A DNA stretch of 64,000 bases from Rhodobacterales bacterium 32-67-9 (lineage in GTDB: Bacteria > Pseudomonadota > Alphaproteobacteria > Rhodobacterales > Rhodobacteraceae), in NCBI GenBank assembly GCA_002280515.1, contig NCEA01000010.1:62001-126000 (forward strand). The letters are read 5' to 3'. The translations under genes and the position numbers were made by a program. Positions within the stretch are counted from its first letter, which is position 1; each line of letters opens with the position of its first letter. Below, piece after piece: positions 1 through 64,000 of the stretch. Below the pieces are notes generated by a model. It was not told the DNA's origin and searched no databases. It saw only the letters and a list, made by a program, of their open reading frames with translations.

Positions 1-922
1 CGAAGGCCGGCGGGTCGCAGACCACGAGCTCGAATGTGGCGCCCTCTTCCGCCAACGCCTCCATCACCGCGAAGGCGTCGCCCTTGCGGGTGGAAAAGCG
101 CGCGGCTCCGCCCGATGCCGCCGCCCCGGCTTCGGCCAGATCGAGCGCCGCCAGAGAGGCATCGACGGCAAGCGCGCGCTCGGCCCCCGCCGCGAGCGCC
201 GCGAGGGAAAAGCCGCCGACATGCGAGAAGACATCGAGAACGCGCGCGCCCTTCGCGAGCGACGCCGCAAAGGCGTGGTTCGGGCGCTGGTCAAAGAAAA
301 GCCCAGTCTTCTGCCCGCCGAGAAGGTCGGCCATGTAGGTCGCGCCGTTCATCGGCACCGGAACCGGCCCTTCGAGCGCGCCGGAAAGGATCACCGTCTC
401 TTCCGCCAGCCCTTCAAGACCGCGCGCCCGGCCGGTGCCGTTCTTGACGATGGTCGTGACGCCGGTGACCGAGGCCAGTGCCGCGGCGAGATCGCCGATC
501 ATCGCCTCGGCCCAGGCGGCGTTCGGCTGCACCACCGCCGCGTCGCCGAAGCGGTCGATGACGACGCCCGGCAACCCGTCGGCCTCGGCATGGACGAGCC
601 GGTAGAACGGCGCGTCGTAAAGCCGTTCGCGCAAGGCGAGCGCGCGCGCAAGTCGGGCCGCGATCCAGTTGCGGTCGATCACCGCCTGCTCGTCGCGGTC
701 GAGCATCCGCGCGACGATCTTCGATTTCGGATTGACCGTGACGGTGCCGAGCGGCCGCCGCTCGGCATCCTCGAGCCGCGCGATGGTGCCGGGGGCAAGC
801 GCCTGCGTCCGCCGGTCGGTCACCACTTCGTCGGCATAGACCCAGGGAAACCCGTGCCGCAGCGCGCGCGCCTCGGCCTTCGGCCGGAGCCGAACGGTGG
901 GGATATCGTGGTTGTCGGTCAT
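1..922 (-). CDS. RlmI-like SAM-dependent rRNA (cytosine-C5) methyltransferase, 3' end cut off by window edge
   Basis: The minus-strand frame is open from an ATG at 922 to base 1 with no stop, so about 307 residues are visible and the C-terminus lies outside the window. The protein begins MTDNHDIPTVRLRPK, followed by a PUA-like segment (AEARALRHGFPWVYADEV, roughly residues 15-35). Then come a linker with the substrate-binding part and a Rossmann methyltransferase fold: VLDVFSHVGGFSLAAL is the SAM-binding motif I, and VVCDPPAF near the visible end is the catalytic-loop motif. This order (PUA, then Rossmann MTase with DPPxF) is that of the RlmI/RlmK class of 23S rRNA cytosine-5 methyltransferases (COG1092). 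The exact target nucleotide cannot be read from sequence. The gene is downstream of a terminated small gene, so it probably has its own promoter between 923 and 991. Confidence 0.85.
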   Translation of the reverse strand, partial: MTDNHDIPTVRLRPKAEARALRHGFPWVYADEVVTDRRTQALAPGTIARLEDAERRPLGTVTVNPKSKIVARMLDRDEQAVIDRNWIAARLARALALRERLYDAPFYRLVHAEADGLPGVVIDRFGDAAVVQPNAAWAEAMIGDLAAALASVTGVTTIVKNGTGRARGLEGLAEETVILSGALEGPVPVPMNGATYMADLLGGQKTGLFFDQRPNHAFAASLAKGARVLDVFSHVGGFSLAALAAGAERALAVDASLAALDLAEAGAAASGGAARFSTRKGDAFAVMEALAEEGATFELVVCDPPAF

Positions 923-991
923 CTTGCGCGTCCGGCTGAGGAGATCATGCGACCTCTAGCCCCCGGACGGCCGCGACGGAAGGGCCCGGCG

Positions 992-1029
992 CCAAAAAAG
1001 CGGCGACCCCGGCCTTGCGGTCGGGGTCG
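992..1029 (-). terminator. Rho-independent terminator of the 56-aa small gene
   Basis: Read on the minus strand, an 11-bp GC stem (CGACCCCGACC paired with GGCCGGGGTCG, one G-T wobble) closes a TTGC-type loop. It is followed by CGCC and a run of six T (plus-strand A run 994-999). It lies 17 bases past the stop of the small gene at 1046 and before the methyltransferase start at 922, separating the two transcripts. Confidence 0.85.
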
Positions 1030-1045
1030 AGCGTTGCTGCTGGGT

Positions 1046-1216
1046 TCAGTGCGCTGCTTGCGCTGCGGCCGGGTGCCGGGTCCAGACCCGCTTGAGGGCA
1101 CGGCCGAGGCCGCGGAACATCTCGGCCATCGCCTCGGCGCGCAAGGCGCGCGCCTGGATGAGGATCGCATTGATATCCGCCGTGGACGGCGTTTCAGTCT
1201 TGATTCGGGAGGCCAT
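1046..1216 (-). CDS. Small conserved alphaproteobacterial protein, 56 aa (resembles the RSP_7527-type family)
   Basis: The start at 1216 is chosen because AAGGAG sits six bases upstream of that ATG. A longer frame from 1270 has no such site. The product starts MASRIKTETP, continues with an acidic/hydrophilic stretch, and then has an amphipathic helix RALRAEAMAEMFRGLGRAL, with a basic end (KRVWTRHP). Rhodobacteraceae carry many proteins of this kind (under 80 aa, one helix with RARALRAE-like content), annotated as RSP_7527 family or as DUF1127-like. I recognise the pattern from memory and cannot assign a function. It has its own terminator and probably its own promoter in the gap before edd. 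There is no signal peptide or Cys pair. Confidence 0.7.
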   Translation of the reverse strand: MASRIKTETPSTADINAILIQARALRAEAMAEMFRGLGRALKRVWTRHPAAAQAAH

Positions 1217-1399
1217 GTAAGGCTCCTTTGTTTCCGCTATCATCGAAAAGGAAGATAGGTAATGCTGCACTGCAGCGCCACGGACAGATCCGAAACCCCG
1301 CTATGTGCGACGGACATGACTGGACGCACGGCCGGCGGCCCGGACCACCGCGTGCCCTCTCGACCGGCATCGGCAGGTTCGGTCTCGACGCAGCCGGTT

Positions 1400-1428
1400 T
1401 TGCGGTTTCTGTTTGTTAGCGCTAACAA
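1400..1428 (+). promoter_or_regulatory. edd promoter with LacI-family palindromic operator over the -10
   Basis: TTGCGG (1400-1405), 17 bases, then TAACAA (1423-1428) forms a plausible sigma-70 promoter. The perfect 16-bp palindrome TTGTTAGCGCTAACAA (1413-1428) covers the spacer and the whole -10 element, the typical position for a repressor. A central CG flanked by GTTAG/CTAAC arms is typical of LacI-family operators. The same GTTAGCGCTAAC core occurs before eno at 63106-63117. In Rhodobacter sphaeroides the LacI-family regulator CceR is reported to control Entner-Doudoroff and other central-carbon genes, so a CceR-like protein is the best candidate; that assignment is inference. Confidence 0.7.
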
Positions 1429-1492
1429 TTCGTGCTAGAGCCGGGCCCGCCGATATCCCCGCCCGGATCCGGCCCGCAGAGGAGTAAAGCCA

Positions 1493-3313
1493 ATGCCCGC
1501 GACCCCGCGCCCCCTCAACCCCCGTCTCGCCGAGATCACCGACCGCATCCGCGCCCGCTCGGCCACCGCCCGCGCCACCTATCTCGACCGGATCCGGCGC
1601 GCGGCCGACGAGGGCCCGGCCCGGGCGCATCTGAGCTGTGGCAACCAGGCCCATGCCTATGCCGCGATGGGCGACGACAAGGCCGAGCTTGCCGGCGGGC
1701 GGGCGCCGAACATCGGCATCGTCACCGCCTACAACGACATGCTATCGGCGCATCAGCCTTTCGAGGATTACCCGAAGCTGATCCGCGCCGCCGCCCGCAA
1801 GGCCGGCGCCACAGCGCAGGTCGCGGGCGGCGTGCCGGCGATGTGCGACGGCGTCACCCAAGGCCGCGCGGGGATGGAACTGTCGCTCTTCTCGCGCGAC
1901 GTGATCGCGCTTTCGGCCGGCGTGGCGCTCAGCCACAACTGCTTTGACGCGGCGCTCTTCCTCGGGGTCTGCGACAAGATCGTGCCAGGCCTGGTGATCG
2001 CAGCGGCGACCTTCGGCCATGTCCCGGCAATCTTCGTGCCGGCGGGGCCGATGACCTCGGGCCTGCCCAATGACGAGAAATCGAAAGTGCGCCAGCAATT
2101 CGCCTCCGGCGAGGTCGGGCGGACCGCGCTGATGGAGGCCGAGATGGCCTCCTACCACGGCCCCGGCACCTGCACCTTCTACGGCACCGCCAACACCAAC
2201 CAGATGCTGATGGAGTTCATGGGGTTGCACCTGCCGGGGGCGAGCTTCGTCAACCCCGGCACCCCCATGCGCGAGGCGCTGACGGTGGCGGCGGTCGACC
2301 GCGCGGCGGCGATCACCGCGCTTGGCAACGATTTCCGTCCGGCCGGCGAGATCCTCGACGAGCGCGCCTTCGTCAACGGCATCGTCGGGCTGATGGCGAC
2401 GGGCGGATCGACGAACCTGATCCTGCACCTGCCGGCGATGGCGCGGGCGGCGGGCGTGCTTCTGGAGCTTGAGGATTTCGACGCGATCTCCGGCCTGGTA
2501 CCGCTGATGGCCAAGGTCTATCCGAACGGGCTGGCCGACGTGAACCATTTCCACGCTGCGGGCGGGCTCGCCTACATGATGGGCGAGCTTCTCGGCGCCG
2601 GTCTCCTGCATCCCGATGTCCGCACCGTCGCCGGCGACGGGCTTTTCCGCTACACCGAGGAGCCGGTGCTGAACGACGGCGTCCTCGGCTGGCGCGCCGG
2701 CCCGAGGGACAGCCTGAACGACCGCATCCTGCGCCCGGCGGCCGATCCCTTCGCGACGACGGGCGGGCTCAAGGAACTGACCGGCAATCTCGGCCGCGCG
2801 GTCATCAAGATCTCGGCCGTGGCCGAGGATCACCGGGTGATCGAGGCACCGGCGCGGATCTTCGCCAGCCAGGACGAGGTCAAGGCCGCCTTCCAGCGCG
2901 GCGAATTCACCACCGACACCGTCGTGGTCGTCCGCTTCCAGGGACCGCAGGCCAACGGCATGCCGGAACTCCACTCGCTGACCCCGGTGCTGTCGGTCCT
3001 GCTTGGCCGTGGCCTCAAGGTGGCCCTCGTCACCGACGGGCGGATGTCCGGCGCGTCAGGCAAGGTGCCGGCGGCGATCCATGTCAGCCCGGAGGCCGCC
3101 TGCGGCGGCCCGCTCTCGCGGCTCCGCGACGGCGACATCGTCCGGCTCGACGCGACGAACGGCGTGCTCGACGCGCCGGGGCTCGACCTCGCCGCCCGCG
3201 CACCCGACGTCCCCGACCTCACCGCCAACCGCCACGGCACCGGTCGCGAGCTCTTCGAGACCTTCCGCCGAACCGTCGGCGCCGCGACGGAGGGCGCCTC
3301 GGCGCTCTATTGA
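1493..3313 (+). CDS. edd: Phosphogluconate dehydratase (Entner-Doudoroff)
   Basis: The product dehydrates 6-phosphogluconate to 2-keto-3-deoxy-6-phosphogluconate in the cytoplasm. It has 606 residues, the usual Edd length (about 600-608), and is collinear with the IlvD/Edd family throughout. The Fe-S ligand cysteines typical of the family are visible at C118 (PAMCDG), C150 (SHNC) and C160 (GVCDK). SD AGGAG lies nine bases before the ATG at 1493. The gene is followed after 81 bases by eda, the next enzyme of the pathway, so the two almost certainly form one operon behind the palindromic operator at 1413-1428. Codon use matches the neighbours and no lesion is seen. Confidence 0.97.
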
Positions 3314-3323
3314 CCTTATGACC

Positions 3324-3355
3324 TTCATCTTGCTGAAAATATCCCCGCCGGAGGC
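3324..3355 (+). repeat. Dispersed intergenic repeat, copy A (TTCATCTTG subfamily)
   Basis: This 32-base unit starts TTCATCTTGC and ends AAATATCCCCGCCGGAGGC. It matches copy D at 53417-53448 in 30 of 32 positions, although the two are 50 kb apart in unrelated contexts. It lies between edd and eda. A related subfamily (copies B and C) lies at 16867-16896 and, inverted, at 42315-42345. No protein is encoded here. Confidence 0.75.
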
Positions 3356-3394
3356 ACCCGCCCTCCCCGCCTCCGCCACCGAAAGGACGACGCG

Positions 3395-4036
3395 ATGATC
3401 CCTGCCGAACAAAGCCGCCGCGCCGCGGAGATCTGCGCGCTCGCCCCGGTCGTGCCGGTCCTTGTGATCGACCGGATCGAGGATGCCGCCCCCCTCGCCC
3501 GGGCGCTGGTCGCAGGTGGCCTGCCGGCGCTCGAGGTCACCTTGCGGACCCCGGCCGCCCTCGATGCGATCCGGGAAATGGCCGAGGTTCCGGGCGGCAT
3601 GGTCGGCGCCGGCACCCTCCTCACCCCGGCCGATGTGAAGGCCGCGAAGGCGGCCGGCGCGCGGTTCGGGGTCTCGCCCGGCGCGACCGACCGGCTCCTC
3701 GCCGCCTGCGAGGACGAGGGCCTGCCGCTCCTGCCAGGCGCGGCCACCGCGACCGAGGTCATGGCGCTGCTCGAAAAGGGCTACACGGTGCAGAAATTCT
3801 TCCCCGCCGAAGCCTCTGGCGGGGCGAAGGCGCTCGCCTCCATCGGCGCGCCGATCCCGCAGGTCAGGTTCTGCCCCACCGGCGGTATCGGCCCGAAGAA
3901 CGTCGCCGACTATCTCGGCCTGCCGAACGTGCTTTGCGTCGGCGGAAGCTGGGTCGCACCGAAAGACCTCGTGGCTGCCGGCGACTGGGCGGCGATCGAG
4001 GCCTTGGCGCGCGCGGCATCCGCTCTGCCGCGCTAG
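3395..4036 (+). CDS. eda: KDPG aldolase (2-dehydro-3-deoxy-phosphogluconate aldolase)
   Basis: The enzyme cleaves KDPG to pyruvate and glyceraldehyde-3-phosphate and is the second dedicated step of the Entner-Doudoroff route. At 213 residues it is the normal family size. The class I aldolase residues are present: catalytic Glu at E47 in LEVTLRT and the Schiff-base Lys at K134 in VQKFFPAE, with the phosphate-binding CPTGGIGPKN and GGSW motifs near the end. The start ATG at 3395 has AAAGGA about eight bases upstream. The gene follows edd, separated only by the repeat at 3324-3355. That repeat might cause partial termination or mRNA processing between the two genes, but this is untested. Confidence 0.97.
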   Translation: MIPAEQSRRAAEICALAPVVPVLVIDRIEDAAPLARALVAGGLPALEVTLRTPAALDAIREMAEVPGGMVGAGTLLTPADVKAAKAAGARFGVSPGATDRLLAACEDEGLPLLPGAATATEVMALLEKGYTVQKFFPAEASGGAKALASIGAPIPQVRFCPTGGIGPKNVADYLGLPNVLCVGGSWVAPKDLVAAGDWAAIEALARAASALPR

Positions 4037-4058
4037 GGAGCCTCAGCCGGCGCCCGGC

Positions 4059-4316
4059 TCAGATCTCGCCGTCGTCACCCAGAAGCGCGCGGCGCACCGC
4101 GCCTTTGGTGCAGGCGGCCTCGCCGATCTGGATCCAGGCCGCGACGAACAGGACCGCAAGTGTCAACAAGAGATGGCCGGCGTTGATCGCGAGCGGCAGG
4201 TCGATCCCGACCGCCACCGCAAACCGCAGCGCGATCACCGCGAAACCGGCCGCCGAAACCGCGAAGACCAAGGCATAGCGGCACCGGTTGCGGCGCAGTT
4301 CCAGAAGCGCAAGCAC
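4059..4316 (-). CDS. Small two-helix membrane protein, unknown function; possibly the tail of a frameshifted gene
   Basis: The minus-strand frame reads from a GTG at 4316 to a stop at 4059 (85 aa). Two hydrophobic helices are clear: RYALVFAVSAAGFAVIAL, about residues 13-32, and a second at about 45-65 (LLLTLAVLFVAAWIQIG). A charged tail ends in LLGDDGEI. The start is uncertain: no ATG is available and the SD (AGGGGAC) is weak. Another minus-strand frame just upstream, from ATG 4429, begins MRNFHPVRSFLLSFLPG and continues ASLAVLLG, which looks like a membrane-protein N-terminus. A single frameshift near 4320-4330 would join the two. I do not recognise the family. Confidence 0.45.
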   Translation of the reverse strand: MLALLELRRNRCRYALVFAVSAAGFAVIALRFAVAVGIDLPLAINAGHLLLTLAVLFVAAWIQIGEAACTKGAVRRALLGDDGEI

Positions 4317-4585
4317 CGGCCCCGTCCGTCCCCTGTCGCCGCGCCCTGGGTCCGGCCGAGCAGAACCGCCAGACTGGCGCCCGGCAGAAACGACAGCAAA
4401 AAGGATCGGACCGGATGAAAATTCCGCATGTGTCCCGCCACACTCTCACTCCACCCGGTCAGGCTGCCCGGGCAAAGGGGCGGCGGCATGGCAGGCCCAA
4501 GGTCTTCGCACGGCGAAACCCTGAAATTCGCGGGGCGAACAGGTGGAACCGGGCGGTCCGAACGGCCCCCGATGCGGTCGCGGGC

Positions 4586-4867
4586 CTAAGCCGTCCTGTC
4601 GGGCGCGATCCGCGCCGCGCGGCCCCCGCGTCGCACCGCCTTCGGCGGCGCGGCAAGCCCGGCCGCCAGCACCCCGTTCATCGGATGGTCCGGCTGGGAA
4701 GGCGGGTAATGCGCGATGAGCACTCTCAGCGCCTCGCGCGGATCGGTGCCGGCCGCGAGGCTCAGCGCCCAGTCAAGGAAGATCGACCGGCATTCACCAA
4801 GCGTGATCCCCTCGATCGCATAGCCTTCGCGGATCAGCCCCTTGGGGTCGGCCAACGACAGCTCCAT
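4586..4867 (-). CDS. Conserved small protein overlapping glnE, 93 aa, unknown function
   Basis: The ATG at 4867 shares its A with the TGA of glnE (TGATG arrangement), so translation is probably coupled. The product starts MELSLADPKGLIREGYAIEG. Its central part LGECRSIFLDWALSL is a conserved-looking helix, and the motif HYPPSQPDHPMN is followed by a basic C-terminus. There is no signal peptide or membrane helix. A protein of this type downstream of glnE is familiar to me from rhodobacterial genomes as hypothetical. Its coupling to the glutamine-synthetase adenylyltransferase suggests a role near nitrogen metabolism, but nothing in the sequence shows a mechanism. Confidence 0.75.
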   Translation of the reverse strand: MELSLADPKGLIREGYAIEGITLGECRSIFLDWALSLAAGTDPREALRVLIAHYPPSQPDHPMNGVLAAGLAAPPKAVRRGGRAARIAPDRTA

Positions 4868-7695
4868 CACTTTCCTTCCCATCCGGCCCGGTCCCGTCCA
4901 TCCTCTTCGGCCTGGTGCGCGGTTACGCCGAGGCTGGCGGCGATGATGCCGGCGGCCCGGCCCACATGCCGCTCCAGCAGCGACGCCATCTCGGCAAGAT
5001 CCGACGCCCCCGTCTCGCGCATCAGGAACGCGCGCGCGCCCTCGCCCACCGCTTCCATGTCGAGCGGCCGTTCGGTCAGAAGCCGCCCCCCCGCCTGAAG
5101 CCGCCAGAGGAAGCGATAGGCTTCCTGAAGCGCCGCCTCGTCCTCCTTCGCGAGAAACCCGGCGCGAAGGCCGGCGCGCAGTTGCGGCTCCACCCGCCGG
5201 GCCGACGATGCGGCGCGCAGCGCGCAGGCCTGCGCCAGAAGCTCGATGTCCTGCAACCGTCCGGGGCCGATCTTGGCTTCCCACGCGCCGTCGGGGGCCT
5301 TGGCGGCGAAGATGCGGTCGCGCATCTCGGCCACGTCCGGCAGGACCTTCGCGTCACGCCCCTTTTCGCCCAGCACCGCGAGGCGGACCGCCTCGACCTC
5401 GTCCGCCAGCGCCGCCTCGCCGGCGATCGGCCGGGCGCGGGTCAGCGCCAGATGCTCCCAGGTCCAGGCCTCGGTCATCTGGTAGTCGCGGAACGACTGG
5501 ACCGAGGTGGCGACCGGGCCTTGCCGGCCCGAAGGGCGCAGCCGCATGTCGACCTCGTAAAGCCGCCCGTCGGCCATCGGCGCGGTCAGCGCCGTCACCA
5601 GCGCCTGCGTCAGCCGCGCGAAATAGGCCCGCGCCGCCAGCGGCCGCTTGCCGTCCGAGGCTTCTACCCCGTCCGCGTCGTAGATCACGATGAGATCGAG
5701 GTCGGAGGCGGCGTTCAACCGCTCCGCCCCGAGCGAACCCATGCCGAGCACGACCGCCCCCCGCCCCGGCGGCACGCCGTGCTTGGCCGCGAATTCAGCG
5801 ACCACGACCGGCCAGAGCGCGGCCAGAACCGCACCGGCGAGATCGGCATATTCGCGCCCCGCCGCACTCGCGTCGATCAGCCCTCGCAGGTGATGGACGC
5901 CGATGCCGAAATGCCATTCCCGCGTCCAGATGCGCGCCGCCGTCAACCGCGCCTCGTAATCCGGCGCGCCCGCCAGCCGCTCGGCCAGAAGCGCCGTCAG
6001 CGCCTCCCGCCCCGGCCAGGGCGCGAAGAAGTCGCCACCAATCACCGCGTCGAGCACGGCGGCATTGCGCGAGAGATAGGTCGCGAGGCCGGGCGCCGTT
6101 GCGCAGATATCGACAATGAGGTCGATCAACTGGGGATTAGCCTCGAAAAGCGAAAAGAGCTGCACGCCTGCCGGCAGGCCCGCGAGAAAACCGTCGAACT
6201 GGCGCAACGCCTCGGACGGGTTCGCGGCGCGGTCGAGCCGGGTCAGGATATCGGGCTGCACCCGCTTGAAGATCGCCACCGCCCGTTCGGAGCGCAGGGC
6301 GGGGTAGGAGCGCCAGCCATCGACAATGTCGCGCGCCTCGGCGCTCATCTCGGGCGCATCGCGCACCTCGCCGGGGGCGAAGAAGCCTTCGGTCAGGTCG
6401 GCGACGCGGGTCAGCCGGTCGAGTAGCCCGGTGCGGAACCGCGCGGTGTCGCCCTCGCCCGACATCCGGGCGATGCGGTCGAAACCGTCCGGGCTTGTCG
6501 GCAGGTCGTGGGTCTGGGCGTCGCCGACCATCTGGACCCGGTGTTCCACCTCGCGGTGGGCGCGGTAAAGCGCGGTCAGTTCGGCGGCGTCCCCGTCGGG
6601 CACCCAGCCTTTCGCCGCCAGCGCGGCAAGGCCGCCGACGGTGTCGCGGGCGCGCAGCGACGGGTCACGCCCGCCCGCGATCAACTGGCGGGTCTGGGTA
6701 AAGAACTCGATTTCGCGGATGCCGCCGACACCGAGCTTCATGTCGTGGCCTTCGAGCACGATCTTTCCGTGCAACCGCTTGTGATCGCGGATCCTGAGCC
6801 GCATGTCGTGGGCATCCTGGATCGCCGCGAAATCGAGGTGCCGGCGCCAGACGAACGGGGTAAGCGCCTTGAGAAACCGCTCGCCCGCCGCGATGTCGCC
6901 GGCCGAGGCGCGCGCCTTGATATAGGCGGCGCGTTCCCAGGTGCGTCCTTGCGCCTCGTAATACTGCTCGGCCGCCGCCATCGAGATGCAGACCGGCGTC
7001 ACAGAGGCATCGGGGCGCAGGCGCAGGTCGGTGCGAAAGACGTAGCCGTCGGCGGTCAGGTCCGACAGCAGCGCCGTCATCTTGCGGATCACCCGGATGA
7101 AGGCGGCGCGCGCCTCCTGAACGTCGTCGGGGTCATAGCGCGTCTCGTCGAAGAGGCAGATCACGTCGATGTCGGAGGAATAGTTGAGCTCTCCGGCCCC
7201 CATCTTTCCCATCGCGATGGCGACGATCCCGGCCGCCGTCGCCGCGTCGTCGGGCCGGGCACCGGGCACCTTGCCACGGCGGATCTCCTCGGCGGTCAGG
7301 GATCTGAGCGCAAGGTCCACCGCGCGGTCGGCCAGCCGGGTCAGCGCGCCGGTCACCGCTTCAAGCGGCCAGACCCCGCCAAGGTCCGCGAGCCCGGCGA
7401 GAAGTGCCACCCGCGCCTTGGCCCGGCGCAGATCCGCACCGAGCGTGTCGGCCGGGGAGGCATCGAGTGCTGCGAAAACAGCGTCGAGCACGGCCTCCGG
7501 TGTGCCGGAAAGCGCCTCTTCCAACCAGTCGTCCTCGCGCGCCATCAGGCCGGCAAGATAGGGGCTGCACCCTGCCGTTCCTTCGAGAAGCGCGCGGATT
7601 TCAGGGCAAAGCGAGGCAAAACGGGCGCGCGGCTCCTCGGTCCTGGCGGGCTCGAAAGGGATAGGGCAACGGGTCAGGCGGGATACGAAACGCAT
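4867..7695 (-). CDS. glnE: Bifunctional glutamine synthetase adenylyltransferase/deadenylase
   Basis: The enzyme adenylylates and deadenylylates glutamine synthetase in response to PII proteins and glutamine. Its 942 residues match the family. It has two nucleotidyltransferase halves: the N-terminal adenylyl-removase with NYSSDIDVICLFDE near residue 171, and the C-terminal adenylyltransferase with GMGSLGAERLNAASDLDLIV at roughly 650-680. Each is followed by a PII-uridylyltransferase-like helical domain. Start ATG is at 7695 (MRFVSRLTRC). The 93-aa gene overlaps its stop by one base. The gene is intact, with both D-x-D motifs present. Confidence 0.97.
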   Translation of the reverse strand: MRFVSRLTRCPIPFEPARTEEPRARFASLCPEIRALLEGTAGCSPYLAGLMAREDDWLEEALSGTPEAVLDAVFAALDASPADTLGADLRRAKARVALLAGLADLGGVWPLEAVTGALTRLADRAVDLALRSLTAEEIRRGKVPGARPDDAATAAGIVAIAMGKMGAGELNYSSDIDVICLFDETRYDPDDVQEARAAFIRVIRKMTALLSDLTADGYVFRTDLRLRPDASVTPVCISMAAAEQYYEAQGRTWERAAYIKARASAGDIAAGERFLKALTPFVWRRHLDFAAIQDAHDMRLRIRDHKRLHGKIVLEGHDMKLGVGGIREIEFFTQTRQLIAGGRDPSLRARDTVGGLAALAAKGWVPDGDAAELTALYRAHREVEHRVQMVGDAQTHDLPTSPDGFDRIARMSGEGDTARFRTGLLDRLTRVADLTEGFFAPGEVRDAPEMSAEARDIVDGWRSYPALRSERAVAIFKRVQPDILTRLDRAANPSEALRQFDGFLAGLPAGVQLFSLFEANPQLIDLIVDICATAPGLATYLSRNAAVLDAVIGGDFFAPWPGREALTALLAERLAGAPDYEARLTAARIWTREWHFGIGVHHLRGLIDASAAGREYADLAGAVLAALWPVVVAEFAAKHGVPPGRGAVVLGMGSLGAERLNAASDLDLIVIYDADGVEASDGKRPLAARAYFARLTQALVTALTAPMADGRLYEVDMRLRPSGRQGPVATSVQSFRDYQMTEAWTWEHLALTRARPIAGEAALADEVEAVRLAVLGEKGRDAKVLPDVAEMRDRIFAAKAPDGAWEAKIGPGRLQDIELLAQACALRAASSARRVEPQLRAGLRAGFLAKEDEAALQEAYRFLWRLQAGGRLLTERPLDMEAVGEGARAFLMRETGASDLAEMASLLERHVGRAAGIIAASLGVTAHQAEEDGRDRAGWEGK

Positions 7696-7864
7696 GGCGC
7701 GACACTATCCGCAGGCGTGGCAGCGTCAACGGCCCTCCGCGTGAACGGGGTGGAATATCGCCCGGGCAGGCCCACCGCGCCCGGCCCGTCACCCACGGTC
7801 TTGAACTTGCCGCCCCGCCATGCGTTCAATGCGGTCACCCTGCGGCAGGAACGGACAGTAGACG

Positions 7865-8335
7865 ATGAGCAAGAGCCTGAAACGGGTCGCGGCGGCGCTT
7901 GAGGCGGCGGGGCTGACCAGCGAGATCCTCGAGATGCCGGGCGAGACGCGCACCGCCGAACAGGCGGCGGCGGCGGCGGGCTGCGCGCTTGACCAGATCG
8001 TCAAGTCGATCATCTTTCGTGGCGACGAGACCGGCCATGTCGTGCTGTTCCTTACCGCCGGCGGCAACCGCGTCTCCGCCGCCAAGGCGAGCAAGGTCGC
8101 GGGCCAGGCGCTCGGCAAGGCCGATGCCGACCTGATCCGGGCCGAGACCGGCTTTGCCATCGGCGGCGTCGCCCCGGTCGGCCACCTGACTCCGATCCCG
8201 AGCTTTCTCGACCCCCGGCTTCTCGAATTCGACCGGGTCTGGGGCGCGGCCGGAACCCCGCGCCACATCTTTCCCGTCGATCCGAACGCCCTTCTGCGCG
8301 TGACCGGCGCCGAACTGGCGGACTTCACCGAATAG
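7865..8335 (+). CDS. YbaK/EbsC-type aminoacyl-tRNA deacylase
   Basis: The 156-aa cytoplasmic protein consists of one YbaK/ProX editing domain, the free-standing editing fold that hydrolyses mischarged tRNAs (for example Cys-tRNA(Pro) or Ala-tRNA(Pro)). The conserved lysine is at K47 in QIVKSIIF and the substrate-loop motif GGVAPVGH lies around residue 100. The C-terminal motif GTPRHIFPVDP is also typical. The closest described type is the Rhodobacteraceae YbaK/prolyl-tRNA-synthetase-associated protein; specificity cannot be told from sequence. The gene stands alone between glnE (divergent) and the DUF2852 gene. Confidence 0.88.
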   Translation: MSKSLKRVAAALEAAGLTSEILEMPGETRTAEQAAAAAGCALDQIVKSIIFRGDETGHVVLFLTAGGNRVSAAKASKVAGQALGKADADLIRAETGFAIGGVAPVGHLTPIPSFLDPRLLEFDRVWGAAGTPRHIFPVDPNALLRVTGAELADFTE

Positions 8336-8351
8336 CCGCCCCGGCGGGGCA

Positions 8352-8428
8352 ATGTAAAAAACTTTCACATCCCTCTTGACGAAGCCTCGGGCCGCCCCGA
8401 TCTTGCGTCATGTGAAACACATTTACAT
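8352..8428 (+). promoter_or_regulatory. Promoter of the DUF2852 gene flanked by twin palindromic sites
   Basis: A sigma-70-like promoter, TTGACG (8377-8382) with 17 bases to GATCTT, lies between two 19-bp sites. Site 1 is ATGTAAAAAACTTTCACAT at 8352-8370 and site 2 is ATGTGAAACACATTTACAT at 8410-8428. Both fit the dyad ATGTRAA-N5-TTYACAT. Their starts are 58 bases apart, with one site upstream of the -35 and the other near the start of transcription, an arrangement seen for looping or double-site repression. I cannot name the factor. Confidence 0.6.
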
Positions 8429-8450
8429 CAACCCCACGGAGGAAACCCGC

Positions 8451-8933
8451 ATGTCCACCATCGCCGCCTGGCCCGGTCGGGCCGAAATGTGGCTCGACGA
8501 TCGCGGCAAGGGCGCCTGGATCGCCGCCACGGTGCTCGGCTTCATCGTCTTCTGGCCGATCGGCCTCTTCCTTCTCGCCTACATGATCTGGAGCAAGCGC
8601 ATGTTCTCGAAATCCTGCGGCTCGGCCCGCCACGACGTTCATTCCCACATGGCCCGCTGCCATTCGCGGCGCCACGGCTTCCGCACCTCGGGCAATACCG
8701 CCTTCGACGCCTACAAGGCCGACACGCTCGACCGGCTGGAGCGCGAGCAGGAAGAGTTCGAGGGTTTCCTGAAGCGGCTGCGCGAAAGCAAGGACAAGGC
8801 CGAATTCGACCAATACCTGGATGAACGCGCCCGGGCGGCCCGCGACACCGACAACGACGCCGATAACGACGGCGGCAACGATGCTGGCCATAGCCGCCCG
8901 ACGCCGGGCCGCCCGGAACCGGGCCGCTACTGA
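8451..8933 (+). CDS. DUF2852 domain membrane protein
   Basis: The start at 8451 is chosen because GGAGGA lies about nine bases upstream, while a longer frame from 8376 would use a TTG inside the promoter. The 160-aa product begins [14 protein letters not shown]. It has one membrane helix at about 22-46 ([20 protein letters not shown]), then a Cys/His/Arg-rich stretch ([20 protein letters not shown]), an acidic coiled coil at about 95-130 and a disordered tail ([13 protein letters not shown]). This layout is that of DUF2852 proteins of alphaproteobacteria, whose function is not known to me. It has its own terminator at 8953-8980. Confidence 0.85.
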
Positions 8934-8952
8934 CCCCCGGCCAGATGGACGG

Positions 8953-8985
8953 ATACGGTCCGGCGAAAGCCGGGCCGTATCGTTT
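8953..8985 (+). terminator. Terminator after the DUF2852 gene
   Basis: A 12-bp stem (ATACGGTCCGGC with GCCGGGCCGTAT, one T-G wobble) is closed by a GAAA tetraloop, followed by CGTTTCT. It starts 19 bases past the stop at 8933. Confidence 0.8.
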
Positions 8986-9096
8986 CTACCGGGGGATGAG
9001 AGGAATTGTCCTGAACTCGGGGCTTGGCGGACGGGACCACGCTTGCTAACGTCGCGGCATCGCTCAACGAGTTCAACCGACCGCAGACGGCCGATC

Positions 9097-9933
9097 ATGC
9101 GCCATACGCTTCCCATCGCGCCCCAGTTCTACGTGACGGCCCCGCAGCCCTGCCCCTACCTCGAGGGCCGGTCGGAGCGGAAATTGTTCACCGCGCTTCA
9201 GGGCGAGAATGCCGAGAAGCTGAACGACGCGCTGTCGAAGCAGGGGTTCCGGCGTTCGCAGAACGTGCTTTACCGGCCGTCCTGTGCCGAATGCACCGCC
9301 TGCCTGTCGGCCCGTATCCGGGTCGCGGATTTCATCCCGAGCAAGAGCCAGCGGCGGACCATCCGGCGCAACGCCTATCTCAGGCGCGACGCCACCAGCC
9401 CCTGGGCGACCGAGGACCAGTACGGGCTTTTCCGCCGCTATCTCGACAGCCGGCATTCCGATGGCGGCATGGCCGACATGGATATCTTCGAATTCGCCGC
9501 GATGATCGAGGAGACGCCGGTGAAGAGCCGCGTCGTCGAATATTCGGCCGCGCCGGAGGAGCCGGGCGGGCGGCGCATCCTGACGGCGGTCTGCCTCACG
9601 GATGTGCTCGATGACGGGCTGAGCATGGTCTACAGCTTCTACGAGCCGGACAAGGTCGGCGACAGCCTCGGCACCTTCATCATCCTCGACCATGTCGAGA
9701 TCGCCCGCCGCGCCGGCCTGCCCTACGTCTACCTCGGCTACTGGGTGCCGGGGAGCCGCAAGATGGGCTACAAGGCCGGCTTCAACGCGCTCGAGATCTA
9801 CAAGAACGGCCGCTGGCAGGACATCGGCAATCCGGCCGACCACACCGGCGAGACCCATCCCCTGTCGGTCGATCCCATCGCCGAGCAGGTCGCCCGGATC
9901 GCGCTGCCGGAAGCCCGGCCGGCGCGGGGCTGA
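9097..9933 (+). CDS. bpt: Bpt-type leucyl-tRNA-protein transferase (N-degron pathway)
   Basis: The enzyme transfers leucine from Leu-tRNA to N-terminal Asp/Glu of proteins, marking them for ClpAP via ClpS. The 278-aa product carries the ATE N-terminal domain with the cysteine motif [10 protein letters not shown] (C63, C66, C69) and an earlier Cys at 19 (PQPCPYL), then the GNAT-like C-terminal domain with [16 protein letters not shown] chose the start at [10 protein letters not shown] because homology begins here; the frame stays open upstream to 8821 but that part is low-complexity and overlaps the terminator and the DUF2852 gene. The SD is weak. Confidence 0.93.
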
Positions 9934-10018
9934 CCGGCCGGCCCCGGCAACGTATCGGCGGCGCGGGGGGGGGCGGCATCGCCTCACCGCAGACCCCGCC
10001 AATCGCCGGCGCCCGGCG

Positions 10019-12376
<2,358 letters not shown>

Positions 12377-12390
12377 GGTCCATCCGTTCC

Positions 12391-13317
12391 TTAATGCGTG
12401 CCTTCGTAGGCGTCTTCGCCCGCGCCGAGACTGTCCCTGTCGAGATACTTGCCCTCGCTCGCCGGCCCTTCGATCCACTCCAGCAGCGAGCGGTAGAAGA
12501 AGGCGATCGCGTGCAGGAAGGTCAGCGCCACGAAACTGAGGATCAGCAGCTTGAAGAGGAAATAGGCGTCAAAGCCGTTGGGCGAGAAGCCGATGGTCTC
12601 GATGTTCCAGCGCACCGCCTTGGCCTTCAGAAGCAGCTTGTCGAGCGTGTCCGAGGCCGAAGTGTTCGGCACCACCATCACCCGCCAGAAGAACGACCAG
12701 GCGAAAAGCCAGGTCAGCACCGCGACCGGCACCATGAAGACCAGAGAGCCTACCATGTCGATGGCCTTCTTCCAGCGGTAGGAGACGTTGGAATAGACAA
12801 GGTCGACGCGGACATGGCCGCCTTGCACGAAGGTGTAGGTAACACAGAGCGCCACGATCATCGCGTTGTAGAGCTTCAGTTCCTCCGACCACCACGACAA
12901 GTCCTTGGTGAAGCCGATGCCGAAGGCACCGAACTCGATCTGGGCGACGCGGAAGATGCGCTGGAGAAAGACAATCACGATCTGCTGGATCACCATGATC
13001 AGCCCGACCCAGGCAACGATCCGGCCCAGCGTGTTGGCGAACCATTCGAGCCCGCGCACATAGGCCCACATGACCGGCCGGCGCCAGAGGCCGATGGCGG
13101 TCAGCACCAGGAAGATCACGAGGAGGACGAAGAAGAATTCCCGCGAGGCGCCGTAGTAGATGAACCGCATCAGCGATTCCTTCACCTCCGGCGTCGGCAT
13201 CGGCTTGTTGATGTATGGAAGCCAGGCCAGCCACTCGCCCGGGTGGGTAAGCGCGTAAAAGACGTTCGCGAAGGCGTTCAGGATACTGGCGAAGAACCAC
13301 CCGATGGCGTCCACCAT
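12391..13317 (-). CDS. TRAP transporter small permease (DctQ type)
   Basis: The 308-aa protein is the small membrane subunit of the TRAP system. It is longer than a classical DctQ (about 170-200 aa) because of an N-terminal extension with one to two extra helices and a longer periplasmic loop. The core DctQ signature GHVRVDLVYSNVSYRWKKAIDM lies in the middle, preceded by a helix with ALCVTYTFVQG. The start is set at MVDAIGWFFAS (13317) because GGGGGGATG lies just upstream; an upstream ATG at 13353 lacks an SD. It sits between dctP and dctM in the expected order. Confidence 0.9.
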   Translation of the reverse strand: MVDAIGWFFASILNAFANVFYALTHPGEWLAWLPYINKPMPTPEVKESLMRFIYYGASREFFFVLLVIFLVLTAIGLWRRPVMWAYVRGLEWFANTLGRIVAWVGLIMVIQQIVIVFLQRIFRVAQIEFGAFGIGFTKDLSWWSEELKLYNAMIVALCVTYTFVQGGHVRVDLVYSNVSYRWKKAIDMVGSLVFMVPVAVLTWLFAWSFFWRVMVVPNTSASDTLDKLLLKAKAVRWNIETIGFSPNGFDAYFLFKLLILSFVALTFLHAIAFFYRSLLEWIEGPASEGKYLDRDSLGAGEDAYEGTH

Positions 13318-13366
13318 CACATCCCCCCATGGCTCATACGGCGCGTTTCGCACTCGCGTTGGTTAT

Positions 13367-13402
13367 GTCCCCCGGCCGCATGGGCCGGAGGACGGTTTTT
13401 TT
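13367..13402 (+). terminator. Plus-strand intrinsic terminator-like hairpin inside the minus-strand TRAP operon
   Basis: On the plus strand an 11-bp stem (GTCCCCCGGCC with GGCCGGAGGAC, one mismatch) closes a GCATG loop and is followed by GG and seven T. On the coding (minus) strand the A run precedes the hairpin, so it cannot terminate the operon. It could instead stabilise the abundant dctP mRNA 3' end, or stop antisense transcription. It lies between dctP (stop at 13417) and dctQ (start at 13317). Confidence 0.6.
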
Positions 13403-13416
13403 GCGGATGTCGGGCC

Positions 13417-14502
13417 TCAGCCCAGGGTGCGGTCGCGCTGCGCCGTATAGGCGCCGTCCGACAGCTTGATCCAGGCCGAGGACGATTTCATCGACGGGAT
13501 GTAACTGTCGTAGATCTTCTTGTAGAGTTCGTCGCCCATGTTCTCGTCGTGAACTTCCTGCGCCGCCTTGGCAAAGGCATCCCAGACGGTGTCCGGGAAT
13601 TCCAGCGTCTTGACGCCGGCCGCCTGAAGCCGCGCGAGAGCGGCCGAGTTGTTGGCGAGGAACTGCGCGAGGTTCCACTGATGCGCCTCGCCGGCAGCGA
13701 TCTCGTAGATCTTCTGCTGGGCAGGGGTCAGGCTGTCGAAGACCTCGCGGTTCATGGCAAGCGAGAGGCCGGCGCCCGGCTCGTGGAAGCCAGCGGTGTA
13801 GTAGATCTTGGTGATCTCCTGGAAGCCGGCCTTCTCGTCGGCCCAGGGGCCGATCCACTCGGTACCGTCAATGGCGCCGGAGGACAGCGCCTGATACACT
13901 TCGCCGCCCGGAAGGTTCTGGACGCTCGCGCCGAGCTTGCCGAGCGCCTTGCCGCCAAGGCCGGGCATGCGGAACTTGAGGCCGTTGAAATCCTCGGGTC
14001 CGGCGATTTCCTTGTGGAACCAGCCGCCGGCCTGTGCGCCGGTGTTGCCGCCGAGATAGGACTTCAAGCCGAAAATCTGGCCCAGTTCGTCATGCAACTC
14101 CATCCCGCCGCCATGGTAGTACCAGTTGGCAAGTTCCTGGGCGGTCATGCCCATCGGAACGCTGGTGAAGAAGGCATAGCCCGGATGCTGGCCGACGAAA
14201 TAGTAGTCGGCGCCATGATACATGTCGGCCTGTCCCGATGTGACCGCGTCAAAGACCTCGAAGGCACCGACGAGTTCGCCGGCGGCCTTGAGATCGACGG
14301 TCAGCTGGCCATCGGTCATCGCGGTGATCGAGTCGGCGCAGCGCTGGGCCGCGTCGTGGACCCCCGCGAGGCCGCGCGACCAGGTGGTCACGAGCGTCAG
14401 GGTCCGGTTGCCTTGCGCATAAAGCGGAGCTGCCAACGTGCTTGCGGCGGCCGCGGCCGAGCCGCCCACGGCAGCCTTCGTCAGAAATGAACGACGGTCC
14501 AT
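13417..14502 (-). CDS. TRAP transporter substrate-binding protein, TakP-like (DctP family)
   Basis: This is the periplasmic receptor of the TRAP system, 361 aa from the ATG at 14502, which has GGGAGG nine bases upstream. The N-terminus MDRRSFLTKAAVGG carries a twin-arginine-like signal with cleavage after about residue 28 (PLYAQG). The DctP fold is clear: GGNTGAQAGGWF, GLKFRMPGLGGKALGKLG (the conserved Arg that binds the substrate carboxylate) and IDGTEWIGPWADEKAGF. The EW pair and GGWF motifs match the mannitol/chloroaromatic (COG4663) branch, which includes the 2-oxoacid-binding TakP of R. sphaeroides. A carboxylate or 2-oxoacid is therefore the likely ligand (inference). Confidence 0.93.
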   Translation of the reverse strand: MDRRSFLTKAAVGGSAAAAASTLAAPLYAQGNRTLTLVTTWSRGLAGVHDAAQRCADSITAMTDGQLTVDLKAAGELVGAFEVFDAVTSGQADMYHGADYYFVGQHPGYAFFTSVPMGMTAQELANWYYHGGGMELHDELGQIFGLKSYLGGNTGAQAGGWFHKEIAGPEDFNGLKFRMPGLGGKALGKLGASVQNLPGGEVYQALSSGAIDGTEWIGPWADEKAGFQEITKIYYTAGFHEPGAGLSLAMNREVFDSLTPAQQKIYEIAAGEAHQWNLAQFLANNSAALARLQAAGVKTLEFPDTVWDAFAKAAQEVHDENMGDELYKKIYDSYIPSMKSSSAWIKLSDGAYTAQRDRTLG

Positions 14503-14609
14503 TCGGGTTTTACCTCCCATTGAGTATGTTCTCCCAAAGACGCCCGCCCGCCTTGCCGGCGGATCATTGCGACTGGCCAGACAGTAGCGGCGCAGTTCCA
14601 TCATGGGAA

Positions 14610-14625
14610 TACCGAGTACTGCGTA
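14610..14625. promoter_or_regulatory. Candidate response-regulator site in the divergent TRAP/kinase gap
   Basis: The 16-bp dyad TACCGAGTACTGCGTA (TAC-N2-AGTACT-N2-GTA; 12 of 16 positions symmetrical) lies in the 257-bp gap between dctP and the divergent histidine kinase gene. NarL/LuxR-type response regulators bind such short spaced dyads, and one is encoded by the adjacent pair. No consensus was tested. Confidence 0.4.
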
Positions 14626-14759
14626 GATATCCGGCAATTTGCCGCGTCCGCGCCAAGGTGACCGCGCCCGGACCCGAGGGATCGCGAATTGACGGCCCCG
14701 GCTTGACCTGCTCATTCTGAGGAGCGAAACGGGGATCACCCCGAAAGGAGCGCGCCGCG

Positions 14760-16193
14760 ATGCGGGCCGGTGTGACACGACTGAGGCGCGCCTTGCGTCT
14801 CTCCTACGGCCAGAAGATCTACCTCCTGGCAACGCTGCCGCTCGTCGTCGCGGCGGCGGCGATCGCGGTTCTCGTCGCGAACCAGTCGCGCGCGCTTGCC
14901 GAACGCGAGATCGCCGGCCTCGAGGCGCAGCTCATCGCGGTGAAGAAGGAAGAACTCCGGAACTACATCTCCCTCGCCCGGACGGCCTTCAACGCGATCT
15001 ACGGCAATGCCCTGCCAGACGATGAGGCGGCCAAGACCAAGGTGGCGCAGATCCTCGCCGCGATGATCTACGGGCAGGACGGCTACTTCTTCGTCTACGA
15101 CTATGACGGCACCAATATCGTCGCACCGCGCCAGACCTGGCTGATCAACCGCAACTGGGCCGGCACCACCGACGCCGAAGGGACACCGGTCGTGGACGAA
15201 CTGATCCGCATCGCCCGGCAGGGCGGCGGCTATCACTCCTATCTCTGGCCGAAACCCTCGACGGGGGAGCCGGCGCAGATGGTGTCCTATGTCGTCGGGC
15301 TTCAGGACTGGCGCTGGGCGGTGGGGACAGGCGTCTTCCTCGACGATGTGCTGGGATCGGTTGCCGCCGCGCGGGCCGAGACCGAGGCGCGGGTGCGCCG
15401 CACCTTCCAGTGGATCGCCGCAATCGCACTTGGCGCGGTGCTCTTCGTCTTCGCCTCCGGAATGGGGATCACGATCCGCGAACGGCGCCTCGCCGACGCC
15501 AAGCTGAAGAAGCTGACCCAGCGGATCATCGACACCCAGGAGGAGGAGCGCGGCCGCGTCGCGCGCGAACTCCACGATTCCATCTCGCAGATCCTCGTCG
15601 GCGTGCGCTACACGCTCGACCTCGCCCGCCGCCGGCTCGGCCTCGGCGATCCGCGCGCGGAAGAAAGCCTCTCGACCGGGATCGAGCGGCTGAACGGCGC
15701 GATCGGCGAGGTGCGCCGGATCAGCCGCGACCTGCGCCCCGGCGTTCTCGACGACCTCGGCCTCGGCCCGGCCTTGCAGTCGCTGGTCGAGGAATTCGGC
15801 CGCCGCACCGGGATCCGGACCGAGTTCGAGACCGTGGTGTTCCGCAACCGGCTCGACCAGGAGGCGAAGATCGCCCTCTACCGGATCGCGCAGGAAGCGC
15901 TGACGAATATCGAGAAGCATTCCGGCGCGACCCGGATCCGCCTGGTGGTGCGCGGCCACAAGCAGGGCGCGATGCTGCGCATCGAGGATGACGGTTGCGG
16001 CATCGGCGCGACGCGCGAGGATACCGCCGAAGGCGGCCTCGGCCTGCGCAACATGGCCGAGCGGATGGAGCAGCTCGACGGAAGCCTGCGTGTCCTCTCC
16101 TCCAGCTCCGGCACCGTGATCGAGGCGCAGGTGCCCCTGAGCCATATGCTGCCGCCCGCCGGACAGGCGCCGAAGACCGGAACCACCGCATGA
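14760..16193 (+). CDS. Cache-domain sensor histidine kinase (NarX/HisKA_3 class)
   Basis: The 477-aa membrane sensor has a helix at about 20-42, then a periplasmic single Cache domain at about 45-200 (motifs YGQDGYFFVYD and GTTDAEGTPVVDELI), and a second helix at about 217-235. A HisKA_3 dimerisation domain follows, with the phosphorylatable His at H272 (ARELHDSISQ), and then a HATPase domain with ALTNIEKHSGA and DDGCGIG. Cache domains of this type bind small organic acids outside the cell. Being divergent to a TakP-like TRAP operon, it very likely senses the substrate of that transporter. SD AAAGGAGCG precedes the ATG. Its stop overlaps the regulator start by ATGA. Confidence 0.93.
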   Translation: MRAGVTRLRRALRLSYGQKIYLLATLPLVVAAAAIAVLVANQSRALAEREIAGLEAQLIAVKKEELRNYISLARTAFNAIYGNALPDDEAAKTKVAQILAAMIYGQDGYFFVYDYDGTNIVAPRQTWLINRNWAGTTDAEGTPVVDELIRIARQGGGYHSYLWPKPSTGEPAQMVSYVVGLQDWRWAVGTGVFLDDVLGSVAAARAETEARVRRTFQWIAAIALGAVLFVFASGMGITIRERRLADAKLKKLTQRIIDTQEEERGRVARELHDSISQILVGVRYTLDLARRRLGLGDPRAEESLSTGIERLNGAIGEVRRISRDLRPGVLDDLGLGPALQSLVEEFGRRTGIRTEFETVVFRNRLDQEAKIALYRIAQEALTNIEKHSGATRIRLVVRGHKQGAMLRIEDDGCGIGATREDTAEGGLGLRNMAERMEQLDGSLRVLSSSSGTVIEAQVPLSHMLPPAGQAPKTGTTA

Positions 16194-16834
16194 CCCAGCC
16201 GATCCGCATTCTCATCGTCGACGATCACCCGATGGTCACCGAAGGCATCCGCGCCATCCTCGAGACCTACGAGGATATCGAGGTGGTCGGCACCCTCGCC
16301 AACGGCCAGGAGGCGATCGACCAGGCCGCGGCGCTGGCGCCCGACGTGATCCTGCTCGACCTCAACATGCCGCAGGTCAACGGATTGTCGGCGACCGAGA
16401 TCCTGCTCGAACGCAACCCCGACACGCGGATCGTGATCCTGTCAATGCACGACAGCCCCGAATACATCTCTACGGCGCTCCGGCACGGCGCGATGGGCTA
16501 TATCCTGAAGGACGTCCCGATCGAGGAGATCAAATGCGCCGTCGACCGGGTGATGGCCGGCCAGCGCTATCTTTGCACCGGCGCCACGGCGAGCCTCAAT
16601 CCCGGCACGGCGGACGGGCGCGAGCCGCTCACCCAGCGCGAACAGACGATCCTTCTGGAACTGGCTCAGGGCAAGTCGAACAAGGATGTGGCGGCCGAAC
16701 TCGACATATCGGTCCGCACGGTCGAGACGCACCGCAAGAACATCAAGCGCAAGCTCGGTATCGCGACGACCGCGGGGCTGACACGCTACGCGATGGAGCA
16801 CGGGGTGCTGCAAGGCACCGGCAAGGGCTTCTGA
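16190..16834 (+). CDS. NarL/LuxR-family response regulator
   Basis: The 214-aa protein has a receiver domain (acidic pair D11-D12, phospho-acceptor D57 in ILLDLNMPQ, Lys in YILKDVP) and a C-terminal LuxR-type helix-turn-helix at about 150-205 (EPLTQREQTILLELAQGKSN, then VRTVETHRKNIKRKLG). The start ATG at 16190 overlaps the kinase stop in ATGA, so the two are co-translated partners. Its probable target is the divergent TRAP promoter, with the dyad at 14610-14625 as a candidate site. Confidence 0.94.
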   Translation: MTQPIRILIVDDHPMVTEGIRAILETYEDIEVVGTLANGQEAIDQAAALAPDVILLDLNMPQVNGLSATEILLERNPDTRIVILSMHDSPEYISTALRHGAMGYILKDVPIEEIKCAVDRVMAGQRYLCTGATASLNPGTADGREPLTQREQTILLELAQGKSNKDVAAELDISVRTVETHRKNIKRKLGIATTAGLTRYAMEHGVLQGTGKGF

Positions 16835-16866
16835 ACCGGCCTGCGGCTCCGCGTCGGAACCCGGCA

Positions 16867-16896
16867 TTTCTTCTGTTCCAAAATACCTCCGGGGGG
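16867..16896 (+). repeat. Dispersed intergenic repeat, copy B (CTTCTGTTCC subfamily)
   Basis: The unit reads TTTCTTCTGTTCC followed by AAAATACCTCCGGGGGG. It matches copy C (inverted, 42315-42345) at all but two or three positions and shares the AAATAYCYCC core with copies A and D. It starts 33 bases past the response-regulator stop and is followed by two GC hairpins. Confidence 0.7.
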
Positions 16897-16900
16897 TGAA

Positions 16901-16940
16901 TTGCCGGCCGCAGGCGGCAAGAGGGGGCGGGACGCCCCCT
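16901..16940. terminator. Double hairpin between convergent regulator and YdcZ genes
   Basis: Two stem-loops lie back to back. The first is TTGCCG...CGGCAA at 16901-16920; the second is AGGGGGCG-GGA-CGCCCCCT at 16923-16940, followed by TCTCCCC. Both genes converge on this spot, so the hairpins probably end transcription in both directions. No long T run is present. Confidence 0.55.
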
Positions 16941-16958
16941 TCTCCCCCGCCCGCCGGC

Positions 16959-17408
16959 TCAGCCGCGCTGGGTCAGGAACACCCCCGCCGTCATCAGCGC
17001 GAGCCCCGCCGCCCGCATCGGCGTTATCTGCCGCACGATGGCCCCCATCAGCCCGAACTGGTCGATGACGGCGGCCGAGACGAGCTGGCCCAGCAACACG
17101 CAGGTGATCGCGTTCCCGAGGCCGAAGCGCGGCGCCACCCAGGTGATCGAGAGGACGTAGAATGCCACGAGCAGGCCGCCGAGGAACAGATGCTTCGGCT
17201 GCCCCGGTGCGGCGGCCAGCGCGCCGGTTCCGCCGGTCGCGATCATCGCCAGCAGGGCGCCGAGGAAGGCCACCGCGAAGAGGATCGTCCCCGCCGCCGC
17301 CGGCGACTCGATCCGGCCGCCCAGCTTGGCGTTCAGCGCAGCGAGGATCGGAATGCCGATCCCCGCCATCAGCATGATCGCTGCGTAGCGCATGGTGTCC
17401 GTCGTCAT
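16959..17408 (-). CDS. YdcZ-type DMT transporter (DUF606)
   Basis: The 149-aa protein is almost entirely hydrophobic, with about five helices. It begins MTTDTMRYAAIMLMAGIGIP and contains GLLVAFYVLSITWVAPRFG and FGLGNAITCVLLGQLVSAA. Length and motifs match the single-domain YdcZ (DUF606) branch of the drug/metabolite transporter superfamily, whose members usually act as dimers. The start at 17408 is set by GGAAGA immediately upstream and by the family N-terminus; the frame stays open further upstream through non-homologous Arg-rich sequence. The substrate is unknown. Confidence 0.87.
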   Translation of the reverse strand: MTTDTMRYAAIMLMAGIGIPILAALNAKLGGRIESPAAAGTILFAVAFLGALLAMIATGGTGALAAAPGQPKHLFLGGLLVAFYVLSITWVAPRFGLGNAITCVLLGQLVSAAVIDQFGLMGAIVRQITPMRAAGLALMTAGVFLTQRG

Positions 17409-17636
17409 TCTTCCAGCCCCTCGTCGTAGCAGGCATGTCCGTCGCGGGCGATCCTGACGGCGCCTCGGGACATTGTCCATCCGCTTCCCCATGATCCCGT
17501 CCCGCGCGCGCCCCGCGCGGGTGCCTTGGCAGCATCGCGGGCGATGCGACTTCAACCAGTCGTCGCGCCAAAAAGCGCCCTCCTCCCCTTGCAAAACCGG
17601 CCGGCCGCCCGATCTTGAACGGAACCCCAACGGGAG

Positions 17637-18563
17637 ATGATCTTGACCTATGTATTGTTCCTGGCCGGACTCGTCGGCCTCTTTTTCGGTGGTGAGTTTC
17701 TGATCAGGGGGGCAGTCGGGATCGCCCGCCGACTACATGTCCCGCCGCTGGTCATCGGCCTGACCATCGTCGGCTTCGGCACCTCGACGCCGGAACTTCT
17801 GGTCTCGCTCCAGGCCGCGATGGCGGGTGCGCCCTCGCTGGCGATCGGAAATGTCATCGGCTCCAACATCGCGAACATCCTGCTGATCCTGGGGCTGTCG
17901 TCCCTGATCGCGGTCGTGCCGCTCCGGTTCGCCGACATGCGCCGCGATTTCGCTGTGATGATCGGGGCCACCCTGCTCTTGTGGTTGATGTTCGCGGGCG
18001 GAGTCGTGTCGCGGGTCGAGGGGACAGTCCTGACCGCGGGGCTTTTCCTCTATCTCTGGATCTCGCTGAAGGGTACGGCCGGCAGCGCGCCGCCACAGGA
18101 CGAAGTGGAGACGATCCCGCTCTGGCAGAGCATCGCCTTCGCAGTCGCAGGGCTCATTGTCCTGATGGTCGGCGCGCGGCTTCTGGTCGACAGCGCGACC
18201 GAGATCGCCCGCACCTTCGGCGTGAGCGAGGCGGTGATCGGCCTGACCATCGTCGCGGTCGGAACCTCGCTGCCGGAACTGGCGACCTCGATCATCGCCG
18301 CGATGCGACGCCACCCCGAACTCGCGGTCGGCAACATCCTCGGCTCCAACGTCTTCAACATCCTCGGCATCCTCGGCATCACCGCGCTGGTCACGCCGAT
18401 CCCGGTGGAAGCCCGCTTTGCCGGGCTCGACATGGCGCTGGCGCTCGCATCGGCGCTGACAATGGTCGGATTTGCGATGTTCGGCGGGCGGATCGGCCGG
18501 TTCGGTGGTGGCGCGCTGTTGATCGGCTACGTCGGCTATATCGGACTGACGGCGGCGGTATAA
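17637..18563 (+). CDS. CaCA-family calcium/sodium antiporter (YrbG type)
   Basis: The 308-aa inner-membrane protein contains the two inverted alpha-repeats that define the family: GFGTSTPELLVS near residue 48 with IGNVIGSNIANILLILG, and AVGTSLPELATS with VGNILGSNVFNILGILG in the second half. The acidic residues of PEL that bind Ca2+ are intact in both repeats. It exchanges cytosolic Ca2+ for Na+ or H+. The start is either ATG 17637, which has GGGAG unusually close, or TTG 17643, which has better spacing from that SD; the difference is two residues. Confidence 0.93.
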   Translation: MILTYVLFLAGLVGLFFGGEFLIRGAVGIARRLHVPPLVIGLTIVGFGTSTPELLVSLQAAMAGAPSLAIGNVIGSNIANILLILGLSSLIAVVPLRFADMRRDFAVMIGATLLLWLMFAGGVVSRVEGTVLTAGLFLYLWISLKGTAGSAPPQDEVETIPLWQSIAFAVAGLIVLMVGARLLVDSATEIARTFGVSEAVIGLTIVAVGTSLPELATSIIAAMRRHPELAVGNILGSNVFNILGILGITALVTPIPVEARFAGLDMALALASALTMVGFAMFGGRIGRFGGGALLIGYVGYIGLTAAV

Positions 18564-18717
18564 CCGCCCCTGGCCCGCCGCTCCCGGGCGGCGCCAGGTC
18601 GGGTTGAGCGCCACCAGCGGTCGGGCAGATTCGCTTTCTTTCGCAAGTCCGCCGTGCGGGCGTAACAAAAATAGCCTCAAACCGCCGGTTGCGACACATT
18701 GTTCCGGATTTTGCCGG

Positions 18718-18746
18718 TTGACGCCCCCGTGAAGCCTGCATAATGT
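18718..18746 (+). promoter_or_regulatory. Promoter of the ilv leader and acetolactate synthase genes
   Basis: TTGACG (18718-18723), a 17-base spacer and TAATGT (18741-18746) make a near-consensus sigma-70 promoter. Transcription from about 18753 would include the leader peptide at 18778 and the attenuator before the first structural gene at 18913. Confidence 0.75.
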
Positions 18747-18777
18747 TCGCCGCGCAGCAGCAAAGGAACCCCGGGCG

Positions 18778-18825
18778 ATGGCACCGATCCTCGTACTTGG
18801 CAGGACATGGCGCATGGGCCGGTGA
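18778..18825 (+). CDS. ilv leader peptide, 15 aa, with Ile-Leu-Val-Leu run
   Basis: ATG at 18778, nine bases after AAAGGAA, opens a 16-codon frame: MAPILVLGRTWRMGR and stop. Residues 4-7 (codons at 18787-18798) are Ile, Leu, Val, Leu, that is, all three branched-chain amino acids. It lies between a good promoter and a terminator upstream of the acetolactate synthase genes. A ribosome stalled at these codons would leave 18811-18818 free to form the antiterminator; one reaching the stop at 18823 would cover it. This matches the logic of proteobacterial ilv leader peptides. Confidence 0.8.
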   Translation: MAPILVLGRTWRMGR

Positions 18826-18876
18826 CGGTTGACCATAGTGGTTCCCATGCGCCCCCGAAAATCTCGGGGGCTTTTT
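18809..18876 (+). promoter_or_regulatory. Transcription attenuator of the ilv genes (antiterminator/terminator switch)
   Basis: The terminator is GCCCCCGA (18851-18858), a five-base loop and TCGGGGGC (18864-18871), followed by TTTTTG. The antiterminator is a perfect 10-bp pairing of GGCGCATGGG (18809-18818) with CCCATGCGCC (18844-18853). The two structures share 18851-18853 and cannot form together. The 5' arm of the antiterminator lies inside the leader peptide, 11 bases past its Ile-Leu-Val-Leu codons. Shortage of these amino acids should therefore favour readthrough into the structural genes. Confidence 0.8.
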
Positions 18877-18912
18877 GTTGCGTAATGAACGGCACGGACG
18901 GAGAAAACAGAG

Positions 18913-20667
18913 ATGTCACGGCAGATGACCGGTGCGAAGATGGTGGTTCAGGCGCTGAAGGATCAGGGCGTCGAAGTGGTCTTCGGCTATCCCGGCGGCG
19001 CGGTGCTGCCGATCTATGACGAGATCTTCCAGCAGAACGACATCCGCCACATCCTCGTGCGCCACGAACAGGGCGCGGTCCACATGGCCGAGGGCTATGC
19101 CCGCTCGACCGGCCGGCCGGGCGTCGTGCTCGTGACCTCGGGCCCCGGCGCGACCAACGCCGTTACCGGCCTCACCGACGCCTTGATGGATTCGATCCCG
19201 CTCGTCGTGCTGACCGGACAGGTGCCGACCTTCATGATCGGCACCGACGGCTTCCAGGAGGCCGACACCGTCGGCATCACCCGGCCCTGCACCAAGCACA
19301 ACTGGCTGGTCAAGGACACCGACAAGCTGGCCGAGACCATCCACCAGGCCTTCCACGTCGCCACCCACGGCCGCCCCGGTCCGGTGCTGATCGACATTCC
19401 GAAGGACGTTCAGTTCGCGACCGGCACCTATTCCGCCGCGCGCGAGGCGCGGGTCGCGCATTACCAGCCGAAGGTGAAGGGCGACCTCGCCCGGATCACC
19501 GAACTGGTCGAACTGATGGAAAAGGCCGAGCGGCCGATCTTCTATACCGGCGGCGGCGTCATCAACTCGGGCCCCGGCGCGAGCCAGCTTCTGCGCGAAC
19601 TGGCCGATGCGACCGGCTTTCCCGTCACCTCCACCCTGATGGGCCTTGGCGCCTATCCGGCGAGCGGCAAAGGCTGGATCGGCATGCTCGGGATGCACGG
19701 GCTTTACGAGGCCAACCTTGCCATGCATGGCTGCGACCTGATGATCAACCTCGGGGCACGGTTCGACGACCGGATCACCGGGCGCATCCCGGATTTTTCG
19801 CCGCGCTCCAAGAAGGCGCATGTCGATATCGACCCCTCCTCGATCAACAAGGTGATCCGGGTCGACATTCCGATCGTCGGCGATGTCGGGCATGTTCTGG
19901 AAGACCTTTTGAAGGTCTGGAAGTCGCGCGGCCGCAAGGTCAACAAGGACGGCCTTGCCAAGTGGTGGGGCCAGATCGAGCAGTGGAAACTGAAGCGCTG
20001 CCTGACCTACAAGAACTCCGAAAAGACCATCAAGCCGCAATACGCGCTGGAACGGCTGGAGGCGCTGACCAAGGGCCGCGACCGCTATGTCACGACCGAG
20101 GTCGGCCAGCACCAGATGTGGGCGGCGCAGTTCCTCGGCTTCGAGGCGCCGAACCGCTGGATGACCTCCGGCGGGCTCGGCACGATGGGTTACGGCTTCC
20201 CGGCCTCGATCGGGGTGCAGATCGCGCATCCGGATGCCCTCGTCATCAACGTCGCGGGCGAGGCGTCGTGGCTGATGAACATGCAGGAAATGGGCACCGC
20301 TACCCAGTTCCGCACCCCGGTGAAGCAGTTCATCCTCAACAACGAACGGCTGGGCATGGTGCGCCAGTGGCAGCAGCTCCTGCACGGCGAGCGCTATTCG
20401 CATTCTTGGAGCGAGAGCCTGCCGGATTTCGTCAAGCTCGCCGAGGCCTTCGGCTGGAAGGGCATCCAGTGCTCGGACCCGAAGACGCTCGACGATGCGA
20501 TCATGGAGATGCTCGACTACGACGGGCCGGTCCTTTTCGACTGCCTCGTCGAGAAGCACGAGAACTGCTTCCCGATGATCCCCTCCGGCAAGCCGCATAA
20601 CGAGATGCTGCTGGGCGACGCCTCGACCGAAGGCGCGATCCAGGCCGGCGGCGCGGTTCTGGTCTGA
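18913..20667 (+). CDS. ilvB: Acetolactate synthase large (catalytic) subunit
   Basis: The ThDP enzyme condenses two pyruvates, or pyruvate with 2-oxobutyrate, in the first common step of valine, leucine and isoleucine synthesis. At 584 aa it is the usual length of the alphaproteobacterial (IlvI-like) large subunit. Visible features are the catalytic Glu in LVRHEQGAVHMAEG, the FAD-binding middle domain (GARFDDRITGRI), and the C-terminal ThDP/Mg domain (MTSGGLGTMGYGFPASIG, then AGEASWLMNMQEMGT). Start ATG is at 18913. Expression is under the leader-peptide attenuator upstream. The regulatory subunit gene follows, but after an intervening gene. Confidence 0.97.
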   Translation: MSRQMTGAKMVVQALKDQGVEVVFGYPGGAVLPIYDEIFQQNDIRHILVRHEQGAVHMAEGYARSTGRPGVVLVTSGPGATNAVTGLTDALMDSIPLVVLTGQVPTFMIGTDGFQEADTVGITRPCTKHNWLVKDTDKLAETIHQAFHVATHGRPGPVLIDIPKDVQFATGTYSAAREARVAHYQPKVKGDLARITELVELMEKAERPIFYTGGGVINSGPGASQLLRELADATGFPVTSTLMGLGAYPASGKGWIGMLGMHGLYEANLAMHGCDLMINLGARFDDRITGRIPDFSPRSKKAHVDIDPSSINKVIRVDIPIVGDVGHVLEDLLKVWKSRGRKVNKDGLAKWWGQIEQWKLKRCLTYKNSEKTIKPQYALERLEALTKGRDRYVTTEVGQHQMWAAQFLGFEAPNRWMTSGGLGTMGYGFPASIGVQIAHPDALVINVAGEASWLMNMQEMGTATQFRTPVKQFILNNERLGMVRQWQQLLHGERYSHSWSESLPDFVKLAEAFGWKGIQCSDPKTLDDAIMEMLDYDGPVLFDCLVEKHENCFPMIPSGKPHNEMLLGDASTEGAIQAGGAVLV

Positions 20668-20708
20668 CGCCGCGCGATGGCCGGGAGCGGCGTCAGAAGG
20701 GGCTGGAC

Positions 20709-21941
20709 ATGAGCGCCGAACAGCCGCGCGATGTCAGCAGGATCGTCTCATGGGTCATGAGGATCGTGCTGCTCGTCCTCTTCGCGTTTCTCTACGGGGT
20801 CTATTCCGGCGTGACGCGCGGGCCGGCCTATGCCGTGATCTCGTCGCTCCTCGATACGACGCGGCAGGTGCTGGAGCAGGTGCCGAACCTCCTCGGCACC
20901 GAGCCCGTCGATTTTCTCCAGCCGGCACGCCAGCCCGGCGCCGGCGTCACGATCAACGAGACGGACGATGGCCGGCTGGTTGCCATCTCGGGTTTCTTCG
21001 ACGGGCAGAACGGCATCCGGCTGATGCGCCGCGACGGCACGGTCGTGGCCTCATGGACCCTGTCGTTCTCGCGCGATTTCCCCGAGACCGGCTACCTGAG
21101 GAGCATCGCGCCCAAGACCGACTGGAACGTCGACCTCCACGGGATGGTTGTGAAGCCCGACGGCTCGGTCCTTGTGAACTACGAATATGCCGGTCTCATC
21201 AAGCTCGATCGCTGCGGCAGAACGCAATGGACGCTGGAACACCCGACGCACCATTCGATCGAGCCCGCCGAGGGGGGCGGCTACTGGGTGCCCGGGCTGC
21301 GGTTCCTGATTCCCGGCGCGATGGAGGACAGCTTTCCCCCCTTCACCGACATGCGGAACGCGCGCGAGTTCTTCGACAACCTGATCCTCAAGGTGACCGA
21401 GGACGCGTTTGCGCCGGCTTTCCCGCAGTTCCGCGCGGGCGACCTGCTGCTGTCCTTACGGGAACACAACATGCTTCTGGTGGTCGACCCGGTCACCTGG
21501 CGGGTCAAATGGTCCCAGGTCGGTCCCTGGCGCCGCCAGCATGACCCGAGGTTCATGGCCGACGGCACGATCACGCTCTTCAACAACAACGCTTACCGCA
21601 CCATCCTCGGCGAGGGCGACGAAAGCCCCGTCGACGCCCCCCGCGTTTCCGAGATCGGCCGGCTGGACCCGAAGACCGGGCAGTATGGAACGGCCTGGGG
21701 CAACCGGCCCGGGCAGGAAATGCTGAGCGTCATCCGTGGCAAGGAAGTGCCGACCGCCGGCGGCGGCTTCATCGTCACCGAATTCGAGGCCGGTCGCGCG
21801 TTCGAGACCGATGCGGCCGGCAGGATCGTCTGGGAATACATCAACCGCTACGACGAGACCCGCGTCGCCGAGATCACCGAGGCGCGGTCTTACCCCGCCT
21901 CCTATTTCACCGTATCCGACTGGTCCTGCCCGACGCCCTGA
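20709..21941 (+). CDS. Arylsulfotransferase-like (ASST family) membrane-anchored protein
   Basis: The 410-aa protein has an N-terminal membrane anchor or signal (about 12-37, SWVMRIVLLVLFAFLYGVYS) and an extracytoplasmic beta-propeller-like domain. Repeats of the type VVKPDGSVLVNYE, QHDPRFMADGTITLFNN and VPTAGGGFIVTEFEAGRAFE recall bacterial arylsulfate sulfotransferases and related ASST/arylsulfotran_2 proteins. Histidines at positions comparable to the family (DLHGMVV, THHSIE, RRQHDP) are kept. The substrate is unknown. It lies between the genes for the two acetolactate synthase subunits, 41 bases after one and 37 before the other, an odd partner for that pathway. SD AGAAGGGG precedes the ATG. 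Confidence 0.75.
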   Translation: MSAEQPRDVSRIVSWVMRIVLLVLFAFLYGVYSGVTRGPAYAVISSLLDTTRQVLEQVPNLLGTEPVDFLQPARQPGAGVTINETDDGRLVAISGFFDGQNGIRLMRRDGTVVASWTLSFSRDFPETGYLRSIAPKTDWNVDLHGMVVKPDGSVLVNYEYAGLIKLDRCGRTQWTLEHPTHHSIEPAEGGGYWVPGLRFLIPGAMEDSFPPFTDMRNAREFFDNLILKVTEDAFAPAFPQFRAGDLLLSLREHNMLLVVDPVTWRVKWSQVGPWRRQHDPRFMADGTITLFNNNAYRTILGEGDESPVDAPRVSEIGRLDPKTGQYGTAWGNRPGQEMLSVIRGKEVPTAGGGFIVTEFEAGRAFETDAAGRIVWEYINRYDETRVAEITEARSYPASYFTVSDWSCPTP

Positions 21942-21978
21942 ACTGCGTCCCGGGGACCGAACTGGAAGGAAGAGAGAG

Positions 21979-22539
21979 ATGTCCGCACTCAATATCAAGA
22001 AGGGCTCGACCAGCCATTCCGCCTATGATCTGCGCGATCCACATGCCGAGGTCGCCGGGCGCCATACGCTGACGGTGCTGACCGACAACGATCCCGGTGT
22101 CCTCGCCCGCGTGGCGGGGCTCTTTACCGGGCGGGGCTACAATATCGAAAGCCTCACCGTCGCCGAGGTCGATCACAAGGGGCATCTGTCGCGCTTCACC
22201 ATCGTCACGACCGGCACGCCGACGGTGATCGAACAGATCAAGGCGCAGCTTGGCCGGATCGTGCCGGTGCACGAGGTGCATGACCTGACGGTCGAGGGGG
22301 CTTCGGTGGAGCGGGAACTGGCGCTCTTCAAGGTCACGGGGACCGGCGAGAAACGCGTCGAGGCGCTGCGGCTCGCCGATATCTTCCGCGCCAACGTGGT
22401 GGATTCGACGCTGGAAAGCTTCGTCTTCGAGATCACCGGGACACCGGAAAAGATCGACGCCTTCGCCGACCTGATGCGCCCTCTGGGCCTTGCCGACGTG
22501 GCGCGAACCGGCGTCGCCGCCCTGCCGCGCGGTGTCTGA
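21979..22539 (+). CDS. ilvN: Acetolactate synthase small (regulatory) subunit
   Basis: The 186-aa protein is the valine-responsive regulatory subunit. The N-terminal ACT domain (HTLTVLTDNDPGVLARVAGLF, about residues 29-49, then RGYNIESLTVAE) is followed by the ALS_ss_C domain (ELALFKVTG, DSTLESFVFEITG). The start is set at MSALNIKKGS (21979) with AAGGAAGAGAG upstream; the frame extends further 5' without homology. Presumably it is cotranscribed with the large-subunit gene through the ASST-like gene. Confidence 0.96.
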   Translation: MSALNIKKGSTSHSAYDLRDPHAEVAGRHTLTVLTDNDPGVLARVAGLFTGRGYNIESLTVAEVDHKGHLSRFTIVTTGTPTVIEQIKAQLGRIVPVHEVHDLTVEGASVERELALFKVTGTGEKRVEALRLADIFRANVVDSTLESFVFEITGTPEKIDAFADLMRPLGLADVARTGVAALPRGV

Positions 22540-22555
22540 GATGCCCGGCAAGGGA

Positions 22556-22577
22556 TGCGGGGCCGTTTGGCCCCGCA
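22556..22577 (+). terminator. Hairpin after ilvN
   Basis: A perfect 9-bp stem (TGCGGGGCC with GGCCCCGCA) closes a GTTT loop 17 bases past the stop. There is no T run, so termination may be weak or Rho-assisted. Confidence 0.5.
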
Positions 22578-22677
22578 CTGAAGCTTGGACGGAGAGTGGT
22601 GACGCGGGGCCCCGGCTCCGGTCGTCGTGGTGGCTGGGGGAAGCGGTCGACGTGCGGGACCCCGCGCCGGCGAGGCG

Positions 22678-22920
22678 TTAGCCGTCGGCCTTCAGCGTCC
22701 CCGCCTCGACGGCCGCGGCAAGCTCCGCCTCGTCCACCGCGCCGTCGCCATTCGCGTCGATCGCGGTGAAGCCTTCCTCGTTCAGATTCGGATAGACCGC
22801 CTGCAGTTCGGTCAACGAAAGGTTGCCCGTACCGTCGGCGTCCATTTCCGAAAGCCCCTGCGCCAGGGCCATGCCGGTGGTGGCGAGGCCGAGCGCCAGG
22901 GTGAGTGCCAGTTTCTTCAT
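22678..22920 (-). CDS. Secreted EF-hand protein, 80 aa (paralogue 1)
   Basis: ATG at 22920 follows GGAGATGATCCG. The product has a signal peptide (MKKLALTLALGLATTGMALA, cleavage near residue 21) and two EF-hand loops: DADGTGNLSLTE and DANGDGAVDEAE. Both have Asp at position 1, Asp or Thr at 3-5 and Glu at 12, so Ca2+ binding is likely. It acts in the periplasm or outside the cell. It is divergent from an ECF sigma-factor gene, and a paralogue lies on the far side of that gene. Confidence 0.88.
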   Translation of the reverse strand: MKKLALTLALGLATTGMALAQGLSEMDADGTGNLSLTELQAVYPNLNEEGFTAIDANGDGAVDEAELAAAVEAGTLKADG

Positions 22921-23133
22921 CGGATCATCTCCTTGATCATGAGGTCGCGAAGGCCGCGTTTCCGCCGCCCTCGCAAGACAGGACGCCGGACGGGCGGCTT
23001 TATTCCCGCCGCCGGGTGGCCCCGCCCCAGGCGCGCGGCGCTCCGCCCACCGGCAGCGGTGCGGCGCGCGGGAACCTGCCGGAAACGGGTGAAATCGGGC
23101 GGCGAAAGACGGCTCGGCGAATTTCCCCCAGGT

Positions 23134-23150
23134 TGTCAGGACGCCTGACA
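23134..23150. promoter_or_regulatory. Perfect dyad in the divergent EF-hand / sigma-factor gap
   Basis: TGTCAGG-ACG-CCTGACA is a perfect inverted repeat with 7-bp arms, centred 42 bases upstream of the sigma-factor ATG. It may be an operator for a dimeric regulator, or TGTCA may be part of an ECF -35 element read in either direction. No -10 partner is obvious. Confidence 0.5.
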
Positions 23151-23183
23151 CCGCCAAAGTCATGGGGGCAAAGGAGACCCGCC

Positions 23184-23717
23184 ATGTCCGCTCTTCATTC
23201 GACACATCCCCTGCCCGCGCCGACCGACGACCTCACCGGCCACATGCCCGATCTGCTGCGCCTTGCCCGGGCGCTGCTGCGCGATCCGGCCGCCGCCGAG
23301 GATCTTGCACAGGAAGCCCTGCTCCGGGTCTGGACGCAGATCGCGGCTGGCGCCGAGATCGACGATCTCAGGCCCTATCTGATGACCGCGGCCCGCAACC
23401 TCGCCCGGCGCCGGCCGCGCCCCGCGCTGGCCTTGTCGGAAGCGCCGGAACCCGCCGCGCCGCCCGTGGCACCGGGACGGCTGGCGCTGCGCGAGGTGGC
23501 CCGCGCCTTGGCGCGCCAGCCGCGCGCCGATGTCGCCCTGATGCTGCGGCAGGCCACGCGCGGCGAGAGCTATGCCGACATCGCCGCGGCCGAAGGCGTG
23601 CCGATCGGCACCGTCATGTCGCGGCTGTCCCGGTTGCGGGCCCGGCTCCGGCACGAATGCGGCCTGCCGGCCGAGGGGCCCGCGGCGGCGCTGCTGACCG
23701 GCGAGGACGCCGCCTGA
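23184..23717 (+). CDS. ECF-type RNA polymerase sigma factor
   Basis: The 177-aa protein has sigma region 2 (LRLARALLRDPAAAEDLAQE, then ALLRVWTQ, about residues 25-53) and region 4 (ESYADIAAAEGVPIGTVMSR, then LSRLRARL, at about 130-160), with a short Pro/Ala linker and no region 3, as in extracytoplasmic-function sigma factors. The start at 23184 has AAAGGAG upstream; the frame is open further 5' without homology. No anti-sigma gene adjoins it. Instead it is flanked by two small secreted EF-hand genes on the other strand, so its signal may involve calcium or these proteins (inference). Confidence 0.9.
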   Translation: MSALHSTHPLPAPTDDLTGHMPDLLRLARALLRDPAAAEDLAQEALLRVWTQIAAGAEIDDLRPYLMTAARNLARRRPRPALALSEAPEPAAPPVAPGRLALREVARALARQPRADVALMLRQATRGESYADIAAAEGVPIGTVMSRLSRLRARLRHECGLPAEGPAAALLTGEDAA

Positions 23718-23779
23718 TCGCAAGCACAGGCCCCGGCCGGCCGCGCGGGCCAGTCGGGCCTCGATCGTCGCCGGCCGGC

Positions 23780-23815
23780 GCAAAAGATTAGGGCCCCGGA
23801 TTTCACCGGAGCCCT
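23780..23815 (-). terminator. Terminator of EF-hand gene 2 (minus strand)
   Basis: On the minus strand, AGGGCTCCGG pairs with CCGGGGCCCT (one mismatch) around TGAAAT, followed by AATCTTTTG. It lies 28 bases past the stop at 23843 and also faces the convergent sigma-factor gene, so it may act on both. Confidence 0.65.
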
Positions 23816-23842
23816 GTCACATCGAACGAAGTGCGCTGGCGG

Positions 23843-24076
23843 TCAGCCGGCGATCGTGCCCGCTTCCTGCGCGGCCTTCAGCTCGTCCGCGTCGACGGCG
23901 CCATCGGCGTTCGCGTCGATCGTGCCAAAGAGTTCGGCGGTCATGTCCGGATAGGCAGCGGTCAGTTCCTCAATCGAGTAAGTGCCATTGCCATCGGTGT
24001 CGGTCACGACGGTCTGGGCATGGGCGGTGGCGGCAAGCGAAGCGACGGCGCCGAGGGCCAGAACGAACTTTTTCAT
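23843..24076 (-). CDS. Secreted EF-hand protein, 77 aa (paralogue 2)
   Basis: The product begins MKKFVLALGAVASLAATAHA, a signal peptide, and then has two EF-hand loops: DTDGNGTYSIEE and DANADGAVDADE. It is about the same size and plan as the EF-hand protein at 22678-22920 (both have a TAAYP or QAVYP link between the loops), so the two are paralogues. AGAG lies upstream of the ATG. Together they bracket the ECF sigma gene. Calcium-binding residues appear intact. Confidence 0.88.
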   Translation of the reverse strand: MKKFVLALGAVASLAATAHAQTVVTDTDGNGTYSIEELTAAYPDMTAELFGTIDANADGAVDADELKAAQEAGTIAG

Positions 24077-24420
24077 CTCTGTTGTACTCCAGGTAAGGGC
24101 AACTGCCCTAGAATCAGTGGCTTAACCGCCACCGACCGCTATGTGGCGCTTCCCTGGCCATCCCGCAAGTGGGGGGTATTGCCCGATCACGCCGCCGTGA
24201 TCGCTCTGGCGGAAAGGTGCCGACACACGTTCAGGTTTTGCGCGCCTTGCCGCTCTGCCCGCCCGAAATGAAAGCGGGGGGCCCGGAGGCCCCCCTAGTT
24301 TCGCCGTTCAGGCTCATCCTTCGTACCGCTCGGTTTTCTGCCTGCGGCCTGAACGTCGTCGGGGGCGAGCGCACCCGCCCCGGAACGGATGGTTAGGGCG
24401 GGCGAACCCGCCCCAACCGC
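24077..24420. other. Non-coding gap with two GC hairpins
   Basis: No convincing gene is seen. A hairpin GGGGGGCC-CGGA-GGCCCCCC lies at 24276-24295, next to short T-rich flanks on both strands. A second, GGGCGGG-CGAA-CCCGCCC, lies at 24396-24413 just past the stop of the 47-aa minus-strand gene and is its likely terminator, although no T run follows. Confidence 0.6.
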
Positions 24421-24564
24421 TCACTTCTTGTTCGGACGCTGGGTCAGCGCCGAAGCAGCAGCCGTTTTCGCGGCTTTGCTTGAGTTGGGATTGCGAAGCA
24501 CCTTGGCCGCAGCGCTGGCAGCTTTTGCACTGGTGACCTCGCTATTTCCCTTACGAGAGGCCAT
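24421..24564 (-). CDS. Small basic Ser/Ala/Lys-rich protein, 47 aa, unknown function
   Basis: ATG at 24564 and stop at 24421 give a product beginning MASRKGNSEVTSAKAASAAA, followed by KVLRNPNSSKAAKTAAASA and ending LTQRPNKK. A plausible SD (AAAAGGAG) lies upstream, ending eight bases before the ATG. Small basic proteins with the pattern KGNSxVTSxKxAxxAxKVL are known to me from many proteobacteria as hypothetical. The composition suggests a nucleic-acid-associated or unstructured protein. Two non-coding flanks with hairpins isolate it from nrdJ and the EF-hand gene. Confidence 0.7.
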   Translation of the reverse strand: MASRKGNSEVTSAKAASAAAKVLRNPNSSKAAKTAAASALTQRPNKK

Positions 24565-24729
24565 TGACCTACTCCTTTTCCACAGGTTCCCCCAGGTTTC
24601 GGTGGGTAAGTCCTGTATTTCTCAGCACGCTATTGATCCCAATTCTCGTCCGTAGTCTTGCATGCTCATCGACCCGGATGGGCCGAGATTCGGTCTTCCC
24701 GCAGCGTGCTAGGCGATTGCGGGTTGGCC

Positions 24730-24757
24730 GGGGCGCGAAGCTACAACTTCGCGCCCC
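24730..24757 (-). terminator. Hairpin downstream of nrdJ
   Basis: A perfect 11-bp stem (GGGGCGCGAAG with CTTCGCGCCCC) around CTACAA begins 14 bases past the nrdJ stop. There is no T run on the minus strand, so it is a structural 3' end or a weak terminator. Confidence 0.55.
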
Positions 24758-24770
24758 AACCTCAATTTCC

Positions 24771-27700
24771 TCAGCTGCACCCGCTCGTCCCGCCGCAGGT
24801 GTTGCACTTCATGCAGGTTCCGTTCCTGACCAGTGTATAGTTGCCGCATTCGCCGCAGGGATCGCCCTCGTAGCCCTGCATCCTGGCCTTGGTGCGGGCG
24901 TCCATCGTCACCGTCCCGGAGGCGAGCGCCGTCGCCCCGGCGGTCAGTACCGCCTGCGCCGTCGCCGGCACCAGCGTGTTCAGCGCCGCGACCGGATCGC
25001 CGGCAAGCGCCGTCGCCCCGACCCCGCCTTGCAGGACAACAAGCTCCTGCGGCAGACGCTTCCTGAGGTAGCCCGGCGAGGCGACCTGACGGAGCATTTC
25101 CAGCGACTTCGACGCGGCCGATTCGCTTACCACGGAGAGGTTCTGCTGGCCCTCGTCGTTGCCGCCACCAAGGTCGTCGAACGCCGCGCCCTGCGGCTTC
25201 ACATGGGCCAGATCGGTGCGGTCGAGGTAGGAGACGGCAAGCTCGCGGAAGATGTAGTCGAGGATCGAGGTCGCCTGCTTGATCGAGTCGTTGCCCTGCA
25301 CCATGCCGGCCGGCTCGAACTTGGTGAAGGTGAAGGCGTCGACAAACTCCTCCAAGGGCACGCCATATTGCAGGCCAACCGACACCGCGATGGCGAAGTT
25401 GTTCATCATCGCCCGGAAGCCCGCACCTTCCTTGTGCATGTCGATGAAGATCTCGCCAAGCTGGCCGTCCTTGTACTCGCCGGTCCTGAGATAGACCTTG
25501 TGGCCGCCGACGATGGCCTTCTGGGTGTAGCCCTTGCGCCGTTCCGGCAGCTTCTCGCGGTGCGAGCGGACGATTTCCTTGACCACGATCTTCTCGACGA
25601 TCTTCTCGGCGAGGACGGCGGCCTTTTCCTGCGCCGAGCCTGAGCTGAGGATTTCCTCCGCCTCCTCGTCGTCCTCGACGAGTGCCGCGGCGAGCGGCTG
25701 GCTGAGCTTCGAGCCGTCGCGGTAGAGCGCGTTGGCCTTGATGCCCAAGGACCACGAAAGCTCATAGGCTGCGAGCGTCTCTTCGATGGAGGCGTTGTTC
25801 GGCATGTTGATCGTCTTGGAGATCGCGCCCGAGATGAACGACTGCGCCGCCGCCATCATGCGGATGTGGCTGTCGACGGAAAGGAAGCGCTTGCCGGTCT
25901 TGCCGCAGGCATTGGCACAGTCGAAGACGTGGTAGTGCTCCACCTTCAGATGCGGCGCGCCCTCAAGGGTCATCGTACCGCAGACGTGGTCGTTGGCGGC
26001 GTCGATCTGCTTGCGGGTGAAACCAAGGTGGCGCAAGATGTCGAAGGTCGGGTCATTGAGCTTTTCCTCCGGAATACCAAGAGCTTCCTGACAGAACTTC
26101 TCACCAAGCGTCCACTGGTTGAAGACGAAGCGGATATCGAAGGCGGAAGGAAGCGCGGCCTCGATCTTCTCGAGCTCGGCCTGGCCGAAACCGTGGCCGA
26201 TCAGCGAGGTGTGGTTGATGCCGGGGCAGTTGCCGAGCGAGGCATGACCGACGGCATGGGCGATGATCTCTTCGATCTGGGCCGAACCATAGCCAAGCGT
26301 TTCCAGCGCGGCGGGAACGGAGCGGTTGATGATCTTGAAATAGCCGCCGCCGGCGAGTTTCTTGAACTTCACCAGAGCGAAGTCCGGCTCGATCCCGGTG
26401 GTGTCGCAATCCATGACGAGGCCGATCGTGCCGGTCGGCGCGATGACGGTGGACTGGGCATTGCGGTAGCCATGCTTTTCGCCGAGGCGCAGCGCCTCGT
26501 CCCATGCGGATTTCGCAAGGGCAACAAGGCGTTGGTCAGGGCAGTTCGCGTGATCAAGTGCCACCGGCTTGACCGCCAGATCCTCGTAACCTTCGGTCTT
26601 GCCATGCGCGGCGGTGCGGTGGTTGCGGATCACCCGCAGCATGTGGGCGGCGTTCTTGGCATAGCCCGGGAAGGCGCCAAGCTCGCCCGCCATCTCGGCC
26701 GAGGTGGCGTAGGAGATGCCGGTCATGACCGCCGTCAGCGCGCCGCAGAAGGCGCGGCCCTCGTCGCTGTCATAGCCAAGACCCATGGTCATCAGGAGGC
26801 CGCCGATATTGGCGTAGCCGAGGCCGAGGGTGCGGAAGTCGTAAGACCGCTGCGCAATTTCCTTCGACGGGAACTGCGCCATCGTCACCGAGATTTCCAG
26901 CGTGACGGTCCAGAGCCGCGTCGCATGTACATAAGCTTCGGCGTCGAAGGCGTTGTTCTTGTGGAAGGTCAGCAGGTTCATCGACGCGAGGTTGCAGGCC
27001 GTGTCGTCGAGGAACATGTATTCCGAACAGGGGTTCGATCCGCGAATCGCGCCATCTTCCGGGCAGGTGTGCCAGGCGTTGACGGTATCGTGGAACTGGA
27101 TGCCGGGATCGGCGCAGGCCCAGGCGGCGTGGCCGACCTGTTGCCAGAGGTCGCGCGCCTTCACGGTCTTGGCGATCTTGCCGTCGGTGCGGCGCACCAG
27201 TTCCCAGTCGGCGTCGTCCTTGACGGCCTTGAGGAAGGCGTCGGTCACCCGGACAGAGTTGTTGGAATTCTGGCCGGAGACCGACGCATAGGCTTCACTG
27301 TCCCAGTCAGTGTCGTAGGTCGGGAATTCGATGCTCCCGTAGCCCTGCTTCGCGTAGTCCAGCACGCGCTTGACGTAAGTCTCGGGGATCGCGACCTTTT
27401 TCGCAGATCTGATCGCGGCTTTCAGGGCCTCGTTCTTGGCCGGATCAACGGCATCCTCGGACGAGCCGTCCCAGGTGCGGATCGCCGCGAAGATCTCGTT
27501 CAGCTGGCGCTCGTGCATCTTGGAGCCGGCGACGAGGGCCGCGACCTTCTGCTCCTCGATGACCTTCCAGTTGATGAAGGCTTCGATATCGGGGTGATCC
27601 ATGTCGCAGATCACCATTTTCGCCGCGCGCCGCGTGGTGCCGCCCGACTTGATCGCGCCCGCCGCGCGGTCGCCGATCTTGAGGAAGCCCATCAGGCCCG

Positions 27701-28454
27701 AGGATTTGCCGCCGCCCGACAGCTTCTCGCCCTCGCCCCGGAGCGAGGAGAAGTTGGTGCCGGTGCCGGAGCCGTATTTGAACAGCCGCGCCTCGCGGAC
27801 CCAGAGGTCCATGATGCCGCCGTCGCCGACAAGGTCGTCCTTGACCGACTGGATGAAGCAGGCATGGGGCTGCGGATGCTCATAGGCGCTGGCGGATTTG
27901 GTCAGCTCGCCGGTCTTGTGATCGACGTAGTAGTGGCCCTGAGACGGGCCGTCGATGCCATAGGCCCAGTGCAGGCCGGTATTGAACCACTGCGGGGAGT
28001 TCGGCGCGGCCATCTGTTCGGCCAGCATGAAGCGCATCTCGTCGTAATAGGCCCGCGCGTCGGCCTCGGTGGTGAAGTAGCCACCCTTCCAGCCCCAGTA
28101 AGCCCAGGCGCCGGCGAGACGGTCGAACACCTGCTTGCCGGAGGTTTCGCCGACATAACGCTGATCTTCGGGCAGGTCGGCCAGCGCCTTGTCGTCGGGG
28201 ACCGAACGCCAGAGGAACTCCGGCATGCCCTTTTCGCGGACTTTCTTCAGCCGCGCCGGCACGCCGGCCTTGCGGAAATACTTCTGCGCCAGCACGTCCG
28301 AGGCGACCTGGCTCCAGCCTTCCGGGACTTCGACGCTGTCATTGCGGAAGACGATCTTGCCGTCGGGATTGCGAATCTCCGACACGGTCGTGGTGAATCC
28401 GATCTCCGAATAGGCGTCCTTGCCAGCCTTGGTGAATTTGCGTTCGATCTTCAT
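24771..28454 (-). CDS. nrdJ: Adenosylcobalamin-dependent (class II) ribonucleotide reductase
   Basis: The enzyme reduces ribonucleotides to deoxyribonucleotides using a B12-derived thiyl radical, independent of oxygen. The 1227-aa length fits the long alphaproteobacterial NrdJ. Visible landmarks are [12 protein letters not shown] near 150, the active-site regions [11 protein letters not shown] and [20 protein letters not shown], and [11 protein letters not shown]. The C-terminal region carries the extra domain and a Cys-rich zinc/redox tail ([18 protein letters not shown], then CGG). Start ATG is at 28454. Tandem NrdR-like boxes lie about 180 bases upstream. The intact zinc tail shows the gene is complete. 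Confidence 0.97.
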
Positions 28455-28927
28455 GTCTGCCCCATCGTTTCGTTTTCTCTGGCCGCGACGCGCTCCTTGC
28501 CGGAGCGTCTTGCCGCGCGATCGCCGTCGGGGCGGTTTGGGGACAAGCCATCGTTCGCAGTGGATGCGCCCCCTGCGTCCTGGTCATCTGTCAATGTGAC
28601 CGAAGTTGGTGTTGTTCTGTCCCCGTCGTGCCGACCACTAAATCTTGTGGCTTCTCCGTCAGCCCATACAAACTGACGTATTCCTCAGGGTCTGGTCAAC
28701 AAGTTTTTCACGTTTTCGGGAGGAGATTTCGATTGACCCGCCCGACACGGCGGGACGCGGTGATTCATCCGGTCGGGAACTTGGCGGGGCCGGGACAGGA
28801 AATCTTTTGCCGGCAAGGGAGTTGGCGCGCATGGCTGACGATTCGGGTGAATTGGCACGCCGGCACCACCGCAATCCGCAAGGGACGCGTCGTCCGCAAC
28901 CGGGGCCGAAGATGGAACTGGGAAGGC
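28455..28927. other. Long upstream region of nrdJ; no gene seen
   Basis: This 473-base gap holds the NrdR-like boxes at 28635-28681. Frames on either strand here, including one that runs into the tRNA, have no SD and no family resemblance. The rest shows no clear element, though a long nrdJ leader (a cobalamin riboswitch, for instance) was considered; I could not find a B12-box. Confidence 0.5.
28635..28681 (-). promoter_or_regulatory. Tandem NrdR boxes upstream of nrdJ
   Basis: Box 1 CCACTAAATCTTGTGG (28635-28650) matches the NrdR consensus acaCwAtATaTwGtgt in about 13 of 16 positions. Box 2 ATACAAACTGACGTAT (28666-28681) matches more weakly (about 10 of 16). Their starts are 31 bases apart, about three helical turns, which is the usual NrdR tandem spacing. 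NrdR represses RNR genes when dATP/ATP levels are sufficient. Confidence 0.65.
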
Positions 28928-29004
28928 TGGTCGGGGCGAGAAGATTCGAACTTCCGACCTACGGTACCCAAAACCGTCGCGCTACCAGGCTGCGCTACGC
29001 CCCG
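28928..29004 (-). tRNA. tRNA-Pro (anticodon UGG)
   Basis: The minus-strand cloverleaf has a 7-bp acceptor CGGGGCG/CGCCCCG, a D-arm GCGC-AGCCTGGTA-GCGC, and an anticodon stem ACGGT/ACCGT with loop TTTGGGT (anticodon TGG). The T-arm is GGAAG-TTCGAAT-CTTCT. A discriminator A and a genome-encoded CCA end follow. Total 77 nt. Confidence 0.95.
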
Positions 29005-29044
29005 ACGCCCCGTCTCTAACGAGTCGGGGGCGTGAGGGGAAGGC

Positions 29045-29512
29045 CTAAGGTTGGTCGCAGGCCCAAAGTGCGGTGGCCGGATCGACGGCGGGATGGCGCA
29101 GTTCCGCCCCCTCGCCCAACCCCAGCCGCGCGGCAAGCCCGCCCTGGATTTCCAGCACCATCAGCGTCCCCTCCGGCCCAGGAATCGGCGTCAGATCCCC
29201 CGGCACCGCGTTGGCGTGGACGCCGTTCACCCGGCCGTCCGGCCCGATGAACACCATGTCGAGCGGAATCAACGTGTTCTTCATCCAGAACGAGACCGGC
29301 TGCGGGCGTTCGTAGATGAACAGCATCCCGGCGCTCGCCGGCAGGCGTTCGCGGAACATCAGCCCATTGGCGCGTTCCCCGGCATCGTCGGCGATTTCCA
29401 CCGCGAATCGGGCCTGGCCGCCGTCCCAGCGGAACTCGGCCACGCTACCCGAGCAGGCCGCGGCAGCCGGACCCGCCAGGAATAACGCCGCGATTGCCGC
29501 CCGCAGGATCAT
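29045..29512 (-). CDS. DUF192 secreted protein
   Basis: The 155-aa product has a signal peptide (MILRAAIAALFLAGPAAAAC; the Cys could also make it a lipoprotein, though no typical lipobox is seen) and a DUF192 domain: GLMFRERLPASAGMLFIYER, VSFWMKNTLIPLDMVFI and GRVNGVHANAVPG. DUF192 proteins form a small beta-barrel whose function is unknown. The ATG overlaps the TGA of the tandem cold-shock gene (ATGA), so both are translated from one mRNA. Confidence 0.9.
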   Translation of the reverse strand: MILRAAIAALFLAGPAAAACSGSVAEFRWDGGQARFAVEIADDAGERANGLMFRERLPASAGMLFIYERPQPVSFWMKNTLIPLDMVFIGPDGRVNGVHANAVPGDLTPIPGPEGTLMVLEIQGGLAARLGLGEGAELRHPAVDPATALWACDQP

Positions 29513-30042
29513 TTCTTTTCCCGCACCGCCGCTTCCCAGGACGCGACCTGCGCGGCCATGCGGCCCCTCTTGCCCTCGATCACCCGCAGGCAGACCGCTT
29601 CGCCCGGTTGCAGATCGGCAAAGCCGGAGCGGCGCAGCACCTCGATATGGATGAACACGTCCTCGGGGCGGCCGTAGACATTGGCGAAGCCGAATCCCTT
29701 GGTCTTGTCGAACCATTTCACCCGCGCCGGTTCGAGCGGCAGCGCGGCGATTTCGGCCGCATCGCTGTCGCCGAGATCCTCGATCGGCATCGAGTCCTCG
29801 TTTTCGGGCGGCAGGATTTCCAGCACCTCGACCGCCTGCGCACCACGCGCCGTCTGCTGGACGAGCACGGTGATTCGCGCATTGTCGGCAACCGAGCTTT
29901 GGCCGAAGTTCCGCAGGACATTCGCGTGCAAGAGGATGTCGCCGCCGCTTTCGTCCGCGACGATGAAGCCGAATCCCTTGGCGGGATCGAACCATTTCAC
30001 GCGGCCGACGACCTCGTGCTGGTTCTGTTGTTCTTGAGTCAT
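29509..30042 (-). CDS. Tandem cold-shock-domain protein
   Basis: The 177-aa protein has two cold-shock domains: GRVKWFDPAKGFGFIVADES (about residues 14-33) with GGDILLHANVLR, and ARVKWFDKTKGFGF (about 108-121) with EDVFIHIEVLR. RNP1 (KGFGFI/KGFGFA) and RNP2 (DILLH/DVFIH) motifs are present in each, joined by an acidic linker (ENEDSMPIEDLGDSDAAEIA). It should bind single-stranded RNA or DNA as a chaperone or regulator. The start at 30042 has GGGAAACGACGGG upstream and the family N-terminus; the frame is open a further 30 codons. It is followed by the DUF192 gene. Confidence 0.92.
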   Translation of the reverse strand: MTQEQQNQHEVVGRVKWFDPAKGFGFIVADESGGDILLHANVLRNFGQSSVADNARITVLVQQTARGAQAVEVLEILPPENEDSMPIEDLGDSDAAEIAALPLEPARVKWFDKTKGFGFANVYGRPEDVFIHIEVLRRSGFADLQPGEAVCLRVIEGKRGRMAAQVASWEAAVREKK

Positions 30043-30150
30043 AACCCGTCGTTTCCCATCCCCGCCCCTTACGACAACCATGCCGGATCGGGGGCGGATT
30101 GAAGCTTGCAGTTCGCACCGAATGATACTGATCACCAACTCACGCGACAG

Positions 30151-30756
30151 TTAAGGGTTCAGTCGCATTATCTCCCAAGGGCCCGCAAGCGCCGTCCGAC
30201 GCCATTGGAAACGGTCGTGAAGTCGAAACGGACCATCGGCCCAGAACTCGATCTCCAACGGTTTGATCCGTATCCCCCCCCAGAAGGGCGGTCGCTCAGG
30301 CGCAAATCCGTGCGCCGCAGTCACTCGTGCCACCTCAGCCATCAACCTGCCCCGGGAGGCAAGCGGTTCGGACTGCCGCGACGCCCATGCGCCAAGCCGG
30401 CTTTGCAACGACCGGGAGGCGAAATAAGCATCCGCCATCGGCCCTTCCTCTCGACTGGTCACACCACGCACCCGGATCTGCCTGCGCAACGACTTCCAGT
30501 GCATCACGAAAGCCGCCTTGCCGACAACCGCGATTTCGCGCGCCTTGGCCGAACCGTAGTTTGTGTAGAAGAGAAAAGCGTCGGCCTCAATCTCTTTCAG
30601 AAGCACCATGCGCGCATTTGGCAACCCGTCGGCATCGACAGTGGCAAGCGCGATGGCGTTCGGGTCGTTCAGTTCGGACGTCTCGGCCGCGCTCAGCCAT
30701 GACCGGGCGATGACGAATGGATCGTCGCCGGCGAAAATTCCATCTCGGTCTGCCAT
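30151..30756 (-). CDS. pdxH: Pyridoxine/pyridoxamine 5'-phosphate oxidase
   Basis: The FMN enzyme makes pyridoxal 5'-phosphate from PNP or PMP. At 201 aa it is the normal length. Motifs are [11 protein letters not shown]-type (here [24 protein letters not shown]), [24 protein letters not shown] and the C-terminal [17 protein letters not shown] with RFQWRR. The start at 30756 follows GAAAGGGCCGGGA, and homology begins here. It is divergent from fabI. Confidence 0.96.
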
Positions 30757-30831
30757 TCCCGGCCCTTTCAGGCTGTTTCCCGCTCTGATTGCACACTTTC
30801 CGAGCACTTCGCCAAAGGGTGTCCCCTGCCC

Positions 30832-30860
30832 TTGAAGCGGGTTGGAACTTAGCCTAATGC
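30832..30860 (+). promoter_or_regulatory. Promoter of fabI
   Basis: TTGAAG (30832-30837), 17 bases, TAATGC (30855-30860) form a good sigma-70 promoter. Transcription from about 30867 gives a 30-base leader to the fabI start at 30897. Confidence 0.6.
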
Positions 30861-30896
30861 TTCGACACTCGTTAAGAAAGTGGCGCGGGGGCAGAT

Positions 30897-31730
30897 ATGG
30901 CAACCAAATTGATGGCCGGCAAGCGCGGCCTGATCATGGGGCTGGCGAACGACAAGTCGATAGCTTGGGGAATTGCCAAGGCCTGTGCCGAGCAAGGCGC
31001 CGAAATGGCCTTCTCCTACCAGGGCGAGGCGCTGAAGAAGCGGGTCGAGCCGCTTGCGGCACAGGTGGGGGTGACCGAGCTTGTCGAATGCGACGTGGCG
31101 GACGCCGGATCGCTCGACGCGCTCTTCGCGCATCTCAAGGCGGTCTGGGGCAAGCTCGACTTCGTCGTCCATGCGATCGGTTTTTCCGACAAGAACGAGT
31201 TGCGCGGCCGCTACGTTGATACCGGGATCGAGAATTTCCGCATGACGATGGACATCTCGGTCTATTCCTTCACCGCCGTCTGCCAGCGCGCGGCGGCGAT
31301 GATGCCCGATGGCGGCTCGCTCCTGACGCTGACCTATTACGGGGCCGAGCGGGTGATGCCGCATTACAACGTCATGGGCGTGGCCAAGGCGGCGCTCGAG
31401 GCGTCGGTGCGCTACATCGCCGAGGATCTCGGCAAGGACGGCATCCGTTGCAACGCGATCTCGGCCGGTCCGATCAAGACGCTCGCCGCCTCTGGTATCG
31501 GCGATTTCCGCTATATCCTGAAATGGAACGAGCTCAATTCGCCGCTCCGCCGCAACGTCAACCAGGACGAGGTCGGCAAATCGGCCCTCTATCTCCTCTC
31601 CGACCTCGGGTCGGGGGTGACGGGCGAGGTGCATCACGTCGATGCCGGCTATCATATCGTCGGCATGAAGGCGGTGGACGCCCCCGACATCGACGCAGTC
31701 ACCGGACGTAACGGCAACGGCAAGGAATGA
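30897..31730 (+). CDS. fabI: Enoyl-[acyl-carrier-protein] reductase
   Basis: The NADH-dependent enzyme does the last reduction in fatty-acid chain elongation. The 277-aa short-chain dehydrogenase fold has the FabI nucleotide motif [15 protein letters not shown] and the active-site [19 protein letters not shown] (Tyr and Lys of YxxMGxAK). SD GGGGGC lies upstream. It is followed by a LysE-type gene with ATGA overlap, then gpt and a DUF2127 gene, all close together, so these probably form one operon from the promoter at 30832. Confidence 0.97.
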
Positions 31731-32362
31731 TCCCGGCGATGGGTTCCATCGCCCTGCCCCAGGCCGCAGCACTCATCGCGGCACTTTCACTGGCGATCCT
31801 GACGCCCGGCCCGGCGATCATCGCCACCGTCCAGACCGCCTTCGCGCACGGCCGCCAACGGGCCTTGCCCTATGGGCTGGGGCTGGCCACCGGCGCATCG
31901 CTCTGGTGCCTGATGGCGCTTCTGGGGCTGGCGCTGGTGTTCCAGCTCAATCCGATGCTGTTCTCGGCGCTGAAGGTTTTCGGCGGCCTCTACCTTCTGT
32001 GGTTCGCACGGGGGCTCTGGATGGCGTCGACCGCGCCGCTGCCAAAAGCGGCCGAGGGGCCGGAAAAAGGGGCCTTGCGCGGATTCGCCGGCGGCATCGC
32101 GCTCAATCTCTCCAACCCGAAGCCCGCGCTCTTCTACGCGACACTGATCCTTTCTGTCTTCCCGCAGCCGCTTTCCCCCACCGGGCAGGCGGGGCTCTAC
32201 GCGCTTTGCCTTGGAACCGAGCTGTTCTGGTATGCGCTGGTCGCGGTTCTGATGTCGACAGCGCCGATGCGTTCGCGCTACTTTGCCGCCAAATTCTGGA
32301 TCGACCGGGCCTGCGCCGTGGCGATGGGCCTGCTTGGACTGATGTTGATCATCCAGCACTGA
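31727..32362 (+). CDS. LysE/RhtB-family amino-acid exporter
   Basis: The 211-aa inner-membrane protein has about six helices and the family motif ILTPGPAIIATVQTAFAHG (about residues 25-43), with GIALNLSNPKPALFYATLIL near the middle. It probably exports amino acids or derivatives; the specific substrate is unknown. Its ATG overlaps the fabI stop in ATGA. Confidence 0.9.
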   Translation: MIPAMGSIALPQAAALIAALSLAILTPGPAIIATVQTAFAHGRQRALPYGLGLATGASLWCLMALLGLALVFQLNPMLFSALKVFGGLYLLWFARGLWMASTAPLPKAAEGPEKGALRGFAGGIALNLSNPKPALFYATLILSVFPQPLSPTGQAGLYALCLGTELFWYALVAVLMSTAPMRSRYFAAKFWIDRACAVAMGLLGLMLIIQH

Positions 32363-32374
32363 ACGAGGAACGAC

Positions 32375-32881
32375 ATGAGCGACCGGCTTCCCCACGAGAA
32401 AGGCTTCCACGTCTCGTGGGACCAGATTCACCGAGATGCGCGGGCGCTGGCGTGGCGGCTGGACGGCAAGGGCCCCGACAATGGCGCCTGGCGGGCGGTC
32501 GTGGCGATCACGCGGGGCGGCATGGCGCCGGCGATGATCGTCAGCCGGGAACTCGACATCCGCGTCGTCGATACGATCTCGGTCAAGTCCTACAACCACC
32601 AGGACCAGACGCAGCCGCGGGTGATCAAGGAACCGCAGGCCGACATCATGGGCGGCGACGGCTCGGGAGTGCTGGTGGTCGACGATCTTGTCGATACCGG
32701 CAAGACGCTGGAACTCGTGCGCAAGCTATATCCCAAGGCGCATTTCGCCACGGTTTACGCCAAGCCAGAGGGCCGGTCGATGGTTGACACCTATATCACC
32801 GAGGTGAGCCAGGACACCTGGATCTTCTTCCCCTGGGACATGGCGCTGCAATATGTCGAGCCTTATCGCGGCAAGGATTGA
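32375..32881 (+). CDS. gpt: Xanthine-guanine phosphoribosyltransferase
   Basis: The purine-salvage enzyme converts xanthine, guanine and hypoxanthine with PRPP to the nucleotides. The 168 aa carry the PRPP-binding motif [15 protein letters not shown] near residue 98 and [30 protein letters not shown] lies upstream. It follows the LysE-type gene in the fabI cluster. Confidence 0.96.
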
Positions 32882-32887
32882 CGGCCG

Positions 32888-33385
32888 ATGATCGGCCGTT
32901 TCAGCAACGCGGTCGAGCGTCGGCTGCATCAGTTGTTCGAGGTGAGCCTGTTGGCCAAGGGCGCGTTCGCCGCAACCGAACTGCTGTCCGGCATCGCGAT
33001 CTGGCTTGTGAGTGCGGACTGGGTGACCGCGACAGTCCGCTGGCTGACCCGTCAGGAAATCGTCGAGGATCCGCGCGACCGGTTGGCAAACTGGCTTTTG
33101 GGATTCGCGCAGGGATATTCGGTCTCGACCCAGCATTTCTGGGCGCTCTACCTTGTCGGGCATGGCGTGGTGAAACTCGCGGTCGTCGCGGCGCTCGCCT
33201 ATCGTCTGCTCTGGGCCTACCCGGTGTCGATCTTTGTGCTCGTGGGGTTCATCCTCTATCAGATCGAGCGCTATTCGGTCACCCACGCGCCGATCCTGAT
33301 CGCGCTCAGCCTCTTCGACCTCGTGGTGATCTGGCTGGTCTGGCACGAATACCAGCGCATGAAGGCAGCGCCCGAACCGAAGTGA
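32888..33385 (+). CDS. DUF2127 membrane protein
   Basis: The 165-aa product has about four helices. It begins MIGRFSNAVERRLHQLFEV, and has FWALYLVGHGVVKLAVVAAL and YPVSIFVLVGFILYQIERYS. The HGxxKL motif after a helical start is typical of DUF2127. Function unknown. The gene starts six bases after gpt, so co-expression is likely. Confidence 0.85.
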   Translation: MIGRFSNAVERRLHQLFEVSLLAKGAFAATELLSGIAIWLVSADWVTATVRWLTRQEIVEDPRDRLANWLLGFAQGYSVSTQHFWALYLVGHGVVKLAVVAALAYRLLWAYPVSIFVLVGFILYQIERYSVTHAPILIALSLFDLVVIWLVWHEYQRMKAAPEPK

Positions 33386-33452
33386 CAAGCCTTGCCTCCG
33401 GCAGGGATCCTTGTACCAAGGGTATCCAGAGATTGCCGAGGACCCGCACGCC

Positions 33453-34534
33453 ATGACCCTGCCGCTCAACCCCGACATGGCCGCCACCTTTCCGCCCCCG
33501 GTGATGGAGGCGCGGCGCTGGCTCGAAGGGGTGGTGTTCCCGCCCGACCGCCCGCTGATCAACGTCAGCCAGGCGGCGCCGATGGACCCGCCGCCAGAGG
33601 GCCTGCGCCGGGCGCTGGCCGAGGCGGCGCTGAATGATCCCGCCGCGCATCTCTACGGGCCGGTCCTTGGCCTGCCGGCATTGCGGGCCGAAATCGCGGC
33701 GCAGTGGTCCGCCGCCTATGGTGGAGAGATCGCGGCCGGAGAGGTCGCGATCACACAAGGCTGCAACCAGGCCTTTTGCGCGGTCATGGCGACGTTGGCA
33801 CGGGCCGGGGATGAAGTCATCCTGCCAACGCCTTGGTATTTCAATCATAAAATGTGGCTCGACATGCAGGGCATCGGGGCGGTTCCGCTACCGACCGGGC
33901 CGGGCCTGATCCCCGACGCCGCGGCGGCTGAGCGGTTGATCACGGCGCGCACCCGCGCCATCGTCCTGGTTACGCCGAACAATCCCGGTGGCGTCGAATA
34001 CCCCGCCGAGGTGCTGCGCGCCTTCTTCGACCTCGCGAAGGCGAAGGGAATCGCGCTGATCGTCGACGAGACCTACCGCGATTTCGACGCGCGGAGCGGC
34101 GCGGCGCATGATCTCTTCGCCGATCCCGGCTGGCGCGGCACGCTCGTCCATCTCTATTCCTTCTCGAAGGCCTTCCGGCTGACCGGCCACCGCGTCGGGG
34201 CCATCGTCGCCGATGCGGCGCGGCTCGCCGAGGTGGAGAAGTTCCTCGACACCGTGGCGATCTGCCCCTCGCAGCTTGGCCAGATCGGCGCCCTCTGGGG
34301 GATGCGCAACCTCGGCCAGTGGGTCGCGGGCGAACGGGCTGAGATCCTCGACCGCCGCGCCGCGCTCGTGGCGGGGTTCGTGCGGCTCGAAGGCTGGTTC
34401 TCCTCCTGCCCGGCACCATGTTCCGCCCGGCGGACGATGCCGAGGGCGCGCGCGAACTGCGCATCGCGTTTGCCAATATCGACGCGGACGGCATCGGGAA
34501 GCTCATCGACCGTCTCGCCGCGTTCCGGGCCTGA
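33453..34534 (+). pseudogene. Class I/II PLP aminotransferase broken by an internal deletion with frameshift
   Basis: From ATG 33453 the frame reads a typical fold-type I aminotransferase: ITQGCNQAFCAVMATLARAG, VTPNNPGGVEYP, LIVDETYRDFD and the PLP Lys in HLYSFSKAFRLTGHRVG. It ends abruptly at FVRLEGW (about residue 315, base 34397). The expected C-terminus continues in another frame as LVLLLPGTMFRPADDAEG, ending in IGKLIDRLAAFRA and a TGA at 34532. Roughly 30-35 residues that normally lie between (the GAYFAY region) are missing, so this looks like an out-of-frame deletion rather than a single-base error. The shifted frame has no stop and runs in frame into ppiD. The start lacks a strong SD. 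Confidence 0.75.
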
Positions 34535-34607
34535 CGGGCGGCCTTGCCCCGCCCCGTCCGCTGGCCTAAACACCTTCGGAAAGGCACGTTCGGGGGAAGG
34601 AAACGTC

Positions 34608-36461
34608 ATGTCGAGCCCGCTGCGCAGCAAGAAGCGTGGAAACACCATCGTCTGGATCCTGATGGCGATGCTGATCCTCGGCCTCGGCGGGTTCGGGGCG
34701 CGCAATTTCGGCGGCTCGACCACCGCGCTCGGGACCGTGGGCGACCGCGAGATCGACCTGCGCGACTATGCGAGGGCGCTCCAGCGTGAAATCTCCGCTG
34801 TCTCGGCACAGATCGGCCAACCCCTGAGCTTCTCTCAGGCCCAGGCCTTCGGCATCGACCGCACGGTGCAGGCGCGGGTCATCGCCTCGGCCGCGCTCGA
34901 CAACGAGGCGGACCGGATCGGCCTGTCGGTCAGCGATGCCGAGGTGCGCAAGCAGTTGATGGCGGTCCCGGCGTTTCAGGGCCTCGACGGCAAGTTCGAC
35001 CGCGACACCTACAAGCTGACCCTGAAGCAGGAAGGCCTGAGCGAGGCCGCGTTCGAGGCCAAGCTGCGCGACGAGGCCGCCCGCACGGTGTTGCAGGGCG
35101 CAATCCTCGGCGGCACCGCCGCCCCCGAGACCTATGTCGCGAAGATCGCCGCCTGGGCCACCGAAACCCGCGACTTCACCGTCGCCGAACTGATCGCCGC
35201 CGACCTGCCCGAGCCGGTTCCGGCCCCGGACGACGCCGCGATCCAGGCCTATTACGATGCCCATCCCGACGATTTCACCCGGCCCGAGACGCGGCGCATC
35301 AGCTATGTCTGGCTGTCGCCCGACATGCTGGCGAACGAGGTCGAGCTTGACGATGCGACGCTTCAGGCCGCCTATGCCGAGCGGATCGGCGAATTCGTGA
35401 CGCCCGAGCGGCGGCTGGTGGAACGGCTGGTCTATCCCGACAAGGAAAGCGCCGAGGCCGCGAAGGCGCGGTTCGACGCCGGCGAGGCGACGTTCGAGGC
35501 CCTTGCCAAGGAGCGCGGGCTGACGCTGGCCGATATCGACCTTGGCGAGATGTCGAAAGATGCGCTCGGGGCGGCGGGCGAGGCCGTCTTCGCGCTCGAC
35601 ACGCCCGGCGTCGTCGGCCCGATCGACTCCGATCTTGGCCCCGCGCTTTACGCGATGAACGGCATTCTCGAGGCGCAGGAAGTGAGCTTCGAAGAGGCAC
35701 GCGACGATCTTGCCGCCGAAGCCGCGACCGACAAGGCGCGCCGGCTGGTGGCCGAGAAGAGCGACGGGATCGAGGACCTTCTGGCCAGCGGGGCGACGCT
35801 GGAAGAGGTCGCCAAGGAAACCGGGATGGAACTTGGCACGATCGAGTTCAATGCCGGCACCGAGGACGGCATCGCCGCCTATACCTCGTTCCGCGACGCC
35901 GCCTCAAAGGCCACGGCAGACGATTTCCCGGTGCTGACGCCGCTTGACGACGGCGGGGTTTTCGCGCTCCGGCTCGACGGCATCGACCCGCCGGCGCTGC
36001 GCCCGCTCGACGAGGTGCGCGACGAGGCGGTGACTGGCTGGCGCCAGGACGAGACCCGTGCCCGGCTCATGGCGCACGCCGAAGAGATCAAGGCCACGCT
36101 GGCCGGCGGCGGAACGCTGGAAGGCGCCGGCCTCGTGACCACGCGCTACGACGAGTTCGCGCGCGGCGGCTTCATCGCCGACACGCCGGCCGAGGTCGCC
36201 GAAACCGCCTTTTCGCTGGAGGATGGCGGTTCCGCCGTGGTCGACAGCTCCAACCGGGTGATCCTCGTCGCGCTGAACGCCATTCACGCCGCCGATCCGG
36301 CGAGCGACGAGGTGGTGCAGACCCGCGAGGCGCTGGAGGCGCAGCTGGGCCAGTCGCTGGCGCAGGACATGTTCCAGCTTTTCACCCAGTCGATCGAGGC
36401 CGGGGCGGGCATCCGCCTCGATGCCGCCGCGATCAACGCCGTCCATACGCAGATGAACTGA
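34608..36461 (+). CDS. ppiD: PpiD-like membrane-anchored peptidyl-prolyl isomerase (SurA N-terminal domain)
   Basis: From ATG 34608 (SD GGGGGAAGG) the 617-aa protein has a short cytoplasmic start (MSSPLRSKKRGNTIVW), a membrane helix at about 15-32, a SurA N-terminal helical domain, and a parvulin-type domain at about 240-360 (RISYVWLSPDMLANE, then AKARFDAGEATFEALAKERG). A long C-terminal part follows. PpiD assists folding of outer-membrane proteins exiting the Sec translocon. The frame continues upstream because of the aminotransferase lesion, but homology and SD set this start. trpE begins eight bases after the stop. Confidence 0.9.
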   Translation: MSSPLRSKKRGNTIVWILMAMLILGLGGFGARNFGGSTTALGTVGDREIDLRDYARALQREISAVSAQIGQPLSFSQAQAFGIDRTVQARVIASAALDNEADRIGLSVSDAEVRKQLMAVPAFQGLDGKFDRDTYKLTLKQEGLSEAAFEAKLRDEAARTVLQGAILGGTAAPETYVAKIAAWATETRDFTVAELIAADLPEPVPAPDDAAIQAYYDAHPDDFTRPETRRISYVWLSPDMLANEVELDDATLQAAYAERIGEFVTPERRLVERLVYPDKESAEAAKARFDAGEATFEALAKERGLTLADIDLGEMSKDALGAAGEAVFALDTPGVVGPIDSDLGPALYAMNGILEAQEVSFEEARDDLAAEAATDKARRLVAEKSDGIEDLLASGATLEEVAKETGMELGTIEFNAGTEDGIAAYTSFRDAASKATADDFPVLTPLDDGGVFALRLDGIDPPALRPLDEVRDEAVTGWRQDETRARLMAHAEEIKATLAGGGTLEGAGLVTTRYDEFARGGFIADTPAEVAETAFSLEDGGSAVVDSSNRVILVALNAIHAADPASDEVVQTREALEAQLGQSLAQDMFQLFTQSIEAGAGIRLDAAAINAVHTQMN

Positions 36462-36468
36462 GGACACC

Positions 36469-37980
36469 TTGGCCCTGATCCCTTCCTTCGAGGCGTTCGA
36501 AGCCGGCTGGGCGCGCGGCGAGAACCAGCTTGTCTACGTCCGGCTCGCCGCCGATCTCGACACGCCGGTCTCGCTGATGCTGAAGCTCGCCGACGCGCAG
36601 GCGATGAGCTTCATGCTCGAATCGGTCACTGGCGGCGAAGTGCGCGGTCGCTATTCGGTCGTCGGGCTGAAGCCCGACGTGATCTGGGACTGCCACGGCA
36701 CGACAAGCCGGATCAACCGGCAGGCGCGCTACGATTCCGAGGCGTTCGAGGTGCTCGACGGCCATCCGCTCCAGACGTTGCGGGCGCTGATCGCCGAAAG
36801 CCGGATCGAGATGCCCGAGGGGCTTCCTGCCATCGCCGCCGGTCTCTTCGGCTATCTCGGCTATGACATGATCCGGCTTGTGGAGCATCTGCCGAACGTC
36901 AATCCCGATCCGATCGGGGTGCCGGACGCGATGCTGATGCGGCCCACCATCGTCGCGGTGCTCGACGGGGTGAAGGGCGAGGTGACGGTATGTTCGCCAG
37001 CCTGGACCGGCTCCGGCCTCTCGGCGCGGGCGGCCTATGCCCAGGCGGCCGAACGGGTGATGGACGCGGTGCGCGATCTCGAACGGGCGCCGGCGGGCGA
37101 GGTGCGGGCGTTCGGCGATACGGCACATGTGGGCGAACTCAGGTCCAACTTCACCCCCGAGGCCTACCGCGCGGCGGTCGAGACCGCCAAGGACTATATC
37201 CGCGCGGGCGACATCTTCCAGGTCGTGCCGTCGCAGCGCTGGACGGCGGATTTCTCGCTGCCGCCCTTCGCGCTCTACCGCTCGCTCCGGCGCACCAACC
37301 CGTCGCCGTTCCTGACCTTCTTCAACTTCGGCGCCTTCCACATCGTCGGCGCCTCGCCCGAGATCCTGGTGCGGCTGCGCGGAGGCGAGGTCACGGTGCG
37401 CCCGATCGCCGGCACCCGCCCACGAGGGCTTACACCGGAGGAGGACCGCGCGCACGAGGCCGACCTTCTGGCCGACCAGAAGGAACTGGCCGAACACCTG
37501 ATGCTGCTCGACCTCGGCCGCAACGATGTCGGCCGGGTGGCGAAGATCGGCACGGTGCATCCGACGGAAAAGTTCATCATCGAGCGCTACAGCCACGTGA
37601 TGCACATCGTCTCGAACGTCGTGGGCGAGATCCGGGAGGACCAGGACGCGTTGTCGGCGCTGCTCGCGGGGCTGCCCGCCGGCACCGTGTCCGGTGCGCC
37701 AAAGGTCCGCGCGATGGAGATCATTGACGAACTGGAGCCGGAAAAGCGCGGCATCTACGGCGGCGGCGTCGGCTATTTCGCGGCCAACGGCGAGATGGAC
37801 ATGTGTATCGCGCTGAGGACCGCCGTGGTGAAGGACGGCAAGCTCTATATCCAGGCCGGCGGCGGCGTCGTCTTCGACAGCGATCCCGAGGCCGAGTTCC
37901 AGGAGACGGTCAACAAGTCCAAGGCGCTGAAGGCTGCCGCCGAGGACGCGGGCCTCTTCGTCCATCGCGGCAACGGCTGA
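36469..37980 (+). CDS. trpE: Anthranilate synthase component I
   Basis: It converts chorismate to anthranilate with glutamine-derived ammonia from TrpG, the first step of tryptophan synthesis. The 503 aa match the family. The C-terminal chorismate-binding domain has FNFGAFHIVGASPEILVR, PIAGTRPRGLTPEED, LAGLPAGTVSGAPKVRAMEI and YGGGVGYFA. The start is TTG at 36469 with GAGGA just upstream; the known N-terminus (ALIPSFEAFEAGW) follows directly. It lies 8 bases after ppiD, without an obvious promoter or leader peptide of its own. Confidence 0.96.
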   Translation: MALIPSFEAFEAGWARGENQLVYVRLAADLDTPVSLMLKLADAQAMSFMLESVTGGEVRGRYSVVGLKPDVIWDCHGTTSRINRQARYDSEAFEVLDGHPLQTLRALIAESRIEMPEGLPAIAAGLFGYLGYDMIRLVEHLPNVNPDPIGVPDAMLMRPTIVAVLDGVKGEVTVCSPAWTGSGLSARAAYAQAAERVMDAVRDLERAPAGEVRAFGDTAHVGELRSNFTPEAYRAAVETAKDYIRAGDIFQVVPSQRWTADFSLPPFALYRSLRRTNPSPFLTFFNFGAFHIVGASPEILVRLRGGEVTVRPIAGTRPRGLTPEEDRAHEADLLADQKELAEHLMLLDLGRNDVGRVAKIGTVHPTEKFIIERYSHVMHIVSNVVGEIREDQDALSALLAGLPAGTVSGAPKVRAMEIIDELEPEKRGIYGGGVGYFAANGEMDMCIALRTAVVKDGKLYIQAGGGVVFDSDPEAEFQETVNKSKALKAAAEDAGLFVHRGNG

Positions 37981-38001
37981 CGGCGCCGACCGGCGCCGCG
38001 C

Positions 38002-39909
38002 TCAGTCGCCGAGCATCGCCGCCGAGACCGGGCCGACCGCCGTGTCCTTGGCACCGGCCGCGATCCAGTCCTGAAGCGCCGCGACCGTGTCGACGGCCGA
38101 TGTTCCGGTGACCACGACCTTTCCCTGACGCGCGGCCTCGAACGCCGCCCGGTCGAGATAGCGGGTGACGGTCGCCGCGTTCTCGCCGCCGGAATCGAGA
38201 TCCCGGTAGACATCGGCATGGGGCAATCCCTCCCCCGCCGCAGCCTGCCGCGCCGGATTGAGGCCGCGCGCATAGCTGACCAACCCGCGCCCGTCGGCGG
38301 CCAGCAGCGCCACCAGATGCTGGGCAATCCGCCGGTCGGTCTGGAACGACGAATCCGGCACGCCGAGAAGCGCCACGGATTCCGGCAGGACCTGGACGTA
38401 GCTCTGGTAGCTGATCTCAAGATCGCTTGCCGTCGCGCCGGCGGGCAGGTCGGGCGCGAGAATCGCCACCTCGTGCCCGGCCAGCCGGTAGACGGCGGCG
38501 CGGGCGGCGGCGTCGGGGCGTTCCGGGTCGATGGCGATGGTCAGTGGCCGGCCGATGGCGGCCAGCGCGTCCGGCCCGACGCCGCCGTCCTCTTCGCCAA
38601 TATCCTCGATGATGACCGAGAGCAGCGGCTTGGCCTCGGGATTGTCGAACCGTGCCGCGAACCGTGCGACCGCCATCTCCTCGTCCGGCAGCGCCGGGGT
38701 GTCGAGGACGATTTCGGGGATCGGCGCCGGCGAGAAGGTTTCGGCTTCGGTGCCGGGCACGTCGACCGCAGGTGCCTCGCCCCCGACGGTCGGGAGCCGG
38801 TTGACCTTCACTCCCGGCACAGCCTGCCGGAAGCCCGGCTGCGGCGCGTCCGAAGCACCGATCGGCGCGCGCGGAGCAATATCGAGGATCACCGGGCCGC
38901 CATCCGTCGCCGGAGCGTCGGCGGCGGGGGTGATATCGGACGGTGAAATCTCGGCGGTGGCCTCCGGTACGCTTGCTGCGGGCTCAGTCGCGACGGGCTC
39001 AGTCGCGACGGGTTCGGGCGCAGCCGGTTCGGGCGCCGGATCGCTCGCCGGGGCCGGCTGGGTCGTGGCGGGTTCGGCCGCCGGTTCGGTCACCGGCTCC
39101 ACGGCGGGCGTCGGCGCCGGCGCGGCTTCCGCGATGACAATGTCCGGCGCGGTGTCTGCGGTCGCGTCAGTCTCGAGAACCGGCGCCGTCGCCTCGCTTG
39201 CCGGCGGCACCGGCACGGCCGATTCGGCAGCCGGAGCGTCGGCGATGGCCGGCGCCGCGTCCGGCGCGGCAGGGGCGGCGGGCGCGAGGGACTGGCCTTC
39301 GGGAACGGCGGCCGGGCTGACCTCGGCCAGTCGCGGCGCGACCTCGGCCTCGGGTTGGGCGACCACGGGCGATTCCGCCGTGGCCGGCGCCGGTTCGGCC
39401 GCCGGAAGCACCGGGTCCTCATCAAGCTTCGCACGGGCGAATTCCGATCCGGCCGGCACCTCGACTTCGGGCGTCTCGGGGACCGTCGCCGTGCTCTCCA
39501 CCTCGGCAGGCGCCTCTGTCACGGCATCGGCGTTGGCGGCAGCTTCCGGTTCCGGTTCCGGCTCCGGCTCCGGCTCCGCAACGGGCACAGGCACGGTCGA
39601 GGGTTCCACAACCGGCTCCGGCTCGGCAGCCGGCTCGGGCTCGGGCGCGACCACCGGCTCTGGCTCGACCACGGGTTCCGGCACAACCGCCGCAGCCACC
39701 TCGGTCGGGCTCTCCACCGTGCCGCTGCCGGTCGGTTCGGCGTCATCCGCCAGTTCGACCGGCGCCGTCGGGTCGTTGCCGGCAACCTCCGCCGCATCCG
39801 GCACGGTCGCCGGCCCGGATGTCGGGGGCAGCATCAGGGATGCCCCGGAAAGGCCCAATACCGAGGCGAACGCCCCGATCAGCAATCCGAAAAGATAACC
39901 TCTGCCCAC
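38002..39909 (-). CDS. yibQ: YibQ-type divergent polysaccharide deacetylase with long Pro/Glu/Ala linker
   Basis: The 635-aa product has an N-terminal membrane anchor (YLFGLLIGAFASVLGLSGAS). About 340 residues of low-complexity sequence rich in Pro, Glu, Ala and Val follow (EPEPVVEPEP-type and ATEPVATEP repeats). Then comes a C-terminal divergent polysaccharide deacetylase (DUF610) domain from about 400 onward (LLSVIIEDIGEEDGGVG, ALLGVPDSSFQTDRRIAQHL, then TGTSAVDTVAALQDWI). The linker probably spans the cell wall, as in TonB. The start is GTG at 39909. The gene lies on the minus strand between trpE and trpG, the same place as yibQ in R. sphaeroides as I recall it. Enzyme activity has not been shown for the family as far as I know. 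Confidence 0.85.
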   Translation of the reverse strand: MGRGYLFGLLIGAFASVLGLSGASLMLPPTSGPATVPDAAEVAGNDPTAPVELADDAEPTGSGTVESPTEVAAAVVPEPVVEPEPVVAPEPEPAAEPEPVVEPSTVPVPVAEPEPEPEPEPEAAANADAVTEAPAEVESTATVPETPEVEVPAGSEFARAKLDEDPVLPAAEPAPATAESPVVAQPEAEVAPRLAEVSPAAVPEGQSLAPAAPAAPDAAPAIADAPAAESAVPVPPASEATAPVLETDATADTAPDIVIAEAAPAPTPAVEPVTEPAAEPATTQPAPASDPAPEPAAPEPVATEPVATEPAASVPEATAEISPSDITPAADAPATDGGPVILDIAPRAPIGASDAPQPGFRQAVPGVKVNRLPTVGGEAPAVDVPGTEAETFSPAPIPEIVLDTPALPDEEMAVARFAARFDNPEAKPLLSVIIEDIGEEDGGVGPDALAAIGRPLTIAIDPERPDAAARAAVYRLAGHEVAILAPDLPAGATASDLEISYQSYVQVLPESVALLGVPDSSFQTDRRIAQHLVALLAADGRGLVSYARGLNPARQAAAGEGLPHADVYRDLDSGGENAATVTRYLDRAAFEAARQGKVVVTGTSAVDTVAALQDWIAAGAKDTAVGPVSAAMLGD

Positions 39910-40044
39910 GTCCGCCTCCGACGCCTGTCAATCTCAATGTCCCGCATCTTGCCTTGACCCGGCCGCGCGGCTCTGACCATGTATAGCCCGTCACGCGGGC
40001 GCGATCACCCCCCGATTGCACCCTGCAGGAATGAAGGCCCGACC

Positions 40045-40638
40045 ATGCTGCTTCTGATCGATAACTACGACAGTTTCACCTACAATCTCGTCCATTATCT
40101 GGGCGAACTCGGCGCGGATGTCACGGTCCACCGCAACGACGCGCTGAACGTGCAGGAGGCGATGGCGCTAAAACCGTCGGCCATCGTGCTCTCGCCCGGC
40201 CCCTGCGACCCCGATCAGGCGGGCATCTGCCTTGCCCTCACGGAAGCGGCGGCCGAGACGCGGACGCCCCTCCTTGGGGTCTGCCTCGGCCACCAGACGA
40301 TTGGCCAGACCTTCGGCGGCAAGGTGGTGCGCTGCCACGAGATCGTGCATGGCAAGATGGGCGTGATGCACCATTCCGGCGCGGGGGTCTTCGCCGGCCT
40401 GCCGTCGCCCTTCCTCGCCACGCGCTATCATTCGCTGGTCGTCGACCGCGCCACCCTGCCCGACTGCCTCGAGGTCACCGCCTGGCTCGAGGACGGGACG
40501 ATCATGGGCCTGCGCCACCGCGAGCTGCCGATCGAAGGCGTGCAATTCCATCCCGAATCGATTGCCTCGGAGCATGGGCACCGGATGCTTCAGACTTTCC
40601 TCGAAGGTGCCGGCGTGGCCCTGACGGTGCCGGCATGA
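40045..40638 (+). CDS. trpG: Anthranilate synthase component II (glutamine amidotransferase)
   Basis: The 197-aa subunit hydrolyses glutamine and passes ammonia to TrpE. Class I amidotransferase triad: nucleophile C80 in [13 protein letters not shown], and His/Glu in [26 protein letters not shown] is the family motif. The start [14 protein letters not shown] at 40045 is preceded by GAATGAAGGCCCGACC. TrpD overlaps its stop by ATGA. Confidence 0.97.
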
Positions 40639-41651
40639 GCGACGATCTGCGCCCGCTCATCGGTCTTGCCGCCGACCGGCCGCTGACGCGCGACGAGGCC
40701 GAGCGCGCCTTCGAGGCGCTTTTCGAGGGTGCCGCGACACCGAGCCAGATGGGCGGTCTTTTGATGGCGCTCCGTACCCGGGGCGAGACGGTGGAAGAGA
40801 TCGCGGCCGCCGCGCGGGTGATGCGGGCAAAATGCCACGCCGTGCGCGCGCCCGAAGGAGCGATGGATATCGTCGGCACCGGCGGCGACGGCAAGGGCAC
40901 GCTCAACATCTCCACCGCGACCGCCTTCGTGGTCGCGGGCGCCGGTGTCGTCGTGGCCAAGCATGGCAACCGCAACCTCAGTTCCAAATCCGGGGCGGCG
41001 GACGCGCTGACCCAGCTTGGCATCAACGTGATGATCAGCGCGGAAGCTGTTGAAAAGGCTTTGAAAAGTTGCGGAATCGCCTTCATGATGGCGCCGATGC
41101 ACCACCCCGCGATCCGCCATGTCATGCCGACACGGGCCGAGCTTGGCACCCGAACGGTGTTCAACCTTCTCGGGCCGCTGACCAACCCTGCCGGGGTCAA
41201 GCGCCAATTGACCGGCGCCTTCTCGCGCCGCTGGATCCGGCCGATGGCCGAGACGCTGGCCGCCCTCGGGTCAGAGCGCGCCTGGCTGGTGCACGGCGCC
41301 GACGGGACCGACGAGATTTCCATCGCCGGCCCGACCTTCGTCGCGGCGCTGGAGAACGGCGCGGTCCATGAGTTCGAACTGCACCCCGAAGAGGTCGGCC
41401 TGCCGGTTCACCCGTTCGAGGCGATCCTCGGAGGCACGCCCGAGGAAAATGCCGCCGCATTCCGGACACTCCTGGCTGGCGAGACCGGCGCCTACCGCGA
41501 TGCAGTGCTGATGAACGCGGCCGCGGCCCTCGTCGTCGCCGGAGCCGCGAGCGACCTGCGCGACGGCGTGGCGCGGGCGGCCGAGAGCATCGACAGCGGC
41601 GCCGCGAAAGCGAAGATCGAGGCGCTGGTGCGCGCGACGCAAGGCGCATGA
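40635..41651 (+). CDS. trpD: Anthranilate phosphoribosyltransferase
   Basis: It joins anthranilate to PRPP in the second tryptophan step. The 338 aa hold the nucleoside-phosphorylase-like fold with [20 protein letters not shown], the PRPP-binding signature [21 protein letters not shown], and [11 protein letters not shown]. Its ATG overlaps trpG and its stop overlaps the ung start (both ATGA), indicating tight translational coupling across trpG-trpD-ung. Confidence 0.97.
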
Positions 41652-42286
41652 TCCCGGAAGCCTGGGCGCACCTGCCGTTCTTCGCCCGCGATCTGCCGCG
41701 GATCGAGGCGGCGCTGGCGGACGATGCCCGGGTCATCCTGCCCCCCGAGGCCGTGCGGTTCACAGCGCTGGATCTGACCCCGCCCGAGGCCGTGCGCGTG
41801 GTGATCCTTGGTCAGGACCCCTATCCGACGCCCGGTCACGCCCACGGTCTGGCGTTTTCCGTCGCCCCGGACGTCGCGCCCCTGCCCCGTTCCTTGTCGA
41901 ACATCTACAAGGAGTTGTGGAGCGATCTTGAGATTTCTCGGCCGAACGGCGACCTGCGCGGCTGGTCAAGGCAAGGGGTGCTCCTCCTCAATACCTGCCT
42001 CAGCGTTCCGGCTGGCGAGGCCGGCGGCCATTCCAGGCTCGGCTGGCAGCGACTGGCCGAGGAGGTGCTGGCCGAGGTCTCAAGCAGACCTTGCGCGTTC
42101 CTCCTCTGGGGCGGGCATGCGCAGCGGCTGCGGCCGCAGATCCGGCCGGGCGCGCATCTGGTGATCGAGACCGCGCACCCCTCGCCACTCTCGGCCCGGC
42201 GCGGCTTTTTCGGCTCGCGCCCGTTCAGCCGGATCAATGTCTGGCTCGCGGCGCGCGGTGCCGCCGCGATCGACTGGGGCGGATAG
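41648..42286 (+). CDS. ung: Uracil-DNA glycosylase, family 1
   Basis: The DNA-repair enzyme removes uracil from DNA. It has 212 aa, slightly shorter than E. coli Ung. The catalytic Asp is D57 in [22 protein letters not shown] and the HPSPLS loop near 177 (catalytic His) complete the family 1 set, with a leucine-loop [19 protein letters not shown]. It is translationally coupled to trpD (ATGA) although unrelated in function. A repeat at 42315-42345 separates it from trpC. Confidence 0.95.
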
Positions 42287-42314
42287 GCCGGATGCGGGGG
42301 TTTCCCACCCCCGC

Positions 42315-42345
42315 GCCCCCGGGAGGTATTTCGGAACAGAAGATG
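42315..42345 (-). repeat. Dispersed intergenic repeat, copy C (inverted)
   Basis: Read on the minus strand, CATCTTCTGTTCC followed by GAAATACCTCCCGGGGGC matches copy B (16867-16896) closely. It adjoins a GC hairpin (GCGGGGG-TTTCCCA-CCCCCGC at 42294-42314). It lies in the 103-bp gap between ung and trpC. Confidence 0.7.
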
Positions 42346-42389
42346 GCAGAGGGGCTTTTCGCGGGACGGGTGCGAAGGTAAGGAGAGAC

Positions 42390-43187
42390 ATGGACATTCT
42401 CGACAGGATCAAGGCCTACAAGCTCGAGGAAGTGGCGGCGGCAAAGCTGGCGCGGCCCCTGGCCGGTCTGGAGGCTACCGCTCGCGCCGCGAGCGCGCCG
42501 CGCGGCTTTGCTGCGGCACTGCGCCGGGCGTCGGCCACGGGCTACGGGCTCATTGCCGAAATCAAGAAGGCCAGCCCGTCGAAGGGATTGATCCGCGCCG
42601 ATTTCGATCCGCCGGCGCTGGCGCGCGCTTACGAGGCCGGGGGCGCGACCTGCCTTTCCGTCCTGACCGATGCGCCGTCCTTCCAGGGCGCGCCGGAATT
42701 CCTGACCGCAGCGCGCGACGCCGTATCCTTGCCGGCCCTGCGCAAGGATTTCATGTACGACCCCTACCAGGTCGTCGAGGCGCGGGCCTGGGGGGCGGAT
42801 TGCATCCTGATCATCCTCGCATCGGTGTCGGACGTGCAGGCGGCGGAGCTTGAGGACGCGGCCATTGGCTGGGGCATGGATGTTCTTCTCGAGGTTCACG
42901 ACGCGACGGAGCTGGAACGGGCGCTGCGGCTGAAGTCACCGATGATCGGCATAAACAACCGCAATCTCAAGACGTTCGATGTCACTCTTGAGACAACGCG
43001 GAAACTGGCCCCCGCTGTTCCGGCCGACCGGATGGTGATCTGCGAAAGCGGGTTGTTCACCCCCGCGGATCTGGCCGCGATGGCGGCCTGCGGCGCGCGC
43101 AGCTTCCTGATCGGCGAAAGCCTGATGCGGCAGGCCGATGTCGCCGCGGCGACGCGGGCGATCCTTGCGGATCCACTGGGGGTCTGA
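42390..43187 (+). CDS. trpC: Indole-3-glycerol phosphate synthase
   Basis: It closes the ring of CdRP to indole-3-glycerol phosphate. The 265 aa form the TIM-barrel with [15 protein letters not shown] (catalytic Glu and Lys), [20 protein letters not shown], and [12 protein letters not shown]. The start ATG 42390 follows AAGGAGAGAC. It is a mono-functional enzyme, with no TrpF fused. It is followed closely by moaC and moeA, so Trp and molybdenum-cofactor genes share an operon. Confidence 0.97.
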
Positions 43188-43189
43188 CG

Positions 43190-43663
43190 ATGGCACTCAC
43201 GCATTTCGACAAGGACGGCCATGCGCATATGGTCGACGTCTCGGACAAGGCGGTGACCGACCGGATCGCGGTGGCCGAGGCGCGGGTCGAGATGCGGGCG
43301 GAGACGCTGGCGCTGGTGACCGAGGGGCGCGTGAAGAAGGGCGATGTCCTCGGCGTCGCGCGGCTCGCCGGGATCATGGCGGCGAAGCGGACGGCGGACC
43401 TGATCCCGCTCTGCCACCCGCTGCCAATCACCAGGGTGGCGGTCGACCTCGTTCCCGACCCGAGCCTGCCGGGGGTGCGGATCGAGGCCACGGTAAAGAC
43501 GACCGGGCAGACCGGGGTCGAGATGGAGGCGCTGACGGCCGCGTCGGTCGCGGCGCTGACGGTCTACGACATGCTGAAGGCGGCCGAAAAGTCGATGCGG
43601 ATCGAGGGCCTGCGTGTCGTCCTGAAAGACGGCGGGAAATCAGGACGATACGAGGCGGAGTGA
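43190..43663 (+). CDS. moaC: Cyclic pyranopterin monophosphate synthase
   Basis: The 157-aa enzyme forms cPMP in molybdenum-cofactor synthesis. It has [18 protein letters not shown] (catalytic region) and [28 protein letters not shown] and GKSG-R near the end. Its start is two bases past trpC. In this clade moaC-moeA downstream of trpC is a known order as far as I recall. Confidence 0.96.
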
Positions 43664-43678
43664 AAGCGGAGGCGCGGC

Positions 43679-44863
43679 ATGATTTCGGTTGACGAGGCGC
43701 TCGGCCGGCTCTTCGCGCTCTGCCGGCCGGTCGGGACGGAAACGGTGCCGCTGCGCCGCGCCGCGGGACGGGTGCTGGCGGAGCCGGTGGTGGCAAGGCT
43801 GACCCAGCCGCCATTCGCCGCCTCGGCTATGGATGGCTACGCAATCCGCGACGCCGACCACAAGCCCGGTGCCTGCCTTGAGGTCATCGGCGAAGCTGCT
43901 GCCGGAAAAGGATTTTCAGGCGTCACTGGGCCGGGTGAGGCGGTGCGCATCTTCACCGGGGCGCCGGTGCCGGAAGGCGCCGAACGGGTGATCCTGCAAG
44001 AGGACGTCACGCGCGCCGGCGATGCGATCACGCTCGGCGACCGGCTGGAAGAAGGTGCGCACATCCGAGCGGCGGGCCAGGATTTCAGCGCCGGCGACCG
44101 GATCGAGGCGCCGCGCCGGCTTTCCCCCACCGATCTCGCGCTGCTCGCCGCGATGAACATCGCCGAGGTGACAGTCGCACGGCGGCCGGTCGTGGCGCTC
44201 ATCGCCACCGGCAACGAGCTCGTCATGCCGGGCGAGGCACCGGGGCCGGACCAGATCATCGCCTCCAACAGTTTCGCGCTTGGCGCGCTGGCCGAGGCCG
44301 CCGGGGCCGAGGTACGGATGCTGCCCATCGCCCGCGACGATGCCGAGAGCCTGCGCTTCACCTTCGGGCTGGCGGAGGGGGCAGACCTGATCGTCACCAT
44401 CGGCGGCGCCTCGGTCGGCGACCATGACCTTGTCGGGCCGGTGACCGAGGCGATGGGGATGGAGCGGTCGTTCTACAAGATCGCCATGCGGCCGGGAAAG
44501 CCGCTGATGGCGGGGCGTCTCGGCCGGTCTGTTCTGCTCGGTCTGCCTGGAAACCCCGTTTCTTCCGTGGTTTGCGGACATATCTTCATGCTACCGATGT
44601 TGAATGCGCTGCAAGGGTTGCCGCCCGCGCCGGCGCCGCTGCGACGGGCCCGGCTGTCGCAGCCGGTCGCGGCCAACGGGATGCGGGCGCATTACATGCG
44701 GGCGCAGGTCGAGATCATTGGTGGCGAAAGCCGGATCCGGCCGTTCGACCGGCAGGACAGCGCGCTGCTCTCGGTTCTGGCGGAAGCGAACGCGCTTCTC
44801 CTGCGGCCGGTCGGCGATGCCGCACGCGCCGAGGGGACCGAAGTCGATTACATTCCCCTCTGA
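43679..44863 (+). CDS. moeA: Molybdopterin molybdotransferase (MoeA)
   Basis: It inserts molybdate into adenylated molybdopterin. The 394 aa contain PPFAASAMDGYAIRDAD, IFTGAPVPEGAERVILQED, the molybdopterin-binding domain TGNELVMPGEAPGPDQI, GGASVGDHDL, and GLPGNPVSS, all typical of MoeA/Glp. It follows moaC by 15 bases and precedes lexA. Confidence 0.96.
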   Translation: MISVDEALGRLFALCRPVGTETVPLRRAAGRVLAEPVVARLTQPPFAASAMDGYAIRDADHKPGACLEVIGEAAAGKGFSGVTGPGEAVRIFTGAPVPEGAERVILQEDVTRAGDAITLGDRLEEGAHIRAAGQDFSAGDRIEAPRRLSPTDLALLAAMNIAEVTVARRPVVALIATGNELVMPGEAPGPDQIIASNSFALGALAEAAGAEVRMLPIARDDAESLRFTFGLAEGADLIVTIGGASVGDHDLVGPVTEAMGMERSFYKIAMRPGKPLMAGRLGRSVLLGLPGNPVSSVVCGHIFMLPMLNALQGLPPAPAPLRRARLSQPVAANGMRAHYMRAQVEIIGGESRIRPFDRQDSALLSVLAEANALLLRPVGDAARAEGTEVDYIPL

Positions 44864-44893
44864 CATCCGCGCGGCCCCCGGCGACTGAATTCG

Positions 44894-44933
44894 TTGACAC
44901 AAAAGGGGAACGCGCGTAGAACGTCAACAGAAC
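44894..44933 (+). promoter_or_regulatory. lexA promoter with three overlapping LexA half-sites
   Basis: TTGACA (44894-44899), 17 bases, TAGAAC (44917-44922) is the promoter. Three GAAC half-sites at 44908, 44919 and 44930, each separated by seven bases, give two overlapping copies of the alphaproteobacterial LexA site GAAC-N7-GAAC, the middle one inside the -10. This fits autorepression. Confidence 0.85.
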
Positions 44934-44965
44934 GGCGTGGCAATCGGCAAAGGAAAACAGGCATC

Positions 44966-45652
44966 ATGCTGACCCGCAAGCAACTGGAACTGCTGGATTT
45001 CATCCAGAAACGTGTCGCCCGCGACGGGGTTCCGCCCTCGTTCGACGAGATGAAGGACGCGCTCGACCTGCGGTCGAAGTCGGGGATTCACCGGCTGATC
45101 ACCGCGCTGGAAGAACGCGGCTTCATCCGCCGCCTTGCCCACCGGGCGCGCGCGATCGAGATCGTGAAGCTGCCCGAGGCAATGGAAAAGCCCGGTTTCT
45201 CGCCCCGGGTGATCGAGGGCGACCGGACGGCGCCACCGAGGGGGGCGATGCCGGTCTCCGAGGTGCATGCGCTGGAACTGCCGGTGATGGGCCGGATCGC
45301 CGCCGGTGTGCCGATCGAGGCGATCTCGGAAGTGTCGCATCACGTCGCGGTTCCGGGGTCGATGCTCTCCGGGCGCGGCCAGCACTATGCGCTGGAGGTC
45401 AAAGGCGATTCGATGATCGAGGCCGGGATCAACGACGGCGATATCGTGGTGATCCGCGAACAATCGACGGCCGATAACGGCGACATCGTCGTGGCGCTGG
45501 TCGAGGGCCACGAGGCGACGCTGAAACGGTTCCGCCGGCGCGGCGGGATGATCGCGCTCGAAGCTGCGAACCCGGCATACGAGACGCGGGTGCTGCCCGA
45601 GGACCACGTCAAGGTCCAGGGCCGGCTGGTCGGGCTGATCCGCAGCTATTGA
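44966..45652 (+). CDS. lexA: LexA SOS repressor
   Basis: The 228-aa repressor binds SOS promoters and is cleaved when RecA is active. It has an N-terminal winged HTH ([20 protein letters not shown], then [13 protein letters not shown]), a self-cleavage site A113-G114 in [10 protein letters not shown], catalytic S149 (KGDSMIEAG) and K187 (EATLKRF). Start ATG at 44966 has AAAGGAAAAC upstream. Its own promoter carries the LexA boxes, so expression is separate from moeA. Its stop overlaps the 3' end of comEC on the other strand by seven bases. Confidence 0.97.
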
Positions 45653-47730
45653 AGCCAGGCCCGGCGGTTATCGGCGGCGCGCCCCTGTCGGGTGTTCCAA
45701 AGCCGATTTCCCGCCACCTCCTTCGCACTGACGATCCGCAGGCCCCCCTCGTCGGCATAGACCGCGAGGGCGCCGGTTTGCCGCAGCTTTGACACGTCGT
45801 AAAGCCGGCAACCGGTCGGCGCCGGCCCGTCCCATTCGGTCGAGAGAATGACCAGCCCCTCCCCCGCGCAGGCTTCGGCCGCGCGGATCGCGGCACCCTT
45901 GCCGGTGAAATGCCAGGCCGGTTGCCCCGCCACCCGCGTCTGGAACGCACCCGTCGCGCCACTCAGGCCGGGGCGGGTGAAAGCGTCCTCCTGCAGCGCG
46001 AGGTCGCCGTCATCCTCAAGCCAGCTCTTGGCGACAAAGCCCGCGCCTTTTGGCTTCGACAGCGCCCGCCCCCTTTCACCCATCACGCCGATGATCGAGC
46101 CGTCGCCGGCAACGAGCAGCGCCGGCCGCTCGGCCATGCCCCAGAGCGCCAGCGCCGCAACCGCCGCCGCGCCACCGGCGGCGCGCAGGGCCAGCGGCCG
46201 GCCGATCATGACGGCGATCCCGCCAAGCGCCATCAGCGGCAATGTCGCGGGCGGCGGCGTCGGCACCGCAACGACCGCGCCGTCGAGGCCGGAGACCCAG
46301 CCGGCGACGAGAAGGATCGCCCAGGTTCCCTTCTCCATCACCCAGAGCGCCGGCGCCGCAAGCCCGAGACCGGAGAGGAGTGCGGCGACGACCCCGGCCG
46401 GCATCACGACGATCCCCATCAGCGGCACGGCGAGGAAGTTCGCGAGAAGCCCGTATTCGGCGATCCGGTTGAAATGCGCGGCAGCGATCGGCGCGGTGGC
46501 GAAGCCCGCCGCCAGCGACGAGAGCACCAGCATCGCCACCGGCCGCAGCGGCGCCGGAATGCGGCGTTGCACCCCGGCCCAGGGTTTGAACGCCACGATC
46601 AGGGCGACGGTCGCGCCGAAGGACATCTGAAAGCCCGGCTCGACCAGACTTTCCGGTTCGAGGAAGAGCACGATCAGCGCCGCGATGGCGACAGAGCGGA
46701 GCGAGATCGCCCTGCGGTCGGCAAGGACCGCGACAAGCATCACCGCCGCCATGACGAAGGCGCGCCGCGTCGCGACGTTGGGCCCCGCGAGGATCAGGTA
46801 GAAGATCGCGGCGAAGAGCGCGAGGAGGGCTGCCAGCTTGCGCGTGTCGAGCCGGACCGCCAGGGGCGCGATCAGCGCCAGGCCATAGCGGCAGGACGCG
46901 AAGACGAAGCCGGTCAGGAGCCCCATGTGCAGCCCCGAGATCGAGATGAGATGCGAGAGGTTCGACCCTCTGAGCGCGTCATTGGTCGCCTGCGTCACGC
47001 CCGACCGGTCGCCGGTCATCAGTGCTGCCGCGAAGGCGCCCGGCTGCCCCTCCATCCGCGCCTGCATCGCCGAGGAGATCGCCCGCCGCATCCGGAACGC
47101 CATGAGCGGCAGCCCGCCCTCCGGTGGCGCGATCGCGAGAACCGGGGAGCGGGTATATCCGACGCCGCCGAGCTGCGAGAACCAGGCGAGGCGCTGGAAG
47201 TCGAAACCGCCGGGTTCCACCGGCCCGTCGGGCGGCGAGAGATGCGCCGAGAGGATCACGGTGAGCCCCGGCCGCGGATCGGTGAAGCCCTGATCGCCAT
47301 GCAGCGCCACCCGCACTCGCGCCGGTGTGCGGTCGGGCGCCACATCCTCCAGCACGACGCGGTCGAGCGTCAGGCGAAGCTGGTCGGAGAAGGAGCGGTC
47401 GATACCGACGATCCGCCCCTCCACCGGGCCGTAATAGCGGAAGGTCAGGACCGGGGCGGCGACCAGATGGGTGCGGGCCGAAGCCAGGAGCATCCCGCCC
47501 GCGATGAGCGCGAGCCCGGTCGCCGGCACCCGGACGAGATCCGGACCGCGCAGGGCGACGAGCATTAAGAGCGCCGCGAAAAGAGCCGCAGCCGCCAGAA
47601 CCTCTACCCCCGGTTCGACCCGCAGCGCGAAGTAAAGCCCGATGCCGAGAGAGAGAAAAACCGGCGCCCAGGGCAGGAGCCGGCCCCGCGCCGCGACGAG
47701 CGCCTCTAGCGGACCTGTCAGCACCCGCAC
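45646..47730 (-). CDS. comEC: ComEC/Rec2-family competence membrane protein
   Basis: The 694-aa inner-membrane protein has an N-terminal DUF4131-like part, then the Competence domain with [20 protein letters not shown] near 270, [17 protein letters not shown] and [15 protein letters not shown], with about ten helices. The usual C-terminal metallo-beta-lactamase motifs (HxHxDH) are not seen; the C-terminal soluble part is short (about residues 530-694). ComEC forms the channel for imported DNA in competent cells. Transformation is not shown here. Confidence 0.9.
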
Positions 47731-47809
47731 CTTGTGTCCCCGTCCGGCTTTGCCTAATGAACCGGGGGTCAGCCTGAACGCTTATGGTTTCCGAAAGGTT
47801 AACGCCGCC

Positions 47810-49207
47810 ATGTCCGATATCGTCACCCGCTTCGCCCCCTCGCCCACCGGGTATCTGCATATCGGCGGCGCCCGCACCGCGCTGTTCAACTGGCTCTTCG
47901 CGCGCGGCCGCGGCGGCCGGTTCCTGCTCAGGATCGAGGACACCGACCGCGACCGTTCCACCCCAGAGGCGACGACGGCGATCCTCAAGGGCCTCACCTG
48001 GCTAGGCCTCGACTGGGACGGCGAGGTGGTAAGCCAGTTCGACCGCCGCGAGCGTCACGCCGAGGTGGCGCGCGAGATGCTGGCGCGCGGCCATGCCTAC
48101 AAGTGCTTTTCGACGCAGGACGAGATCGAGGCATTCCGCGAGGCGGCGCGCGCCGGGGGCCGCTCCACCCTCTTCCAGAGCCCCTGGCGCGATGCCGATC
48201 CGGCCGACCATCCCGACGCGCCTTTCGTGATCAGGCTGAAGGCCCCAAGGGCGGGCGAGACGGTGATCGAGGACGCGGTGCAGGGCAAGGTGACCTTCGG
48301 CAACGACCAGCTCGACGACATGGTCTGTTTACGCTCCGATGGTACGCCGACCTACATGCTGGCCGTGGTCGTCGACGATCACGACATGGGCGTCACGCAT
48401 GTGATCCGGGGGGACGACCACCTGAACAACGCCGCGCGCCAGACGCAGGTCTATCTCGCGATGGATTGGGCGGTTCCCGTCTGGGCGCATATCCCGCTGA
48501 TCCACGGGCCGGACGGCAAGAAGCTGTCGAAACGCCACGGGGCCGTCGGGCTGGAGGAATATCAGGCGATGGGCTACCCGGCGGCGGGGATGCGCAACTA
48601 CCTGACCCGGCTTGGCTGGGCGCATGGCGATGCCGAATTTTTCAGCGATGCGCAAGCGCGGGACTGGTTCGACCTGGAGGGAATCGGCCGCGCCCCGGCG
48701 CGACTTGACTTCAAGAAGCTGGAAAACCTCTGCGGCCAGCATATCGCCGCCGCCCCGGACGCAGCACTTTTGCCTGAAATTGAGGCATTTCTGGAAGCCT
48801 CCGGCCAACCCGCCCTTTCGCAACCGCAGAAAGATGGGCTGTCACGCGCTCTTTACTGCCTGAAAGACCGGGCGAAAACCTTCCCGGAACTTCTTGAAAA
48901 AGCGCATTTTGTGCTTGGAAACCGGCCCTTTGAGCCGGACGAGAAGGCGGCTCAGGCGCTCGATCCGGTATCCCGTGGTATACTGAGAGAATTGACGCCG
49001 CAGATGCAAAATGCTAGCTGGTCCCGGGATAAGCTGGAGGAGATCGTGGCCAGCGTCGCCGGGGCCCACGGACTGGGGCTCGGCAAGATCGCGGGACCAC
49101 TCAGGGCAGCCCTTGCCGGACGGACGATCAGTCCCAGCGTGTTTGATATGATGCTCGTCATCGGGCGGGAAGAGACCCTCGCCCGGCTTAAGGATGCAGC
49201 AGTCTGA
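47810..49207 (+). CDS. gltX: Glutamyl-tRNA synthetase (discriminating or non-discriminating not resolved)
   Basis: The 465-aa class I synthetase charges tRNA-Glu (and possibly tRNA-Gln). The HIGH motif appears as [14 protein letters not shown]; the KMSKS motif is [11 protein letters not shown] near 238. Family lengths are about 465-480. Start ATG at 47810 ([14 protein letters not shown]) with AAAGG upstream. It is divergent from comEC. Confidence 0.95.
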
Positions 49208-49287
49208 GGCGCGATCCGCGCGCGTTGACTGCCTCGCTCACCCTCCGACCGGCCGCGACCGGGCGGATGCTAGGAAAGGAAACCGCG

Positions 49288-50583
49288 ATGGATAAGATGA
49301 TCAAGACCGCGACGCTGAGCTTTGATGGAAAGTCTATCGAACTGCCGATCCTGCAACCGACGGTCGGGCCGGACGTGATCGACATCCGCAAGCTCTACGG
49401 TCAGGCCGATGTCTTCACCTACGACCCCGGCTTCACCTCGACCGCGGCCTGCGACAGCGCCATCACCTATATCGACGGCGACAAGGGGGAGCTTCTCTAT
49501 CGCGGCTACCCGATCGAACAACTGGCTGAGAAATCGCATTTCCTCGAAGTCTGCTACCTGCTTCTTTACGGCGAACTGCCGGACGAGGCGCAGATGGCGG
49601 ATTTCGAGAGCCGGGTGACCAAGCACACGATGGTGCATGAACAGATGCACTATTTCTTCCGGGGTTTCCGGCGCGACAGCCACCCGATGGCGACGATGGT
49701 CGGCGTGGTCGGGGCGATGTCGGCCTTCTACCACGACAGCACCGACATTTCCGACCCCTGGCAGCGCGAGGTCGCGGCGATTCGAATGATCGCGAAACTG
49801 CCGACGATCGCGGCGATGGCGTTCAAGTATTCGATGGGCCAGCCCTTCGTCTATCCGAAGAACTCGCTCGATTACGCGTCGAACTTCCTGCACATGTGCT
49901 TCGCGGTGCCGTGCGAGGACTACGTCGTCAACCCGGTCCTCGCCAAGGCGATGGACCGGATCATGATGCTGCACGCCGATCACGAGCAGAACGCCTCGAC
50001 CTCGACGGTGCGTCTGGCCGGCTCGTCGGGCGCCAATCCCTTCGCCTGCATCGCCGCCGGCATCGCCTGCCTCTGGGGCCCCGCGCATGGCGGCGCCAAC
50101 CAGGCCTGCCTCGAGATGCTGCGCGAGATCGGGACGGTCGAGAATATCCCCGAGGCGATCCGCCGCGCCAAGGACAAGAACGATCCGTTCCGCCTGATGG
50201 GCTTCGGCCACCGGGTCTACAAGAACTTCGACCCGCGCGCCAAGGTGATGAAGGAAAGCGCCGACGAGGTGCTTGACCTCTTGGGCATCCACAACAACGA
50301 GACCCTGAAAGTCGCCAAGGAGCTGGAGCGCATCGCGCTCGAGGACGAGTATTTCGTCGAGAAGAAGCTCTATCCCAACGTCGATTTCTATTCCGGTATC
50401 ATCCTCGAGGCGATGGGCTTCCCGACCTCGATGTTCACGCCGATCTTCGCGGTAAGCCGCACGGTCGGCTGGATCTCACAGTGGAAGGAAATGATCGGCG
50501 ACCCGACGCAGAAGATCGGCCGGCCGCGCCAGCTTTATATCGGCCAGACCGCGCGCGACTATCTCGACGTCAAGAAGCGCTGA
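49288..50583 (+). CDS. gltA: Citrate synthase
   Basis: The TCA-cycle enzyme condenses acetyl-CoA and oxaloacetate. The 431-aa type II enzyme has [15 protein letters not shown] and [18 protein letters not shown], with the catalytic His residues and an Asp at [12 protein letters not shown]. Start ATG 49288 ([12 protein letters not shown]) follows GGAAAGGAAACC. A strong terminator lies at 50603-50628. Confidence 0.97.
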
Positions 50584-50602
50584 TCCGGTCTCCAATGCCG
50601 GA

Positions 50603-50628
50603 AACGGCCGCCCCACCGGGCGGCCGTT
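50603..50628. terminator. Terminator between convergent gltA and DUF2087 gene
   Basis: A perfect 11-bp stem (AACGGCCGCCC with GGGCGGCCGTT) closes CACC, followed by CTCGTTTC on the plus strand. It lies just past gltA and at the 3' edge of the convergent DUF2087 gene, and may serve both. Confidence 0.75.
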
Positions 50629-50634
50629 CTCGTT

Positions 50635-51159
50635 TCAACCGTCGCGCCCGGACAGACGTCGCAAAAGCACGCGCGCCTCTGCCGGCGGCTCACCCTCGAC
50701 CCGGCGGTAACCGCGCCCATCGGTCTGGCGTGTCGCCAACCTGTGGTCGATCAGCGACCGGCGCAAAAGCGCCCTGTCGCCGAAGGTATGCCAGCGTTCG
50801 ATGACGGCATTGACCTCCGGCTCGCTCATCTCGGTCCGCGCAGGCAGATGCGCCCAGATCGCCCAGAGCACGAGCCCCCGATGAGAGGTCTTGCCGGGCC
50901 AGCGGTTCACCCGCCCCTGCCCGTCGAAACAGCGCAACACCTGGGCCAATCGCTTTTCGCTGACCGGTTCGGCCGGGGCAGGCTCCGCCGGGACCTGCGC
51001 CTTCAACTGCTGGAAATTGCGAAACCCCGCCGCGCGGGCAATCTTGTTGAGCAGGCCGAGATGGCCGGGCAACCCGTCCTCTTCGCTCAGCGCACGCCGC
51101 AAAGCCTGCGCAAAGGTCGATACGTCATGAATTTCAAGGGCAATCGCATCGCGTGCCAT
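50635..51159 (-). CDS. DUF2087 domain protein
   Basis: The 174-aa product has a short N-terminal part (EIHDVSTFAQALRRALSEED, about residues 9-28, then GFRNFQQLKA) resembling helical domains of toxin-antitoxin-like or glyoxalase-like proteins. From about residue 68 a DUF2087 domain follows (RCFDGQGRVNRWPGKTSHRG, then YRRVEGEPP). DUF2087 is found with HTH proteins and its function is unknown. ATG at 51159. The gap upstream is 198 bases. Confidence 0.8.
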   Translation of the reverse strand: MARDAIALEIHDVSTFAQALRRALSEEDGLPGHLGLLNKIARAAGFRNFQQLKAQVPAEPAPAEPVSEKRLAQVLRCFDGQGRVNRWPGKTSHRGLVLWAIWAHLPARTEMSEPEVNAVIERWHTFGDRALLRRSLIDHRLATRQTDGRGYRRVEGEPPAEARVLLRRLSGRDG

Positions 51160-51357
51160 GGAAGTCCTCCTGATCGCGCCCTTGCCGCTTCACGCGGTTC
51201 CGGTGGTCGCCCTTGTCGGCCGGACGCCTGAGAGAACAAGCGATCTGATTGCCGTGTCGCAGGTTTAGCTTGCCCCTCGCGGGGTGGCGACGCCTTGGTG
51301 AACTGCGGACCGCCCGCAAGATAGGAACCGGGGGCGCGCCACGCAAGCCCCCCGCCG

Positions 51358-53289
51358 TCAGGCCGCCGCGCTGGCGTGTTCCTTCGAGATCCGCTCCGCC
51401 TCCTTGCCATATATCTCCTCGTAATGGTCGAATGCCGCCTCGTGCCAGGCCGTGCCTTGCGTCGCCGAGCCGAGCGCCATCACCAGCTCCTCCTCGACCG
51501 AGGCGGGCAGCAGGGCGCGGAAGATGTCCCAGCCGCGGCAATCCGGATCGCGGTCAAAACCGAGAACCTGGCCCTTGAGCGAGGAGATCATCGACACCAT
51601 CGCCCCGGAATAGATCGAGGGCACATGGATAGCGACCCGGTCGATCGGCTGCAAAAGGACCGGCCCGGCCTTCGCCAGCGCCTCGCGCACCGCCATCCGT
51701 CCGGCGGTGCGGAAGGCGAAGTCGGAACTGTCGACCGCGTGGTGCTTGCCATCGCTGAGCGTGACGGTGAGGTCGGTCACCGGAAAGCCCAAGGGTCCCT
51801 TGTCGAGCGCCTCGCGCGCGCCCTCCTCGACGGAGGGGATGTAGTTGCGCGGCACCGCGCCGCCCTTCACCACCTCGGCGAACTGGAACCCGTCGCCGCG
51901 CGCGCCCGGCCGCACCGTGATCGCGACATCGGCGAACTGGCCGGCCCCACCCGATTGCTTGCGGTGCCGGTAATGCTCTTCGACCGGGGCCGAGATCGTC
52001 TCCAGGTAGCGCGGGTCCGGCACGCCGGTCGTCACCTCGACGCCGAAATCCTCGACCAGCGTGGCCAGCACCTGACGCTCGTGCATAACGCCTTGCAGCT
52101 TCAGGAGCGCATGGCCCGTCGCCTGATCCTGGCCGAGCAAGAGCATCGGATCGGCCTCGGCGAGCCGGCTCAGCGCCGCCGACAGCCGCACCTCGTCGCG
52201 CTCATGCGCAGGCGTGACGAGACGGGCGAGCGCCGGCGGGCAGCCGCGTCCCCAATCCGGCACCGCAACGGCCGCACTGGCGGTAAAGACCCGGCCGGCA
52301 TCGAGCTGGTCGGATTTCACCGACAGGCCGACCTCGCCGGGGCGAAGCTGACCGCTGCCGGCCTTGCCGCCGATCTCGACCAGCCCGCCAAGCCCGGCGC
52401 CGCCGAGGGGGGAGCCCTGCTTCACCCCGTCGCCAAGTGCCCGAAGCATCACGCATTTGCCGAGGTGCTTGCGGATCTGGGCATGAAAGCCCACCGCCTG
52501 CGCCCCCTCGACGCCAAGCCGGTCGCGCAGGGCCGAGACATCCGGCGCCTCGTGCCGGAGCGCCTTCATCAGCCGCAGGATGCCGTGCTTGTGGCTCGCG
52601 GCGCCAAGGAAGGTCGGGATCACGTCGCGGTGCTGGGTCTCGCGCCGGGCGATCTCGAAAAGCGCGCCGGTGGCCGGTTCGTGATCCTCGATCAGCTCCT
52701 CCAGCAGCGCGTCATCGTAATCCGACATGTGTTCGAGCAACTCGGCCCGCGCCTCATGCTCGCGCTCCTCCACGTCCTTCGGCATCGCGACAAGTTGCGA
52801 AGGCTGGCCCTCCCGGTAGCGCCAGGCGCGCTCCGAGATGAGGTCGACCGCACCGACGATCTGCCCGCCCTCGCGGATCGGGATCTGGCGCAAGACGACG
52901 GTATGCCCGGTATAGGCCTGCAGCGCCGAGACGATGTCACGCACCCGGCCCTTCGGCATGTCCATCCGGTTGACGAAGATGAAGGCGGGCACGTTCGCCG
53001 CCTCGACGGCCCGAAGCCAGGGCGCGGCCAGAACTGCCTCGTCGGGATCGGGAGAGACGCAGAGCACCGCCGCATCGGCGGCGAGCAGCGCCGCGCCCCC
53101 CATGCGGGCGAATTCCGGCCCCCCGGCAAGATCGAGCGCACACCAGTCCTCGCCCATGAAACCGAAGCGGGTGATTGTCAGATGGCCGGCCGTCTCGGCG
53201 CGGGGATGCTCGTCCTCGAGCGCGGCAAGCGCCCGGACAAGCTCGGTTTTCCCCGATTGAGACGGCCCCAGTACCGTGATGCAGCGCAT
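51358..53289 (-). CDS. Elongation factor G-like translational GTPase, degenerate catalytic motifs
   Basis: Start ATG at 53289 (MRCITVLGPSQSGKTELV). The 643 aa align with EF-G: P-loop GPSQSGKT at 8-15, domain II, domain III/IV (FQFAEVVKGGAVPRNYIPSV, DKGPLGFPVTDLTVTLSDG) and domain V (IHVPSIYSGAMVSMISSLKG). The GTPase motifs are degenerate: DTPGH is DLAGG (53-57), so the catalytic His is absent, and NKxD is NRMD (107-110). It is shorter than EF-G (about 700). This is the EF-G-like group of Rhodobacteraceae and others, not the main factor; its role is unknown. Confidence 0.85.
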   Translation of the reverse strand: MRCITVLGPSQSGKTELVRALAALEDEHPRAETAGHLTITRFGFMGEDWCALDLAGGPEFARMGGAALLAADAAVLCVSPDPDEAVLAAPWLRAVEAANVPAFIFVNRMDMPKGRVRDIVSALQAYTGHTVVLRQIPIREGGQIVGAVDLISERAWRYREGQPSQLVAMPKDVEEREHEARAELLEHMSDYDDALLEELIEDHEPATGALFEIARRETQHRDVIPTFLGAASHKHGILRLMKALRHEAPDVSALRDRLGVEGAQAVGFHAQIRKHLGKCVMLRALGDGVKQGSPLGGAGLGGLVEIGGKAGSGQLRPGEVGLSVKSDQLDAGRVFTASAAVAVPDWGRGCPPALARLVTPAHERDEVRLSAALSRLAEADPMLLLGQDQATGHALLKLQGVMHERQVLATLVEDFGVEVTTGVPDPRYLETISAPVEEHYRHRKQSGGAGQFADVAITVRPGARGDGFQFAEVVKGGAVPRNYIPSVEEGAREALDKGPLGFPVTDLTVTLSDGKHHAVDSSDFAFRTAGRMAVREALAKAGPVLLQPIDRVAIHVPSIYSGAMVSMISSLKGQVLGFDRDPDCRGWDIFRALLPASVEEELVMALGSATQGTAWHEAAFDHYEEIYGKEAERISKEHASAAA

Positions 53290-53691
53290 GATATCCCCCG
53301 TCGGCACGCGACCGGGCGCTTTCGCTGGCTGGCCCCCGTGCCTTCCGGGCCATGCGCCCTCATGTGCCAACTCTCGGCCCCGAACCGCCCGCGGTCAAGT
53401 TCCGAAACGTCGCGGCTTCATCTTGCCGGAAATATCCCCGCCGGAGGCAACGGGGCCGCCGCGGCCCCGCCGGGGCGGCGAGACGGAAAGACCGACGCGG
53501 GACCCGCGCCGGTTCGTTCTCGACGAAACCGAAGATCCGATGGCTGTGGCGTTCCGGCGGCACATGCTGCTGCCGTTTGATGATTGCCTCTATGCCCGGC
53601 AGCGATCGGTTCCGCCCCGCTTTCGGCCGGCCCCTTACCGCTGACGCCACCACTTGGCATATCTTGCCCCCCGGATGCCGGGACCGGACGC
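53290..53691. other. Non-coding gap between EF-G-like and GNAT genes
   Basis: The 402-base gap has copy D of the dispersed repeat at 53417-53448 and GC-rich hairpin-forming sequence after it. No SD-equipped frame with family resemblance is seen on either strand. Confidence 0.6.
53417..53448 (+). repeat. Dispersed intergenic repeat, copy D (TTCATCTTG subfamily)
   Basis: It matches copy A at 3324-3355 in 30 of 32 positions (TTCATCTTGCCGG followed by AAATATCCCCGCCGGAGGC), differing by T/C and A/G near position 11-13. GC-rich sequence capable of a hairpin follows. Confidence 0.75.
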
Positions 53692-54231
53692 CTAGCCCAT
53701 CTTGCGCAGGTAGGTCCAGGTCGGGACCGTGGCGTCGCGGGCGACCGAATAGGCCTCGGCATCGCCGAGATAGTCGAAGCCGGTATTGGTCAGGACCCGG
53801 GCCGAGCCGGGGTTGTCCTGGAAGACCTCGGCGAAGAGGGTGCGCGACTTGTGCGGGTTGGCCGCGACGATCGCCGCGACCGCCTCGGACGCGTAGCCGG
53901 TGTTCCAGAAGGCGGGTGCCACCCAGTACTTGATCTCGCTCTGGTCGCGTTCCATCCGGGTCAGGCAGACAAGGCCCAGAACCTCGGCATGGCCGCGTTC
54001 GGACCCGTCCATGACCCAGACATCCTCATCCCGCTTCTCGGCGAGCGCGCGGGCGATGAAGGCCTCGGTGGCGCCGGGCGGCAGCGGATGCGGGATCGTG
54101 CGCGTCCCCTCGGCAAGCCGGCGGTCGGCGGTATACATGGCGATGAGACCGGCATCGGAGCGCCGGAGCGGGCGCAACGCGAAGCGCTCAGCCGCGAGCG
54201 CGGGCTGAACGACGATAGGTTCCTGGATCAT
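53692..54231 (-). CDS. GNAT-family N-acetyltransferase (RimJ/RimL-like)
   Basis: The 179-aa protein has the RimJ/RimL fold: RFALRPLRRSDAGLIAMY, IKYWVAPAFWNTGYASEAVA (acetyl-CoA-binding loop with WNTGYASE) and FAEVFQDNPGSARVLTNTGF. The acceptor could be a protein N-terminus or a small amine; it cannot be told. ATG at 54231. It stands alone. Confidence 0.88.
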   Translation of the reverse strand: MIQEPIVVQPALAAERFALRPLRRSDAGLIAMYTADRRLAEGTRTIPHPLPPGATEAFIARALAEKRDEDVWVMDGSERGHAEVLGLVCLTRMERDQSEIKYWVAPAFWNTGYASEAVAAIVAANPHKSRTLFAEVFQDNPGSARVLTNTGFDYLGDAEAYSVARDATVPTWTYLRKMG

Positions 54232-54473
54232 GCCGTCCCTCCTCCGAAACGGTTGGCGAGACCTGCGGCCGCCCTACCGGCCGGGATCCCTCCGAAACTC
54301 GCAACCCGGCGATGGACCCCTCCCGGACCCCTCGACGCCGTCTTGCCCGATACACCCGAAATGGGGCGTGAGAATGGCCAGATCAACCGCTCCGCTCTCA
54401 CGGCAGCGGCAATCGGGATGACAATCGCCTGATCGGGAGGCATGACGGGCAAACTCCTGCCGGGAATGACGAA

Positions 54474-54499
54474 GGGGACCGGCCTTTCGGCCGATCCCC
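54474..54499 (-). terminator. Hairpin after rpmA
   Basis: GGGGACCGGCC and GGCCGATCCCC (one mismatch) form a stem around TTTC, 30 bases past the rpmA stop. The minus-strand flank is TTCGTCATTCC, so the T run is weak. Confidence 0.6.
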
Positions 54500-54501
54500 C
54501 G

Positions 54502-54520
54502 TTTACAATCCGATTGTAAA
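54502..54520. repeat. Perfect inverted repeat next to rpmA
   Basis: TTTACAATCCGATTGTAAA has two perfect 8-bp arms and a CCG loop, AT-rich in a GC-rich region, eight bases past the rpmA stop. It may add to the terminator or bind a regulator. Confidence 0.5.
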
Positions 54521-54528
54521 GGTTCGGC

Positions 54529-54798
54529 TTACTCGGCTGCCTCCGCCGCCGGGAGGACCGAAATGAAGGTGCGGCCCTTGAGACCTTTCTTGAAGGTCAC
54601 GAGGCCATCGACCGTCGCGAAGATCGTGTGGTCACGACCCATGCCGACGCCGGTGCCCGGCCACCAGGTGGTGCCGCGCTGGCGCACGATGATCGCGCCG
54701 GGCTGAACCGACTGGCCGCCGTAGAGTTTCACGCCGAGACGACGGCCCGCCGAGTCGCGGCCGTTGCGGGATGAACCGCCTGCTTTCTTGTGTGCCAT
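54529..54798 (-). CDS. rpmA: 50S ribosomal protein L27
   Basis: The 89-aa protein begins [20 protein letters not shown], the invariant L27 N-terminus, with [20 protein letters not shown] and [13 protein letters not shown]. It lies six bases after rplU, as in most bacteria. GAGTAACACC precedes the ATG. Confidence 0.98.
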
Positions 54799-54804
54799 GG
54801 GGTG

Positions 54805-55269
54805 TTACTCCTTCGTCGCAGCGGCTTTTTTGGCCGGTGCCTTCTTGGCCGGAGCCGCCTTCTTCTCGGCCTTCGCTTCGGCCGGCGCGGTGTTGTGCGC
54901 GGCGACGCGGGCGGCGTGGGTGCCGATCGCTTCCTTCACGCCCGACTTGTCCGCGCCCGAGGCGAGGATCTCGGTGACCCGCACCAGCGTCAGCTTCTGG
55001 CGGTGGCCACGGGTGCGCTGCGAGGAGTGCTTGCGGCGGCGCTTGTGGTAGGTGATGACCTTGTCGGCCTTGATGTCGTCAATGACTTCGGCCTGAACGG
55101 CCGCGCCCTTGACCATCGGCGCTCCGAGCACCGGCTTGTCGCCGCCGATCATCAGAATCTCGTTGAACTGGACTTTGTCACCAGCGGCGGCCGCGATCAG
55201 TTCGATGCGGAGCACGTCGCCCGCCTGAACCTTGTACTGCTTGCCACCGGTCTTGAGGACCGCGAACAT
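54805..55269 (-). CDS. rplU: 50S ribosomal protein L21 with extended Lys/Ala tail
   Basis: Start ATG at 55269 (MFAVLKTGGKQYKVQAGDVL). The L21 core ends around residue 105 (KKLTLVRV-like), followed by about 50 residues of extra sequence ending in a Lys/Ala-rich run (EKKAAPAKKAPAKKAAATKE), making 154 aa against about 103 in E. coli. Such tails occur in other alphaproteobacteria. A promoter at 55418-55446 (minus) gives a long leader. Confidence 0.96.
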   Translation of the reverse strand: MFAVLKTGGKQYKVQAGDVLRIELIAAAAGDKVQFNEILMIGGDKPVLGAPMVKGAAVQAEVIDDIKADKVITYHKRRRKHSSQRTRGHRQKLTLVRVTEILASGADKSGVKEAIGTHAARVAAHNTAPAEAKAEKKAAPAKKAPAKKAAATKE

Positions 55270-55417
55270 GGGTCTTTCCTTCATCTCTGCCGCGCCCTGT
55301 GGCCCCGGTCGAACCGGCGTTCCGGGTTTCCCCGCCTCGGGCAGCGCGCCCCGGCTCCGGGACGACATTACCGAATATAGAATCCCGGTCGGGCCGAGAG
55401 ACCCGCCGGGATGCGGG

Positions 55418-55446
55418 CTTATCGGGCAAGCGGGCGGCGAAGTCAA
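55418..55446 (-). promoter_or_regulatory. rplU promoter with long 5' UTR
   Basis: On the minus strand TTGACT (55446-55441), 17 bases and GATAAG make a good sigma-70 promoter. The start site near 55411 leaves about 140 bases before the rplU ATG, with a stem (CCCGG...CCGGG) early in the leader. This could be a site for autoregulation. Confidence 0.6.
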
Positions 55447-55507
55447 GAGAGTGCCGCGCGCCCGCTCGGGCCGCCCCGGCGCGGGCCGCGCGGGGCCGAC
55501 TCTGCGT

Positions 55508-57040
55508 TCAATCGCGCGGTGCGGCCCCGCCCGCCGCGGTGCGGTCGGCGATGAAGCGGGCGATCCGTTCGCCCCTGTCGCCGGCGCCTTCGGGCGGGCG
55601 GAAGTCGGCGAGCACCTGCTGCCAGATCGTCGTCGCCCGTTCGGTCGCGGTCTTGCTGCCCGCCGCCTCCCAGGAGCCGAAGTTGGAGAGGTCCGCGACC
55701 AGCGGCGCGTAGAAGGCGCGGTCGAAGCGCTCCATCGTGTGCGGGGTGGCGAAGAAATGGCCGCCGGGCTGGACGTCGGCCAGCGCCTGCCAGGCGAGGT
55801 CGGCCGTGGCCGAGGTCAGCGGCTGGCACAGCTCGGCCAGCGTCTGCAGCGCCTCGATGTCGTTGATGAACTTCTCGTAGCCGAACGAGAGCCCGCCTTC
55901 GAGCCAGCCGGCGGAATGGACGGTCAGCGTCGCGTTTGCCATGAGGTTGGCCCAGAGCCCCATGTGGTTTTCCCCCGCCGCCTGCATGTCGGCGGTGTTG
56001 GCGGCCGACCCGGCCGCCGAGCGCCATGGCAGGCCGACATGGCGCGCGAGTTGCCCGGTGCCGATCGCCATGCGGATATGGGTCGGCGTGCCGAAGGCGG
56101 GCGCGCCGGACCTCATGTCGACGTTGGAGGAGAACCCGCCATAGCTGACCGGCGCGCCGGGGTTGGCGAGCTGGGCGAGCGTGATCCCGGCAAGACATTC
56201 GGCATGTTGCAGCACCAGCGCGCCCTCGACCGTGACCGGCGCCATGGCGCCAGCGAGGCAGAAGGGCGTGATGATCGACATCTGGCCGGCGCGGGCGAAG
56301 TCGATGATGCCCTCGGCCATCGGCTTGTCGATCTGGCGCGGCGAATTGGTGTTGATCACCGTCGAGCACCAGGTGCCGTCGCGGAAATCGGCATCCGTGA
56401 GGTTGAGCGCGAGTTGGATCATCTCGAAGCTCTCGGTGACCTGGCCGCGGCCGCGCGCATAGACGAACATCGGCTTGTCGCCGAGCGTCACCTGGCCGCG
56501 CATCATAGCGTAGTGGCGCAGCGGCGTCGGCACGTCCTGCGGTTCGGCCGAGGGGCCGAGCTTGTGGATGACGTCGAAGCTCTGATGCAGCTTCAGCGCC
56601 TCCTCGAAGGTGGCAAGGTTGCCGGGCCGCCGGCCACGCAGCGCGTCGGTGGCGTTCGGGCAGCCGCCGCCAGGCGCGAAGAGCAGCGCGCCGTCTTCGT
56701 AGTCAAGCTCCCGGCCGGGATTGGCGGCACGCATCCGGATCGATTTCGGCGCGGAGGCGAGTGCCGCCGCCACCATGTCGCGGCCGATGCGGACCATCTC
56801 GGTCGTCTCGTCCACCAGCGCGCCGCCGGCCGCATAGATCGCCCGCGCTTCGGGCAAAAGGACCTTGAGGCCAAGCTCCTCCAGAAGCTTCAGCGCCATC
56901 TCGTGGATCGCCGCGACCGCGTCGTCGCTGATCACCTTCTGCGGCGGGAACGGGTGGCGCAACTGGCGGTAGTTCACCTGCCGCGCCGGGGCGGCGCTGC
57001 GGCGGGCCTCGCGGCCACGGCGGTGGTGGGGTTCGTCCAT
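55508..57040 (-). CDS. MttB-family (trimethylamine methyltransferase-like) methyltransferase, non-pyrrolysine
   Basis: The 510-aa protein starts at ATG 57040 (MDEPHHRRGREARRS), then matches MttB: NYRQLRHPFPPQKVISDDAV, GLKVLLPEARAIYAAGGALV, FAPGGGCPNATDALRGRRPG, and SYGGFSSNVDMRSGAPAFGT. No in-frame amber codon is present, so it is not the pyrrolysine TMA enzyme; such homologues often act on glycine betaine, proline betaine or other quaternary amines and need a corrinoid protein, which is not adjacent. It is the last gene of a LIV-type transporter cluster. Confidence 0.88.
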   Translation of the reverse strand: MDEPHHRRGREARRSAAPARQVNYRQLRHPFPPQKVISDDAVAAIHEMALKLLEELGLKVLLPEARAIYAAGGALVDETTEMVRIGRDMVAAALASAPKSIRMRAANPGRELDYEDGALLFAPGGGCPNATDALRGRRPGNLATFEEALKLHQSFDVIHKLGPSAEPQDVPTPLRHYAMMRGQVTLGDKPMFVYARGRGQVTESFEMIQLALNLTDADFRDGTWCSTVINTNSPRQIDKPMAEGIIDFARAGQMSIITPFCLAGAMAPVTVEGALVLQHAECLAGITLAQLANPGAPVSYGGFSSNVDMRSGAPAFGTPTHIRMAIGTGQLARHVGLPWRSAAGSAANTADMQAAGENHMGLWANLMANATLTVHSAGWLEGGLSFGYEKFINDIEALQTLAELCQPLTSATADLAWQALADVQPGGHFFATPHTMERFDRAFYAPLVADLSNFGSWEAAGSKTATERATTIWQQVLADFRPPEGAGDRGERIARFIADRTAAGGAAPRD

Positions 57041-57129
57041 CTCGGTTCTCCCTGCCTTGCCGGCAGGCTTGCCGATACGCCGGCCCGCGTCTGGCCTGTC
57101 CGCGACATGTCCGGGTTGAGGCGCGCGCC

Positions 57130-57819
57130 TCAGACGCCGAGGAGGCGCTCTGCGGTATCGTCGTCGAGCCGCGCCATCCGGCCCGACCAGACCGAGGCGC
57201 CGCGCTCGAGGATCACGGCGCGGTCGGCGACCGCGCGAAGCTCGGCCAGCGACTTGTCGACCAGAAGGATCGACATGCCCTGCCCCTTCAGTGCCCGGAT
57301 CGCCGCCCAGATCTCCTGCCGCACCACCGGGGCCAGCCCCTCCGTCGCCTCGTCGAGGATGAGAAGCCGCGGATTGGTCAGGAGCGCCCGGCCGATCGCC
57401 AGCATCTGCTGTTCGCCGCCCGAGAGCGTCCGCGCCGCCTGCCCCATCCGTTCGCCGAGCCGGGGAAAAAGGTCGCAGACGCGGGCCAGCGTCCAGTCGC
57501 CGGGCCGCTGGGCGACGCTCAGGTTCTCGGCCACCGTCAGGGGCGCGAAGCAGCGCCGGCCCTCGGGCACCAGCCCGAGGCCCGCCCGCGCGGCGCGGTG
57601 TGCCGGCAGCCGCGCCATGTCGCGCCCGTCGAAGAAGATCGTGCCGCCGGTCAATGGCAGGAGCCGCATGATCGTGCGGATCGTCGTCGTCTTGCCCATG
57701 CCGTTGCGGCCCATCAGCGCCACGACCTCGCCGTCCGAAAGATGCAGGTCGACACCGAAAAGCGCCTGCACCGGCCCGTAGCCGGCGGTGACGCCCTGAA
57801 GGTCGAGGAGCGCCGTCAT
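57130..57819 (-). CDS. LivF-type ABC transporter ATPase
   Basis: The 229 aa carry Walker A GRNGMGKTT, ABC signature LSGGEQQMLAIGRALL and Walker B LLILDEATEGLAP. The EGLAP after the Walker B Glu is typical of LivF. It overlaps the LivG-type gene by ATGA and precedes the MttB-like gene. Confidence 0.94.
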   Translation of the reverse strand: MTALLDLQGVTAGYGPVQALFGVDLHLSDGEVVALMGRNGMGKTTTIRTIMRLLPLTGGTIFFDGRDMARLPAHRAARAGLGLVPEGRRCFAPLTVAENLSVAQRPGDWTLARVCDLFPRLGERMGQAARTLSGGEQQMLAIGRALLTNPRLLILDEATEGLAPVVRQEIWAAIRALKGQGMSILLVDKSLAELRAVADRAVILERGASVWSGRMARLDDDTAERLLGV

Positions 57820-58565
57820 GCATCTTCCCCGAGATAGGAGCGGCGGACTTCGTCGTTGGCACGGATCTCGGCCACCGTGCCGGTGGCGATGATCCGGCCG
57901 TAGACGAGGACCGAGATGCGGTCGGCCAGCGCGAAGACCGCGTCCATGTCGTGTTCGACGAGAAGGATCGGCGCCTCGGCCTTCAACTCGGCGAGGATCG
58001 CGGTCAGGTCGCGGGCGCCCTCGGCCCCCATGCCTGCCATCGGTTCGTCGAGAAGAAAGGCGCGCGGGCGCATCGCGAGCGCCATCGCGATCTCCAGCCG
58101 GCGCCGCTCGCCATGCGAGAGCGCGCGGGCCGGCACCGCCTCGCGCCCCGAGAGACCGGCATGGGCGAGGTGGAAGAACGCCGGATCGGTGAGGCGGCGG
58201 TCGCGAAGGGCCGGGCGGACGAAACCGAAGGTGCGCCCGGACGCGCCCGCGACCGCGAGCATGACATTTTCGAGCGCGGTGAAATCGGGAATCACCGAGG
58301 AGACCTGGAAGCTTCGCGCAAGGCCGAGGCGGGCGCGTTCGGCCGGGCCGAGACGGTCGATCGACTGGCCCTCGAAGGTGACCTGGCCGCTGTCGGGCCG
58401 AAGCTCTCCGGCGATCAGCTTGATCAGCGTCGACTTGCCGGCGCCGTTCGGGCCGATCAGCGCGTGGATCTCGCCGGGCCGGAGGTCGAGCGACACGTCG
58501 TCGGTCGCCGTCAGGGCGCCGAAGGTCTTGCTCAGGTGCCCAAGCGACAGGATCGGTTCAGACAT
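57816..58565 (-). CDS. LivG-type ABC transporter ATPase
   Basis: The 249-aa ATPase has Walker A GPNGAGKST, ALSHGERRRLEIAMALAM and FLLDEPMAGMGAEGARDL. The start at 58565 gives MSEPILSLGHLSK and overlaps the LivM stop (eight bases). It pairs with LivF. Confidence 0.94.
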   Translation of the reverse strand: MSEPILSLGHLSKTFGALTATDDVSLDLRPGEIHALIGPNGAGKSTLIKLIAGELRPDSGQVTFEGQSIDRLGPAERARLGLARSFQVSSVIPDFTALENVMLAVAGASGRTFGFVRPALRDRRLTDPAFFHLAHAGLSGREAVPARALSHGERRRLEIAMALAMRPRAFLLDEPMAGMGAEGARDLTAILAELKAEAPILLVEHDMDAVFALADRISVLVYGRIIATGTVAEIRANDEVRRSYLGEDA

Positions 58566-59538
58566 GGCGGCGCCGCGCGACAAGCCCCATCAGCCCACGC
58601 GGGGCAAAGAGGACGATGACGAGGAGGAGGAGCCCCAAAAGCGCCTGCCAGTGGTCGCTGACCGGGCCAAGGAGGTATTCGAGCGCGATGAAGACCGCCG
58701 CCCCGGCGATCGGGCCGGCCAGCCGCCCGACCCCGCCGAGGATGACGAAGACCATGATCTCGCCCGACATGTGCCAGGACAGCATCGCCGGGCTGACGAA
58801 CCGGCTGAGGTCGGCGAAGAGCGCGCCGGCGAGCCCCGCGACCATGCCGGAAAGGACGAAGGCGGTGAGGCGGACGGCTAAGGGCCGGATGCCGACGGCG
58901 ATCACCCGCGCCTCGTTCTCCTTCGCGGCGCGCAGCGCAAGGCCGAACCGGGACTGGGTGAGAAGCGCGACAAGGATCATCGCCCCGCCGAGCAGTGTCG
59001 CGCAGATCGCGAAGAACTGCAGCGGCGCGAAGGTGTTGGCGCCGGGGAAGCTGTTGCGGACATAGAAGGACAGCCCGTCCTCGCCGCCATAGGCCGGCCA
59101 TGAGACGGCGAAATAATAAAGCATCTGGGCGAAGGCGAGCGTCACCATGATGAAATAGACCCCGGTGGTGCGCAGCGAGAGCGCGCCGATCGCCAGCGCC
59201 GCGAGGCCCGAGACGAGGATCGCGGCGGGCCAGATCGCCAGCATCTCGGCCGTGCCCGCCACGGTGAAGGGGAAGGTTATGACGGGCGTACCGGCGGCCG
59301 CATGGCTCGCCAGGATCGCGGTGACATAGCCGCCGATCCCGAAGAAGGCGGCATGGCCGAACGAGACGAGCCCGCCGTAACCGAGCGCGAGGTTGAGCCC
59401 GACGCCCGCCAGCCCGAGGATCGCCACCTTGGTCGCGAGCGTGACGATATAGGGGTTGCCGGTGGCGTCGGCGCCGGCCGCAACCGCGACGAGCGCGGCG
59501 AAGACGAGGGCATTGGCCAGCGCCCCGCCCCGGCTCAT
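58558..59538 (-). CDS. LivM-type ABC permease
   Basis: The 326-aa inner-membrane protein has about nine helices and the LivM signature NLALGYGGLVSFGHAAFFGI and RFGLALRAAKENEARVIAVG. Its ATG overlaps the LivH stop by ATGA. Confidence 0.94.
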   Translation of the reverse strand: MSRGGALANALVFAALVAVAAGADATGNPYIVTLATKVAILGLAGVGLNLALGYGGLVSFGHAAFFGIGGYVTAILASHAAAGTPVITFPFTVAGTAEMLAIWPAAILVSGLAALAIGALSLRTTGVYFIMVTLAFAQMLYYFAVSWPAYGGEDGLSFYVRNSFPGANTFAPLQFFAICATLLGGAMILVALLTQSRFGLALRAAKENEARVIAVGIRPLAVRLTAFVLSGMVAGLAGALFADLSRFVSPAMLSWHMSGEIMVFVILGGVGRLAGPIAGAAVFIALEYLLGPVSDHWQALLGLLLLVIVLFAPRGLMGLVARRRHV

Positions 59539-60446
59539 GCCCGGGCCCCGTAAAGCCCGGTCGGCCGCCAGACGAGGACCAGCGCCATCAGCACGTAGAT
59601 CAGCATCGACGCCAGCGCCGAGCCGACCGAGGTCGCCGCCGATGCCTCCATGAACCGCGCGAAGAAGGCCGGCAGAAGGGCTTTTCCGAGCGTGTCGGTC
59701 ATTCCGACGAGCAGCGCGCCGACCAGCGCCCCCTTGATCGAACCGATGCCGCCGATGACCACGGTGACGAAGGCGAGGATGAGGACCGGCTCTCCCATCC
59801 CGACCTGCACCGACTGGACCGAGCCGACGAGCGCACCGGCAAGCCCCGCAAGCGCCGCGCCGAGCGCGAAGACGATGGTGTAAAGCGTCGCGATATCGAC
59901 GCCGAGGGCGGCGACCATCTCGCGGTCGGCCTCGCCCGCGCGGATGCGGATGCCGAGCCGGGTGCGACCGATGAGCCAGAAGAGGCCGATCGCGACCAGG
60001 GCGCCTGTGCCGATGATCGCCAACCGGAAGGCCGGATAGACAAGCCCTCCGGGCAATGTCACCGCGCCCGACAGGACCGGCGGCAGCGAGAGATAGAGCG
60101 GAAACGAACCGAAAAGCCAGCGGGTGCCTTCGGAAAAGACGAGGATCAGCGCGAAGGTTGCCAGCACCTGATCGAGGTGGTCGCGCGCGTAGAGCCGGCG
60201 GATCACCACGACCTCAACCAGCGCGCCGAGGGCGGCGGCGGCGGCAAGGCTTGCGGCAAGACCGAGCCAGAACGACCCGGTCAGCGCCGCTACGGCGGCA
60301 CAGGCAAAGGCGCCCGCCATGTAAAGCGAGCCATGCGCAAGGTTGATCAGCCCCATGACGCCGAAGACCAGCGTCAGCCCGGCGGCCATGAGGAAAAGCA
60401 TCATCCCGTATTGCAGGCCATTGAGAACCTGCTCGGCCAGAAGCAT
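59535..60446 (-). CDS. LivH-type ABC permease
   Basis: The 303-aa permease starts at ATG 60446 (MLLAEQVLNGLQYG; a GTG at 60449 is possible) and has GLINLAHGSLYMAGAFACAA, RIRAGEADREMVAALGVD and GIGSIKGALVGALLVGMTDT, all LivH-like. Pairs with LivM. Confidence 0.94.
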   Translation of the reverse strand: MLLAEQVLNGLQYGMMLFLMAAGLTLVFGVMGLINLAHGSLYMAGAFACAAVAALTGSFWLGLAASLAAAAALGALVEVVVIRRLYARDHLDQVLATFALILVFSEGTRWLFGSFPLYLSLPPVLSGAVTLPGGLVYPAFRLAIIGTGALVAIGLFWLIGRTRLGIRIRAGEADREMVAALGVDIATLYTIVFALGAALAGLAGALVGSVQSVQVGMGEPVLILAFVTVVIGGIGSIKGALVGALLVGMTDTLGKALLPAFFARFMEASAATSVGSALASMLIYVLMALVLVWRPTGLYGARA

Positions 60447-60500
60447 CACTGGATCACATCCCCGACGGGCGGGCCGGGGACTGACCCCGGCCCGCTCCGA

Positions 60501-61643
60501 TCACATCTTGCACTCGGCGGCGTAGGCGTCGCCGCGATCCTCAAGGGCGGTGCCGATGATCTTGTTGGTGTAGACATCGCCCTCCTTCACCACTTCGCGG
60601 ACATAGATGTCCTGGATCGGGTGATGGTTCGGGCCGAAGGCGAAATCGCCCCGGACGGAGGCGAAATCGGCCGCCTCCAATGCGGCGCGGAAGGCGTCCT
60701 GATCGGCCACGTCCGCTTTCGCCATCGCCGAAAGGAGAAGGTTCGCGGTATCGAACCCCTGGCTCGAATAGAGCGAGGGCAGACGCCCGTATTCGGCGGT
60801 ATAGGCCGCGACGAAGGCGGCATTGGCCGGATTGTCGATGTCCTTGTTCCACTGCGAGGTGTTCTTCACCCCGAGCGCCGCGTCGCCCACCGCCTGAAGG
60901 ATGTTCTGGTCGAAGGAGAAGGCCGGGCCGATCAGCGGAATGCCGACGCCGGATTCGGCATACTGCTTCATGAAGGCGATGCCCATGCCGCCGGGCAGGA
61001 AGAAAAAGACCGAATCCGCGCCGCTTGCCCGGATCTGCGCGATCTCGGCGGCATAGTCGGTCTGGCCAAGCTGGGTATAAAGCTCGCCCGCCGCCGCGCC
61101 TCCGTAGAAGCGCTTGTAGCCGGCGATGGCGTCGGTGCCGGCGGGATAGTTCGGCGCCAACATGAACGAATTCTTGTAGCCGGCCGAATTCGCATAGGCG
61201 CCGGCGGCCTCGTGCAGGTTGTCGTTCTGCCAGGCGACGTTGAAGTAGTTCTTGTCGCAGCCCGCCCCGGCCAGCGCCGAGGGTCCGGCATTGGGCGAAA
61301 GGTAGAACTTGCCCTGCGCCACGGCGGCAGGCACCACGGCCATCGCGAGGTTCGACCAGATGATGCCGGTGAGCACGTCGACCTGATCGGACTGGATCAT
61401 CTTGTCGGCGATCTGCACGGCGATATCCGGTTTCTGCTGGTCGTCCTCGACGATCAGTTCCACCTCCGGCGCGCCGGCCATCTTGAGGGCAAGCTGGAAC
61501 CCGTCCCGGACGTCGATGCCAAGCCCGGCCCCGCCGCCCGACAAGGTGGTGATCATTCCGACCTTCACCGGCTCCGCCCCGGCCGCCCCGGCGATCATCG
61601 CCGAGGCCGCGAGGCCCGCCATAAAGCTGCGTTTCAGATGCAT
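60501..61643 (-). CDS. LivK-type periplasmic substrate-binding protein
   Basis: Start ATG 61643 (MHLKRSFMAGLAASAMIAGA, a signal peptide cleaved near residue 22). The 380-aa type I periplasmic-binding fold has VKVGMITTLSGGGAGLGIDV, VEDDQQKPDIAVQIADKMIQ and PALFYSS-like regions (RLPSLYSSQGFDTANLLLSA). Amino-acid or amine ligands are likely. It heads the livK-H-M-G-F-MttB cluster, so its ligand is probably the MttB substrate. Confidence 0.93.
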   Translation of the reverse strand: MHLKRSFMAGLAASAMIAGAAGAEPVKVGMITTLSGGGAGLGIDVRDGFQLALKMAGAPEVELIVEDDQQKPDIAVQIADKMIQSDQVDVLTGIIWSNLAMAVVPAAVAQGKFYLSPNAGPSALAGAGCDKNYFNVAWQNDNLHEAAGAYANSAGYKNSFMLAPNYPAGTDAIAGYKRFYGGAAAGELYTQLGQTDYAAEIAQIRASGADSVFFFLPGGMGIAFMKQYAESGVGIPLIGPAFSFDQNILQAVGDAALGVKNTSQWNKDIDNPANAAFVAAYTAEYGRLPSLYSSQGFDTANLLLSAMAKADVADQDAFRAALEAADFASVRGDFAFGPNHHPIQDIYVREVVKEGDVYTNKIIGTALEDRGDAYAAECKM

Positions 61644-61829
61644 GTCGTTCTCCCTGATTGCTTTGGCCGGTATTTCTGCGCGTTTGGCGGCGCCCGTCCA
61701 GCCCTTTCCGGCCCTCGCCCGGTCATTCGCACCCTGGTGGTGCGCCAACCCACCCCGGCGCGGCGCCATTTACGCTTCCCCCCCTTCGGGATTTCCCGTA
61801 AACCGCGCGGCGGAAAGGTGGGTCCGGAA

Positions 61830-62252
61830 ATGCGTCAGACCATCATCGAACGCTGTGAGGCCAAGGGGCTTCGGATGACCGAGCAGCGCCGGGTCATCGC
61901 GCAGGTGCTGGAGGAAAGCGACGACCATCCCGACGCCGAGGTGCTCTATACCCGCGCCTGCGCCGTCGACCCGAAGATTTCGCTGGCGACGGTCTACCGT
62001 ACGCTTCGGCTCTTCGACGAAGCAGGGATTCTCGACAAGCTGGAATTCGGCGACGGGCGCGCGCGCTACGAGGATGCCGAACGCGCCCATCACGACCACC
62101 TGATCGACCTCACGACCGGTGAGGTCATCGAATTCGTCGACGCCGAGATCGAGGCACTTCAGGAAAGGATCGCCGCGCGCCTCGGCTACCGGCTGAAGGG
62201 GCACCGGCTGGAACTGTTCGGCGTGCCGACCAAGCCTGGCCGCAAGGGCTGA
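61830..62252 (+). CDS. fur: Fur-family metal regulator (Fur/Mur)
   Basis: The 140-aa protein has the HTH region RMTEQRRVIAQVLEESDDHP and ISLATVYRTLRLFDEAGILD and the metal region AERAHHDHLIDLTTGEVIEF. In Rhodobacterales the Fur orthologue responds to Mn and Fe (Mur). The start at 61830 (MRQTIIERCEAKGLR) matches the family; SD GGAAAGG is nearby. A transporter follows six bases later. Confidence 0.93.
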   Translation: MRQTIIERCEAKGLRMTEQRRVIAQVLEESDDHPDAEVLYTRACAVDPKISLATVYRTLRLFDEAGILDKLEFGDGRARYEDAERAHHDHLIDLTTGEVIEFVDAEIEALQERIAARLGYRLKGHRLELFGVPTKPGRKG

Positions 62253-62257
62253 GCCAG

Positions 62258-63136
62258 GTGCAGAACCTCCGCGGCATTTTCCTTGTCGTCTTTTCCATGG
62301 CCGCCTTTTCGGCCGAGGACGCGCTGGTCAAGGACCTGACCTCGCGCCAGTCGATCGGCCAGGTCATCCTGACGCTTGGCTTCGGCGGCGCGCTGGTCTT
62401 CTTCGCCATCGCCGGAGATGCCGGCCGGGTCTGGATCCTGCGCGCGCTGACAGTGCCGCAGGTATTGGTGCGGACCCTCGCCGAGGCCGTTTCGGCCGCC
62501 ACCTTCGTCACCGCGCTGTCGCTGGTGCCGATCTCGACGGTGGCAGCGGTCTTCCAGGCGACGCCGCTCGCTGTCGCCGCCGGAGCGGCGCTCGTCTTCG
62601 GCGAGCGTGTCGGCTGGCGGCGCTGGACCGCCATCGTCGTCGGCTTTGCCGGTGTCCTCCTGATCATCCGGCCCGGTCTTGACGGGTTCCGGCCCGAAGC
62701 GATGCTGGTGCTCCTGACCGTGGTTGCGATCGCGCTGCGCGATCTCGTCACCCGCCGGATCCCGCCGGAAGTGCCCTCGGTCGCGATCGCCTTTCACGGC
62801 TTCTTTGCGCTCGTCCTCACCGGCGCGCTGATCCTGGCCTTCTCCGGTGCCCCGGTCCGGCCGACGGCGCCCGACCTCGCCCGCCTCGGCACGGCGGTCC
62901 TCTTCGGCACGTCGGGCTATTATGCCATCGTCGCCGCGATGCGCCTTTCGGATGCCTCGATCCTGATGCCGTTCCGCTACGCACGGCTGATCTTTTCTCT
63001 GATCATCGGCGTGACCGTCTTCTCCGAACGACCTGACGCGCTGACCCTGACCGGCGCCGCGCTGATCCTCGCCGCCGCCTTCTACACCTATCTGCGCGAG
63101 CGGAAGTTAGCGCTAACGTTGGCGCCGGCCGAATAA
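62258..63136 (+). CDS. DMT-superfamily (EamA) transporter
   Basis: GTG start at 62258. The 292-aa ten-helix protein has two EamA repeats (SMAAFSAEDALVKDLTSRQS; GERVGWRRWTAIVVGFAGVL; SDASILMPFRYARLIFSLII). Substrate unknown. Its last codons contain the palindrome before eno. Confidence 0.9.
   Translation: MQNLRGIFLVVFSMAAFSAEDALVKDLTSRQSIGQVILTLGFGGALVFFAIAGDAGRVWILRALTVPQVLVRTLAEAVSAATFVTALSLVPISTVAAVFQATPLAVAAGAALVFGERVGWRRWTAIVVGFAGVLLIIRPGLDGFRPEAMLVLLTVVAIALRDLVTRRIPPEVPSVAIAFHGFFALVLTGALILAFSGAPVRPTAPDLARLGTAVLFGTSGYYAIVAAMRLSDASILMPFRYARLIFSLIIGVTVFSERPDALTLTGAALILAAAFYTYLRERKLALTLAPAE
63106..63117. promoter_or_regulatory. LacI-type palindrome upstream of eno
   Basis: GTTAGCGCTAAC is the same 12-bp palindrome as the core of the edd operator (1415-1426). 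It lies inside the last codons of the DMT transporter and 91 bases before the eno ATG, close to a -35 region. A CceR-like regulator could act here. Confidence 0.6.
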
Positions 63137-63165
63137 TTCTTCCCCTTCGCGCTATCCCGGCGTAA

Positions 63166-64000
<835 letters not shown>

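Follow-up and report, generated by a model that had tools for sequence, protein, structure and literature searches.

Leader-peptide attenuation of the ilv genes is textbook knowledge. Attenuators of this kind are said to have been predicted before ilvIH in alphaproteobacteria by Vitreschak et al. in 2004. In Escherichia coli, ilvBN and ilvGMEDA are each preceded by a leader peptide rich in branched-chain residues that governs a choice between terminator and antiterminator, and the excerpts of PMC6123439 give these leaders 32 residues, 11 and 15 of them branched-chain. Leader-peptide control of ilv genes, which the first-pass annotation of the present locus took to be established in proteobacteria, has precedents that include Caulobacter ilvBN, where the excerpted source describes a leader with tandem Ile and Val codons (PMC4117421; Tarleton et al. 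1994 there). Excerpts of two further papers, both citing Vitreschak et al. 2004, term an alphaproteobacterial ilvB leader peptide previously described (PMC1273637) and list a cis element of Sinorhizobium meliloti ilvIH (PMC2573895). According to such excerpts, the alphaproteobacterial ilvIH and ilvB leaders are short and contain branched-chain codons; they lie ahead of the acetolactate synthase operon, with an intrinsic terminator behind the leader.

Two other systems invite comparison. The uORFC-8-2 motif before cysS is likewise a leader-ORF attenuator conserved in Rhodobacterales, but with cysteine codons and cysS as its target; the likeness is one of description, not of structure, in the excerpts of that source (PMC8632094). 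Atu_C8 (Rfam RF02502), listed as a small RNA of Rhizobiales, comprises a leader with a run of Val codons, a long GCGCATGGG/CCCATGCGC stem, a stop codon at a hairpin loop and a terminator. The locus described here has the same architecture, with Ile, Leu and Val codons in its leader, although Atu_C8 precedes an MFS transporter in the loci read and has a stem that shares no bases with the terminator.

The present locus lies upstream of ilvB in the window, the whole 64,000-nucleotide stretch of DNA that was analysed. It shares the layout of the alphaproteobacterial ilv leaders and, with 15 codons of which four are branched-chain, is far more compact than its E. coli counterparts. Its sequence and modelled folding indicate that it is very probably a ribosome-mediated transcription attenuator of ilvB. 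As such it would be at most a new member of the known ilv attenuators, ilv attenuation in itself being ordinary. Its stop codon sits in a hairpin of its own, a feature that the excerpted descriptions of alphaproteobacterial ilv leaders do not mention, as far as a comparison by description can tell.

Anatomy of the ilvB leader region

Direct reading of positions 18700-18912 bears out the first-pass annotation of this region (Table 1). Both promoter boxes lie where it had put them, and the 15-codon leader with a Shine-Dalgarno sequence and Ile-Leu-Val-Leu at codons 4-7, the perfect 10-bp pairing of the antiterminator arms and the 8-bp terminator with five T are all present as it had claimed. The two helices do have three bases in common (18851-18853). 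The stop-codon hairpin and the second hairpin are absent from that annotation.

Table 1. Features of the leader region and the acetolactate synthase genes, in window positions
Feature	Position	Strand	Basis
Promoter: -35 TTGACG (18718-18723), -10 CATAAT (18739-18744), 15-nt spacer	18718..18744	+	read in sequence
Leader Shine-Dalgarno AAAGGAA	18762..18768	+	read directly
Leader ORF MAPILVLGRTWRMGR and stop; ATG 18778, TGA 18823-18825, 15 codons	18778..18825	+	sequence and 78 loci
Control codons 4-7, ATC CTC GTA CTT	18787-18798	+	inside leader ORF
Antiterminator 5' arm GGCGCATGGG (codons 11-14)	18809..18818	+	alignment
Stop-codon hairpin CCG-GUGA-CGG, UGA within GNRA-type loop, nested in antiterminator	18819..18828	+	pairing in relatives
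Second hairpin GACCA-UAG-UGGUU, third arm of antiterminator junction	18831..18843	+	predicted fold
Antiterminator 3' arm CCCATGCGCC	18844..18853	+	sequence, alignment
Intrinsic terminator GCCCCCGA-AAAUC-UCGGGGGC and T5; arms 18851-18858 and 18864-18871	18851..18876	+	sequence, folding energy, alignment
ilvB, acetolactate synthase large subunit, regulated gene	18913..20667	+	NCBIfam NF006581 (1134.1 bits), TIGR00118 (777.6 bits)
ilvH/ilvN, small subunit (presumed)	21979..22539	+	sequence

The region therefore holds a short ORF with a ribosome site and a run of branched-chain codons upstream of a biosynthetic gene and, by sequence, an intrinsic terminator between leader and gene. An AGGA lies 8 nt 5' of an AUG inside the antiterminator arm (18802-18816), and many relatives carry GTAGGA at a similar distance. 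Internal initiation at this AUG in the stretch encoding RMGR, if it occurs, would mask the arm too.

Four further IlvB matches in the genome are just 28-31% identical, which leaves the gene at 18913..20667 as its one close acetolactate synthase gene. The closest named ilvB loci belong to Rhodobacteraceae. The downstream ORF at 21979 we take to encode the small subunit. In the window it is separated from ilvB by an arylsulfotransferase (ASST)-type gene (20709-21941, PF14269), of which a homolog was found at a single locus (L001) among 80 ilvB loci; the gap between ilvB and ilvH is below 100 nt in 54 of the 71 loci at which ilvH was found. Elsewhere in the window, the minus strand at 51257-51312 matches Rfam RF02940 (COG3860 RNA) above its gathering score, at 62.4 bits.

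At the leader itself no Rfam family reaches its gathering score, and neither a metabolite riboswitch nor a T-box was found there at the gathering score or at E values up to 10. The sole lead was a sub-threshold match to Atu_C8, at 17.2 bits over the full model (E 0.84; gathering score 50).

Conservation across the family

Eighty-five loci were compared, namely the 80 best ilvB loci of a scan (83-93% identity), the window and four genomes of the same family. A leader with both arms precedes ilvB in 78 of them. A covariance model built from these 78 elements, R2, matches 170 of 199 family genomes and leaves 29 without a match, in a scan whose filters lose some weak ones. The leader codons and stems, which the first-pass annotation had proposed to align across relatives, are thus conserved on both counts. 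In all 30 of the best-scoring of these 170 genomes, those that were fetched, ilvB is the next gene, about 25-80 nt downstream. Two copies of ilvB, both preceded by an attenuator of their own, occur in one family genome, G441 (L258 and L259; leaders MGPILVVPKRMRMGR and MADIVILVGKWRMGR), and second R2 matches also occur in G491, G497 and G531.

The details of the leader are equally persistent. It has 15 codons in 69 of the 78 elements, ends in RMGR in 72 and combines codons for all three of Ile, Leu and Val in 69. The control codons are strongly biased towards rare ones: GTA makes up 54% of Val control codons versus 3.7% of Val codons in the ilvB genes at these loci, with 30% versus 1.2% for CTA among Leu codons and 54% versus 12% for ATT among Ile codons. 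TTGAC lies 5' of the leader in all 78 elements (shuffled mean 6.3), and the best promoter spacer is 15 in 68 of the 77 relatives scored.

Seven of the 85 loci have no full match. The sequence of one (L022) begins within the element and matches R2 from that point on (46.5 bits), two (L059, L068) carry diverged versions, and a fourth (L051) has a terminator and a different stem with a two-valine ORF. No element was found on reading the region upstream of ilvB in L056. Within the 300 nt read 5' of ilvB, the two Paracoccus loci (L070, L079) have no leader, stem or terminator and retain just a TTGAC promoter-like site, which suggests a probable loss of the attenuator.

Base pairing and covariation

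Folded on its own, the 131-nt leader is unremarkable, with 26 of 200 shuffles folding equally well or better (z -1.13). Folding statistics were for that reason dropped as proof of the element, and the case for it is made by comparison across relatives rather than by folding alone. In the alignment of the 78 sequences (A1), paired cells amount to 94.5% in the antiterminator, 96.6% in the stop-codon hairpin, 92.8% in the inner terminator and 95.5% over the eight pairs of the terminator. Pairing falls to 25-57% when the partners are slid. Five pairs of the whole structure are changed on both sides, a number reached by none of 500 shuffles. Double changes occur in four terminator pairs, and one pair of the stop-codon hairpin shows changes from C-G to U-A or G-C. 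Of the 22 double-change cells, 15 fall in a single terminator pair, and the covariation score of the structure shows no gain over a one-column slide of the partners (0.085 and 0.086).

Double changes are absent from the antiterminator pairs among the 78 sequences, so that covariation speaks for the terminator and for the hairpin at the stop codon, though not for the antiterminator stem. The latter is suggested by its near-invariance, its tolerance of G-U pairs and the different stems found in a few diverged loci. Nine of its ten pairs are standard in at least 75 of the 78 sequences and the outermost in 39; the nine inner pairs contain nine one-sided G-U cells and four broken ones across the 78 loci. 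The stop-codon hairpin, CCG-G-U-A/G-A-CGG, pairs in 72 of the 78 versus 2.4 in shuffles.

The best predicted fold of 18809-18853 is a three-way junction of the antiterminator stem, the stop-codon hairpin and the second hairpin, at -25.0 kcal/mol, compared with -18.2 for the bare antiterminator stem and -17.6 for the terminator of the window. The CCAU of the second hairpin can instead pair with AUGG at 18814-18817, and this alternative, scored as at least four Watson-Crick pairs, is available in 62 of 78 sequences versus 7.9 in shuffles. A reading of this hairpin as a whole as a competitor of the antiterminator was set aside, its inner part being nested in the antiterminator and only the outer AUGG/CCAU part competing. 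The lowest-energy fold of the full region in the window keeps the whole terminator together with a shortened antiterminator.

Ribosome position and the predicted switch

The ribosome was assumed to reach 15 nt beyond the first base of the P-site codon, and switching was expressed as equilibrium folding probabilities. With codon 7 in the A site, the edge of a ribosome of this footprint stops 1-2 nt short of the antiterminator arm in 68 of 78 loci. A stalled ribosome would thus spare the arm, and one at the stop codon would cover it. The first-pass annotation had predicted this geometry, and equilibrium folding agrees: the bottom terminator pair of the window closes with a probability of 0.99 when the ribosome has reached the stop codon, 0.38 when it stalls at codon 6 or 7 and 0.95 on RNA free of ribosomes. 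The last value implies that termination is to be expected when the leader is not translated, as it is for classical attenuators. Over the 78 loci the median closure is 0.98 for a ribosome at the stop and 0.38 for a stalled one, and a few ilvB loci do not switch (L001 at 0.92, L007 at 0.91). An alternative helix is therefore set against the terminator, with partial exclusion. Antiterminator and terminator overlap by just 2-3 nt in 76 of 78 loci, so that the two helices can nearly coexist and the modelled switch is probably graded.

Transcription would begin just 3' of the promoter at 18718. With Ile-, Leu- and Val-tRNA charged, the ribosome should pass the rare control codons without delay and arrive at the UGA, in a hairpin loop inside the antiterminator, which would melt. 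The terminator would then form and a short RNA of about 125 nt be released. Should any of the three tRNAs be uncharged, the ribosome would halt within codons 4-7, its leading edge lying just short of the 5' arm. The antiterminator could then fold first, as a three-way junction, and take the bottom three pairs of the terminator, and the polymerase, its terminator blocked, would continue into ilvB under branched-chain starvation.

Related elements before an MFS transporter

Across the class, R2 matches 15 of 278 genomes: four in the family, seven others and four weak. The seven matches outside the family (L246-L251, L253) all precede one type of gene, an MFS transporter whose representative P0001 scores 208.1 bits against TIGR00710. 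The class matches L252, L254, L255, L256 and L257 (the second match of G022) were set aside as lacking a leader plus stem. The reverse search with R2 finds the Atu_C8 loci weakly, at 17.7-34.2 bits.

A search of the class with P0001 found homologs in 29 of 269 genomes. In 13 of these the best copy is at least 53% identical, with the element upstream in eight and absent in five. The eight elements span seven alphaproteobacterial families other than Rhodobacteraceae, all at loci previously brought in by the RNA search. None of 17 fetched copies of lower identity, including the 45% copy of the window genome itself, has a leader and arm by eye, and R2 was run on four of them. A plasmid set independent of the RNA search consisted of 15 homologs, hand-picked among 30 listed of 31 records with one. 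The element lies upstream in eight of these (R2 23.2-81.1 bits), from Phaeobacter, Roseobacter denitrificans, Leisingera, Burkholderia arboris, Rhizobium lusitanum, two R. etli and Phyllobacterium. The four from Rhizobiales are full-scoring Atu_C8 elements, at 96.9-111.5 bits.

Five of the 15 plasmid homologs have neither the element nor a TPP riboswitch. A TPP riboswitch takes its place on Agrobacterium pAt2 and a Mesorhizobium plasmid (L292:1252-1368 and L300:1249-1365; 74.6 and 75.4 bits), a hint that this MFS clade moves nutrients or their analogues. On a conjugative Leisingera plasmid (L299:1-3984), the MFS gene and its element adjoin a chloramphenicol phosphotransferase-family gene, a GNAT gene and a second MFS gene, neighbours that would fit a drug-related role instead.

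The hairpin around the stop codon is a recurrent feature. In 23 of 24 elements, the window included, a hairpin loop contains two or more bases of the stop codon, the 23 being those with a leader found. The stems vary (CCG/CGG, GGAUGGU/ACCAUCC, GGCGGC/GCCGCC, GGUAGC/GCUGCC, GCGGUUCUC/GAGAGCCGU, UGCG/CGCA and UCGGC/GCCGA), with only two pairs in L299. Against shuffled flanks, the hairpin reaches p 0.05 in 11 and p 0.01 in 6 of 20 elements (L251, L208, L301 and the window left out), and the 78 ilvB elements with their three-pair stem, taken one by one, do so in 15 cases and one case.

Stop-codon hairpins also occur, with unrelated arms, in ilvB leaders of two other families (L131 and L128 in one, L151 in the other); the L149 leader has none on reading. 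A crude attenuator screen of ilvB in the rest of the class, which misses elements, flagged 8 of 88 upstream regions. Four are same-family controls; of the others, L131 and L151 appear genuine, L149 is doubtful and L160 fails to convince. L128 was found by eye alone. The candidate leaders L118 and L119 were dropped, there being no T-run terminator in the stretch read downstream. An exact-arm pattern occurs in 14 of 385 genomes of the class, of which five of the same family and G107 are real, and the match L136 proved on reading to have neither leader nor terminator.

The architecture is clearly conserved across this family of sequences, and the shared arms suggest common descent of the ilvB and MFS elements. 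The evidence tilts towards a single mobile attenuator family, in which a leader of 14-18 codons, with branched-chain or Val codons, ends in a stop codon at the loop of a hairpin; this hairpin is nested in a long stem, and a terminator follows. Such a family would control ilvB in Rhodobacteraceae. Elsewhere, namely in seven further families of alphaproteobacteria, on Roseobacteraceae and Rhizobiales plasmids and in a Burkholderia, it would control one MFS transporter clade annotated as efflux, and Atu_C8 would be its terminated leader.

Alternative explanations

The near-invariance of the arms may have a further cause, namely that the short RNA, once released, or the leader peptide has an additional role in trans, as described for rnTrpL and peTrpL of Sinorhizobium in excerpts of PMC7298713 and PMC10117765. 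The arms GCGCATGGG and CCCATGCGC hardly vary over the 78 loci, and CCCATGCGCC persists in the MFS-type elements L246, L248 and L250 despite a mismatched 5' arm, which pairing alone does not explain. The listing of the related Atu_C8 as a small RNA points the same way. However, the strong elements whose neighbours were checked all lie in cis, before ilvB or the one transporter clade, and a trans role of this kind seems rather unlikely.

A reading of about the same low probability makes the 9-10-bp stem a separate domain, such as a pause or coupling hairpin, with the choice of terminator set otherwise. The overlap of 2-3 nt would suit it, as would much of the wider family. In the Atu_C8-type elements and L131 the long stem is clear of the terminator, and closure is the same or nearly so in the stalled and terminating states (0.81 and 0.81 in L294, 0.81 and 0.80 in L303, 0.66 and 0.66 in L131). 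With hardly any predicted switching there, mutual exclusion would explain just part of the family. Among the R2-type MFS elements, L246 and L248 switch weakly and L249, L250 and L253 not at all; L293, L296 and L297 switch with an earlier stall in the Val run rather than at its last codon. Against a separate domain stand the fall in closure from 0.99 to 0.38 in the window and the strong switch of L247, from 0.85 to 0.00-0.04, where the terminator is read as overlapping the arm by 5 nt. Finally, a chance ORF beside the ordinary terminator of an upstream transcript, for which the unremarkable z-score might speak, is next to inconceivable given the conservation of leader, stems, promoter and spacing.

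Implications

Ribosome-mediated attenuation stands as the preferred reading for ilvB. Among the top open-literature matches, none links Atu_C8 or a leader peptide to a CflA-type transporter, and by title none of the best matches concerns a leader element of this type in Rhodobacter or Roseobacter. An element common to ilvB and an MFS transporter clade, with full-scoring members of Atu_C8 among its copies, is apparently new; this, the new reading of Atu_C8 and the hairpin at the stop codon are the parts that merit a specialist's attention.

For the organism, the element means probable regulation of the only close acetolactate synthase gene of its genome. More broadly, a catalogued small RNA family, Atu_C8, may be re-read as an attenuator leader, and a transporter annotated as drug efflux would be linked to the charging of valine tRNA. 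The hairpin loop at the stop codon, whose stem varies between lineages, may serve as a feature for finding more attenuators. The element seems to have moved between genes and would offer an example of an attenuator that serves both a biosynthetic gene and a transporter, in several families and on plasmids. If the reading as one mobile family is true, the transporter would answer to valine supply, which would point to nutrient uptake or homeostasis and not primarily to drugs.
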